Under the pieces are notes generated by a model. It had not been told where the DNA came from, made no database searches, and saw only the letters and a list, made by a program, of their open reading frames with translations. 43,292 nucleotides of DNA from Candidatus Bathyarchaeota archaeon (GTDB taxonomy: Archaea; Thermoproteota; Bathyarchaeia; TCS64), in the NCBI GenBank assembly GCA_018396695.1, contig JAGTQU010000009.1:1-43292 (forward strand). Direction: 5' to 3'. Positions 1 to 43,292 of this stretch are shown here, piece by piece (positions within the stretch are counted from its first letter, which is position 1; the number at the start of each line of letters is the position of its first letter). The position numbers and the translations under genes were made by a program.

Positions 1-2
1 CT

Positions 3-80
3 CAAACTTATGTCAGGATAGTTAACCAGAACAGTGTTCAGATACACTATACATCAACAATTACTTTGATCTATAACTGA
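3..80 (+). CDS. C-terminal end of a secreted-type protein (5' end outside window)
   Basis: Reading frame 3 is open from the window edge to TGA at 78-80 and encodes 25 residues, starting QTYVRIVNQN and ending TLIYN. It aligns without gaps to the last 25 residues of the protein at 2545-3084 (TTYVRVINNN...SWYYH), with 11 identical positions including TYVR and VQI. I infer that it is the tail of a paralogue with the same C-terminal beta-rich domain. Most of the gene lies upstream, so the N-terminus and any signal peptide cannot be seen. The match is short but is in frame and ends at nearly the same residue, so coincidence is unlikely. Confidence 0.7.
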   Translation, partial: QTYVRIVNQNSVQIHYTSTITLIYN

Positions 81-247
81 TTTCCCATCTTTTTCGATTT
101 TATAATCATAATTCAATGTATAATTTTTTAATCTAGTCAAAAGGTTGTGAACGCGGATTATTTAGAGATGAGTCGAGAGGAAAGGTGTTGAAGTATTTAT
201 TTTTCATAAATCTTAAAGTTGAAGGGAATACTAAGGTAGATTATGCT

Positions 248-715
248 ATGGGTATGAGAGTAATCATTATTTACGAGTCAAAGTATGGTAACACTAAACG
301 TGTGGCTGAGGCGATCGCAGAAGGTTTAAACGAGGTTGGAGGAGTAGAAACTTCAGTTATGGAACTTAAAGAACTCGATCTCAACGACATCTTTAACTAT
401 GATGTTATCTTGATCGGTTCTCCAAACCACATAGGTGGACCTACGAGAGGCATTAAAGGATTCATCGACAAGCTTAGTGAACTCGAGCTAGAAGAGAAAA
501 TGTTCGCCGTCTTCGACACTTATCTGGGTAAAGACTTCGAAAAAGCGGTGAAGAAGATGGAGAAACAGATAGCCGAAAAAGTTCCAAAGCTGAAAAGAGT
601 AGCTCAAGGATTATCAATCAAAGTCAACGGGCTGAGAGGGCCTATAGCAGATCGCGAGCTAGAAAAATGCAGGGAGTTTGGAAAAAACATAGCAGTCGAG
701 CTTAAAGCTGATTAA
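248..715 (+). CDS. Flavodoxin-family protein
   Basis: A short-chain flavodoxin-like protein of about 155 residues. After a hydrophobic first beta strand (MRVIIIYESK) comes the FMN phosphate-binding loop SKYGNT, then the usual helix (RVAEAIAEGL). A second strand (DVILIGSP) is followed by a Gly-rich loop (NHIGGPTRGIKGF) and later a strand ending VFDTYLG, which match the other isoalloxazine-contacting loops. The family role is one-electron transfer in the cytoplasm, often as a low-iron substitute for ferredoxin or as a domain partner of oxidoreductases. I place the start at ATG 248 (or ATG 254), where family proteins begin. An in-frame GTG at 185 has a good purine-rich ribosome site (gagagg, 174-180) and would add 21 residues without resemblance to flavodoxins. 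No redox partner is adjacent. Confidence 0.85.
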   Translation: MGMRVIIIYESKYGNTKRVAEAIAEGLNEVGGVETSVMELKELDLNDIFNYDVILIGSPNHIGGPTRGIKGFIDKLSELELEEKMFAVFDTYLGKDFEKAVKKMEKQIAEKVPKLKRVAQGLSIKVNGLRGPIADRELEKCREFGKNIAVELKAD

Positions 716-717
716 AA

Positions 718-1253
718 ATGTCGGGCGAGAAAAGTTCTGAAAAGAGTCAACAAAACTATTCTTACGAGTGTTCTCTGGATCCTTTAATCCGTTGGCAGGA
801 TTTTTTCGCTTTTTCTCGGCAAACGAGCTGAACAGAGGTTAATGAGCTATTTGGGAAGCAATTCCAATACAAATCGAGATACGACTTCTAAAAAAGGATT
901 TTTCGAGCACATTGAGCGTAAAATTCAGAAAATTGATTATCTGTTTAATACTTATTTCGAAATGTTCTCTTTCTTAGAAAGATGAACTTCATTCTTAGTA
1001 CTGTGGATACGATAGCAAAAACAGAGTATTCGTACAAGTCGAAGGGGAGTCTGTTATTAGAAAGGCTCAAAATTGGCTTTTCTTCATGCGGAAGATGGAC
1101 TGGGAACCGAATCTCGAGTTGAATTTGCCTGAAAACACGTTTCATCCACAACTACTCACTGCTATTAAGTATGAAAATGATTTATCATGCACTCGAATCA
1201 GACAAATTCTCCCTAATCAACTCAGAATAAACAGCTGGACGGTTGAAGACTAA
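718..1253 (+). pseudogene. Degraded coding sequence spread over three forward frames
   Basis: No intact gene, but protein-like open stretches follow each other on the plus strand. Frame 1 from ATG 718 to TGA 829-831 begins MSGEKSSEKSQQ and passes DPLIRWQDFF. Frame 2 is open from about 788 to TGA 983-985 and contains LGKRAEQRLMSYLG and HIERKIQKIDYLF. Frame 1 resumes at ATG 982 (MNFILSTVDT). Frame 3 is open 999-1253 and contains VIRKAQNWLFFMRKMDWEP and LELNLPENTF. The first switch falls near T-runs at 801-806 and 810-814. The ATG at 718 lies just two bases after the flavodoxin stop. I read this as one or two genes broken by indels; I do not recognise the family. The minus-strand ORF at 945-1151 lacks protein-like composition and is a shadow. 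Confidence 0.35.
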
Positions 1254-1338
1254 AGAATCCTAGATGAGATAATTATTTTCCCTCCTTTTAACCACCTGTA
1301 AAATCTTTAATCAAGCATAGTCTGTAGTTTATTTAGAA

Positions 1339-1464
1339 TTGGGTAGAGCCTCTAGACAATTATGCCTAAAAAATTTGAACATTGAGCGGACAAAACGAGT
1401 AGTGGAATCCGATGTTGAGAGACGGCAAGAAATGGCGATGAGAAAGGGTTTGATAAAACATTGA
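1339..1464 (+). CDS. Possible small ORF or gene fragment, 41 residues
   Basis: A TTG-initiated frame begins LGRASRQLCLKNLN and ends MAMRKGLIKH before TGA at 1462-1464. It is basic and rich in charged helix-forming residues, and the frame is already open from about 1321. It may be a small basic protein or another remnant of the decayed sequence just upstream. There is no clear ribosome-binding site. I do not recognise it. Confidence 0.2.
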   Translation: MGRASRQLCLKNLNIERTKRVVESDVERRQEMAMRKGLIKH

Positions 1465-1480
1465 AAAGCCTATTTAGTTC

Positions 1481-2389
1481 CTAAAAAGGTTCAATTAAAG
1501 TCTCTGGAATGCTGAGGGTTCTGCGTGCTGAATCTATATTTTTTTGCAGTTTGAAGCCTATTGTTGACGCCTTGGTTGAGAATTCATCATCTATTCCTAT
1601 ATAGGGGGCTGTTCCTAATGTTACATTAGACGGCATTATATTATAGAGTTCTACTAGATCTTCCATTATTTTAGTTAGCGTGACTATCCAGCCTTTTCCG
1701 TATGTTAAATTCATGAATGGAAACTTAAGGCTATGTCTTTCCAAAACATCTGAAATAAAGCCAGCCAATTTTTCAGTGGCTTGTTCGAGCTGAAGCCACG
1801 AGCTATAATGTCCGGTGTCTAGAGATCTTGCCATTTTAAAATTGTTTGAAATTCTAGTTGTATAATCGAGGAGATGATACCATGAATGAAAGCTTATCCT
1901 ACTTTCTTTGAGTGTTACATTTATTATTTCAACTGATTCCATGAGCAATACTTTTGCGTTTATGATATTTTCTCCCAATAAATTTGTTTTTTCATTGCTC
2001 TGCCTTTGGAAAGCGTAAACCCAATATCCATTAGAAAAAACTAACATGACCACTAAAACTAGCACTATGTAAGCTATGCTTACTCTGAATCCTAAGAGTT
2101 CTATCTTGTTTTCAGGTTTAATTTTTCGGGGTGGTTCCTCCACCTGCCTAATGAGATCGACAGCAGATCTCCCAAGATCTGATATGCGGTATTTTCCATC
2201 CCTATCTTTTATTACAAGCCCATCTAAACTCTCTAGATAATAGTTTAAGAAACCAGTCTCAACCCCTAACTTCTTCTGAAGCTCGGTGTAAGTATTTGGG
2301 CTCTCTGCTAATATTCTAATAATCTTCCTTCTTGAGGGATGCTTCAGAGCAGAAAAGATGATCGAATAGATATCTTCCTCGAGATCCAT
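1481..2389 (-). CDS. Membrane-anchored winged-helix (ArsR-like) regulator
   Basis: 302 residues. The N-terminal ~80 residues form a winged-helix DNA-binding domain of the ArsR/archaeal HTH type: ALKHPSRRKIIRIL, the recognition region ELQKKLGVETGFLNYYLESL, and the wing KDRDGKYRISDLGR. After a basic linker (PRKIKPENK) there is one transmembrane helix at about 102-124, then a ~175-residue region predicted to lie outside the membrane, with several Asn-x-Ser/Thr sequons. The layout is that of a one-component sensor: external domain, single membrane span, cytoplasmic DNA-binding domain. It is divergent from the secreted-protein gene at 2545, and the shared upstream region carries a large inverted repeat, so it plausibly regulates itself and that neighbour. 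The ligand is unknown. Confidence 0.75.
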   Translation of the reverse strand: MDLEEDIYSIIFSALKHPSRRKIIRILAESPNTYTELQKKLGVETGFLNYYLESLDGLVIKDRDGKYRISDLGRSAVDLIRQVEEPPRKIKPENKIELLGFRVSIAYIVLVLVVMLVFSNGYWVYAFQRQSNEKTNLLGENIINAKVLLMESVEIINVTLKESRISFHSWYHLLDYTTRISNNFKMARSLDTGHYSSWLQLEQATEKLAGFISDVLERHSLKFPFMNLTYGKGWIVTLTKIMEDLVELYNIMPSNVTLGTAPYIGIDDEFSTKASTIGFKLQKNIDSARRTLSIPETLIEPF

Positions 2390-2430
2390 CAGAACCTCGG
2401 ATCTAAGGGGTACTGATTGGAATAAAATGG

Positions 2431-2501
2431 TTTTTGAAAAGAAAATTTTTCTTACTGAGAGAAAATCTGATGAAAAATCCGAAAAAATTTCTTTTCAAAA
2501 A
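2431..2501. repeat. 21-bp inverted repeat in divergent promoter region
   Basis: The arms 2431-2451 and 2481-2501 are reverse complements at 20 of 21 positions, separated by 29 bp. Centre-to-centre distance is 50 bp, close to a whole number of helical turns, so two bound dimers could sit on the same face of the DNA. Each arm contains an imperfect palindrome of the form GAAAAxxxxTTTTC. It lies between the membrane-anchored winged-helix regulator and the secreted-protein gene, and the right arm abuts the TATA-like box of the latter. I infer an operator; an RNA hairpin in a leader is the alternative. Confidence 0.6.
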
Positions 2502-2540
2502 TTATTAAATCTTAGATACTGCACCATTTGATCAGGTGAC
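2497..2540 (+). promoter_or_regulatory. TATA-like box and ribosome-binding site for the secreted protein gene
   Basis: An AT-rich TATA-like element (attattaaatc, about 2501-2511) lies some 35-45 bases before the ATG at 2545. A strong archaeal ribosome site, ggtgac at 2535-2540, sits four bases before the start. The TATA element touches the right arm of the inverted repeat, so an occupied operator would be expected to block TBP access. Confidence 0.45.
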
Positions 2541-2544
2541 TTGA

Positions 2545-3084
2545 ATGAAGAAGATGAGTGGATTAACATGGGCTTCGGTCCTAATATCTATTCTAATGCT
2601 TACAGTACCTCTAATGATAGTAACATTAGGTAATGCTGAAACAAATAAGACAATGGGTAAACTAATCAAAAGAGACGGTGGGTTTAGCCATAAGCTTCAA
2701 GAAGTTCCGGAAAGATGGAATGATTATGAAGAGGTTTCAGTTGAAGTTCTACCTTTCGATGGGACTTTTGAGAACCAAGTTAGCCCAGAAGGCTGGTATG
2801 AGTATGAAGAAATTGATGGATCATTAGACCCTGATGAGTACGATCAGTATGGAGGAGGCCAACCCTATTCTGTATCCGTAGGAATCGGTTATGTTAACCC
2901 CTCAGGATACAAAGTTACAGTGAACATAAAGGTCAATGGAGTTTCAGTATGGTCTGGAGATTTAAGTGCAGGGCAAAGATCACCCACTATTACAGCTAAT
3001 GGCAGAACCACATACGTGCGAGTAATCAACAATAATGATGTTCAAATATACTATGAAGGAATGATAAGCTGGTACTATCACTGA
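2545..3084 (+). CDS. Secreted protein with C-terminal beta-rich domain
   Basis: 179 residues. The N-terminus has a lysine-bearing n-region (MKKMSG), a hydrophobic core at about 8-28, and a likely signal-peptidase site after GNA near residue 32, so export is expected. The middle (about 35-100) is acidic and rich in Tyr, Glu and Asp (EGWYEYEE, DPDEYDQYGGG). The C-terminal ~75 residues alternate hydrophobic and polar residues as in a small beta sandwich (YKVTVNIKVNGVSVW, TTYVRVINNNDVQIYY). The same C-terminus appears in the truncated gene at the window start, so the two are paralogues. It has no cysteines and no catalytic motif that I recognise. It may be a cell-surface binding or structural protein. 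The gene is divergent from the membrane regulator and likely under its control. Confidence 0.7.
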   Translation: MKKMSGLTWASVLISILMLTVPLMIVTLGNAETNKTMGKLIKRDGGFSHKLQEVPERWNDYEEVSVEVLPFDGTFENQVSPEGWYEYEEIDGSLDPDEYDQYGGGQPYSVSVGIGYVNPSGYKVTVNIKVNGVSVWSGDLSAGQRSPTITANGRTTYVRVINNNDVQIYYEGMISWYYH

Positions 3085-3105
3085 AATCATATAAACCTTC
3101 CCCTC

Positions 3106-3111
3106 TTTTTT
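3106..3111 (+). terminator. Oligo-T terminator candidate
   Basis: A run of six T (cccctcttttttgg context) lies about 22 bases after the secreted-protein stop. Archaeal polymerase terminates at such T tracts without needing a stem. The gene stands alone, so a stop signal here is expected. Confidence 0.4.
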
Positions 3112-3239
3112 GGCACGTGTAAGAAGTAAAGTTGTTAAGCTTAAACAAGTCATTCGGGAGAGATAGTAGAATAATGACAATGTATGGGATCTGTTATAGT
3201 AAACTAGTTTCAACATATTGTTGAACGCAGATTAAAAAA

Positions 3240-4658
3240 TTAGAATTGACTGAGCGGCGGCTTGAGGTCCAGCGGTATTGGAGGCTTATACCTTCGACCA
3301 GCGAGGCGTTCTCTCCACTCCCTCTTCGCTTCCTGGAGCAGCTTAGGCCTCGTCAACAAATCTAAGCCTGTAGAAGCGATCACCTTCGTAGCGAAGAGGA
3401 GGCTCTTATGACCGATGCTCATCCCGCTCTGGGCTGCGAACTGCCAGCTGTGTCCCGGTGTCCCGAGGATGCATGTCGTCGTGCTGAACTCATTCGTCGG
3501 GGTCACCCAGCTCACATCCGCTACATCCGTTGAGCCTGCGCTCACCTTCCCTGCTCTGTAATCGTCTAAGATCCTCTCATCGAAAAGCTCGTCAACGAGC
3601 TTCTCCCATCCTGGGCGCTCAGATTTTCTTAGCGACTCCTTCTTCATCTCAGGAGGTATACTCTTACTTAACTCCCTTGCAAACTTTAGATCCGCCTCGT
3701 CAAACCTTGGTGCGCCGATCTCGCGCATATTAGCCACAATCAGGTCGGCTAAGGTTTTGTTCGGCAGAACATTGAAGCATCCAGTAAGGAACTCTATCTT
3801 GTGCGTCGTTCTCGCCATCTTGTCGGCACCTTCAGCGATCTGTAGAACCCAATTGTAGATATACTCCACTTGCTCCCGCTCTGGAGCCCTTACGTAGTAC
3901 CAAGCCCTAGCATAAGCGGGAACCACGTTCGGCTGCCCTCCGCCAACCTCTGTTACGTAGTGGACCCTAGCCTTCTCGATTATGTGTTCCCGCATGAAGT
4001 TGACCCCATTGCTCATCAGCTCCAGAGCGTCAAGCGCGCTTATGCCGTTCTCAGGATCCCCTGCAGCGTGGGCTGTCCGCCCGTAGAAGTGTATCTTGAA
4101 ACTGTTCATAGCGTTACTGCTTCCAGTCCCAGCAGTGTTTGAGGTTCCGGGATGGTGGCTTAAAGCCGCGTCCACTCCCTTGAAAAGACCGTGGCGGACG
4201 AGCCAGACTTTCCCTACGAGCGTCTCCTCAGCAGGACAAGCAAAGAACCTTACTTTCCCCTTGATCTTAGCCTCCTCCATCGCTACCTTCATCGCCACAA
4301 CTCCTGCGAGGGCTGTAACCCCATGAATGTTATGGCCACACCCGTGGCCTGGGGCGCCTTCCTTAACAGGTTCACGATATGGTACAGCTTTCTGGCTTAA
4401 GCCAGCTAAAGCGTCAAGCTCCCCCATCAACCCTATGGTCGACCCCTCACCATTGCTCCAAGATGCTACGAAGGCAGTAGGCATATCTGCTACTCCGCGC
4501 TCCACTTCGAATCCTTGCTTCTCTATCCAGTTTGAGAAAAGCTCTGAGGTCTTATACTCTTGTAAGCCTACCTCAGCATACTCCCAAGCCTTGTCACTGA
4601 GTCCTATAATCTCCTTTTCGTGATCGTTTATCCAGTTGATGGCTACATCCTTCACCAT
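3240..4658 (-). CDS. M20-family amidohydrolase, AbgB-like (p-aminobenzoyl-glutamate/amino-acyl hydrolase type)
   Basis: About 472 residues. The M20 metallopeptidase signature is clear: GELDAL, the metal-binding GHGCGHNIHG, and PAEE carrying the catalytic and metal-ligand glutamates. The long form with a dimerisation lid (MNSFKIHFYGRTAHAAGDPE) and the C-terminal GTPGHSWQ segment resembles AbgB, which cleaves p-aminobenzoyl-glutamate, and related aminoacylases. The substrate here is therefore an N-acyl or amide-linked amino acid, not known precisely. I prefer ATG 4658, because a TATA-like stretch at about 4689-4700 would start transcription near 4669, downstream of the other in-frame ATG at 4685. 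It probably acts in the cytoplasm after uptake, and the MFS gene lies divergently upstream. Confidence 0.85.
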   Translation of the reverse strand: MVKDVAINWINDHEKEIIGLSDKAWEYAEVGLQEYKTSELFSNWIEKQGFEVERGVADMPTAFVASWSNGEGSTIGLMGELDALAGLSQKAVPYREPVKEGAPGHGCGHNIHGVTALAGVVAMKVAMEEAKIKGKVRFFACPAEETLVGKVWLVRHGLFKGVDAALSHHPGTSNTAGTGSSNAMNSFKIHFYGRTAHAAGDPENGISALDALELMSNGVNFMREHIIEKARVHYVTEVGGGQPNVVPAYARAWYYVRAPEREQVEYIYNWVLQIAEGADKMARTTHKIEFLTGCFNVLPNKTLADLIVANMREIGAPRFDEADLKFARELSKSIPPEMKKESLRKSERPGWEKLVDELFDERILDDYRAGKVSAGSTDVADVSWVTPTNEFSTTTCILGTPGHSWQFAAQSGMSIGHKSLLFATKVIASTGLDLLTRPKLLQEAKREWRERLAGRRYKPPIPLDLKPPLSQF

Positions 4659-4877
4659 AACCCATCCGTAATAATAATTAATCATAGTTATATTTAATAT
4701 TCTAAAAACTGCAAGATTTAGAAAAGATTCATCAGAGTTATGAGGTTAAAAAAGCAGAAGCGAACGACTCTTGCCTTATGGATAAGGAAGTAGGATGAAG
4801 TAACTGCGCGATTCAGCTCATAATATTCATATATTTTAAAGAGTATCAAATCTAATCTTTCGGAAGAAGGTGCGCAG

Positions 4878-6191
4878 ATGGGTCAAGAAATTCAAAGATC
4901 TCGATTCTGGTACATAACTCAAAACGTGAAAGTGCTTATCGTCACCCGACTCCTCTGGGGAATCTCAAGAGGTGTAGCCACACCCTTCCTAAGCCTCTAT
5001 ATACTTGCTCTAGGGGGCACTCCTATCGAGATCGGTTTCGTGAACATGCTGGGCTTAATAGCAGGTATATTCCTATACCCTCTCGGAGGTTACATAGCCG
5101 ATAAAAAGGGCAGAGTCAAGTTAATAATATATAGCACGATAATTTTCACAATCTCTGGCTTATTTTTTGTGTTCGCATGGAGTTGGGAAATCATCGCCAT
5201 AGGCCATTTCATAACCCAGATGATGCTCTTCTACTCTCCCGCCCTCAACGCATTAGAGGCAGACTCTCTTCCGCTTAACGTGGAAAGGGATTCTCAATCA
5301 TTTTAGCAGTGCCAGATGCTACAAGGATCATTGCACCCTACCTTGGAGGCTGGCTCATCAGCTTTTACGGGGGCGATAATCTGGCAGTAGTAAACGCTAT
5401 GAGACTATGTTACGGAATATCTGTGATAATAGGCATCATAATCGCTCTCTTGCGCATGAAATATCTTCAAGAGACGATAACTAACAAAGATACAGCAGTC
5501 GAGGGTAACAACATAGGGTTCACTCAAATTTTGAGGGAAGCCTACATAGGTATGATAGATTCGATCAAGTGGATGAATAGATCTTTAAGGATAATCGTCC
5601 TAGTAGAGATAGTTACCGCTTTATCAGTCTCGCTTACAGGTCCATTTTGGATCGTATATGCCACCGGGATAATAGGTTTAACGGCTTATGATTTCGGCAT
5701 AATCCTAACGATTTCAGGAGTATTCGGAGTAGCCACCGCATATCCGATAGGGGTATTAATCGACAAGTTTGGCGCAAGGAGGATGATCCTAGCCAGCCTA
5801 GTGCTCGGGGCGGTTTTCCCACTACTCTACATACTTGTACCAGATTACATAGGAGGATTTTTAGGAGTAACTCTAGTTGTATGTGGTGTAGCATTGGTCA
5901 ACAACATCTCGATGCCAGCCTTCGCAACGATAATCGCCAACCCTGATCCCAAGAAACTTGAGAGGGAGACTCTTCGCCCTCTTGGGAGAAAGAGGGATAA
6001 CGATAGCCATCGGGCAATTCTGGGGTGGAGGATTCCTATTATTCCCTTTCGCCGCCGCTGGAGCCTATCTGGGAGGATATATGTACCTTCTTAACCCAGC
6101 ACTCCTGTGGATTTTAACATCCTTAACGATGGTCCTCAGCCTTGTTTTAGCACATTTGTACATGGAAGAACCGAAAGAAGCACATGAATAA
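4878..6191 (+). pseudogene. MFS transporter with two frameshifts
   Basis: Three consecutive segments together make a normal ~437-residue, 12-span major facilitator protein. Segment 1 (from ATG 4878, ribosome site aaggtg upstream) has spans 1-4 and the loop GGYIADKKGRVK. It runs out of frame after NVER near 5290, in the context aaaggga. The next frame continues SIILAVPDATRIIAPYLGGW and carries the second loop IGVLIDKFGARR. It runs out after KKLER at about 5965, in agaggga, and frame 3 continues RLFALLGERG through the last spans to EAHE. Both breaks are at GGG runs and the correct protein continues on the other side, so each is a one-base indel (or a sequencing error). The substrate cannot be told. 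If real, the lesions abolish function. Confidence 0.8.
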
Positions 6192-6322
6192 AAGGATCTT
6201 TTAGATAACTATCTGAACAAAGGTTCGAGATAATTGAATACCAAAAAGTGAAATGAGATGAATAAAAATCTTAAACATCAATAACTCTACCCCTTCACCG
6301 ATATTAAAAAAGGAGAATAGGA

Positions 6323-7156
6323 TTATCCATTCACAACTATAGAGTCTTTGAGGCTCATCCTCTGTGATTTGATCGGCGACTCGTCAGGCCATCCTACGAT
6401 TATATGGCAACGTGTTACAAAAGTCTCAGGTAGCTTAAAATAATTTCTTATTCTTTTCTGAGTCAATTCCCCGTGCGTCAGCCAGCATGCGCCGAGACCG
6501 AGGGCATGAGCCATGAGGCATATGTGGTCAGCAGCCGTTGCGGCATCAAAGTAGATGTTTTGAGGGGCAGCCTTATCAAACTTTAAGGCTTGATAAACCC
6601 TAATGTCTTGGCAGACGATGATCATGACGCCGTAGTCTAAGGGTATGTCGCTCTGCACAAGCTTCCATTTTTCAGGGTCTCTCAAAACGATGAATCTTCG
6701 CGAATCCACATTGCAGCCTTGCGGAGACATAAGCCCAGCGTAGAGGATCTCTTCGATCATCCAATCTGGCACAGGCTCATTTCTGAACTGTCTAATCGAG
6801 CGGCGCCCATATAGAAGCTTCTTAACAGTAGCCATCTCACTCTCACTGAAGGGCTTAGGCAGCTCGAGTCCTGTGTCAAATGTCTCTCCTGCATTTAGCT
6901 TCTCAGCCATCTCAATGTTTTTCTTAACCCACTCTATGTCAGGAGTATCCATCGGGAGCTCCCGCTTCTCCCAAATTCTGAGCAAAACTTTTGCTTCCTC
7001 TCCTAGGTTGGGTGGCTTCTCCATCTTCCCCTTGAGAATCCGATAAATAACTACCTCGATACCGTGGTGGGTTCTCTCATGGAGGATAGCCCTCAGAGAG
7101 CCCACGTCGAGCCTCTCAAGCTCTTCAACTGTTAAGCCATGTATCTTATCAACCAA
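6323..7156 (-). CDS. Nitroreductase-family FMN oxidoreductase with N-terminal extension
   Basis: 277 residues. The C-terminal ~170 residues are a nitroreductase fold: the entry motif LLYGRRSIRQFRNEPVP (FMN phosphate-binding Arg), LYAGLMSPQGCN, the central FDAATAADHICLMAHALGLGACW, and the ending HIIVGWPDES. The first ~100 residues are an unusual charged helical extension (EWVKKNIEMAEKLNAG) not found in minimal family members. The family reduces nitro groups, quinones or enones with NAD(P)H, or dehydrogenates specific substrates. The gene lies 78 bases downstream of the nitrilase on the same strand, so they may be co-transcribed. Specific substrate unknown. Confidence 0.8.
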   Translation of the reverse strand: MVDKIHGLTVEELERLDVGSLRAILHERTHHGIEVVIYRILKGKMEKPPNLGEEAKVLLRIWEKRELPMDTPDIEWVKKNIEMAEKLNAGETFDTGLELPKPFSESEMATVKKLLYGRRSIRQFRNEPVPDWMIEEILYAGLMSPQGCNVDSRRFIVLRDPEKWKLVQSDIPLDYGVMIIVCQDIRVYQALKFDKAAPQNIYFDAATAADHICLMAHALGLGACWLTHGELTQKRIRNYFKLPETFVTRCHIIVGWPDESPIKSQRMSLKDSIVVNG

Positions 7157-7234
7157 AATATCCGCCCCCTTAAGGTTTAGGGGTAAATAATATTTAACTT
7201 CATAACATTCCTTGAGGATTAAAATAAACTAGCC

Positions 7235-8189
7235 TCATCGCCTAGAGAATTCAGTAACGTACGATACTGGAAGGGTTTCCCTCTCATTCACCTCGAGGCG
7301 AAAGACATCTGGCCTCGAATAGTGCCCGACAACATCGAAGTCTAGTCTGGCTCTGGACACCTGACTCAAATCCACATCAGCGAATAAGACGCCCTCCCTA
7401 TCGTATAGAGGCCCTGCAAGGACTTCGCCTAAAGGCGAGATAATAGCGCTGCCTCCCCTGCACATGAGCTCAGGCTGATCAGAGAGCTCCTCGAGGCCTA
7501 CAAGATCTTGAGGGTACATGCTCTTGGTGACAAACTGGTTGCAGCCTAGAACATAGCAGCGCCCCTCGCAGGCTATGTGAATGAGTGTAGCTTGCCAAGT
7601 CGGCCTAAAATCTGCAGTAGGAGCAAGATAGATCTCCACCCCCTTACCGTATATTGCCATCCTAGCCAGCGGCATATAATTCTCCCAACATATCAACCCA
7701 CCTATTTTTCCATATTCGGTATTGAGTACAATTAACCCGCTCCCGTCTCCTTCACCCCAGATCATCCGCTCCGCACCAGTCGGCTTAAGCTTCCTGTGCC
7801 TCCCTAAAATCTCGCCTTTAGGGCTGATATAGAGAAGCGTGCAGAAGAGTGTCCTATCACTAAACCTAGTATCCTTCTCCATAACGCCTACTGCCAAATA
7901 TGCTCCAGCCTCTCTTGCGGCTTCACACATGAGCCCCGTCTCCGGGCCAGGTATGTCAATGCTATTCGACCAGTATCTCTCCCAGGTTCTTCTGCCTTCA
8001 GGAGTCCGACTTCCAACAACCATTCCGAAAGATAAGCCTCTAGGATAAGCCGGGATGAAGGCTTTCAGGAAGCAATATGATCTTTGAACCCTCTTTAGCA
8101 GCCTCTAAGGTTAAATCGCAGACCTTCTGAACCGTCTTTTCACGGTCGAACAATATTGGAGCAGCCTGAACAACAGCTACTTTAACCAA
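7235..8189 (-). pseudogene. Nitrilase (carbon-nitrogen hydrolase), one frameshift
   Basis: The open frame ending at 7235 covers most of a nitrilase: HRKLKPTGAERMIWGEGDGS contains the catalytic Lys, GGLICWENYMP the nucleophilic Cys, and FRPTWQATLIHIACEGRCYV the branch-1 nitrilase helix. The N-terminal part lies in the preceding frame from a TTG at 8189 (VKVAVVQAAPILFD...IILLPE) and includes the catalytic Glu. The frames join at LLPE/AFIPAYPRG if one base is removed from the TTT at 8063-8065 (AAA on the coding strand). So Glu-Lys-Cys are all encoded and a single insertion breaks the gene. Nitrilases convert organic nitriles to acids and ammonia. Either a recent pseudogene or a base-call error. 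The alternative start ATG inside the second frame would lose the Glu. Confidence 0.8.
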
Positions 8190-8393
8190 TTTGAATCCAT
8201 AAGTAATAGATGAAACCGGCTAGATTATTATTATGGTTAAATCATTATCGAAGGACTTCCTTACTTGTACGACATGGATAGAGAAACAAAATTTTGTTAC
8301 TTAAGCCTACTCGTATTAATAATATGAGAGTATTTGAAATTTTTGCGAAATCGTTTTAGCGAGCCTAGATTATCTAGTAGTAAGGTTTTGAAT

Positions 8394-8930
8394 ATGGCTG
8401 AAGAGAAAATCTTTGTATCTTTAGATGATGCAGCACATGAAGTTGAGGTAGCAATAACGAGGCTGGCTTTACTACATCTAGCTTTTTCTAAAACCCTTAT
8501 CGAGGAACTGGGTGAAGAAAAAGGCAGGGAGCTGATCCTAAAGTCGATTATGGAATACGGAAAACGTGTCGGGGAGAGAATAAAGCGGGGTTTGCCGGAT
8601 CTGCCAAAATACGGCGTCCATAAAGAGAAGATAGGGGAAAGAGTATACGGCTGCGTTCTAGCGAGAATCTTCCGAGAGTATGGTGAACAAGATGTTGGCA
8701 GTTTTTACTGCTACGTCGATCCAGCTAAATCTATGGCAGTAGAACCCGAAACGAAACTCATACACAATGATTGCGCCGCCTGTGGAGACGATTACTGCAC
8801 CTTCGTGAAAATAACTACAACAGAAAAGGAGAGAGCAGACTTCGAAAATATGAGGGGAGAATGGAAAAACATAGATCCCCGCCTGGCTAAAGGGTTAAAA
8901 GATAGCAAAAAGTATTTGGAAAGGGTCTGA
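8394..8930 (+). CDS. L-2-amino-thiazoline-4-carboxylate hydrolase-like protein
   Basis: 178 residues from ATG 8394, which has aaggt about seven bases upstream; an in-frame TTG at 8334 would add 20 residues lacking resemblance to the family. The N-terminal half is helical (EVEVAITRLALLHLAF, ELILKSIMEYGKRVGERI). The C-terminal half has the family hallmark NDCAACGDDYC, a likely metal site, preceded by GSFYCYVDPAKS. This small family was named for the ATC hydrolase step in bacterial conversion of racemic ATC to cysteine; many members are of unknown function. It sits beside amidohydrolase and nitrilase genes, suggesting use of sulfur- or nitrogen-bearing small molecules, but substrate identity is inference only. 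Confidence 0.65.
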   Translation: MAEEKIFVSLDDAAHEVEVAITRLALLHLAFSKTLIEELGEEKGRELILKSIMEYGKRVGERIKRGLPDLPKYGVHKEKIGERVYGCVLARIFREYGEQDVGSFYCYVDPAKSMAVEPETKLIHNDCAACGDDYCTFVKITTTEKERADFENMRGEWKNIDPRLAKGLKDSKKYLERV

Positions 8931-9097
8931 GTCTTGGGCTTTATATTCAAAGAGTCTTTTTCATCGGCTTTTTTGGTACACTACCATAGAAGTTTCAACA
9001 AGTGGTTAAACCTGCAAAACTTAATTTTTAGTGTTGTGATTAACCAGAAATAATTATTCCAAATAATATCGTATCCTTTCTCTCTACATTTAATACA

Positions 9098-9106
9098 TTA
9101 TAAAAT
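9098..9106 (+). promoter_or_regulatory. TATA box, leaderless start of gene at 9127
   Basis: The sequence ttataaaat is centred about 25 bases before TTG 9127, the usual TATA-to-start-site distance in archaea. The transcript would then begin at or next to the TTG, and indeed there is no ribosome-binding site before it. Confidence 0.55.
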
Positions 9107-9126
9107 AGGAACCAAACTTTCAACAT

Positions 9127-9612
9127 TTGGAATTAGCCGGCCAGCTTGGAGTCTTCGAAATCCTCATAAATCGGGCGAAGAAAAATATTAAAAGAATCAA
9201 GTTGTTCAGGAGCTTGGAGGTCACACCTGAGGAAGAGGAGGAGATCATAAAAAAGGTTGCAGATAAGATCAAAGAGTATGGAATGAATGCGGCAGCGATC
9301 ATGATGCTGCAGACCTTCAAACCCATGGCATACATAAGCGGGCAAACCGGGCGCTTCTTTATCAGCCCCATTCTCTATGGCCTAGGTGAGAAAATCTCCG
9401 TCGGAGCTGAGAAATTATTCATCGTCTTCGAGAATAGAGATAATATAGAAAAATTGATCAGGATGCTAGAGCAGATGACAGAAGAAGAGGAGATGAAGAA
9501 AAAAGAAGAATCAGAGAAGATAGATAAACAGAAAGGAGTAGGAGAGCCAAGAAGAAGGTTTAGACGTTTTCTCCACATCTCTAACCGTTTTCAGGACTCT
9601 CCAATATTATAA
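9127..9612 (+). CDS. Conserved-looking protein of unknown function, helical and charged
   Basis: 161 residues from TTG 9127 (MELAGQLGVFEI...). The start is chosen because a TATA box is placed for a leaderless transcript beginning there. The N-terminal half has basic helices (RAKKNIKRIKLF) and an acidic helix (TPEEEEEIIKKVADKIKEYG). A semi-hydrophobic segment follows (AAAIMMLQTFKPMAYISG, then FFISPILYGLGEKI), which may pack against a membrane or bury in a fold. The C-terminal ~40 residues are highly charged (MTEEEEMKKKEE, RRRFRRFL) and probably disordered. No domain recognised. It stands alone between two oppositely oriented or unrelated units. Confidence 0.6.
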   Translation: MELAGQLGVFEILINRAKKNIKRIKLFRSLEVTPEEEEEIIKKVADKIKEYGMNAAAIMMLQTFKPMAYISGQTGRFFISPILYGLGEKISVGAEKLFIVFENRDNIEKLIRMLEQMTEEEEMKKKEESEKIDKQKGVGEPRRRFRRFLHISNRFQDSPIL

Positions 9613-9759
9613 TCCCGCATCCCCCATTAGCTGGACTACATCCTCCAAGAAAGGGTAACGATAACAAGGAATTGTTAAGAGGATTTCACACAAGGGGAAT
9701 ATGCAGATCCCTTAATATAAGGGCAAGAAGCAAAGTTTTCATTTTAAAATCATCAAAAT

Positions 9760-9766
9760 AAAAAAA
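9760..9766 (-). terminator. Oligo-T terminator of the four-gene membrane operon
   Basis: On the minus strand a run of seven T occurs about 24 bases after the stop of the last operon gene (9790), inside a generally T-rich stretch. It suits an archaeal intrinsic terminator, and also separates the operon from the convergent gene at 9127-9612. Confidence 0.4.
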
Positions 9767-9789
9767 GGGGAATATATTCATTTAAGCCT

Positions 9790-10422
9790 TTAGGGTACGC
9801 CCAACAATGCTTTTATGAAGTTTACAACATTTTCAGTCCATGTTCCGAGTGCAGTTATGAACCAGCCGAACTCCATTCCCCAAGAGATGCCTAGGCCTGC
9901 CATCAAGATTATGCGCCCGAACCTCGCGAAGCCTCCTAACACGCCTTTATGCTCTTTCGTGTAGATAAAGTAGAGGATGGCACATAAGCTGGCTATCCCT
10001 GCGAATACGGCTGAAACAGTTGTATATGGATCTTTGGCCGCAAGGATCGTTTCTCCTATGCTCCTGACCTGTCCTACTATCTGGCCCTCAAGGGCTCCCC
10101 CTATCAGGATCCCTATACCTATCGCGGTTAGGAGAGCAACAGGATACCGTGACACCCACCCCCAAGGTGTCAATCTTCCTAAAGTGAGGATAGCTAGGAT
10201 CAACGGGATAATCAGCAAGATCCTTCCTGATAATATGGGGGTTATTCCTGTGGTTTGAACAGCAAGGAGGCCGTACATAAGCGCGTGGGCACATCCGGCC
10301 CCTATGATTATGTGTTCTATAAGCCTGTAATATGGATTCTCTCTCCAGACGAGAGTCATTATTCCGATAGCTATGAAGCTTGACCAGCCCAACCAGAAAA
10401 GCTCCCAGGACAATCCTCTCAC
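9790..10422 (-). CDS. Operon gene 4: six-span membrane protein, unknown function
   Basis: 210 residues with about six transmembrane segments (near 8-26, 34-59, 68-88, 93-116, 137-155, 169-196) and short loops. Span 2 holds a histidine pair in EHIIIGAGCAHALMYG; histidines and a cysteine inside a membrane helix could bind a metal or cofactor, though this is only a visual suggestion. Other features are GLSWELFWLGW at the N-terminus and GMEFGWF in the last span. Its start ATG overlaps the stop of gene 3 by four bases (ATGA), implying coupled translation. It resembles gene 2 of the operon in topology. I do not recognise a family. Confidence 0.7.
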   Translation of the reverse strand: MRGLSWELFWLGWSSFIAIGIMTLVWRENPYYRLIEHIIIGAGCAHALMYGLLAVQTTGITPILSGRILLIIPLILAILTLGRLTPWGWVSRYPVALLTAIGIGILIGGALEGQIVGQVRSIGETILAAKDPYTTVSAVFAGIASLCAILYFIYTKEHKGVLGGFARFGRIILMAGLGISWGMEFGWFITALGTWTENVVNFIKALLGVP

Positions 10423-11267
10423 CTCCTCCCAAGCCTCTTTTTGCCGAAATATGCTATATTCCCGATAGCGACGAGCACTAGGGTAGGGATGCTTGCAAGA
10501 TTCTTCATGTCCGTAATCTTCGCCGCGAGGCCAGGCTCGCCGATAAAGTTCTCCATAGCTGCGCAGCCTGTTGGACCAGAAAGGTATCCCTTAGCCATCC
10601 CTGCTACCCAGTAGGATACTGCACTCATCTCGTTGCCCGAAGCGGTCATCCATAACTGTGGGATCTCTGGATGTGTGGCATACCATTGTCGAACGTATTT
10701 GTCCATTGAGGTACCTGTAGAAAATGACACGATAATCGAATGGAAATCTTTATAGCTGTCAACTTTCTGAAGGAGGGGAATATTCTCGAGCGGGGTTCCA
10801 AGGTAATCTACTGAAACTGCTTTTCTGATGCTGTCGCGGAATGCGGCTACCATCACCTCCTCCCCTGGGACATAACCAAGATAGACATAATTCTCACCGT
10901 ATTTAGCATCGAACCTATCTGGATTTGCATAACTTATGCCGAAGAGATTGGGGGGTCCTGCATCGGCGTAAACAGCTACGATGACCACATTGATCTTCTT
11001 TGACCATAAGTATTTTAGCGTGGCTGTGAAGCCTCCTTTTACCTCATCCCATCCGCTTCCAGACATCTCCTGAAAGAACAGTACATTAGAACCCGGTGGT
11101 ATCTCCTGTATAGCTTTTATAAAGTCTGCCGCCGGAGCTCCGACTGGAACTGGTAGCCCAAGTGGATGGAGTATTGGAATTATTAGGAATACGAAGACTG
11201 CGATCGCTAAAACCCACTGTGGGAAGTTCAGAAGTTTATCCCAAATTGTTTCCTCTTTTTTCATCAT
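10419..11267 (-). CDS. Operon gene 3: membrane-anchored soluble domain, unknown function
   Basis: 282 residues. One transmembrane helix near the N-terminus (about 17-37, WVLAIAVFVFLIIP) and one near the C-terminus (about 257-272) flank a ~215-residue soluble domain. The domain has alternating strand and helix character (NVLFFQEMSGSGWDEVKGG, KKINVVIVAVYADAG, FHSIIVSFSTGTSMDKYV), suggesting an alpha/beta fold, and a small-residue-rich segment GYLSGPTGCAAMENFIGEPG. The first gene of the operon has the same two-anchor layout. The ribosome site gaggtggg lies directly upstream; with two successive ATGs, the second (11264) may be the true start. No catalytic motif recognised. The domain could face either side of the membrane. 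Confidence 0.7.
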   Translation of the reverse strand: MMKKEETIWDKLLNFPQWVLAIAVFVFLIIPILHPLGLPVPVGAPAADFIKAIQEIPPGSNVLFFQEMSGSGWDEVKGGFTATLKYLWSKKINVVIVAVYADAGPPNLFGISYANPDRFDAKYGENYVYLGYVPGEEVMVAAFRDSIRKAVSVDYLGTPLENIPLLQKVDSYKDFHSIIVSFSTGTSMDKYVRQWYATHPEIPQLWMTASGNEMSAVSYWVAGMAKGYLSGPTGCAAMENFIGEPGLAAKITDMKNLASIPTLVLVAIGNIAYFGKKRLGRR

Positions 11268-11279
11268 CCCACCTCTAAC

Positions 11280-11927
11280 TCACGTAATGGCTGTTTTCTC
11301 CTTCTGTATGATCGTCCGTATACAGACGACGATGCTTATCATCGCGGCCGTCAGAACAGCCACTCGGGCGGCGGGGGTCATGACATATTTCAAGAACCAG
11401 TCCCCTACACCCGTCATGGGCGGGAATATGGCACACACGATAGGCATCTCTTTTAAGAAGTAGGATAGACCCCCGATGAGCAGAGCTAAGCCCTCCAGCC
11501 TAGTGATCCTCATCGCACGATAGACCCCCATCGTCGAGAAGATTAGGTTGAGACCCCATAGGGTAGCTGTGGCAGGGATCACCGTCTGCATGTACATGGT
11601 GACGTACTGTGTGCCTGAAAGCCCCATCCCGTAGCCAATCGCGAGGAAGATTAAGAAAGACGCTATGGCAATTAGGCTGTAGTACCTCGCCTTGGGATCG
11701 CGCGAGGGGGGTTTTATGGTTCTAAGCGTGTGGTATCTCAGCATTAAGGCTGAGCCCAAGATTGTCACGAAGTTATATATTATGACCCCCCAAGTTAATA
11801 TCTCCTTCCTGAATGCTGCCAACGGTTCTAGGGCTAGAAAGTACTCCACTAACAAGATAGCTGCCACTATGGAGATTATATACATGGGGACATGGGATCT
11901 TACGACTACATTAGCCATCTTCGACAC
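11280..11927 (-). CDS. Operon gene 2: six-span membrane protein, unknown function
   Basis: 215 residues with about six hydrophobic spans (near 14-32, 46-66, 83-105, 115-137, 146-166, 185-207). Loops are short and positively charged ones (RYHTLRTIKPPSRDPKARYY, YRAMRITRLEG) indicate their cytoplasmic side. It begins three bases after gene 1 and ends 12 bases before gene 3, so translation is likely coupled. No transporter or enzyme signature is visible. Proline and small residues within spans 4 and 6 (VIPATATLWGLN, MTPAARVAVLTA) are consistent with a channel-forming or helix-packing subunit. It is probably the membrane partner of the single-domain proteins on each side. Confidence 0.7.
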   Translation of the reverse strand: MSKMANVVVRSHVPMYIISIVAAILLVEYFLALEPLAAFRKEILTWGVIIYNFVTILGSALMLRYHTLRTIKPPSRDPKARYYSLIAIASFLIFLAIGYGMGLSGTQYVTMYMQTVIPATATLWGLNLIFSTMGVYRAMRITRLEGLALLIGGLSYFLKEMPIVCAIFPPMTGVGDWFLKYVMTPAARVAVLTAAMISIVVCIRTIIQKEKTAIT

Positions 11928-11930
11928 TTC

Positions 11931-12719
11931 CTACATTTTTAAGACGTTTATTAGCGCGTCGATGTGCATTAAGCCTGTAAGAATGCCAAGGACTCCGATC
12001 CCGATCAGGAATATTTTGACGATATCTTCGCCAGCCAGGGTGGCCGTCATCGAGGGATCCCCTGACACTAAAGTCCCCGCAGCTAGTACTTCCTCGCAGA
12101 TCAGTACATAGTCGCATGAGATAGCTTGCCCATACATTGCAGTCCATCTTGTGGTCCCACCAATGTTTATCGCTCCGATCTGCGCCGCCACCGCGTGGCT
12201 CTGTATCTCCGTGTAGAAAACACCAACCTGAACATTGAGAGCTACGTTGTTCCTAAGTACTGTACCGCATCTTGCGATCTTATAGGCAGAAGGTCCATAA
12301 TATAGAATATTGTCCTCCCTATACAGCTCGGGTTTTCCCTCCTCCGCATAAGCCGATTGAGCAATTCCCTGAACAACCGGGATTATCTCCGCAACTCCAG
12401 GAAGACTCGTATAGACTGGCACCTCCTGCTTGGCGGCAAGTTTGAGCGTGTGTTTATAGACGTTCAAAGCGGAGATGACCGCAGGCCCCCACTCACCGGA
12501 GATCTGACCAAAATCACCAACGGAATAATGAATAGGTCTACCCATCTCTGCGCATCTGCCTATCCCCTCCTCAATTGCATCAACCGCAGGAATCCTACGT
12601 ATCCGTGGAATTGGCTTCCCTTTCGAAACCATCCATAGATAGTAGCTCATCATCGCAAAGAGAAGTACTAGAACAATTAAGTCGAAAATTACTCCAGTCT
12701 TCAACATTGCATTTTCCAA
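11931..12719 (-). CDS. Operon gene 1: DUF6754-like membrane-anchored protein
   Basis: 262 residues. The N-terminal transmembrane helix (about 8-29) is followed by the conserved-looking basic linker GKPIPRIRRIPAVDAIEEGI. The soluble domain then runs through GRCAEMGRPIHYSVGDFG, QIGAINIGGTTRWTAMYGQA and LAAGTLVSGDPSMTATLAGED. A C-terminal helix at about 235-255 ends the protein. From memory this matches proteins annotated only as DUF6754 in archaea and bacteria; this could not be checked here. A domain of ~200 residues between two membrane anchors is also seen in gene 3. An AT-rich TATA element 20-35 bases ahead of the ATG suggests a leaderless transcript. It leads the operon 12719-9790. Confidence 0.7.
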   Translation of the reverse strand: MENAMLKTGVIFDLIVLVLLFAMMSYYLWMVSKGKPIPRIRRIPAVDAIEEGIGRCAEMGRPIHYSVGDFGQISGEWGPAVISALNVYKHTLKLAAKQEVPVYTSLPGVAEIIPVVQGIAQSAYAEEGKPELYREDNILYYGPSAYKIARCGTVLRNNVALNVQVGVFYTEIQSHAVAAQIGAINIGGTTRWTAMYGQAISCDYVLICEEVLAAGTLVSGDPSMTATLAGEDIVKIFLIGIGVLGILTGLMHIDALINVLKM

Positions 12720-12738
12720 ATAAATATTATAAGTACAG

Positions 12739-12754
12739 TATAATTTATTTAATA
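12739..12754 (-). promoter_or_regulatory. TATA-like element of the four-gene membrane operon
   Basis: On the minus strand the stretch reading attaaataaattata is centred about 28 bases before the first operon ATG (12719). That spacing places transcription start at or near the ATG. No ribosome site precedes the gene. Confidence 0.4.
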
Positions 12755-13331
12755 CTTTCTATAGGCGGATTTAGGCTTATTGGTTCTCACTTAGCCCTCG
12801 TTTAGCTCAAATACAGACCGAGAAAGGATCCGAGGACCGATATAGTCTCAATAAAAGAGAGATCGGTACTAATATCAAGTATAATAATGGACTAAAGAGT
12901 TGACAGTTGGATCATTATAACCGTCTGGGGCTTTTTACCATCAGTTAAAAAGGGAAGTCATATGAGCATTCTCCTCAATTCGAGGCCTTCCTCGATCCAG
13001 TCTGCAAAGCCACCGAGGCGTCGGAGAGGCGATAGTCAACGCCGACTTGCGAAGATGAGTGCAAAGATCAACGAAACCATTCGAGACGGGTTGCCTCACG
13101 ACTAGGTCAAAGACATCATAGAGGATAGCTAAAGCCTTTAAGAACATATGACTACCATTTATTCAATCAATTCTTGCTATCTAGTTTAAGCCAGATGATC
13201 TCATCTAGATCCTCCTGTTTCGCTAATAACTGAGCTGCGTAGTGGCTAAGGTTTTAATGTTAAAAATCTGAGAAATCAGGCAAAGATTTATGTTTGTTTT
13301 ATTCTTATGTAAGTGTAGGTGCTTTCTAACT
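12755..13331. other. Intergenic stretch, no convincing gene
   Basis: About 575 bases upstream of the membrane operon. The middle part (12960-13110) is more GC-rich than its surroundings and open in two opposed frames: plus-strand 12960-13103 (MSILLNSRPSS...RDGLPHD) and minus-strand 12941-13147. Both have unusual composition, arginine-rich and low-complexity on the plus strand, and neither has a ribosome site. I see no RNA gene or repeat. It may be a worn-out gene. Near the right end aggtg (about 13316-13320) is the ribosome site of the next gene. Confidence 0.4.
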
Positions 13332-13685
13332 ATGAGAAGCTATATCAAGATTTATGGCCCACCCGTAGTGAAGGCCATCAAAGCCTTAGAGAAGGTCGCC
13401 ATCGATGTCCCTGAAGTTTGTATTATGGACACATTCATCGAATCATATATGCCAACTTTTGATTCCCGAGAGGGGATAATAGGATACTTTTCTGGTCTAG
13501 GCGAGATCTCAGTCGAGAGGTGCGACAAGATTATCAGCAAGTCGGGGGAGATGTTAGGGGATTATGACTTCTACTTCGAGTGGTTCAAGGAACCCAGCAT
13601 AGACGAACTGAACAACCTTATAGAGAAGATCGATGTAGCGCTCGCCCCTCTTGGATGTAAATATACGATCACGACAAGGAGATAA
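13332..13685 (+). CDS. Small alpha/beta protein of unknown function
   Basis: 117 residues from ATG 13332, with aggtg about 11 bases upstream; the frame is open further back, but the upstream residues (FVLFLCKCRCF) look non-native. The pattern is compact alpha/beta: SYIKIYGPPVVKAIKALEKVA, then PEVCIMDTFIESYMP, GIIGYFSGLGEIS, DFYFEWFKEP, and a final helix-strand LNNLIEKIDVALAPLGCKYTI. Two cysteines lie far apart. It looks like a folded cytoplasmic protein with good codon statistics. I have no family name for it, though the type is common in uncultured archaea. It is monocistronic as far as can be seen. Confidence 0.65.
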   Translation: MRSYIKIYGPPVVKAIKALEKVAIDVPEVCIMDTFIESYMPTFDSREGIIGYFSGLGEISVERCDKIISKSGEMLGDYDFYFEWFKEPSIDELNNLIEKIDVALAPLGCKYTITTRR

Positions 13686-13769
13686 GAGAAGACTCAGACA
13701 TCACAGACCAATGTTTCTCATTTTTTTGAAGCGCATCCGCAGAAGTAAGGTCGTTCTTGTTCCATCTAT

Positions 13770-13937
13770 TCAGCCATTGCTATTCGTATGTCTTGCTCCT
13801 TCCGAACCTTCTGCAGCCTCTATCACTCTATCGCCGTTGTAGAAGATCCTGAGAAAGAACAACCACTCTAGAATCCTCTTGTCAGCCTCCTCTCTAATCA
13901 AACCCTTAAACTCGTTAATGGAAAGCGTCTTCTTCAT
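13770..13937 (-). CDS. Small ORF of 55 residues, probably with an altered C-terminus
   Basis: From ATG 13937 the frame encodes MKKTLSINEFKGLIREEADK, then RILEWLFFLRIFYNGDRVIE, with good coding character up to about residue 44. It ends in low-complexity EGSEGARHTNSNG. Shifting frame by one base near the stretch encoding EGSEG gives RKEQDIRIAMAE followed by TAG (stop at 13766-13768), which looks more natural. The gene may thus have a recent indel. The charged-hydrophobic helical pattern would suit a small regulatory or antitoxin-like protein, but no family is recognised. Confidence 0.4.
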   Translation of the reverse strand: MKKTLSINEFKGLIREEADKRILEWLFFLRIFYNGDRVIEAAEGSEGARHTNSNG

Positions 13938-14180
13938 CGTCTATGAGGTAAAAACGATCTAGAAGCCCTTAAAATGCTTATTTTAAGCGTGGGAGAATGC
14001 AGAGAGCCTAGGTCTTAGAAAAACAGGTTTACATATAATAATTTTTAATGATATTGAAAGGGCTATAATCCTGAGAGGCTAAAAACATCGTGAATGCCTT
14101 TGGCAATGATAAGGATAATATTTATTACATAAATTACCGTATAAGACTTAGATAAAATGCGTCTTTGAAGCGTATCTACG

Positions 14181-15260
14181 ATGGCAGATACTTCTTTTCA
14201 AAAGTTTGAACCTTCGTGTGTTAATTTGTTCATTACGAACCTCTGTAACAGGAGATGCCCCTTCTGTTATCTTAATGACTGGGTCACAAACAAGGAGGAC
14301 GATGCGCATCACATGTCTTTGAAAAGCCTTGACACTTACATTCATTGGCTGCAGAAATCCAGAGTTTATAAGGTGAAGTTAGCAGGAGGAGAGCCTATGC
14401 TTCACCCTAATTTACTGGATTTTATTCATGAGTTAAAGAGGAGTCGCATTGGGATCGATGCCATCCTAACAAACGGTTTAGGCGACACAGAATTATATGA
14501 AAAAGTAGCAGACCTTACCGGAACCAATTGGCTTGTTAACGTGATGAACCCGGAAACCTATACCAAGGATGAATGGGAGTTACTCAATAACAACCTTGAG
14601 GTGTTGAAGTGGAAAAATGAAAATGTGCCTGTGAGCCTTTCAGGGTTTGATACCAGCAGCCTTAGACGTCTATGTCTCTCGATCACGTTTTATAGGATCA
14701 ACCAAGAGTACGGCTATATAATCGAGTTGGCTAAAAGATATGGGGTTCCAGTGATAAGGTACGATGTCAGCAGGCCATCGTCTAATAAAAGCAATATCCA
14801 TGTTGATTTCGATTCACTGATGAGGATTAAACCCACGCTGATGGATTTCGTCAGAGATTGTGTGAGCGAGGGGGTCAAACCTGGCTTGGATGATGCGCTT
14901 CCCTATTGCGTCTTCACACAAGAAGAGCTGAAGTTCTTATATCTTTTTAGTAATTTTCAGTCGATCTGTATGCCGGTTATGGATGTGATGCCGGACCTCA
15001 CAATCGGATATTGCACGTCTATGCGCGGGGTAACACCTTCTTTTACTCTTGAAGACATGACAGCAAGTAAAATATTTAATGAGCTACTCGTAAAAACCGA
15101 GGAATATAGAAATTTTCAACTCGCACGTTGCTATGGGTGCTATAACTCAGATATGAAATTGTGTCAGGGTTATTGTCTAAGATTTAAATCGGATTTCTTA
15201 GAACATAGAAAAGAAAATGGGATTAAAAAAAAGAAAAGATGGTTCACATTGAGGATTTGA
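14181..15260 (+). CDS. Radical SAM protein with cysteine-rich C-terminus (SPASM/twitch-like)
   Basis: 359 residues. The radical SAM cluster motif is CNRRCPFC with Cys 22, 26 and 29 (CX3CX2C), and GGEP at 69-72 contacts SAM. The C-terminal ~100 residues carry further cysteines at 263, 283, 298, 337, 340, 348 and 352, in a SPASM-like pattern, implying at least one auxiliary Fe-S cluster. SPASM enzymes commonly modify peptides (RiPP maturases) or proteins, or act on small molecules. The tail is very basic (KKKKRW). No peptide precursor gene is obvious within 300 bases; a GTG-initiated 21-residue frame at 14090-14155 is weak. TATA-like sequence near 14113-14125 gives a short leader. Substrate unknown. 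Confidence 0.8.
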   Translation: MADTSFQKFEPSCVNLFITNLCNRRCPFCYLNDWVTNKEDDAHHMSLKSLDTYIHWLQKSRVYKVKLAGGEPMLHPNLLDFIHELKRSRIGIDAILTNGLGDTELYEKVADLTGTNWLVNVMNPETYTKDEWELLNNNLEVLKWKNENVPVSLSGFDTSSLRRLCLSITFYRINQEYGYIIELAKRYGVPVIRYDVSRPSSNKSNIHVDFDSLMRIKPTLMDFVRDCVSEGVKPGLDDALPYCVFTQEELKFLYLFSNFQSICMPVMDVMPDLTIGYCTSMRGVTPSFTLEDMTASKIFNELLVKTEEYRNFQLARCYGCYNSDMKLCQGYCLRFKSDFLEHRKENGIKKKKRWFTLRI

Positions 15261-15383
15261 CATACCAATAATTGCAGGATAATATGTAACGTTTAAAAAA
15301 TGTGATAATAGAATAAACGTATTGTTTTAGGGAGCAGAAATAAATAATCTTTAGACCCCTAGAAAGGTCAGTGAAGAGAAGTA

Positions 15384-16490
15384 ATGTCCAATCGGGTAAG
15401 GGCTAGAGATTTGGGAATAAAAATTGGTAGAATGGAGACTGGGAAACTAAATGCGATAACAGATGTGGAGGGTGTGGGAGTTGGACACGTCACGCTGATT
15501 AGGGGCGAAGGCCCTCTCAAGATCGGTAAGGGCCCTGTTCGAACAGGAGCTACAGCTATAGTTCCTCATTCAGGGAATCTGTATGAAAATAAAGTGACAG
15601 CCGCAGTCGACATCTATAACGGGTACGGTAAGTCGGTTGGATTAGAGCAGGTGGTGTTCATGGGGGTTATTGAGACGCCGATAATGCTAACGGATACTCT
15701 AAACACATGGATAGTTGCCGACGCTGTGCTTGACTACTTCGGTGAACGATTCGGAGAGCCTCCGCCTTCTCTTAATCCGGTCGTCGGAGAGACGAATGGA
15801 GGTTTTCTCAACGATTCATATGGGAGGCACGTAAGAAAGGCACATGTTTTTGAAGCCATCGACAAGGCTCGGAGCTCAGCGGGGAGAGGCAAGGTGGAGG
15901 AAGGAAATGTGGGGGGAGGAACCCCCATGACAGGATACGGGTTGAAAGGCGGCATAGGAACCGCCTCGAGAAAATATGAAAATTTTACTGTCGGGGCTCT
16001 AGTACAGCTTAATTGTGGTAGAAGAGAGGATCTGATAATCGATGGGGTTCACGTTGGAAGAGATTTAGTTGTTCCAGAGCCGAGGAAAAAGATGGCGACT
16101 GGTAACTCGATTATGATGATAGTTGCCACAGATCTTGCCCTTGACTCCCGTCAGCTCTGGAAGGTGGCGAAGCGGGCTGTTCTGGGACTGGCGAGAACGG
16201 GTTCATACGGCAGTGTAACAAGTGGCGACTACGTGATCGCCTTCAGTACAGCTAAGCAGAAAGTGGAGGACCTCATCAAGATGCTGCCAGATTACAAGAC
16301 TATTCGGGGAGAATCGTATCTAAACCCTGTATATGAAGCGACTGCTGACGCTGTTGAGGAATCGATTTTGAATGCACTCTTCAAAGCAGAGACTATGGAA
16401 GGAATAAACGGAAACGTAAGATATGCTTTACCCATAGATCAAGTCAAAGAGTGCTTCAAGAAAAACGGGCGGGAATTGGAATCCACTTAA
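15384..16490 (+). CDS. P1-family (DmpA-type) self-processing aminopeptidase
   Basis: 368 residues. Family features are present throughout: ITDVEGVGVGHVTL near the N-terminus, GNVGGGTPMTGYGLKGGIGT in the middle, VHVGRDLVVPEPR before the cleavage region, and ARTGSYGSVTSGDYVIAFST near the end. By comparison with DmpA and BapA the precursor is cut to expose an N-terminal nucleophile Ser; here the bond would be Asn241-Ser242 in ATGNSIMMIVATD. These Ntn-type enzymes release N-terminal D-, L- or beta-amino acids from small peptides, amides or esters. The gene stands alone with a purine-rich leader. Together with the D-aminoacylase-like and M20 genes it suggests use of non-standard peptides. Confidence 0.85.
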   Translation: MSNRVRARDLGIKIGRMETGKLNAITDVEGVGVGHVTLIRGEGPLKIGKGPVRTGATAIVPHSGNLYENKVTAAVDIYNGYGKSVGLEQVVFMGVIETPIMLTDTLNTWIVADAVLDYFGERFGEPPPSLNPVVGETNGGFLNDSYGRHVRKAHVFEAIDKARSSAGRGKVEEGNVGGGTPMTGYGLKGGIGTASRKYENFTVGALVQLNCGRREDLIIDGVHVGRDLVVPEPRKKMATGNSIMMIVATDLALDSRQLWKVAKRAVLGLARTGSYGSVTSGDYVIAFSTAKQKVEDLIKMLPDYKTIRGESYLNPVYEATADAVEESILNALFKAETMEGINGNVRYALPIDQVKECFKKNGRELEST

Positions 16491-16698
16491 AAACACATCC
16501 TTTCGATCTAGACGTATACTACTACATTTTCTGCGAATTTAGTGAATAATCCTATTTTAATCTTCGAAAAAATTAAGCCTTAACCTCCTACATCATATCG
16601 GGCTCAAATGACTTAGGTCACACATCAAAATCTATGATCCACCTAATATCAAAGCACTTGAAATTAGCGCTCGACATACCAATAGACTATATCCGAAT

Positions 16699-16842
16699 TT
16701 ATTCTATCACTAATAGCGCCTCCGCTACTTAAGCCTCGAATGTTTCATCTAATCCATATCCCTCTGAATAGAGTACGCCTTGTAGCTGCACTATCTCCCC
16801 TAGGTCTCCAGGCTCTAGCTGGCTTCTAGTCGTGATTGGCAT
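16699..16842 (-). pseudogene. Remnant of a GNAT acetyltransferase (N-terminal end)
   Basis: From ATG 16842 the frame reads PITTRSQLEPGDLGEIVQLQ, then GVLYSEGYGLDETFEA, and stops with TAA at 16729-16731. It then continues VAEALLVIE to another TAA at 16699. The pattern RPGDLGxIVxLHGxLYxxEYGxDxTFEAYVA is typical of the start of one GNAT group often paired with MarR regulators, so the first stop replaces the Tyr codon of FEAYVA. No later acetyltransferase motif is found downstream. The rest of 16491-16992 shows no other gene. It is a decayed fragment lying 150 bases downstream of a tRNA gene on the same strand. Confidence 0.6.
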
Positions 16843-16992
16843 CAAAAGCTATCAAAGGTTAATACAAATACTTCTAATTATATATGAAAAGACTTTATAG
16901 CTAATCAAGAATTGGAAAAACTGCTTTATGAGCACATTTGAAATTTTCGATAAAACGCTCACATATTTAATTTTCAGAGTAAATATAATTAG

Positions 16993-17078
16993 CGCCGGGG
17001 ATGGGATTTGAACCCATGTGCTCGCGGGGAGCACCAGTTTTCAAGACTGGCGCCGTGTCCTGGCTTGGCTACCCCGGC
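16993..17078 (-). tRNA. tRNA-Ser (anticodon UGA)
   Basis: On the minus strand the acceptor stem GCCGGGG pairs with CCCCGGC at the 3' end, followed by discriminator G at 16993; CCA is not encoded. The anticodon stem-loop CCAGTCTTGAAAACTGG carries TGA (complement of 17041-17043). A long variable arm (GCTCCCCGCGAGC) marks a class II tRNA, and the T arm holds GTTCAAATC. The variable arm plus UGA anticodon identify serine. No intron is seen. Confidence 0.95.
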
Positions 17079-17259
17079 TTTGAGAAACTTCTCTCTTCAC
17101 TTGTAAATCTCTTTCGATCCTAATAAAATGAATAAGCTATAAACGCCTAAAAATTGTTTTATTTCGGAATTTATGAGGCGTGACTTGTCATTTGATTTTG
17201 GAAAAATCTACTTGAAGTTGCTTAGAAACTTGATTTAATGTCATGAAGCAAAAATAGGT

Positions 17260-18012
17260 CTACGATAAATCGAAAAACTTCTCCGAGTTTAGGGTAGTCA
17301 TCCGAGCGGCTTCTTTGATGGAAACCTCTTTCAATTCAGCCAACGCTCTCAAGGTTCTCACTAGATCTGCGGGTTCGGATGGGGCTCCGTGATAGCTTAC
17401 TGGGGAATCAGTCTCGATGAGTATCTTCTCTAACGGTGCCTTCGCTAAGGCTGCCCTGTGATCTCTGCTGAACTCGGCAGCGGGTGTGGCTGAAATAAAG
17501 TAGCCTGAGTCTAAGAGCTCTATAAGCACATCTAAGGGTCCGCTATACCAATGGAAGACCGCCTTCTCTATGTCTTCTTCCTTAGCGAGGTTTAAAGCAT
17601 CGCTCCATGCCCCTCTCCCGTGGATGGATACCGGCTTCCCATTTTCTCTCGCTATGCGGAGTTGCCGAACATAGATCTCTCTCTGTTTTTCTTGAACAGC
17701 CTCGCTTTTCCTTGATTCTCTATCCCAGTAATCTAAACCTATCTCTCCTACTGCGACGCAGTTACCTACTCTTTCCTCTACAAATCTTAGAGACTCTTCT
17801 ACGTCTTCAGTATACCATTCGGTAGGGTGTATACCGAGGGCTGGATACACATATTTTGGAAAATCTTCTGATAGGGCAAGGGTAGATCTGCAGGTTCTAA
17901 GGTTCGCCCCAACAGCTATGATGGCGCTGATGCCGACTCTCTTCGCCCTCTCAACGACCTTCCCTACCTCAGCTAAGTCGCTCAGATGTGCATGCGAATC
18001 TATAAGCTTCAT
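17260..18012 (-). CDS. tatD: TatD-family metal-dependent deoxyribonuclease
   Basis: 250 residues from ATG 18012. The metal-binding motifs are in order: DSHAHLSD at the N-terminus, ALGIHPTE, GEIGLDYWDRES with the Glu ligand, SIHGRGAWSDA, FHWYSGP, and LIETDSP with the final Asp. This is a TIM-barrel hydrolase of the TatD type, a 3'-5' DNase with roles in DNA repair and degradation. Length is typical. It is a single gene with nothing known upstream but the tRNA, also on the minus strand. In archaea some TatD-like proteins act on RNA, so the precise substrate is not certain. Confidence 0.88.
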   Translation of the reverse strand: MKLIDSHAHLSDLAEVGKVVERAKRVGISAIIAVGANLRTCRSTLALSEDFPKYVYPALGIHPTEWYTEDVEESLRFVEERVGNCVAVGEIGLDYWDRESRKSEAVQEKQREIYVRQLRIARENGKPVSIHGRGAWSDALNLAKEEDIEKAVFHWYSGPLDVLIELLDSGYFISATPAAEFSRDHRAALAKAPLEKILIETDSPVSYHGAPSEPADLVRTLRALAELKEVSIKEAARMTTLNSEKFFDLS

Positions 18013-18126
18013 CAAAACTCATATTTATAACCGCAGGACTCGATAAAAAATCTTTTAAAAGACTGATTCTTTTGAAGGTGTGGATGTGAAGAAAACCTAA
18101 AAATAATTTACTTTTCATTATTACTA

Positions 18127-18456
18127 CTATTTCCATTTATTTAAATGGTTTTCCAGGATAACTTGTTCCCTCCTTCTTTTATAAACATACCATAGTAGCC
18201 ATGTGGCAGTATAAATGGGTAATACATCTAGACCTGGAACTATTTCAAGTAGAGCGATGAGTCCTATCCAATTGAAGAACGCGAAGCAGAAGATTAAGCC
18301 AGCCAAGTCTAATACGTCTCCGATGAGCGGGGTTTGTAACTGTGGCAGGATTAACTCTACGAAATCTAAGAATAATGTCGAGATTAAAGTAACTAGCTCT
18401 AGCCACGTCATTCTTACTAGCCATGGAGCTGAAAGAGTCTGAACACGTGGTCTCAT
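18127..18456 (-). CDS. Small membrane protein, unknown function
   Basis: 109 residues with two or three hydrophobic segments (about 17-42, 47-70 and 75-92) and a basic tail (YKRRREQVILENHLNKWK). The middle is FCFAFFNWIGLIALLEIVPG. It lies 56 bases downstream of the SPFH gene on the same strand and may be co-transcribed with it. SPFH proteins are often encoded next to NfeD-like membrane partners; this protein is too short for a typical NfeD and no OB-fold is apparent. It is a possible alternative partner, by position only. Confidence 0.6.
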   Translation of the reverse strand: MRPRVQTLSAPWLVRMTWLELVTLISTLFLDFVELILPQLQTPLIGDVLDLAGLIFCFAFFNWIGLIALLEIVPGLDVLPIYTATWLLWYVYKRRREQVILENHLNKWK

Positions 18457-18512
18457 TTACATTAAATTTTCCTTTATAAGTCGAATATAAAATAAATGGG
18501 GAATTACTAAAA

Positions 18513-19460
18513 CTATGAGCTGGGTGGAAGTTGGATTATGAAGTTCCCCGTCTCGCTTGGGATTATTATAAATGTGCTCTTTCCCGTCTCTGATATAGCC
18601 TTCAAGGTTTCAAGGTAGAGATATAGGTTAGTCAGCTGTCCAATGTTGAGATCCGGCTGGTTCCCTGCTATTATATTCAAAGCATCTCTAGTGGCATTAG
18701 CTAATATTAGTTTAGATATCGCCGCCCCATTCGCTTGGATTATCTGCGACATAGCTGTCGCATTAGCTATCACTAGTATCCTAGTTTTGTTAAATTCAGC
18801 AGCTATAGAAAGCTGCTCAGATGCAAGCTTACTCTCGATCGCTCTTATGAATCCGTCTGGTAGACTTATCTGTCTTAGATCCACCGCCTCCAAAATTACG
18901 GCATTCGATAATGTAGATTCTTTATTAAAAGCTTCGGAGAGGATGCCCTCCATCTTGACGCTTATCTTCTCCCTCTGTTCAATGGTCTCTATAGCAGTGT
19001 ATTGAGCTATGAGATCTCTTATAGCCTCTCGTATTATTGGAATGATAGCTCTCTCCTTCCAATCAAGCCCTGGAAACTGCCTGAAAAGCGAGACAACCTC
19101 TGAGGGTGAAAGCCTCCACCTAACCGTGATATCCACATCTACTTTAAGCCCGTCTTTCGTGAGACTTGGAACCGCAGGGAAGTCTCCTTGCATTCCTGCC
19201 TCACTCCACATGTGTACACTATCTGTCGCCGTATAAACCCTTACAACGTTCGCGTATGGAGGCTTCAGGAAGTATTTCGCATTCTGCCCATCCCCTTGAA
19301 TGCTCACTGAACCAGATAGAGGATCTATTATTACAGCAACGTAACCAACACTAACCTGCCCTACGCTGAAGATAAGTGCGCCTGCAACGATTATGATTGC
19401 CACTATAGCTACTACACCAGCTCCTTCTATCCTCGGTCTCCTTTCAAACTCGCGTCTCAT
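18513..19460 (-). CDS. SPFH/prohibitin-like (band 7) membrane protein
   Basis: 315 residues. A single membrane helix at about 15-35 (VVAIVAIIIVAGALIF) follows a basic N-terminus (RREFERRPR). The SPFH domain spans about 40-220: GYVAVIIDPLSGSV, DGLKVDVDITVRWRL, FPGLDWKERAIIPIIREAIR, VILEAVDLRQISLPDGFIRAIESKL. After it is an Ala/Ile-rich helical region as in prohibitins, then a C-terminus rich in hydrophobic residues (TFIIIPSETGNFIIQLP). Such proteins form membrane-bound oligomeric rings and modulate proteases and membrane organisation. It is followed by the small membrane protein at 18127 and preceded 45 bases upstream by the UPF0147 gene. Confidence 0.88.
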   Translation of the reverse strand: MRREFERRPRIEGAGVVAIVAIIIVAGALIFSVGQVSVGYVAVIIDPLSGSVSIQGDGQNAKYFLKPPYANVVRVYTATDSVHMWSEAGMQGDFPAVPSLTKDGLKVDVDITVRWRLSPSEVVSLFRQFPGLDWKERAIIPIIREAIRDLIAQYTAIETIEQREKISVKMEGILSEAFNKESTLSNAVILEAVDLRQISLPDGFIRAIESKLASEQLSIAAEFNKTRILVIANATAMSQIIQANGAAISKLILANATRDALNIIAGNQPDLNIGQLTNLYLYLETLKAISETGKSTFIIIPSETGNFIIQLPPSS

Positions 19461-19505
19461 AATTCTCGAATAGAATAAAATGTAGGTGAACCTTAAGTCT
19501 TTAGA

Positions 19506-19778
19506 TCAATCTCTGATACCCTCAAGCAGGCTTATGATGTTCCAGATCCTCGTTCTAGTATACATTGGCATGTTAGGATCCTGAGAGATCTCATCTAGAA
19601 GGTCTATAGCATTCGCTGCTTTAGCTGCAATCGACAGCGACTCGTCCATTAAAATGTCTGAAGCCTGTTTAGCTGTTCTCCTAATATTTCTGGGAGTAGT
19701 ATTATCCTCGGCAACGCGGTTTAACACCGCCATGGCTTGGCTCAATTTTTGAGCATACTCTTCTTGCTTCTTTGACAT
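19506..19778 (-). CDS. UPF0147 family protein
   Basis: 90 residues, entirely helical. Diagnostic segments are AMAVLNRVAEDNTTPRNIRR, AANAIDLLDEISQDPNMP and a final RIWNIISLLEGIRD. These match the small archaeal UPF0147 family. The function is not established; an archaeal member has a four-helix fold. It sits between the HAD phosphatase and the SPFH gene on the same strand with gaps of 122 and 45 bases. The family is essentially archaeal and supports the organism assignment. Confidence 0.9.
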   Translation of the reverse strand: MSKKQEEYAQKLSQAMAVLNRVAEDNTTPRNIRRTAKQASDILMDESLSIAAKAANAIDLLDEISQDPNMPMYTRTRIWNIISLLEGIRD

Positions 19779-19900
19779 TGTAGCGACACCTCTCCTCTAC
19801 GCCCTTCCTCAAGGCTTATTTTAACCCAAAATCGATAATGATCGTATAAAGACGATAAAAGGGTTGCCCTTTTTACTATTCTTTAAAGAGTTATTTTTCC

Positions 19901-20605
19901 TTAATTAGCTTTTAAAATATACTCAGGTAGATCAGCTACACTTTCTAATAAGACATCTGGTTTTACGCCGCCCCATGATTCTTCGCCCCTTGGTCCAGTC
20001 TTCACTCCGATGAATTGGACGCAAGCGTTCTCAGCACATTCTGAGTCTATTCGGTGGTCTCCTACGAACAGGATATCGCTGAGCTTGACTTTCATCAGAT
20101 CTGAAATAAAGGTAAGGGCTTCAGCGTAAGGTTTAGGTTTCGGAGTCTCCCCTCTCCCAAAAATCAAATCGAAATATTGGAGCATACTCAGCTTCTTTAA
20201 GATCTCTAAGGCGTAGCTTCTATGGCTTCTAGTAAGAATGGCTAGTTTGAATCCTGCATTTCTAAGCCTTCTAATGGCTTCTGATGCCCCTTTTATCTCA
20301 CTAGCCGTGGATACTGCTTCCATCTCAACCTCGTCCATAATAGACTCTATGGTTTCATGTATCTGCTTTCTCTCAGCGGAGGGTAGCTTAAGTTCATTCC
20401 AAACCTTCTCAGCCTTCTCTAAGATCACTACGTTAGTCTCAGTCGGGCTTAGAAGGTTAGGAGGGACTCCGCAACTCTCAAGATACGATATCATCTTCTT
20501 CTTCATCTTGGGAAAATCTATAGTCGAGTTGACTAGCGTGCCATCTAAATCGAAGACGATGAGCTTTATACGACTATAATCCTTAGCACCCTTATCCAAT
20601 CGCAT
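19901..20605 (-). CDS. HAD-superfamily hydrolase, phosphoglycolate phosphatase-like
   Basis: 234 residues. Motif I is FDLDGTLVNST with the nucleophile Asp, motif II LAILTRSHRS, motif III the Lys in ETPKPKPYAEAL, and motif IV ILFVGDHRIDSECAENA. The alpha-helical cap between motifs I and II (about 45-110) makes this a C1-cap HAD, similar to phosphoglycolate phosphatase and beta-phosphoglucomutase. It hydrolyses a small phosphate ester in the cytoplasm; the substrate cannot be told. Motif IV has an unusual HRID in place of the common SxxD form, which still keeps an acidic ligand. Confidence 0.85.
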   Translation of the reverse strand: MRLDKGAKDYSRIKLIVFDLDGTLVNSTIDFPKMKKKMISYLESCGVPPNLLSPTETNVVILEKAEKVWNELKLPSAERKQIHETIESIMDEVEMEAVSTASEIKGASEAIRRLRNAGFKLAILTRSHRSYALEILKKLSMLQYFDLIFGRGETPKPKPYAEALTFISDLMKVKLSDILFVGDHRIDSECAENACVQFIGVKTGPRGEESWGGVKPDVLLESVADLPEYILKAN

Positions 20606-20696
20606 CTCTGAGGAATAACCTTAAACAATATAATTATTACGGTGATTTCAATATGGGAATTCTATATTGGAAAATTATCCGCCTAATCGAGGGGGT

Positions 20697-22022
20697 TTAA
20701 CCTGATTTTTCTTTACGCTGCTTGAAGCCTCTGAATCTAAGTGATTTGAAAGTAGCGGTTAAGATCTTTTCCGTAGAGAATATCCGAGCCGCTAGATATA
20801 GAACGATTACCGTAAACACTGTAATATATGCTATGCTTCTTAGGACGATAAAGTATTCTCCCATAATCGCCGCCTTTGAAGCTAGTATGCTGTGAGTATA
20901 GGGGATCAGCAATAGTATCCACTGCACAGTATTCGGCAGTGTTTCAAGGTCTGAGAACATGAGGATAATCGCAGGCACTATTATCGGGACTATTAAGACT
21001 CCGGTGAGACTTTGAGCACTCCTGACACTATCGACGAAAACAGCTATACAGATCGCTAAGGCTAGTCCAGATACTAAGGTGACGAACATCGTCACCGCTA
21101 TGAGCAGATACCCGACTGGTTGGATTCCAATATTCGCATCACCCAAGTTAATGGTTGGGACCTGAGGTGCAAAACTGAAGGCCGAGTTCATGTAGAAGCC
21201 GAAGCCTATCATATATGCAATAGCCCCTCCTATAGCGACGATGATTGACCCAGCGAGCTTACCAGTTAAAATAGTCATTCTGCCCACTGGTAGAGTCATC
21301 AAAGTCTCCAATGTCTTCTGCTCTTTCTCTATTGCAATGCTCGTGGCCGCCATCTGGATAGCGAACATGACCATGATCATCACAAGGATCGGTAGCAGTA
21401 TGCTCTGAGTTACCAAGAGACTGAAGATTGACTGAGGAGGGACCTCGAGGACTCTATCCCTTATTATCGAAGCGTAAGCGACAGAGATTGGAGTGCGGAT
21501 TGCATCAGGATCAGCAATCTCCTGGGCTTCAAGTAGAAGCTGATTGATTTTGTTTATGGAAAGATAGTAACTGTAGATATTCAAGAACGTGTTAACTATT
21601 TCAGTTTTTCCTGTCTCTGATAAAGTGGCACTTTTAAGGTTGGCAAAGATTTTTACAACTCCTTTTCTACCAAGCGTAATATTCTCTGAAAAACCTTGTT
21701 GAATATGTATTAGAGTAGAGACGTTTGATTTTTGAATCTGAAGTAGGGCTTCCGTGATCGAGTTAGCTTCGATTGGGATGACAGTGGCATTTAATGAAAT
21801 GAATCTTATGAATTCGGCTGCCACAGGTCCTTGATCCTCGTCATAGACCGCAAATGATGCCGTAATAATAGCCCTGCTAACTGATTCCCGTGAGACATTG
21901 ATAGCGGATCCCATGATTGGGAAAAGGATAAGAGGCATGAGGATTACCCCGATCAATATTTTCGGGTCTCGAATCAGTTCTTTCAGCTCTTTGACGATTA
22001 GGTTTACAAGACTGTTAGCCAA
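20697..22022 (-). CDS. ABC-2 type transporter permease
   Basis: About 441 residues, with six main membrane spans. The first (VILMPLILFPIMG) is separated from the second by an external domain of ~170 residues that has strand pattern and sequons (SFAVYDEDQGPVAAEF, ILIHIQQG-like strands). The ABC2 core follows: IEKEQKTLETLMTLPVGRM is the coupling region found in NatB and ABC-2 exporters. I choose TTG 22022, because it overlaps the ATPase stop by eight bases (TTGGCTAA) and gives ANSLVNLIVKELKELIRDPK, the usual ABC-2 N-terminus. An upstream ATG at 22052 would run deep into the ATPase gene. Together with the ATPase it forms an exporter, NatAB-like. Confidence 0.85.
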   Translation of the reverse strand: MANSLVNLIVKELKELIRDPKILIGVILMPLILFPIMGSAINVSRESVSRAIITASFAVYDEDQGPVAAEFIRFISLNATVIPIEANSITEALLQIQKSNVSTLIHIQQGFSENITLGRKGVVKIFANLKSATLSETGKTEIVNTFLNIYSYYLSINKINQLLLEAQEIADPDAIRTPISVAYASIIRDRVLEVPPQSIFSLLVTQSILLPILVMIMVMFAIQMAATSIAIEKEQKTLETLMTLPVGRMTILTGKLAGSIIVAIGGAIAYMIGFGFYMNSAFSFAPQVPTINLGDANIGIQPVGYLLIAVTMFVTLVSGLALAICIAVFVDSVRSAQSLTGVLIVPIIVPAIILMFSDLETLPNTVQWILLLIPYTHSILASKAAIMGEYFIVLRSIAYITVFTVIVLYLAARIFSTEKILTATFKSLRFRGFKQRKEKSG

Positions 22023-22746
22023 GCTTCGTCGCCTCCATAAACACTTGCTCAAGATTATCTGCTTCGTACTTTTGCTTCAGGCTATTCGGGTCACCTTCAG
22101 CCACGACAGCGCCTTCGTTTATCAAAGCGACTTTATCGCAGAGATACTCGACTTCAAGCATGTTATGGCTTGATAAAAGAGCCGTGACCCCCTGCTCCTT
22201 CACATAATTCTTAATCATTCTCCTAATATGATAAGCATGAATGACGTCTAATCCTGAAGTTGGTTCATCTAAAATGGCGAGCCGAGGTCTAATCATGAGT
22301 GCACGGGCTATGAGAAGCCTCCGATTCATTCCTTTACTGTACTCTTTTATTCTATCCTTCAGTCTGCCTCCAAGACCAGATATTTTCTCAGCCTCTTCAA
22401 CCATATCCTCTACCGAGTTATCTTTACCTGCATAGAAGTTTGCAATGAATCGCAAATATTCGTATCCGGATAGATATTGGTATGCACCAGCTTCCTCAGG
22501 TAGGTAGCTGATGATGCGCCTCACTTCATTAGGATTTCTAATGGCATCGACGCCGAATATTGAAACCTCTCCTGAAACAGGCTTTATCAGGGTCCCGATT
22601 ATACGGAGTGTAGTAGTCTTTCCCGCCCCGTTTGGACCGATGAGGCCATAGATTTCTCCTTCTTTGACGCTGAAGTTCACGCCCTTTAATGCCTCGACTC
22701 TTCCGAAATTCTTTCTCAGTTCTTTAACTAGGATAGCCTCTTTCAA
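22015..22746 (-). CDS. ABC transporter ATP-binding protein
   Basis: 243 residues. Walker A is GPNGAGKTT, the Q-loop region is ISYLPEEAGAY, the signature region is EYSKGMNRRLLIARAL (YSKGM replacing LSGGQ, common in ABC-2 exporters), Walker B is LAILDEPTSGLD, and the switch His is in LLSSHNM. It couples ATP hydrolysis to the permease encoded next, with which it overlaps by eight bases. The DrrA/NatA/CcmA type handles drugs, lipids or sodium; nothing narrows it here. Confidence 0.92.
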   Translation of the reverse strand: MKEAILVKELRKNFGRVEALKGVNFSVKEGEIYGLIGPNGAGKTTTLRIIGTLIKPVSGEVSIFGVDAIRNPNEVRRIISYLPEEAGAYQYLSGYEYLRFIANFYAGKDNSVEDMVEEAEKISGLGGRLKDRIKEYSKGMNRRLLIARALMIRPRLAILDEPTSGLDVIHAYHIRRMIKNYVKEQGVTALLSSHNMLEVEYLCDKVALINEGAVVAEGDPNSLKQKYEADNLEQVFMEATKLG

Positions 22747-22789
22747 AGAATCAGCCTCGTATCAGCATATCAGCGGTTAGAATTATTTT

Positions 22790-24367
22790 TTAACCTTTTG
22801 AAATGGGATGCCTTAAGATTCGCCCAGCTCTAGTCCCTAGATGCATTCCATTCTGAACAGTTACCTTTCCATTAACGATTACGTATTCTATACCTTGAGG
22901 GAACTGAACTGGATCCTGATAAGTAGCCATATCAGCAATCTTTTCAGGGTTAAAGATGGTGACGTCAGCACACATCCCGGGTCTAATTAACCCTCTATCT
23001 AATAAGCCGAAACGTGTGGCGGGAGTTGAAGTCATCTTCTTCACAGCCTCTTCTAGACGGATTACACCTTCCCTGACATACTTTCCCAGAACTCGTGGAA
23101 AGCTCCCGTAAGCCCTTGGATGAGGTTTCCCTAATAGGATCCCGTCCGTACAGACCATTGTTAAATGGCTTTTCATGATCGTTCGGACATCGTCCTCTGA
23201 CATACTGAAGCTCACCATAGTAGCCTCGTTCTCTTCCTCGATCACCAAGTCTATCAAAGCTTCCATGGGGGTCATCTTCTTTATCGATGCAATCTCTCCC
23301 AAGCTTTTACCCTCGAATCTCTTGTTCATCTGCGTCTTAACCGCAGTGACGTAAACGGAGCTCCAACCCCAATCTGATCCCCGTCTTGAAGAACTAAGCT
23401 CAGTGACTACGCGTTTGCGAGCATCTTCTTCAATTAGACGTTTAAGCATGGCTTCGGTTCCGCCTTCATGAACCCACGTCGGGAGCAGACTGCTCAGAAA
23501 AGTGCTCCCCGCCGTATACGGATACTGATCCGCTGTAACATCTATGTTTTGACGTCGAGCCACATAGAGGGCTTGAAGCGCTAGGCCTGCTTTCCCCCAG
23601 TTCCTTTCTCCGCTTGCCTTGAAATGGCTTATATGAACAGGGATATTTGCCTCTCTCCCGACCCTAATCACTTCTTCTATGGATTCGAGTAGCTTGTCGC
23701 CTTCATCCCTCATGTGGATCACGAAGATACCCTTATGGAGTGACGCCACTTTGCAGAGCTCTACGAGTTCGCTCGTCTCAGAATAGGTACAAGGAGGGTA
23801 GATTAAACCTGTGCTCAGCCCGAAGGCTCCCTGACGCATAGCTTCGTCGAGCAAAGACTTCATCTCCCCCAGCTGGGTTGGAGATGGTTTTCTATTCTCC
23901 ATCCCTATAACGATCATCCTTAGATTTCCGTGTCCAACTAGAGACGCAACATTAGTAGAAGGCTTAGCTTCTTCAATCTTGGAAAGATACTCCGAGAACG
24001 TCCTCCAGTCCCAATCAAGGTCGGGGTTTCCGTTCAAGCCTGAAAGATATTTTCTCCAATCCGAAACCATCTCATCGCTTAACGGTGCTTCACCTAACCC
24101 GTCTTGACCTATAACCTCGGTTGTAACTCCCTGCATGATCTTCTGCTTTGCTAAAGGCTCAGCTAGAAGCATTAAATCTGAATGACTATGAGTATCAATG
24201 AACCCTGGAGCAACTACGAGCCCACTCGCATCTAAAACTTTTTCTGCAGGCTTGTCTATCCTGCCGACTTGGATGATTTTGCCTTCCTTGATGCCGACTT
24301 CAGCCTTATACCATGGATTCCCAGTTCCATCGATTATGACCCCGTTTTTAATTAGAATATCTAACAT
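22790..24367 (-). CDS. N-acyl-D-amino-acid deacylase-like amidohydrolase
   Basis: 525 residues. The amidohydrolase barrel begins with PGFIDTHSHSD (metal-binding histidines), then IGQDGLG where D-aminoacylases have a zinc-binding NCG, then VIHMRDEGDKLLESIEE, ISHFKASGERNWG, TADQYPYTAGST, and a C-terminal VCTDGILLG with the catalytic Asp. The N-terminal sandwich domain (LIKNGVIIDGTGNPWYKAE) is typical of the urease-related superfamily. The family releases D-amino acids or cleaves related amides and cyclic imides. The missing NCG cysteine suggests a subgroup with altered metal ligation. It lies downstream of the UbiA divergent promoter region; no partner is adjacent. Confidence 0.85.
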   Translation of the reverse strand: MLDILIKNGVIIDGTGNPWYKAEVGIKEGKIIQVGRIDKPAEKVLDASGLVVAPGFIDTHSHSDLMLLAEPLAKQKIMQGVTTEVIGQDGLGEAPLSDEMVSDWRKYLSGLNGNPDLDWDWRTFSEYLSKIEEAKPSTNVASLVGHGNLRMIVIGMENRKPSPTQLGEMKSLLDEAMRQGAFGLSTGLIYPPCTYSETSELVELCKVASLHKGIFVIHMRDEGDKLLESIEEVIRVGREANIPVHISHFKASGERNWGKAGLALQALYVARRQNIDVTADQYPYTAGSTFLSSLLPTWVHEGGTEAMLKRLIEEDARKRVVTELSSSRRGSDWGWSSVYVTAVKTQMNKRFEGKSLGEIASIKKMTPMEALIDLVIEEENEATMVSFSMSEDDVRTIMKSHLTMVCTDGILLGKPHPRAYGSFPRVLGKYVREGVIRLEEAVKKMTSTPATRFGLLDRGLIRPGMCADVTIFNPEKIADMATYQDPVQFPQGIEYVIVNGKVTVQNGMHLGTRAGRILRHPISKG

Positions 24368-24491
24368 GATAAATTTTATTTTAAAGGATCTATTATAAAC
24401 TCTTCACGTAGAGAGGCGAGTCCAATCAAAAATTTTTATGAAACCATCAAAAGATTAATCTTTAAATAAATATTCGTAGAGGAGACCTAAG

Positions 24492-25385
24492 ATGAATCTA
24501 AAGATATGGTTTAAGGAAACGAGACCTCACTTCCTGTTAATAACGCCTTTGATCTACTCTATCGGGTTGGCCCAGGCTTACATCGACGGATATTTCAACG
24601 TTTTTTACGCTGTCATTGGATTAATCGGTGCCCTCCTTGCTCATATAAGCGTAAACGTGATCAACGATTACTTCGACTTTAAGAGCGGTTTAGATTTGAG
24701 GACTAGAAGAACGCCTTTCAGCGGCGGGAGCGGGATACTGCCTGCAGGACTCCTGAACGCAAGAGACGTCTACTTCTTCTCATTATCTTGCTTGACGCTC
24801 GATCTCGTTATAGGCTTATATTTCATACACGTGAAAGGCTTAATGCTTCTCCCATTAGTGCTTACTGCAGCTTTAACGATATACTTTTATACCCCTCATC
24901 TGAGCCGCTGGATGGTGGGAGAATTCTTCACAGGACTTAACTTCGGACCACTACTCGTTCTTGGAAGCTACTTCATCCAGTCCGGAGCATATAGTCTTAA
25001 TGCTCTTGCAGCAGGCGTCATACCGGGGATACTCATCGGCTGCCTCCTATTCTTAAACGAGTTCCCTGATGTTGAGGCAGACAAAGAAGTTGGGCGTATG
25101 AATTTAGTTATAAGATTCGGGTTGAGACCCGCGTCGAGGATGTATGCGGCTCTAATAACCATGATGTATGTTTGGATTTTCGTTTCGATTCTGCTTCGTC
25201 TCATGCCTGTCTCAGCTTCTCTGATATATCTGACGCTGCCTTTAGCCTTGAAGACTATTAGAAGTGTAACAGAATATTACGACGCCCCTGATAAGATTGT
25301 CTCGGCGCTGTCAAACAATGTAATGTTAGATTTATCAGCCCTCACATTAACAGCTATAGGAATCTTCGCTTCAAAATTCCTGTAA
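24492..25385 (+). CDS. UbiA-family prenyltransferase (MenA-like)
   Basis: 297 residues with about eight or nine membrane spans. Two Asp-rich motifs bind Mg-diphosphate: NDYFDFKSGLD at 58-68 and NEFPDVEADKEVGR at 189-202. The GSGILPAGLL segment after the first motif is typical of the MenA branch, which attaches a polyprenyl chain to 1,4-dihydroxy-2-naphthoate. Other archaeal UbiA homologues make the second ether bond of lipids (DGGGP synthase) or heme derivatives; the NDYFDFKSG form points to the quinone branch. A UbiE-like methyltransferase lies convergently 18 bases beyond its end, which supports a role in a prenylquinone. A ribosome site gagg is just upstream of ATG 24492. Confidence 0.85.
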   Translation: MNLKIWFKETRPHFLLITPLIYSIGLAQAYIDGYFNVFYAVIGLIGALLAHISVNVINDYFDFKSGLDLRTRRTPFSGGSGILPAGLLNARDVYFFSLSCLTLDLVIGLYFIHVKGLMLLPLVLTAALTIYFYTPHLSRWMVGEFFTGLNFGPLLVLGSYFIQSGAYSLNALAAGVIPGILIGCLLFLNEFPDVEADKEVGRMNLVIRFGLRPASRMYAALITMMYVWIFVSILLRLMPVSASLIYLTLPLALKTIRSVTEYYDAPDKIVSALSNNVMLDLSALTLTAIGIFASKFL

Positions 25386-25402
25386 CCCTTTGAAGGGTTC
25401 TA

Positions 25403-26098
25403 CTAAGACTCTCTCACAGCAGTGATTATTAGTAAACCACCTAGAGCGATCTCTCTCATCGATGCGGATGAAAAATGGTTTTTAACCATCCTAAGAAGCT
25501 GCCTATTCGACGGGAGCTCTAAATACGTTTTAGATAGAATTCCCCAAGGGTTCCTATAGCGTTTACGCCCGATGATACCTCCTATGATTGGGACTATCCA
25601 TCGCATATAAATGCGTAAAAACTTTTCAATCACTGGATTATCCGGTCTTCCAATATCGACTATCAAAAGCTCTCCACCATCATCTCTCAAGACCTCTTTT
25701 ATCTCTTTCAAAGTTTTTCTCTTATCTTTCGAGTCGCGAAGAGCGTAGGATGCTATGATGAAGCTTAAAGTCTCCTTTTTTATAGGCAAGTATTCGAAGA
25801 CGCCTCGAATCAAGCTTAGATTTTCCGCTTCGATGCTCTTCCTTATTCTATCAAGCATCTTCTCGGAATAGTCTAAGCCTATCAAAGAACCCTTCAGATT
25901 TTTCAATATGATTGACGTGAAATTCCCTGGTCCTGTTCCAAGTTCGAGACCGACTATGTTTAAAGGATTCAGCATCCTTAGCCCTAGGGTTCTAGATCTC
26001 TCGTCTTGGAAGAAGGATATGAAATGGTTCACTCTCTCGTATTCGTTGATTATCTCCTCCAGTGCCACCTCCACCTCTGTCCAGACTATCTTCCTCAC
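25403..26098 (-). CDS. Class I SAM methyltransferase, UbiE/MenG-like
   Basis: 231 residues. The SAM-binding motif I is GLELGTGPGNFT, motif II gives GLDYSEKML, and the post-motif strand is LSFIIASYALRDSKDK, close to UbiE FD-x-x-x-x-x-ALRN-x-x-D. The C-terminal YMRWIVPIIGGIIGRKRYRN resembles the quinone methylase signature YY-x-x-x-P-x-x-G. It probably methylates a prenylated aromatic ring, as in menaquinone synthesis, and pairs functionally with the UbiA gene it faces. Gene overlap is absent; the stop codons of the two genes are 17 bases apart. Alternative: a generic small-molecule methylase. Confidence 0.78.
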   Translation of the reverse strand: MRKIVWTEVEVALEEIINEYERVNHFISFFQDERSRTLGLRMLNPLNIVGLELGTGPGNFTSIILKNLKGSLIGLDYSEKMLDRIRKSIEAENLSLIRGVFEYLPIKKETLSFIIASYALRDSKDKRKTLKEIKEVLRDDGGELLIVDIGRPDNPVIEKFLRIYMRWIVPIIGGIIGRKRYRNPWGILSKTYLELPSNRQLLRMVKNHFSSASMREIALGGLLIITAVRES

Positions 26099-26191
26099 CT
26101 TTTTAGTCCTTTCTCAGCAGCATAATATTCAAGTTTTTCCAATGATCAAGATTTATTTAGGATACATCTGTTTGAGATAAATGTACTCAAA

Positions 26192-27163
26192 ATGATCGGA
26201 TCTTTGAACTTTTTAGATGCGGACGAATCTAGAATCGTTATGTTCTGTGGCAAAGGTGGAGTCGGAAAGACGACTTCAGCCGCTGCGACGGCTTTACATT
26301 TCGCGGATAAGGGAACCCGTACCTTGTTAATATCCACTGACCCTATGCCCTCAATCTCAGATATCTTAGAATGCGACGTTAGAGGAGAGGTCGCAGCGAT
26401 AGAAGGAATTCCCAAGCTCGATGCAGTTGAGTTAGATTATGATATAATCGTTGATCTATGGAAGAAAAAGTTTGGAGAGGAAGTTTACGAGGTAGTCTCA
26501 TCTTTCCTACCGGTTGATAAAGACATTATTGATTATGTTGCAGAGGCTCCTGGGATAGATGAAGAGTTCGCCTTAAGCTACATATATGACCTATACAAGA
26601 GTGGAAGATACGAGATAATTGTATGGGATACTGCTCCAGCTGGAGGAACCTTATCTCTAATTAAACTTCAAGACAAATTCTACCGACACTTAGGCGAAGC
26701 TGCGAAACTCTATTCTAGGGTTAGGATTGCCTTGGAAACTCTCATAAAGGGGAGAACGAAAAGAGATCCCTTAGAGATAATCTCAGAATGGGAGAAGCTC
26801 TCGAAAAACGTTCTTAGTATGCTAGAGGATCAGAAGACGAAAGCAATACTCGTGACCATCCCCGAAGCTCTCGGAGTTAACCAAACGGAGAGGGTAGCTA
26901 AAGAGCTTGAGCGCTACGGTATTCATATCTGCGGGCTTATTGTGAACTTTATGCTGACGGGTGACGCGATGGAAGGCTCCGACTTCAACAGAAAGAGAGG
27001 AGAAATGCAGAAAGTGTATTTTGAGAAGCTTGCTCAAAAATACTCTGAAAGAATAGATATTGTTCCTACCCCATTACTGCCTTTCGAGGTGAGAGGGGTA
27101 GATGCTCTAAGAGAGCTTGAGAAGCTACTTTTTAAGAAACGACTTAGCCTCTCCCTCGGATGA
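26192..27163 (+). CDS. ArsA/Get3-family ATPase
   Basis: 323 residues. The deviant P-loop is CGKGGVGKTTSAAA (GKGGVGKTT at 20-28), with the two-Lys signature of this family. ISTDPMPSISDIL is switch I, and IVWDTAPAGGTLSLI is switch II. Later pieces GLIVNFML and VPTPLLPFEVRG are also family-like. Get3/ArsA dimers use ATP to bind tail-anchored membrane proteins or oxyanions; in archaea most members appear to be Get3-like chaperones, with a single ATPase domain as here. No arsenic genes or CX2C pair are seen nearby, so a chaperone role is preferred. Its 3' end overlaps the convergent gene at 27144 by 20 bases. Confidence 0.88.
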   Translation: MIGSLNFLDADESRIVMFCGKGGVGKTTSAAATALHFADKGTRTLLISTDPMPSISDILECDVRGEVAAIEGIPKLDAVELDYDIIVDLWKKKFGEEVYEVVSSFLPVDKDIIDYVAEAPGIDEEFALSYIYDLYKSGRYEIIVWDTAPAGGTLSLIKLQDKFYRHLGEAAKLYSRVRIALETLIKGRTKRDPLEIISEWEKLSKNVLSMLEDQKTKAILVTIPEALGVNQTERVAKELERYGIHICGLIVNFMLTGDAMEGSDFNRKRGEMQKVYFEKLAQKYSERIDIVPTPLLPFEVRGVDALRELEKLLFKKRLSLSLG

Positions 27164-28853
27164 GATGCTTTAAAACTCCACTAATCCTTATCCCCGCTCT
27201 CCCCGGGGTTCTCAAATCTTTTTTCGCAAGGTTTGTACGCTTGTAAGCGGTTTTCACCTTCTCTCTCAGTTCGAGAAGCCTCTTCTCTTTTTCTTCTTCA
27301 TCTCTTAGCGAAGCTATATGGTCTACCTCTTTCGTAACATCCCAAGCGAGTTCAAGCCCTTTAGATATTCTTTCAGCCTCGTCTATACTGATTATCCCAA
27401 GCTTCTTCTTCATCTCGTTCATCTTAATCATTGCTTCATATGTAGCATCTACGATCTTATCTCTAGTCATAAGATTCGTCTCGTAGTTGAGGATGAGCTT
27501 CCAACTCGGCTGGAGGAGAGCTTCTCGATGTTCTCTTAGCGTCAGGAGCCGCCTATAGTATCCGTGCATGCCAGGATTCTCGAAAGCCATGCTTCCAGGA
27601 TCTAGAAATGGCGCCATTGGGGCTATGAAAGGATAGATTTTCCCTGACATCTTCTCCAGTAACCGACGCGAATAATTCACAGAATCGACTGCAGACTCTT
27701 TACTCTGTCCGGGTAGACCGATCATGAAGAATACGTCAAACTTTTCACACCCTTTCTCCATGGCATAGTTTATGCTTTTTTCAAGGGAGGCAGTATCATA
27801 ATATCTCCCTTGGAGTCTACGGATCTTTTCGTCGTGAGAATCTGGAGAAATCTCCATGGTGAATCTCTCACAATTCTCAGCTATACTATCTAAGTAATCT
27901 TTGTCTGCAGGCTCGAAGAGCTCCAAAGTTATTGTGTTATCGATCCCCTCGTTTTTTATGGATTTGAGAACCGAGTCAGCGTAATCTGCTCCACCCTGTC
28001 TCAAGTCGCCTAAGAGAAATATTGGGGCTTTAAAATACTCGCTTATAGTTTTCATCTCCTCAGCTATCTTTTTCGGAGATTTAAAGGCAGGTTTCTCTCT
28101 TCCATAAAACTTGTTGAAGCTGTACTTTGAACCCCCACAGGTCGTACAGTTGTTTGTACAACCCTTACATGTGAGGATTGCTGTGAACGGGTAATCCATG
28201 AAACTCTCGTAGGGAAGATTGCTTTCGAGATCCCGATGCTTTAAAACTAGTTTGACGACGACCCCGTAGTCGAGGCTAAGCTCATCTAAATCTTCGGGTA
28301 CGTAGATTAAAGGGTTTATGTGTTTTCTTCCATCAGAGTCTCTCCAAGTAAGATTCTCCACATTCTCAGGCTCTTTTCCCGAGTCAATATACTCCAGGAG
28401 TTTGAGAAGTGGTTTCTCCGTAGAGTCTCCTCGAATCACATAGTCTACTTGGGGAAAAAGAGAGATTATCTCTTCATGATAATAGGTGGAAGATATTCCT
28501 CCTAAAATAACTGGAACGTCTTCGTGATATTTTTTAATAAGTGACGCCACTTCTAGGCTCCCATTAGCGTGGGCAAGCCAGTGGAGGTCTAATCCAAAAA
28601 CCTTGGCGTTGAGCTTTGAGATAAGCTCTTCAACCTTCAGATTTGGATTCTTCAGCATTTTCACAGCTAGGTTTATGATTCTAGCGTGGTAACCATTCTC
28701 TTCTAAATATCCGACCATGCTTAGAAATCCCAGAGGGTACATCTCAAAAATCGGAGTTGAGGGTATAACGTCGCTTATAGGACCATACATTGCTGAACGC
28801 TCCCTAAAATCATAAACACTTGGAGCGTGGAGGAGCACAATATCGAGAGTCAT
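27144..28853 (-). CDS. B12-binding-domain radical SAM protein, Ta0216-like
   Basis: 569 residues from ATG 28853 (an adjoining TTG would add one). The N-terminal ~160 residues are a cobalamin-binding Rossmann domain: IVLLHAPSVYDF, PLGFLSMVGYLEENGY, GLDLHWLAH at the place of the B12 loop, PVILGGISSTYYHEEI and YVIRGD. The radical SAM core follows, with CKGCTNNCTTC giving Cys 233, 237 and 240 (CX3CX2C). The rest holds ITLELFEPAD, FTMEISPDSHDEKIRR and FDVFFMIGLPGQSKES. The total matches the archaeal B12/radical SAM group named after Ta0216. Members likely perform methylation or rearrangement at unreactive carbons; the substrate is unknown. The 3' end overlaps the ArsA gene tail-to-tail by 20 bases. 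Confidence 0.85.
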   Translation of the reverse strand: MTLDIVLLHAPSVYDFRERSAMYGPISDVIPSTPIFEMYPLGFLSMVGYLEENGYHARIINLAVKMLKNPNLKVEELISKLNAKVFGLDLHWLAHANGSLEVASLIKKYHEDVPVILGGISSTYYHEEIISLFPQVDYVIRGDSTEKPLLKLLEYIDSGKEPENVENLTWRDSDGRKHINPLIYVPEDLDELSLDYGVVVKLVLKHRDLESNLPYESFMDYPFTAILTCKGCTNNCTTCGGSKYSFNKFYGREKPAFKSPKKIAEEMKTISEYFKAPIFLLGDLRQGGADYADSVLKSIKNEGIDNTITLELFEPADKDYLDSIAENCERFTMEISPDSHDEKIRRLQGRYYDTASLEKSINYAMEKGCEKFDVFFMIGLPGQSKESAVDSVNYSRRLLEKMSGKIYPFIAPMAPFLDPGSMAFENPGMHGYYRRLLTLREHREALLQPSWKLILNYETNLMTRDKIVDATYEAMIKMNEMKKKLGIISIDEAERISKGLELAWDVTKEVDHIASLRDEEEKEKRLLELREKVKTAYKRTNLAKKDLRTPGRAGIRISGVLKHLIRGRG

Positions 28854-28995
28854 CAATTTAACACACTTCTTGGAATAATGGCATTTTCGAATTTAATTTT
28901 GTTAGTGGCGACTTCCATATGAACCTTCTTTTTACACTTAAAACCAGTATTAAAAAAGCGTTATGGCTAAGAGCAGATTAGACTGCTATTCAATC

Positions 28996-29003
28996 TATAA
29001 AAT
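28996..29003 (+). promoter_or_regulatory. TATA box for the aldehyde ferredoxin oxidoreductase gene
   Basis: tataaaat lies about 45 bases before ATG 29047, which would place transcription start near 29025 and give a leader of about 20 bases. A second AT-rich element at 29021-29035 is too close to the ATG to serve this start. Confidence 0.4.
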
Positions 29004-29046
29004 TTTAAGAATCATCTCATCTTAAATTTATATTAAGGTACACATC

Positions 29047-30915
29047 ATGTATGCAAACAATGGAAGAATCCTTAGGATCAACCTAAGCAAAAAGGAACTT
29101 AAAATTGAAGATATTAGTGAGAAACTGCTTAGAAAATACTTGGGTGGAAAAAGCTTAGCCCTTTATTATCTTTTAAAGGAGATGAATCCTAGATCCGACC
29201 CATTTGGACCGGAGAACCCCCTCATCTTCTCAACTGGTACGGCGACGGGGGTCCCTCTCCCAGGATTCTCAAGGTTTAGCGTCCTTGGGAAATCCCCCCT
29301 CACTGGAGGATTTGGGGAAGCCGAGGCTGGAGGATATTGGGGGGCTGAGTTAAAGTATTCTGGTTTTGATCTAGTTTCAGTTGCGGGAATATCTGAGAAA
29401 CCTGTCTACCTCTGGATATGTGATAATGATGCAGAGTTAAGAGACGCATCATCGATCTGGGGTTTAAAAACTAAGGAGGCTCAGGAAGCTATCCGAAAGG
29501 ATACAGGCGAATCGTTAGCAAGAGTAGCTTTAATTGGACCTGCTGGCGAGAGACTTGTTAGATATGCCTGCATAATAAATGATCTGAAATTCGCTAATGG
29601 GAGAAGCGGCTTAGGGGCTGTAATGGGATCAAAAAAACTGAAAGCAGTCGCTGTTAAGGGTCGCAGGAAACCTGAATATAAGGATCAAGATAAGTTGAAA
29701 GAGCTAGCTAAATGGTTTAGCGAAAACTGGAAAAATCATCCTCCTGCAGTTTCTAGAAGCAGATTCGGAACCGCCGAGATGGTGCTCCCTCTAAACGCTG
29801 ACGGGACACTCCCCACGAGGAACTTCATTAAAGGATCATTCGACCACGCTGAAGAGATCTCAGGAGAAGCGATGGCGAAAACGATTCTGGTAGAAACTGA
29901 AGGCTGTTACGCATGCCCAATAAGATGCAAACGAGTAGTTAAAGGGAGACCCCCCTTCGAAACAGACCCAAGCTACGGCGGACCCGAATACGAAACCGTA
30001 GCAGCCTTTGGCTCGCTCTGTGAAGTTGCAGATTTGAGTGCCATCTCTCTCGCCAATCAATTATGCAACGCTTATGGTATGGATACTATAAGCACAGGCT
30101 GCGCTATAGCTTACGCTATGGAGTGCTATGAAAACGGTATTTTAACTCTGAAAGATACGGATAGCTTAGATCTGAAGTTCGGAAACGCTGAAGCCATGGT
30201 TAAGATGGTGGAGATGATAGCTGAGAGGAGAGGAATTGGAAACCTTCTAGCCGAAGGGGTGAGGATTGCTTCAGAGAAGTTCAACGGCAGTGAAAGATAT
30301 GCTCTCCATGTCAAGGGTAAGGAGATACCGATGCATGAGCCTAGAGGAAAAACCGGTGTTGCGTTGCAATACGCTTTCTCAGCATCTGGTGCAGACCATA
30401 TGCAAGCTGCACATGACCCTCCCTTCGAGAAGAATATAGAGGGCATTATGCCTTTAGGGATCCATGAAACCGTTAACCGCCTCAGCTTAGGTCCTGAGAA
30501 GGTTCAGCTTTTTAAAACGTTACACCTATGGTGGAACCTTCTCGACTGTCTTGATGTCTGCAAATTCGTGATAAAACCTCACTCCGTTGGAGTATTTAAT
30601 GTTAACCATATTATGGAAGTTGTTAACGCTGCTACAGGTTGGGACACAAGCCTACATGAATTGATGACTGCTTCCGAGAGGGCTTTGAACATGTCAAGGC
30701 TACTGAATATCAGGGAAGGATTCACCGAACATGATGACACTTTGCCTAGAAGATTCTTCGAACCCCTTGAATCAGGTCCTAGAGCGGGAGCAAAAATCTC
30801 TGAAGAAGAATTTGCAAAGTCTGTCAAGATTTTCTATGAGATGATGGGGTGGGATGAGCGAGGGATTCCAAAACTTTCGAAGTTACATGAACTCGGTTTA
30901 TCAGAGTTTATTTAA
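29047..30915 (+). CDS. Tungsten-containing aldehyde ferredoxin oxidoreductase
   Basis: 622 residues, full length for the AOR family. The N-terminal domain begins GRILRINLSKKEL and holds RKYLGGKSLALYYL and TGTATGVPLPGFSRFSVLGKSPLTGG, typical pterin-binding parts. The [4Fe-4S] ligands are Cys 287, 290 and 294 in CYACPIRC and Cys 505 in LDVCKF, equivalent to the four cysteines of the Pyrococcus enzyme. Other conserved pieces are YGGPEYETVAAFGS, GMDTISTGCAIAYAMEC and GKEIPMHEPRGKTG. It oxidises aldehydes to acids in the cytoplasm, reducing ferredoxin, and needs a tungsten bis-pterin cofactor. It is a sink for aldehydes from amino-acid fermentation. No cofactor genes are beside it. Confidence 0.93.
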   Translation: MYANNGRILRINLSKKELKIEDISEKLLRKYLGGKSLALYYLLKEMNPRSDPFGPENPLIFSTGTATGVPLPGFSRFSVLGKSPLTGGFGEAEAGGYWGAELKYSGFDLVSVAGISEKPVYLWICDNDAELRDASSIWGLKTKEAQEAIRKDTGESLARVALIGPAGERLVRYACIINDLKFANGRSGLGAVMGSKKLKAVAVKGRRKPEYKDQDKLKELAKWFSENWKNHPPAVSRSRFGTAEMVLPLNADGTLPTRNFIKGSFDHAEEISGEAMAKTILVETEGCYACPIRCKRVVKGRPPFETDPSYGGPEYETVAAFGSLCEVADLSAISLANQLCNAYGMDTISTGCAIAYAMECYENGILTLKDTDSLDLKFGNAEAMVKMVEMIAERRGIGNLLAEGVRIASEKFNGSERYALHVKGKEIPMHEPRGKTGVALQYAFSASGADHMQAAHDPPFEKNIEGIMPLGIHETVNRLSLGPEKVQLFKTLHLWWNLLDCLDVCKFVIKPHSVGVFNVNHIMEVVNAATGWDTSLHELMTASERALNMSRLLNIREGFTEHDDTLPRRFFEPLESGPRAGAKISEEEFAKSVKIFYEMMGWDERGIPKLSKLHELGLSEFI

Positions 30916-30934
30916 TTTTTCATAATATATTGTT

Positions 30935-31246
30935 TCAAGTTTTTATTTTATGCTTCATCTCAGCCGAAACTTCTGAGACACATTCGGGACAAAGCAAGGT
31001 TTTACTCCAACCACTAGGGTAAGCCGTTTGTATACCGTGTTTAGAGCATCTAAAAGCATACAATGGGAGTGGAGAGTCCCATCCTGTTTTCTTCTCTCTC
31101 CCTACATGTATTCTGCCAAATACTCTGAGCAACAATTTTTGAAAGGCGGTATAATCCTTTCTCTCCAAATCTTTTGAATCCTTTATCTGCTCATCTTGAA
31201 TCTTGAGTAGCTCCTCTTTAAAATCTTCAGCGGGATGTGTCTGCAA
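30935..31246 (-). CDS. Small zinc-ribbon-like protein, unknown function
   Basis: 103 residues from TTG 31246, with a strong ribosome site (gagggga) just upstream. The N-terminal half is a charged helix (EDFKEELLKIQDEQIKDSK). The C-terminal half has FRCSKHGI and LLCPECVSE; Cys-x2-His and Cys-x2-Cys could form one zinc knuckle. A basic stretch (GRIHVGREKKTGW) separates them. It may bind nucleic acid or another protein. It is convergent with the AOR gene, the two stops being 19 bases apart, so it is not in its operon. Confidence 0.6.
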   Translation of the reverse strand: MQTHPAEDFKEELLKIQDEQIKDSKDLERKDYTAFQKLLLRVFGRIHVGREKKTGWDSPLPLYAFRCSKHGIQTAYPSGWSKTLLCPECVSEVSAEMKHKIKT

Positions 31247-31608
31247 GATTCTCCCCTCTGTACCCGTCTCTCATATTATTTCTTTTTTTAGGAGGAATTT
31301 TTAATAAACGGTGACTCATTAACTTAAAATAGTAAAAACGTTAGATAAGAATATGATTATTTTATAATCCATATTAATTAATTTAATTTTTAGAGTACTA
31401 TTTCATTTTAAAAAACGAAATTATGATTAAAATTAAGGGATATATATAACATGGATTTGAAATTTCAATCTTATAACTATTAATAATCCTAAGCCTCTAA
31501 GCTTCTTCCGACGCTAAACTAAAGAGTGATATTCAATTTCTAAGAGATTTTTAATCTGAGTAAAATGATAGTTTTTCGAGGATTGATCTTTTCCAACTTA
31601 GAATAGTT
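31247..31608. other. AT-rich intergenic stretch, nothing recognised
   Basis: About 360 bases between the 5' end of the zinc-ribbon gene and the 3' end of FEN1, strongly AT-rich (for example long runs at 31370-31450). It probably contains the promoter of the zinc-ribbon gene near its left end and the terminator of the FEN1 operon near its right end. I see no RNA gene, repeat or ORF with coding character. Confidence 0.5.
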
Positions 31609-32658
31609 TTATTCTGAGCTTTTTGGATTGAACCATTGTTCTAATCTAGTCTTCTCTCTGCTTTTCTCAAAACCAAGTTTGATTTTTTCCACAGCTTTCT
31701 TAACCCTATCCTCATCGAAGTCATGTTCTCGACATAGGAAGTCCATTATTCCCTCCTCGTCAGGTGGGTGCCATTCTAGTTTATAGTTCTCGGTTACCTC
31801 GGGTTTCAAAAAGATTTCCCTAATCTCATCTATTGGATAAGGTATCTTCGCATTCTCCAGATGAGGTAGAACTTCTTCGAGACGACCATACTGTTTAAGA
31901 AGTCTTAAAGCGGTTTTGGGTCCAACACCCTTCACTCCTTCAGGATTGTAATCCGTTCCAATTAAGATGCCTAAATCGACTAAGATTTCTCTACTGATCC
32001 CTAACTTGGATAGCGTAGAGTCGAGATCCACTCTTTCAGGTTCTATTTTAATGTAAAGGTTTTTTCTAGGCAGTTTTCTCCGTCCTGTTATAGATAGGTT
32101 TCTAACAAGTCTTGGCGTGCCAAATAGAAGGGAATCAAAGTCTTGGCTTGCTGTAGCCCATACGTCGCCTTTCTGAGCCATGTATGCTGACTGTGCCTCC
32201 CCTTCGCTTGGGGCTTGGATCCAAGGGATACCCATTAAAGTCAGTAGTTTTTTAGCATCGTCGATCATAGATGTAGTCGCTGAGACAGCTTGTTGCGCAT
32301 ACGTCTTGGCCTCAGATATTCTCCCCTCTTTCAAGGCTGTTTCATACTTAACCTGAGCCTCTCTCCTTGCTTCCAAACGGCTCTCTATAGTCTCGGTTTT
32401 AAGTTTGTGAGGCTTACCATCGAAGATATATACTATTTTTATCCCCGCCTCCACTAGATTCGAGTTTCGGTAGATGAGCCCGCTGAGGTGACTTGTCACC
32501 CTTCCTGAACCATCTCTGAGGGGTTCTCCCAGACGCCCTCTAATTATTGAGAGAAACTGGTAGAGAACATTGTGTCCATCGAAAGCGATCTTTTTGCCTG
32601 AGAGATCTTCTATCGAGATGCGTATCGCCTCTACGAGATCTCCAAGCTGAATACCCAT
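31609..32658 (-). CDS. fen: Flap endonuclease 1 (FEN1)
   Basis: 349 residues, archaeal FEN1 length. The N-terminal nuclease domain has IAFDGHNVLYQF, IVYIFDGKPHKLK with the metal Asp, and QAPSEGEAQSAYMAQKGDVW with the catalytic Glu/Asp cluster and ATASQDFDSLLFG. The helix-hairpin-helix DNA-binding part is GTDYNPEGVKGVGPKTALRL. The C-terminal tail TRLEQWFN resembles a PCNA-interacting (PIP) box. The enzyme trims 5' flaps in Okazaki fragment maturation and base excision repair. The first metal Asp is in FDGHN where most members have FDGyN. It lies five bases downstream of the winged-helix gene and follows CDC48. Confidence 0.93.
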   Translation of the reverse strand: MGIQLGDLVEAIRISIEDLSGKKIAFDGHNVLYQFLSIIRGRLGEPLRDGSGRVTSHLSGLIYRNSNLVEAGIKIVYIFDGKPHKLKTETIESRLEARREAQVKYETALKEGRISEAKTYAQQAVSATTSMIDDAKKLLTLMGIPWIQAPSEGEAQSAYMAQKGDVWATASQDFDSLLFGTPRLVRNLSITGRRKLPRKNLYIKIEPERVDLDSTLSKLGISREILVDLGILIGTDYNPEGVKGVGPKTALRLLKQYGRLEEVLPHLENAKIPYPIDEIREIFLKPEVTENYKLEWHPPDEEGIMDFLCREHDFDEDRVKKAVEKIKLGFEKSREKTRLEQWFNPKSSE

Positions 32659-32663
32659 ATGTT

Positions 32664-32879
32664 TTAAAGCCTTCCTAATTCAATTCTACGTTTATCCTTC
32701 GCCATGCTATATACTTTCACAAGTCCCTGTATCTCTAGTTCCATTACGAGTTCGTTGAAGGTTCTCCGATCGAGGTCTCCATAAAGCCTCTGCATGTTTT
32801 TAAATAGATCATCTTGATCGAAGGCACCATTCTTGTTTAAAGCCTCGATGATCGATGATATGATAAGTTTCTCATTCAC
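32664..32879 (-). CDS. Small winged-helix-like protein
   Basis: 71 residues from GTG 32879, with ggtgag five bases upstream overlapping the CDC48 stop region. The sequence NEKLIISSIIEALNKNGAFD, DDLFKNMQRLYGDLDRRTFN, ELVMELEIQGLVKVYSMAKD, KRRIELG has helix-helix-helix-wing character: a third helix TFNELVMELEIQGLV followed by a beta wing VYSMAKDKRRIEL. It would bind DNA or mediate protein contacts. It is encoded between CDC48 and FEN1 with spacing of 10 and 5 bases, so it is co-translated. No family name recognised. Confidence 0.7.
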   Translation of the reverse strand: MNEKLIISSIIEALNKNGAFDQDDLFKNMQRLYGDLDRRTFNELVMELEIQGLVKVYSMAKDKRRIELGRL

Positions 32880-32889
32880 TATTTCTCAC

Positions 32890-35064
32890 CTAAGCTATAA
32901 TCATCGGAGGCTTCTGAGGTTCTTTAAACCTCTTGCTCATCTCTAGATACCACTTCTCCATATCTGGCGTAACCGAAGGTCTAACTTCAGAGATCGCCTT
33001 CTCGAAATCCGCGATGTTCACCGTCCCCGTGTTAATATCTCTTCTAAGAGCATTAAAAGCAGCCTCCCTGCAAACAGAATCTAAGTCAGCACCTGAATAT
33101 CCAGCAAGCCTTTTCGACAATGCAACCAAGTCCACGCTACTATCTAGTGGCATACTCTTCGTTTTGATTTGCAGAATCTTCAGACGAGCCTCATCGTCTG
33201 GCGGAGGCACATAGATTCGTCGATCAAACCTACCTGGTCTAAGCACTGCAGGGTCGATTATATCAGGTCTGTTTGTAGCAGCAAGTACAACTACGTTTTC
33301 TAATGTTAATAGTCCATCTATCTCCGTCAATAACTGGCTTATAACGCGCTCAGTCACCCTAGAGTCGGAGATATCCATTCCTCGGCTTGGAACAAGGGAG
33401 TCAAATTCGTCGAAGAAGATGATAGAAGGGGCTGCCATCCTCGCTTTTCTGAAGATTTCACGGATAGCCTTCTCAGACTCTCCAACCCATTTGCTAAAGA
33501 TCTCAGGTCCTCTAATAGAGATGAAGTTTGCCTCAGACTCCGTCGCAACGGCTCTTGCTAAGAGTGTTTTACCACACCCAGGTGGACCGTGAAGAAGGAT
33601 CCCCTTTGGAGGAGTGATACCTAAACGTTTGAATACTTCAGGCTTCTTAAGTGGCCATTCGACAGCTTCACGTAGATTCTGTTTTACATCTTCGAGTCCG
33701 CCTACATCCTCCCATTTCACATTAGGAGTTTCTACATATACCTCCCTCATTGCGGTTGGCGTAATCTCTCTAAAGGCATCGAATATATCCTCGCCCGTGA
33801 CTTTCATCTGGTCTAGCACTTCATGAGGGATACGTTTCTCTTCAAGATCGATCTTCGGGAGGTAACGCCTCAACGCTTTCATAGCTGCCTCTCTAGCTAA
33901 GGCTTCAAGATCCGCGCCTGTATATCCGTGAGTAATCTCAGCAACACGATTGAGGTCAACATCTTCTCCTAGCGGCATCCCCCTTGTATGGATCTGGAGG
34001 ATCTCATAACGCCCCTTAACGTCTGGGATTCCGATCTCGATTTCGCGATCGAATCTACCAGGTCTCCGTAAGGCAGGATCTAATGCGTCAGGTCTATTCG
34101 TCGCACCTATAACAATTACATTACCTCTTCCTTTGAGTCCATCCATCGAAGCCAAAAGCTGCGCCACTACTCTCCTCTCTACCTCTCCTGTTACTTCGCT
34201 TCGCTTCGGGGCTATAGCATCAATCTCGTCGATGAATAGTATGCTGGGGGCATTCTTCTCAGCGTCCTCAAACATCTTCCGCATTCTGGCTTCTGATTCT
34301 CCATAGAATTTGCTCATTATCTCAGGACCATTTATGGCATAAAAATTCGCCTCGGATTCGTTGGCCACTGCTCTTGCTAAGAGTGTTTTACCACACCCTG
34401 GTGGGCCGTGTAGAAGAACACCCTTAGGAGGCTCTATCCCTAGACGTTGGAAAATCTCCGGATGTCTCAGGGGGAGTTCGACCATTTCCCTGATCCTTTT
34501 TATCGCTTCATCTAATCCGCCTATATCTTCATACGTTGTTCTAGCTGGCATCTCCAACTCGGGCACAGGCTCACTAAGGATGCTGATCTCAGTCGTCGGA
34601 GAGATCTTGACTATCCCATTAGGTCTCGTGTTTACAACCATGAAGGGGACAGAGTGACCGAGCATCATGATGAGGATTGTATCGCCTCTAGTGCAAGGTC
34701 TATCTATGAGCCTATCTTTCACGAATCTCACAAAATCGCTATCAACGCTTATCCTGATGTCTACAGGCGCTAACTTTATCGATGTTGCGTACTCAGCCTC
34801 AGCCTTTTTAACTGAAACAAACTCGTTTATTGAAACGCCGCAGTTCTTTCTTATGAAACCATCTATCCTAATAATCGCGAGCCCCTGGTCTTCAGGGTAT
34901 GCGGGCCATGCTTTCGCCGCGGTACTCTTTTTTCCAATAATCTCTATGACATCTCCCACTGTGACACCTAGATTCTTCATGGTATCAGAGTCTATTCGGG
35001 CTATTCCTCTTCCAACATCCCTCTGCTGTTTCGCTTCGGCTACTTTAAGCTGAATGCTGCTCAA
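32890..35064 (-). CDS. cdc48: CDC48/VCP-family AAA ATPase
   Basis: 724 residues. The N-domain (about 1-175) is a double-psi barrel plus beta-clam as in archaeal VAT/CDC48. The first AAA domain has Walker A at 220-227 (GPPGCGKT) and Walker B LFIDEID near 276-282, with [20 protein letters not shown]. The second has Walker A at 493-500 and Walker B FFDEFDS near 550-556, again with ATNRPD and RPGRFDR. Hexamers unfold ubiquitin-like or other tagged or damaged proteins and feed the proteasome; the proteasome beta gene is about 1.4 kb away. The C-terminus (PPMIIA) resembles an HbYX-like end only loosely. It leads a three-gene operon. Confidence 0.96.
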
Positions 35065-35237
35065 TGGAAAATCACCTGTTATAGTCTCTAACTCTAATTG
35101 TGTTTAATCTTATCTTATAAAGATTAAGAAGCTGTAAATTAAGACTTTTCGAGAGCGTTAAGTTTTTGAAAATCGATTTTATGAGCATAAAGTCGATTTT
35201 CTAGATAATTATCGGGGCTTTCTATGAAAGAATTTTT

Positions 35238-36287
35238 TTATATTACTCCACAATCTATAGCGAGTTTTTCAGCTGACTCTTTTGTCAGATTCACCTTATT
35301 TAGGATTGTAAATCTTTCAGGTCTAATCGTCCTAGCCATTAAAAGCGCCTTTACAACATCTTCCCTTGATACGCTTAATTCTTTTGCAGTCGTCGGTACA
35401 CCTATTATCTTAAGGTCTCTGGCGAGCAACTCCCAATCAAGGTCATGAAGCTTCGCCATAAGGATTGCTCCGACACTGCATTGTTCCCCATGTAAAGCTG
35501 AGTTTGGAGCTATTAAATCCAGTGCATGGCTGAAAAGATGCTCTGATCCGCTACAAGGCCTACTACTGCCAGCGATACTCATCGCTACTCCACAGCTTAC
35601 AAGAGCTTCTAGGAGGACTCTATACCCTGACTCAAGTCGGTCTCTGATGTGAGAGGCATTGCTCCGTACGAGAGTCGAACTCATAACTGCTAAACTTGAG
35701 GCGTACTCTCCATAATACTCTCCCTTTATCTCGTGCGCCATCTTCCAATCTGAAACCGCAACGACTTTTGAAATGACATCTCCACATCCACTCGCCGTGA
35801 ATCTATATGGAGACTCAGAGATTATTGTAGAATCTCCTAAAACGGCTATGGGAACATTCGCCTTAATCGAGTATGGTCTTCCAAGACCCTTTATAGATGC
35901 TACGCAGCTTGATATACCGTCGTGCGAAGCTGTTGTTGGCACGCTGATGAAGGGAAGTTTCACATAAGTTGCTCCAAGCTTTGCTACATCTATGATTTTT
36001 CCCCCTCCGACGCCTATAATCACGTCAGGCCTATCCTCAAAAGATTTGGTTTTAACAAGGTTGACGTTTTCAAGGTTGGCTTCGTTCACGACAATGGTTT
36101 TAACATCGATGCCATTCTCATGGAGAATCGAGGAGACTTGGAGTCCTGCTATCTTCAATGTCTTTCTTCCAGTAACTATGAATGCTTTTTTAAAGTTAAA
36201 ATTGCATGAGACTTCTCCTATTTTTTTTATCACTCCTCTCCCGACAATAACCAGCCTCGGCAGCTCTATCGTGTGAATCTCATTCAC
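35238..36287 (-). CDS. egsA: NAD(P)-dependent sn-glycerol-1-phosphate dehydrogenase
   Basis: 349 residues from GTG 36287. The polyol dehydrogenase fold begins ELPRLVIVGRGVIKKIGEV. The cofactor loop is GVGGGKIIDVAKLGA, followed by FISVPTTASHDGISS with the metal-ligand Asp, and RPCSGSEHLFSHALDLI and NSALHGEQCSVG with the zinc histidines. It reduces dihydroxyacetone phosphate to sn-glycerol-1-phosphate, the backbone of archaeal ether lipids, so it is diagnostic for archaea. Length and motifs are normal. It is monocistronic; the next gene upstream, psmB, is divergent and 215 bases away. Confidence 0.95.
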   Translation of the reverse strand: MNEIHTIELPRLVIVGRGVIKKIGEVSCNFNFKKAFIVTGRKTLKIAGLQVSSILHENGIDVKTIVVNEANLENVNLVKTKSFEDRPDVIIGVGGGKIIDVAKLGATYVKLPFISVPTTASHDGISSCVASIKGLGRPYSIKANVPIAVLGDSTIISESPYRFTASGCGDVISKVVAVSDWKMAHEIKGEYYGEYASSLAVMSSTLVRSNASHIRDRLESGYRVLLEALVSCGVAMSIAGSSRPCSGSEHLFSHALDLIAPNSALHGEQCSVGAILMAKLHDLDWELLARDLKIIGVPTTAKELSVSREDVVKALLMARTIRPERFTILNKVNLTKESAEKLAIDCGVI

Positions 36288-36502
36288 TTTTAATCAACTT
36301 TATACCCATGTTTAACATCTTAAAATTTCTTCTCATCGACTAAGTTTAGGTCTATATCTAGAGCTGAGTTCAAATATTTAGGTTCATTGTGGGCGATAAT
36401 GGGTTCAAGAATCAGTAAAATTTAAAAGGCATAGCTTTTTATGATACATGACTTTCATTCTAGGGATCGCATTCAGACCCAAGAAATGCTGAGGATTTGA
36501 AG

Positions 36503-37141
36503 ATGCAAAACTCTGTTGAAGGATTCAAGGGAACGACCACTGTAGGGGTCGTCTGCTCAGATGGAGTTATTTTAGGAACTGACACTAGGGCGACGATGGG
36601 TGTTTATATTGCAAGTAAACATGCAAAGAAGGTATATAAAATAACGGATCGGTTAGCGATGACTGTAGCTGGAGGAGTGGCAGCAGCCCAAAAAATTGTA
36701 GATATACTTAAAGCTAATGCTACCTTATTTGAACTGGATAATGGACGCCCAATGCCTGTCTCAGCAGCGGCAAGACTGATCGCAAACATTCTATTCTCAA
36801 ACAGAGAGGTGGGGGCGCCCCTACCCCTCCAAGCTTTAATTGGGGGATTCGATGACTTTGGCCCTCACATCTTTAATCTGGATCCTTTGGGAAGCTTAAC
36901 CGAGGAAAAGATTGTTTCAACCGGATCTGGCTCTCCTGTTGCATATGGGGTTTTGGAGGACCAGTATAAGGAAGGGCGAAAAATCGATGAGATGCTTCCG
37001 ATAGTAGTAAGAGCCATAGATTCGGCTATGAAGCGAGATGTGGCGAGTGGAGATAGCTTTGATATAGTGGTGATCACCAAAAGCGGCTTCAGAGAGTTGG
37101 GTGCTGAAGAGAAGCGCGCGATATTAAGTAATCAGAGTTAG
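36503..37141 (+). CDS. psmB: Proteasome beta subunit
   Basis: 212 residues. The start is ATG 36503, as gagg at 36491-36494 is well placed; an in-frame TTG at 36497 is less likely. A ten-residue propeptide MQNSVEGFKG precedes the mature TTTVGVVCSDGVIL. The catalytic Thr1, Asp17 (GTDTRAT) and Lys33 (KHAKK) are all present, so the subunit is active. The helix and strand layout through TGSGSPVAYGVLEDQY and DVASGDSFDIVVI is standard. Together with an alpha subunit elsewhere it forms the 20S core that degrades proteins unfolded by CDC48 or PAN. It is followed directly by aCPSF1 with no spacer. Confidence 0.95.
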   Translation: MQNSVEGFKGTTTVGVVCSDGVILGTDTRATMGVYIASKHAKKVYKITDRLAMTVAGGVAAAQKIVDILKANATLFELDNGRPMPVSAAARLIANILFSNREVGAPLPLQALIGGFDDFGPHIFNLDPLGSLTEEKIVSTGSGSPVAYGVLEDQYKEGRKIDEMLPIVVRAIDSAMKRDVASGDSFDIVVITKSGFRELGAEEKRAILSNQS

Positions 37142-39064
37142 ATGTTGATGCAAAAGACTCAGAGCCTATCGTATGCGGAGATCAGGAGCTCAATACTGCA
37201 GAACATACCTCCTGAGATAGGGATAACTAGGATCGAGTTCGAAGGACCCCGACTAGCCATATATACGAAAAAACCGGAGATGCTCATTGAGCAAAGCCAA
37301 ATAATCTCTGATCTGGCTGGTATTATAAAAAAGCGAATAGTTATAAGATCCGATCCCTCCGTGAGAGTGCCAGAATCTGAGGCTGAACGTATTATCAAGG
37401 AGATTCTGCCCGAAGATGCTGGCTTGGTTCAATCATACTTTGATCCAGTTCTAGGAGAAATAATTCTAGAGGTTATGAAACCAGGGGTCGCAATAGGGAA
37501 GGGAGGATCGAATCTTCTCGAGATTGTTAAAAGAACTAAGTGGAGCTCCAACATAGTTAGGTCTCCGCCGATACCATCGATGACTATCAAACAGATTCAG
37601 AATTACCTATATTCGAAAAGCAAAGAGAGAGAACGCTTCCTAAGAGACACAGGAGAAGCAATCTTTAGGCCGATGTACAGAAATGCAGGCGATGTTCGTA
37701 TAACAACACTCGGCGGAGGGAGGCAAGTTGGTAGATCAGCTTTCCTTCTAAGGACGAGAGAGAGCGCCATTCTCCTCGACTGTGGGATAAATCCGGGCGC
37801 AAACAATCCTGTAGATGCTTATCCAAGGCTGGATACAGAAGAGTTTGATCTGTCTTCTCTAGATGCAGTAGTTATAAGTCATGCGCACTTAGACCACTGT
37901 GGGTTCCTACCTTTCTTGTTCAAATATGGTTATGATGGTCCTGTCTACTGTTCACAACCAACAGCCAGTCTGATGACTTTGCTCCAATCGGATTATATTG
38001 ACGTGATGAATAAGGAAGGAAGGGTTCCGCCTTATAGCTCTGAAGATGTTAAGGAGATTATTGTGCATACGATACCTTTAGGATACGGGGAAGTGACGGA
38101 CGTTTCACCAGACATAAGATTAACCCTCCACAATGCAGGGCACATACTCGGTTCTTCTCTGGTTCATTTACATATTGGGAAGGGTCTCCACAACATAGTC
38201 TATACGGGAGACTTCAAATTTGGTCCGACACAATTGTTCCATCCAGCATCTTATCAATTTCCAAGAGTAGAGACCCTGATCATAGAAAGCACTTATGGGG
38301 GACCCAACGATGTTTCCTCCTCTCGATTGGAAACTGAATCAGAGTTTGTGAAGATCATCAACAGCCTTTTGAATAAGGGAAAGGCCTTGATACCTGTACC
38401 AGCGGTGGGTAGGGCTCAAGAGATCATGATGGTTATCAACAAATACATGCAAAGCGGAGAAATGTTCGAGGCTCCAGTATATATTGAAGGGATGATTTCA
38501 GAGGCGACAGCTATCCATACTGCGTACCCTCACTATCTTTCAAGTGAGATCAGAGATCAGATCCTTTACGAAGGAAAGAATCCATTCGATTCAGACTACT
38601 TCACAATAGTTAAACAGCCAGATGAAAGGGATGAAATAGTTGAAGGTGGACCCTGCATAATAATGGCTACTGCAGGAATGATGGAGGGCGGTCCTGTAAT
38701 CGAATACTTCAAACGGATGGCATCGGATCCGGAAAACGGGTTAATCTTCGTGAGTTATCAAGTTGCAGGGACCTTAGGTCAAAGGTTGCAGTCTGGATTG
38801 AAATCCGTACAGATATTTGGTAGCAACGGCAAGATGGAGGTCATAAATGTAGAAATGGGCATGTATACGGTAGAAGGATTCTCAGGGCACTCGGATAAAC
38901 GACAGTTGGTAAACTACGTTAGGAAGATGCATCCAGCTCCAAAAAGAATCTTTTTCGTCCACGGCGAGGAGTCTAAGTGCTTGAATATGGTTCAGACATT
39001 TTATAAAATGAAGGGATTACAAGCATATGCTCCTGAAGTGTTCGAAACATTCAAGCTTGCGTAG
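37142..39064 (+). CDS. aCPSF1: KH-domain beta-CASP ribonuclease (transcription termination factor)
   Basis: 640 residues. Two N-terminal KH-type domains (about 5-75 and 75-150) carry a GKGG loop at 119-122. The metallo-beta-lactamase domain has the zinc motif HAHLDH at 247-252, NAGHILGSS and YTGDFKFGP, and is interrupted by the beta-CASP domain (about 390-560). The end holds ATAGMMEGGP, GFSGHSDKRQ and FFVHGEES. aCPSF1 cleaves 3' ends of nascent transcripts and acts as the general archaeal transcription terminator. It starts at the base after the psmB stop, so the two are co-translated. The same order of proteasome beta and aCPSF1 is known in Methanothermobacter (MTH1202/MTH1203). Confidence 0.95.
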   Translation: MLMQKTQSLSYAEIRSSILQNIPPEIGITRIEFEGPRLAIYTKKPEMLIEQSQIISDLAGIIKKRIVIRSDPSVRVPESEAERIIKEILPEDAGLVQSYFDPVLGEIILEVMKPGVAIGKGGSNLLEIVKRTKWSSNIVRSPPIPSMTIKQIQNYLYSKSKERERFLRDTGEAIFRPMYRNAGDVRITTLGGGRQVGRSAFLLRTRESAILLDCGINPGANNPVDAYPRLDTEEFDLSSLDAVVISHAHLDHCGFLPFLFKYGYDGPVYCSQPTASLMTLLQSDYIDVMNKEGRVPPYSSEDVKEIIVHTIPLGYGEVTDVSPDIRLTLHNAGHILGSSLVHLHIGKGLHNIVYTGDFKFGPTQLFHPASYQFPRVETLIIESTYGGPNDVSSSRLETESEFVKIINSLLNKGKALIPVPAVGRAQEIMMVINKYMQSGEMFEAPVYIEGMISEATAIHTAYPHYLSSEIRDQILYEGKNPFDSDYFTIVKQPDERDEIVEGGPCIIMATAGMMEGGPVIEYFKRMASDPENGLIFVSYQVAGTLGQRLQSGLKSVQIFGSNGKMEVINVEMGMYTVEGFSGHSDKRQLVNYVRKMHPAPKRIFFVHGEESKCLNMVQTFYKMKGLQAYAPEVFETFKLA

Positions 39065-39073
39065 TATTCGACT

Positions 39074-39373
39074 TTAACGTGGAGTCTGCCCTCTCCAAAT
39101 TCTAACACTTTTCGGAGTTATAATAACTCTTTCTTCTCCGAGACGTGCTATGTCGCCCTCAATAAGAGTTGCGTATTCGTTAAGTTCGTTTATCGCTCGT
39201 TTCACATCATCGATATTTTTCTTAGCTAAAGGCGAGACGTTTGTAATAACAATATTCCCAGATTTAACCTCAGATTTAATAATATCTACATACTCAAATC
39301 CTTTTAAAGGAATGGCTTTAATGAAGATCTCTGTCTTACTTTCCGTTTTAGCCTCAGCTTGGGTAGCTGTCAT
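39074..39373 (-). CDS. sepF: SepF-like cell division protein
   Basis: 99 residues. After a charged, probably disordered N-terminus (TATQAEAKTESKTE) comes the SepF/DUF552 fold: IFIKAIPLKGFEYVDIIKSE, GNIVITNVSPLAK, IDDVKRAINELNEYATLIEG, DIARLGEERVIITPKSVRIW. Archaeal SepF anchors FtsZ to the membrane and is thought to be the ancestral anchor. The N-terminal amphipathic helix seen in bacteria is not obvious here, which is a small oddity. It is convergent with aCPSF1, the stops being nine bases apart. An FtsZ gene is not in the window. Confidence 0.85.
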   Translation of the reverse strand: MTATQAEAKTESKTEIFIKAIPLKGFEYVDIIKSEVKSGNIVITNVSPLAKKNIDDVKRAINELNEYATLIEGDIARLGEERVIITPKSVRIWRGQTPR

Positions 39374-39483
39374 TCTTTTTTACTCTCCAAGAACCATGCT
39401 CTATTTTGCATGGGAAGGATTTGAGCTTCCTATGAAGGAATCCTTCTATTCCATTTATTAGTTTTATCTAGGAAAGGCAAGGT

Positions 39484-39966
39484 ATGACCCCTGAAACTAG
39501 TAAAATTAAGAAGAAAAAACCCCTACGGCAGAGGGAGGTTAAGGCGCTCAAAGAAGTTTCAACGATAATCGATTCGATGTTCAAATCGGTTGAGGTCATT
39601 GAGTTAGAGAGTGGAAACCAGATATACTTTCTAGATGGAACAGCTGAACTTTTACGCATCGAGGGAACCCTATATCCAACTTTAAAATCCAGATGCATCA
39701 TTAACCTGCCATCCGTGGTTATTGATATGGGTGCCGTACCATACATATGCAATGGTGCCGATGTTATGGCTCCTGGAATAGTGGAAGTTACAAAGGATTT
39801 CTCAGTCGGAGATTTGGTAGTTATCAAGGATGAGAGACATGGAAAACCTCTTGCAATCGGTAAAGCTCTACAAGGCTCAGGGGAGGTTAGAAAGGCAAAA
39901 AGGGGGAAAGTGATACAAAACCTTCATTACGTAGGAGACTGTTTCTGGAAGGTTTACACTGAATAG
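39484..39966 (+). CDS. PUA-domain RNA-binding protein (MCT1/Tma20-like)
   Basis: 160 residues. A lysine-rich N-terminus (KIKKKKPLRQREVKALKE) leads to a small alpha/beta pre-PUA region (VEVIELESGNQIYFLDGTAE), then the PUA domain at about 75-155: INLPSVVIDMGAVPYICNGA, DVMAPGIVEVTKDFSVGDLV, VIKDERHGKPLAIGKAL and GKVIQNLHYVGDCFWKVY. This arrangement resembles MCT1/Tma20 and archaeal homologues, which act in translation re-initiation or ribosome recycling; PUA domains also occur in tRNA-modifying enzymes. A TATA-like stretch about 25 bases before ATG 39484 suggests a nearly leaderless transcript. It is a single gene divergent from sepF. Confidence 0.85.
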   Translation: MTPETSKIKKKKPLRQREVKALKEVSTIIDSMFKSVEVIELESGNQIYFLDGTAELLRIEGTLYPTLKSRCIINLPSVVIDMGAVPYICNGADVMAPGIVEVTKDFSVGDLVVIKDERHGKPLAIGKALQGSGEVRKAKRGKVIQNLHYVGDCFWKVYTE

Positions 39967-40051
39967 TTGTCTGACATCTAAAGATAATGCGTAATATTTA
40001 TTTGATTGATTTCTGCTTTTTGTGAGAAAAAGGGTGAAACTAAGGATGGTT

Positions 40052-41185
40052 ATGTTAGAGGACGTACGTATCCTTGACTTTAGCCATGTCTACTTTGGAC
40101 CATACGCTACTATGATTCTGGGGGATATGGGAGCTGAGGTTATCAAGATAGAGCCTCCATGGGGAGAGGTGGCTAGACTATATCCTCCCCTTTTCGGAGG
40201 TATGAGTAGTGTTTTTCTATATTTGAACCGTAACAAGAAGGGAATGACGTTAAACCTAAAAGATCCTAGGGCTGTCGAAATAGCCTTAAAGCTCGCTGAG
40301 AAGAGTGATATACTGGTCGAGAATTTTAAACGTGGGACTATGGATAAACTGGGGCTAGGCTATGAAGATATTAAAAAAGTTAATCCTGATATAATCTACG
40401 CTTCCTTAAGTGGGTTTGGTTTAGATGGGCCATATTATTCTAGACCGAGCTTTGCGCCTATTGCTTCGTCTATGAGCGGTTGGTATAGGCTGACTGGAGA
40501 TATCATAGATCCCAATGGTCCACCGATAAGACCTGCTGAATGGCATGGAGATTTGGATCCAGCCTTATGGGCTGTTATCTCAGTACTAGGTGCGCTAAGG
40601 TATCGAGATAAGACCGGAGAAGGGCAGTTGATAGATGTTTCCCAATTAGATTGCATGATTGCGCAGACAGGAGTCTCGATAACGCGATACATGCTTTCAG
40701 GAGAGCTCCCTTGGCAGGCGGAGAAGAAGTATATGGGATTGAATACGTTTGGCATGTTTAAAGCAAAAGATGGGTGGGTATACGTTGCTGCCGAGCCTCA
40801 GATGCTGGATAGGCTTCTGAGAGCCATGCGAGTAGAAAGTTTAGAGACGCAAGAACAGTTGGAACAGTGGATCGCTGAAAGACACGTTTCGGAGGTTGTT
40901 GATGCGATGGTCTCTGAGTCAGTTCCTGTAGCTCCCATACTTCAGATAAACGAGACTGTAGAAGATCCTCATGTGAAAGCGAGAGGAACAATCGTGGAGA
41001 TGGATCACCCTACTGCAGGGAAAGTTAGGGTGCCAGGTTTTCCAGTAAAATTCAGCGAGTATAAGGCTACCGTTCGTATGTCGGCTCCAATCCTTGGGCA
41101 GCATAATGACGAGATCTTAACAGAACTTTTAGGATATTCAAAAGAGAAAATTGATGAGCTGAGAAAGTCAGGAGTAATTACTTAG
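40052..41185 (+). CDS. CaiB/BaiF family (family III) CoA-transferase
   Basis: 377 residues. Family III motifs: VRILDFSHVYFGPYATMILG, GAEVIKIEPPWGE, LNRNKKGMTLNLKDP, DILVENFKRGTMDKLGLGYE, and HGDLDPALWAVISVLGAL carrying the expected catalytic Asp. The C-terminal region has FPVKFSEYKA and LGQHNDEILTELLGYS. The enzyme moves CoA between carboxylic acids, for example in anaerobic fatty, aromatic or carnitine-type acid metabolism. I start at ATG 40052 (ATG 40046 and GTG 40022 are in frame), because family proteins begin at LEDVRILDF and aagga lies just upstream. No acyl-CoA dehydrogenase or ligase genes are adjacent, so the substrate is open. Confidence 0.9.
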   Translation: MLEDVRILDFSHVYFGPYATMILGDMGAEVIKIEPPWGEVARLYPPLFGGMSSVFLYLNRNKKGMTLNLKDPRAVEIALKLAEKSDILVENFKRGTMDKLGLGYEDIKKVNPDIIYASLSGFGLDGPYYSRPSFAPIASSMSGWYRLTGDIIDPNGPPIRPAEWHGDLDPALWAVISVLGALRYRDKTGEGQLIDVSQLDCMIAQTGVSITRYMLSGELPWQAEKKYMGLNTFGMFKAKDGWVYVAAEPQMLDRLLRAMRVESLETQEQLEQWIAERHVSEVVDAMVSESVPVAPILQINETVEDPHVKARGTIVEMDHPTAGKVRVPGFPVKFSEYKATVRMSAPILGQHNDEILTELLGYSKEKIDELRKSGVIT

Positions 41186-41194
41186 AGGATAGGC

Positions 41195-41203
41195 TATATA
41201 AAA
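41195..41203 (+). promoter_or_regulatory. TATA box of pcm
   Basis: tatataaaa is centred about 34 bases before the pcm ATG at 41233. Transcription would start near 41225, giving a leader of at most about ten bases with no ribosome site, that is, a nearly leaderless mRNA. It lies in the 47-base gap after the CoA-transferase gene. Confidence 0.6.
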
Positions 41204-41232
41204 CCTCTTTCACTTTTTTAAATGAGTTTTAG

Positions 41233-41904
41233 ATGACGGATTTCGATGCGCAGAGAAGGAGAATGGTGAGACAGTATAAAGAGCAAAACTATATCAAGAC
41301 AGATGTCATGGAACGAGCGATGCTAAAGGTTCCTAGAGAAGCCTTCATGGATGAAAGGTACATTGAATACTCTTATAGCGACCAGCCTATGCCTATTCCA
41401 GGTGATGGTAGACAGACGATCTCTGCGCCCTACATGTATCCTATCTTTTATGAGCCGCTCCAACTTAAGCCAGGCTTCAAGGTTCTTGAAATTGGAACGG
41501 GATCAGGCTATGGAGCGGCTTTAGCAAAAGAGCTAGTGGGTGATGAAGGTATTGTCGTAACTGTTGAGATCAACCCAATCACCTATAATTTTGCTGTATC
41601 GAATCTTCAACGACTAGGATACGACGTAATAGTAATTCTCGGAGATGGGTCTCTTGGATATCCTGAGAAAGCTCCGTATGATGCTATATGTGTAACTGCA
41701 GCATGTCCTGAGATCCCACAACCCTTGATCGAACAACTTAAGAGTCCAGGTAAATTGATGGCGCCTGTCGGAGGGTTATCGAGCTTCCTCGGCCAAGACT
41801 TGGTTCTCCTAGAGAAAGATGAGCAAGGGAAGGTTGTAAAGCGCGTTTTGATGCAGGTAGTATATGTTCCGCTTATTGGAAAGTATGGTTGGGTGGAGAA
41901 GTAA
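41233..41904 (+). CDS. pcm: Protein-L-isoaspartate O-methyltransferase
   Basis: 223 residues. The SAM-binding motif is VLEIGTGSGYGAALAKEL, preceded by the substrate loop DGRQTISAPYMYPI, which carries the family Thr-Ile-Ser-Ala-Pro, and followed by VVTVEINPIT and YDAICVTAACPEIPQPLIEQL. The C-terminal GKLMAPVGG is standard. It repairs isoaspartyl residues that form by spontaneous deamidation in aged proteins, an important task in warm habitats. SAPYM replaces the more common SAPHM. It has its own TATA box and no Shine-Dalgarno sequence. Confidence 0.92.
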   Translation: MTDFDAQRRRMVRQYKEQNYIKTDVMERAMLKVPREAFMDERYIEYSYSDQPMPIPGDGRQTISAPYMYPIFYEPLQLKPGFKVLEIGTGSGYGAALAKELVGDEGIVVTVEINPITYNFAVSNLQRLGYDVIVILGDGSLGYPEKAPYDAICVTAACPEIPQPLIEQLKSPGKLMAPVGGLSSFLGQDLVLLEKDEQGKVVKRVLMQVVYVPLIGKYGWVEK

Positions 41905-41956
41905 ATCCACTACCATCAGTTTTAAAAATCGCTCTTCTATATTCCTTTGAGGAGAA

Positions 41957-42793
41957 TTGAAGGCAGGTGTTGTCTCGAGAACGGATCTACCCGATGCGAT
42001 TAACGTAGTGCGTAATATTCTGAAAAATCTAGACGATAAAGGATTCGAGGTGTGTGTAGAATCAGAGACGGCTATTGCTATAGGTTCAAAGTCTTCGAGT
42101 TTTGATCTGGGAGAGATGAACGTCGATTTCATGATTGTTATTGGAGGAGACGGCTCGATTCTCAGAACGGCGATGCTGATGCGTGAACCTTCGACTCCGA
42201 TTCTTGGCGTAAATCTAGGAACTAGAGGATTCCTTACAGAGGTGTATCCAGGCGAGGTGTCTTATGCTCTTGAAAGGATCAGAAAAGGAGATTACAAGGT
42301 TGAAGAGTGCTACAAACTATCATCTAAAATTAAAGGAACGGACGAGTCTCTCCCTGACTCAATCAATGAAGTATTGATCGCCTCCTCACTCCCTTCCAAG
42401 GTTATCGATATGAATGTTAAGGTCGAGGATGAGAATGTCGTAAACATTCAAGCTGACGGATTGATTGTGGCAACGCCAATAGGTTCGACAGCGTATTCCC
42501 TGTCGGCTGGTGGATCAATTCTCGCACCCGATTTATCAGCGATGATAATAACTGCCATATGTCCTGATAGTTATTTCCATAGCATTGTTGTGTCTAGCTC
42601 CTGCAGAGTTAAGGTAGAGCTAGCGAAACCTAGAGTTGACGCGCTCCTCATTATCGATGGCAGAGTGCATAAAGCTTTGTCTCCTGGATCAGTGGTTGAA
42701 ATCTGGCGGTCTACCAGCAAAGTCGGTTTCATCAGGTTTAGGAGCTTCTATAACCGGCTTAACAGAAGGCTACAGTTTAGACACATTATATAA
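41957..42793 (+). CDS. nadK: NAD kinase
   Basis: 278 residues from TTG 41957, with gaggag at 41949-41954 directly upstream; the residues KAGVVSRTDLPDAINV fit the family N-terminus. The diagnostic GGDGSILR follows VDFMIVI, and LGVNLGTRGFLTEVYPGEV, SINEVLIASSLPSKV, and QADGLIVATPIGSTAYSLSAGG supply the substrate and NAD-binding motifs. It phosphorylates NAD to NADP in the cytoplasm, using ATP or polyphosphate. It follows pcm by 52 bases and is followed by the site-2 protease after 32 bases, so the last three genes may share transcripts. Confidence 0.95.
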   Translation: MKAGVVSRTDLPDAINVVRNILKNLDDKGFEVCVESETAIAIGSKSSSFDLGEMNVDFMIVIGGDGSILRTAMLMREPSTPILGVNLGTRGFLTEVYPGEVSYALERIRKGDYKVEECYKLSSKIKGTDESLPDSINEVLIASSLPSKVIDMNVKVEDENVVNIQADGLIVATPIGSTAYSLSAGGSILAPDLSAMIITAICPDSYFHSIVVSSSCRVKVELAKPRVDALLIIDGRVHKALSPGSVVEIWRSTSKVGFIRFRSFYNRLNRRLQFRHII

Positions 42794-42825
42794 GAGTCGG
42801 TCTGATTCAATTTATTTAGGGTTTC

Positions 42826-43292
42826 ATGTCTATAAAGATTGGAAAGATAGCTGGTATTGAAGTCAGCTTACACTTTTCATGGTTTATAATCTTCTTTTTG
42901 GTAACTTGGTCTCTTGCAACAAACGTTTTCCCCCTCCAATATCCCGGTGAAAGATCAGTCTTCTATTGGTTCATTGGTGTGTTGGCTTCTGCATCGCTCT
43001 TTGTCTCTGTTTTAGTCCACGAATTATTCCATTCCATTGTGGCTCGTAGGAATAATGTAAAAGCTAGAAGCATAACCTTATATTTTTTTGGAGGAGTCTC
43101 TGAGATAATTGAACCCCCCACTCCGATGTCTGAACTATTGATCTCGGCAGCCGGACCATTTTCAAGCTTCTCACTGGGAATCTTCTTTTTCGCTTGGAAC
43201 CTGATCCCTGACGGGGCATTAGCATGGGTAAAAGTACTCTTCGAGTATGCTTCATATATTAATTTTTTATTAGCTGGATTTAACATCGCCTT
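42826..43292 (+). CDS. Site-2 protease (M50 membrane metalloprotease), cut by window end
   Basis: From ATG 42826 the frame stays open to the window edge (155 residues). The start MSIKIGKIAGIEVSLHFSWF is the typical N-terminus of SpoIVFB-like M50 proteases. The zinc motif HELFHS (HEXXH) lies in a membrane helix after LFVSVLV, followed by the charged RRNNVKARSITLYFFGGVSE and by AAGPFSSFSLGIFFF. The second zinc-ligand motif (NxxPxxxxDG-like) is not yet clear and may lie beyond the edge. These enzymes cleave membrane proteins within the bilayer, in regulated proteolysis. Many archaeal members carry CBS domains further on. The 3' end is missing. Confidence 0.88.
   Translation, partial: MSIKIGKIAGIEVSLHFSWFIIFFLVTWSLATNVFPLQYPGERSVFYWFIGVLASASLFVSVLVHELFHSIVARRNNVKARSITLYFFGGVSEIIEPPTPMSELLISAAGPFSSFSLGIFFFAWNLIPDGALAWVKVLFEYASYINFLLAGFNIA

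Follow-up and report, generated by a model that had tools for sequence, protein, structure and literature searches.

Group II ECF transporters use an ATP-using module that is shared by many membrane specificity units encoded at scattered loci. In the Rnf and Nqr complexes, a pair of six-span subunits is combined with domains anchored at either face of the membrane and with a soluble barrel-sandwich protein. GlmL is thought to be an accessory protein of B12 mutases and not an engine, and we know of no ASKHA-fold ATPase that powers membrane transport. ASKHA proteins act in the ATP-dependent cyclic-amide hydrolases 5-oxoprolinase and caprolactamase (PMC8453981, PMC5214803). In this study, we analyzed a cassette of four membrane-protein genes (g1–g4) in a 43,292-nucleotide stretch of DNA from a Candidatus Bathyarchaeota archaeon (the window), together with its relatives in other genomes and its soluble partners.

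Gene organization of the locus

The four open reading frames g1 (11931-12719), g2 (11280-11927), g3 (10419-11267), and g4 (9790-10422) lie on the minus strand where the original prediction had placed them, and its spacings (3 bases, 12 bases, and a 4-base overlap) were confirmed to the base. The T7 tract that it had reported after the last gene was also found (9766-9760, minus strand) and is read from the sequence as a possible terminator. The orthologue in L040, which is approximately 80% identical, begins at the residues encoded by ATG 12707 for g1 and ATG 11918 for g2. The listed starts of g1 (TTG 12719) and g2 (GTG 11927) are therefore probably 12 and 9 bases too early, respectively. The putative TATA-like element TTATAATATTTA before g1 (about 12732-12721, minus strand) had been described as standing at leaderless distance; this is correct when measured from ATG 12707 and incorrect when measured from the listed start.

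Families, folds, and membrane topology

g1 matched DUF6754 (PF20539) over positions 7-255 of 257 with an E-value of 1.3e-39 (136 bits against a cut-off of 27), in agreement with the family named for this gene in the original prediction. No convincing match was obtained for g2, g3, or g4 in Pfam or NCBIfam, profile searches with each of the four proteins against PDB sequences returned zero matches, and homology of g1–g4 to any transporter was not detected. The Pfam and NCBIfam searches agree with the earlier statement that no transporter, protease, or secretion signature is recognizable in the four genes. g1 and g3 have two membrane spans each, g2 has five to six, and g4 has six; the earlier assignment of about six spans to both g2 and g4 thus held for g4, and five spans are also compatible with g2. 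Homologues of g2 and g4 were present in nearly all cassettes.

The AlphaFold2 models of g1 (pLDDT 93.6, 90 homologues) and g3 (pLDDT 94.6, 82 homologues) showed a helix-domain-helix arrangement, as expected for the proposed soluble domain between N- and C-terminal anchors. Each domain was modeled as a six-stranded, alternating alpha/beta, Rossmann-like fold between two membrane helices. Foldseek searches against the PDB gave generic Rossmann matches only, with best E-values of 7e-3 for g1 and 9e-4 (TM-score 0.36) for g3. For g1, the net charge following helix 1 averaged +3.7; for g3, the averages were +1.4 on the N-terminal side of helix 1 and +2.7 on the C-terminal side of helix 2. Based on the positive-inside rule, these flank charges predict that the g1 domain is located inside the cell and the g3 domain outside. 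In bacteria, g1 carries a signal peptide and a region that appears Fn3-like by eye (not called by Pfam) ahead of helix 1, which fits the cytoplasmic placement of the g1 domain; archaeal cassettes are without the Fn3 part. HEAT repeats are inserted in one g3.

The residues R55, E58, G166, D203, and E210 of g1 were invariant, and charged residues such as E36 and R188 were conserved in g4 and g2. No conserved cysteine pattern was found. The predicted cytoplasmic subunit g1 was more conserved between paralogues than g2–g4 (34% vs 26-29%).

The alternation of anchored-domain and six-span proteins had been taken to suggest the duplication of a two-gene unit. The hhalign profile comparisons did not support this idea, giving a probability of 12% for g1 against g3 and 7% for g2 against g4, and the g1 and g3 soluble domains are predicted to lie on opposite membrane sides. 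The small-residue-rich segments of the two proteins, previously regarded as possibly equivalent, are not so, since they occupy different places in the models: the g1 segment follows the last domain helix, and the g3 segment forms the last strand and helix. The g1 and g3 models have the same order of secondary-structure elements, and a very old common origin of these two proteins is possible but unproven.

Distribution and inheritance of the cassette

The absence of the cassette outside this genome had been named as an observation that would speak against the prediction. Instead, 129 complete cassettes in the order g1-g2-g3-g4 were found, spread over many archaea and roughly a dozen phyla of bacteria. 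The genome of the window contains five complete paralogous cassettes, four of them outside the window. Since these five cassettes occur in one genome and the order is kept in 129, the four-gene unit is not due to chance. DUF6754 was encoded in 30 of the 32 genomes of the host's archaeal order, with up to 15 copies per genome. The multi-copy nature of the cassette and its spread over two domains of life were missed in the original prediction.

A scan of named genomes yielded 80 loci. The archaeal hosts were Bathyarchaeota, Methanomethylicota, Culexarchaeum, Desulfurococcaceae, Sulfolobales, and Zestosphaera. The bacterial hosts were Bacillota, Chloroflexota, WOR-3/Stahlbacteria, Eisenbacteria, Poribacteria, Nitrospira, Latescibacterota, Zixibacteria, Edwardsbacteria, Mcinerneyibacteriota, Methylomirabilota, and others. 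The genes g1-g2-g3-g4 were encoded on a single strand in nearly all loci, and tandem cassettes (two or three) occurred in several bacteria. In FCB-type bacteria, tandem cassettes lie near TonB-receptor-like and PorV-like genes.

Over all pairs of the 129 complete cassettes, pairwise identities were correlated among g1–g4 (Spearman 0.69-0.79), which indicates that these proteins are for the most part inherited together and diverge together. Inside individual genomes, this correlation was weaker and less regular (0.34-0.68 in the best-sampled genome), and it was partly near zero for one set of four cassettes in one genome. The fixed gene order and the correlated divergence support the earlier proposal that the four proteins form one assembly.

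Soluble partner proteins

Clustering of the neighbour proteins around the cassettes revealed a MutL-like ATPase, the protein c0, and the small protein c2, all of which the original prediction missed. The MutL partner (approximately 615 residues) is a full-length member of the Pfam MutL family (PF13941, GlmL-type ASKHA) and carries the ASKHA-type phosphate motif ATDVGSTTTK. The two copies in the genome of the window scored 393 and 376 bits against PF13941, above the cut-off. The MutL partner scored below the cut-offs of the three NCBIfam models for B12-mutase accessory proteins (210 vs 600, 208 vs 475, and 145 vs 204 bits). c0 (approximately 380 residues) has a sub-threshold barrel-sandwich domain (RnfC_N/Biotin_lipoyl, E 1e-3) and a KOW-like C-terminal end with weak similarity to Spt5/NusG/L24. 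c2 is a small soluble helical protein encoded in the window at 9127-9612 on the plus strand, convergent with g4. It recurs beside cassettes and MutL-c0, was found in none of the 38 control loci, and its counterparts at the orthologous cassettes of L040 and L171 are 72-74% identical to it.

DUF6754 (above the cut-off), MutL, and c0 were found in the same seven of 300 phylum genomes, which belong to five families; these seven are not phylogenetically independent and most of the genomes are MAGs, so that the co-occurrence is strong and not literally strict. One additional DUF6754 match among the 300 genomes was below the cut-off and full of stops. In the host's order, MutL and c0 were each present in 29 of 32 genomes, and c0 was present in 24 of 25 DUF6754 genomes spread over many phyla. 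An exception to the co-occurrence is the genome G024, which contained five DUF6754 genes and neither MutL nor c0. MutL-c0-g1-g2-g3-g4 formed one run in a Bathyarchaeota MAG, Nitrospira, Zixibacteria, Methylomirabilota, Effluviviaceae, and others, and MutL and c0 were fused into a single 1015-residue protein in a Mcinerneyibacteriota genome. This co-occurrence and operon linkage across phyla provide good support for MutL, c0, and the cassette being one system.

In the genome of the window, MutL-c0 is encoded twice, both times on a contig other than that of the window and accompanied by a c2 gene. The cassettes outnumbered the MutL-c0 pairs in archaea, with ratios of 7:1, 6:1, 15:3, and 5:2. A second MutL class with a short c0 and without a cassette was found in many of the same genomes, adjoining an ArsR-like regulator and hydantoinase, amidase, or M24 genes. 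These observations of the second class indicate that MutL-c0 can act without the membrane part.

Gene neighbours and substrate clues

A radical SAM gene (PF04055; 14181-15260, plus strand) lies near the cassette in the window, and its counterparts beside the orthologous cassettes in L040 and L171 are 66-67% identical. It may encode a pathway enzyme and is not regarded as a core part. Genes for a D-aminoacylase and a CoA-transferase are likewise found in the vicinity of those two cassettes. The window gene at 13290-13685 has a paralogue beside MutL-c0 in the same genome, and was set aside as a system part because its homologues occur in control loci too.

The neighbours in two distant lineages included amidohydrolases, creatininases, S58, S-Me-THD, 5-oxoprolinase, and M20 families. 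In the archaeal order, D-aminoacylase-like amidohydrolases, creatininases, S-Me-THD (DUF917), or S58 peptidases were found at 18 of 44 cassette loci and 1 of 38 controls, a count for which the families were chosen after viewing the same loci. When the families were fixed beforehand, the held-out comparison gave 6 of 20 vs 3 of 20 (p 0.45), which is not significant. The substrate class is therefore a guess, and the transport reading given below draws mainly on architecture and copy number. Amidohydrolases accounted for 8 of 101 Bacillota neighbour proteins; many bacterial loci had no amide-hydrolase-type enzymes nearby, and single-copy bacterial cassettes, such as that of Nitrospira, had no obvious catabolic context.

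Thiamine was considered as a substrate since thiD stands beside five cassettes and two TPP riboswitches were found, and was rejected from the riboswitch positions. The riboswitch in L221 sits between the cassette and thiD, so the cassette is not tied to thiamine, and that in L048 lies over 5 kb upstream, with intervening genes. A search ahead of other bacterial cassettes for riboswitches that could indicate a substrate found none.

Proposed function

The architecture of the cassette and its partnership with MutL and c0 are well supported, and we hold them with high confidence. In regard to function, our preferred reading, which we put at somewhat below an even chance, is that the cassette encodes the membrane-embedded subunits of a new kind of multi-subunit transporter for solutes, and that this transporter probably works as an importer. 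We infer transport because many divergent copies per genome share a few ATPase pairs, and because the system combines a capture-like domain outside the cell, a cytoplasmic subunit that is more conserved than the others, approximately 12 spans in g2 and g4, and the neighbour genes described above. g2 and g4 would form a pathway of about 12 helices, and g3 would capture the solute outside the cell. MutL-c0 would dock at g1, the most conserved subunit, where gating would also take place, and the ATP cycle of MutL-c0 would drive or reset the pathway. The cassette copies may differ in substrate and share one or a few MutL-c0 pairs; our guess for the substrates in this lineage is amino-acid derivatives or small peptides. 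The broader proposal, that an ASKHA-fold ATPase and a barrel-sandwich adaptor drive interchangeable four-subunit membrane cassettes as a new class of primary active transporter in archaea and bacteria, is more doubtful and leans toward unlikely.

The main rival to a transporter is a membrane-bound enzyme complex, in which MutL-c0 performs an ATP-dependent step on amino-acid derivatives and g1–g4 anchor it or handle the product at the membrane. ASKHA subunits power cyclic-amide hydrolases (PMC8453981, PMC5214803), and therefore MutL-c0 may itself be enzymatic, with the cassette serving as its partner in the membrane. S-Me-THD, PxpBC-type 5-oxoprolinase, creatininase, and hydantoinase genes adjoin cassettes or MutL-c0, the second MutL class stands beside hydantoinase or amidase genes with no cassette, and the invariant g1 residues R55, E58, D203, and E210 are charged. 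A soluble hydrolase, however, needs neither approximately 16 membrane spans nor an extracytoplasmic domain, and the many bacterial loci lacking such enzymes, together with the held-out neighbour comparison, make this explanation unlikely. We consider it quite unlikely that the cassette is an envelope machine for sensing, export, or surface-structure assembly that makes its outer contacts through g3 and, in bacteria, the Fn3-like part of g1. The signal peptide and Fn3-like region, the HEAT repeats in one g3, and the TonB-receptor-like and PorV-like neighbours of the FCB-type tandem cassettes would suit such a role, but the Fn3 part is missing from archaeal cassettes, no secretion family was matched, and up to 15 scattered copies near metabolic genes fit substrate diversity better.

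MutL-c0 could also be an assembly or repair chaperone of the membrane complex, with any transport using an ion gradient. The accessory role of GlmL, the ATPase-to-cassette ratios below 1, and the conserved charged residues of g4 and g2 are consistent with such a chaperone, whereas the near-strict co-occurrence and operon linkage across two domains render it decidedly unlikely; a chaperone can more often be dispensed with. An ion-pumping redox complex like Rnf/Nqr would account for the two six-span proteins, the anchored domains on both sides, and the RnfC_N-like barrel-sandwich protein (below the cut-off). The proteins lack a conserved cysteine pattern, no member belongs to a flavin or iron-sulphur family, and cofactor motifs were not found; we rejected this explanation as highly improbable.

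If the transporter reading is true, archaea and roughly a dozen phyla of bacteria possess an as yet unnamed membrane system, in as many as 15 copies per genome, that would represent a new way of coupling ATP to solute movement. Three of its four membrane proteins, as well as one of the soluble partners, fall outside all known families. A function would be gained for DUF6754 and a large branch of the GlmL/MutL family, and uptake by uncultured Bathyarchaeia and related lineages would become more accessible to study. Through named hosts that are close to cultivation, such as Symbiobacterium and Fermentithermobacillus, the question of uptake becomes testable.

Comparison with known systems

The membrane complex is real, widespread, and undescribed in the sources searched, and belongs to no described system that we found. 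g1 matches DUF6754 over its whole length and well above the cut-off, but this family itself comes without a function, a described cassette, or partners. Our literature search on DUF6754, PF20539, PF13941, and GlmL found nothing relevant, and no paper naming DUF6754, in the collection searched. The ATPase partner is a full-length GlmL/MutL protein in Pfam (PF13941) and shares the ASKHA-type phosphate motif. It differs from the proteins described by NF040744, NF040745, and TIGR01319 in being approximately 150 residues longer and below the NCBIfam cut-offs, and its gene is associated with c0 and a membrane cassette instead of a B12 mutase.

The system resembles Rnf/Nqr in having a pair of six-span proteins, anchored domains at both faces of the membrane, and a soluble barrel-sandwich protein, but has no sequence match to these complexes, no cofactor family, and no conserved cysteine pattern. 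The likeness to HyuA, 5-oxoprolinase, and caprolactamase (PMC8453981, PMC5214803) lies in the ASKHA subunit, the use of ATP in cyclic-amide breakdown, and similar gene company in archaea; here, MutL belongs to PF13941, a membrane cassette is present, and no HyuB-type partner was seen. ABC ATPase, permease, EcfT, and S-component families were not detected in g1–g4, MutL, c0, or c2. The system thus differs from the Group II ECF transporters in having an ASKHA-type and not an ABC ATPase, in lacking EcfT and S-component homology, and in possessing an extracytoplasmic domain, and it resembles them in that a shared ATP module may serve many scattered membrane units.

Recurrent neighbours of the cassette and of MutL-c0

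The DUF483-like protein of cluster c17 (loci L006, L041, L061, L065, L130, L139, L140, L170, L179, L213, and L214) and the small three-span protein of cluster c11 (loci L052, L054, L056, L065, L079, L131, L139, L140, L178, L179, and L185) were repeated neighbours of the four-gene membrane cassettes or of the genes for their soluble partners, the ATPase MutL and c0, and neither was found in any of the 38 control loci. These two proteins are possible additional parts of the system. A 131-residue protein of unknown family is encoded on the plus strand of the window at 13290–13685; its paralogue (L185:8323–8679) adjoins MutL-c0 in the same genome, and the family is also present in control loci.

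One MFS transporter gene of the window occupies two plus-strand reading frames (4878–5306 and 5309–6094). Its counterpart in L171, a relative carrying the orthologous cassette, is a single 432-residue open reading frame (L171:3507–4805). The split is either a frameshift or an assembly error.

Variants of MutL, c0, and the membrane subunits

In the bacterial loci L072, L086, L088, and L108, MutL-c0-cassette runs are located behind glycine dehydrogenase genes, and some precede a lipoate-ligase gene that overlaps g4. A HEARO RNA lies close to a cassette of the Fermentithermobacillus genome (L224:3029–3245). At L206–L212, MutL is of a second class and its c0 partner is short, with no KOW part (for example, L206:8179–10861); these loci hold no cassette, and hydantoinase, amidase, or M24 genes adjoin the pair, as does an ArsR-like regulator. 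An HTH region, MutL, and c0 are naturally fused in one 1015-residue protein (L209:8878–11925; the same gene as L146:3878–6925).

In the g3 protein at L077:4075–6009, the extracytoplasmic domain is interrupted by a long run of HEAT/PBS-lyase repeats. The g2 and g4 proteins of a Poribacteria MAG (L070:9964–11085 and L070:11940–13034) each carry a loop insert of roughly 130–170 residues; the two inserts resemble each other, a hint that both loops lie on the same side.
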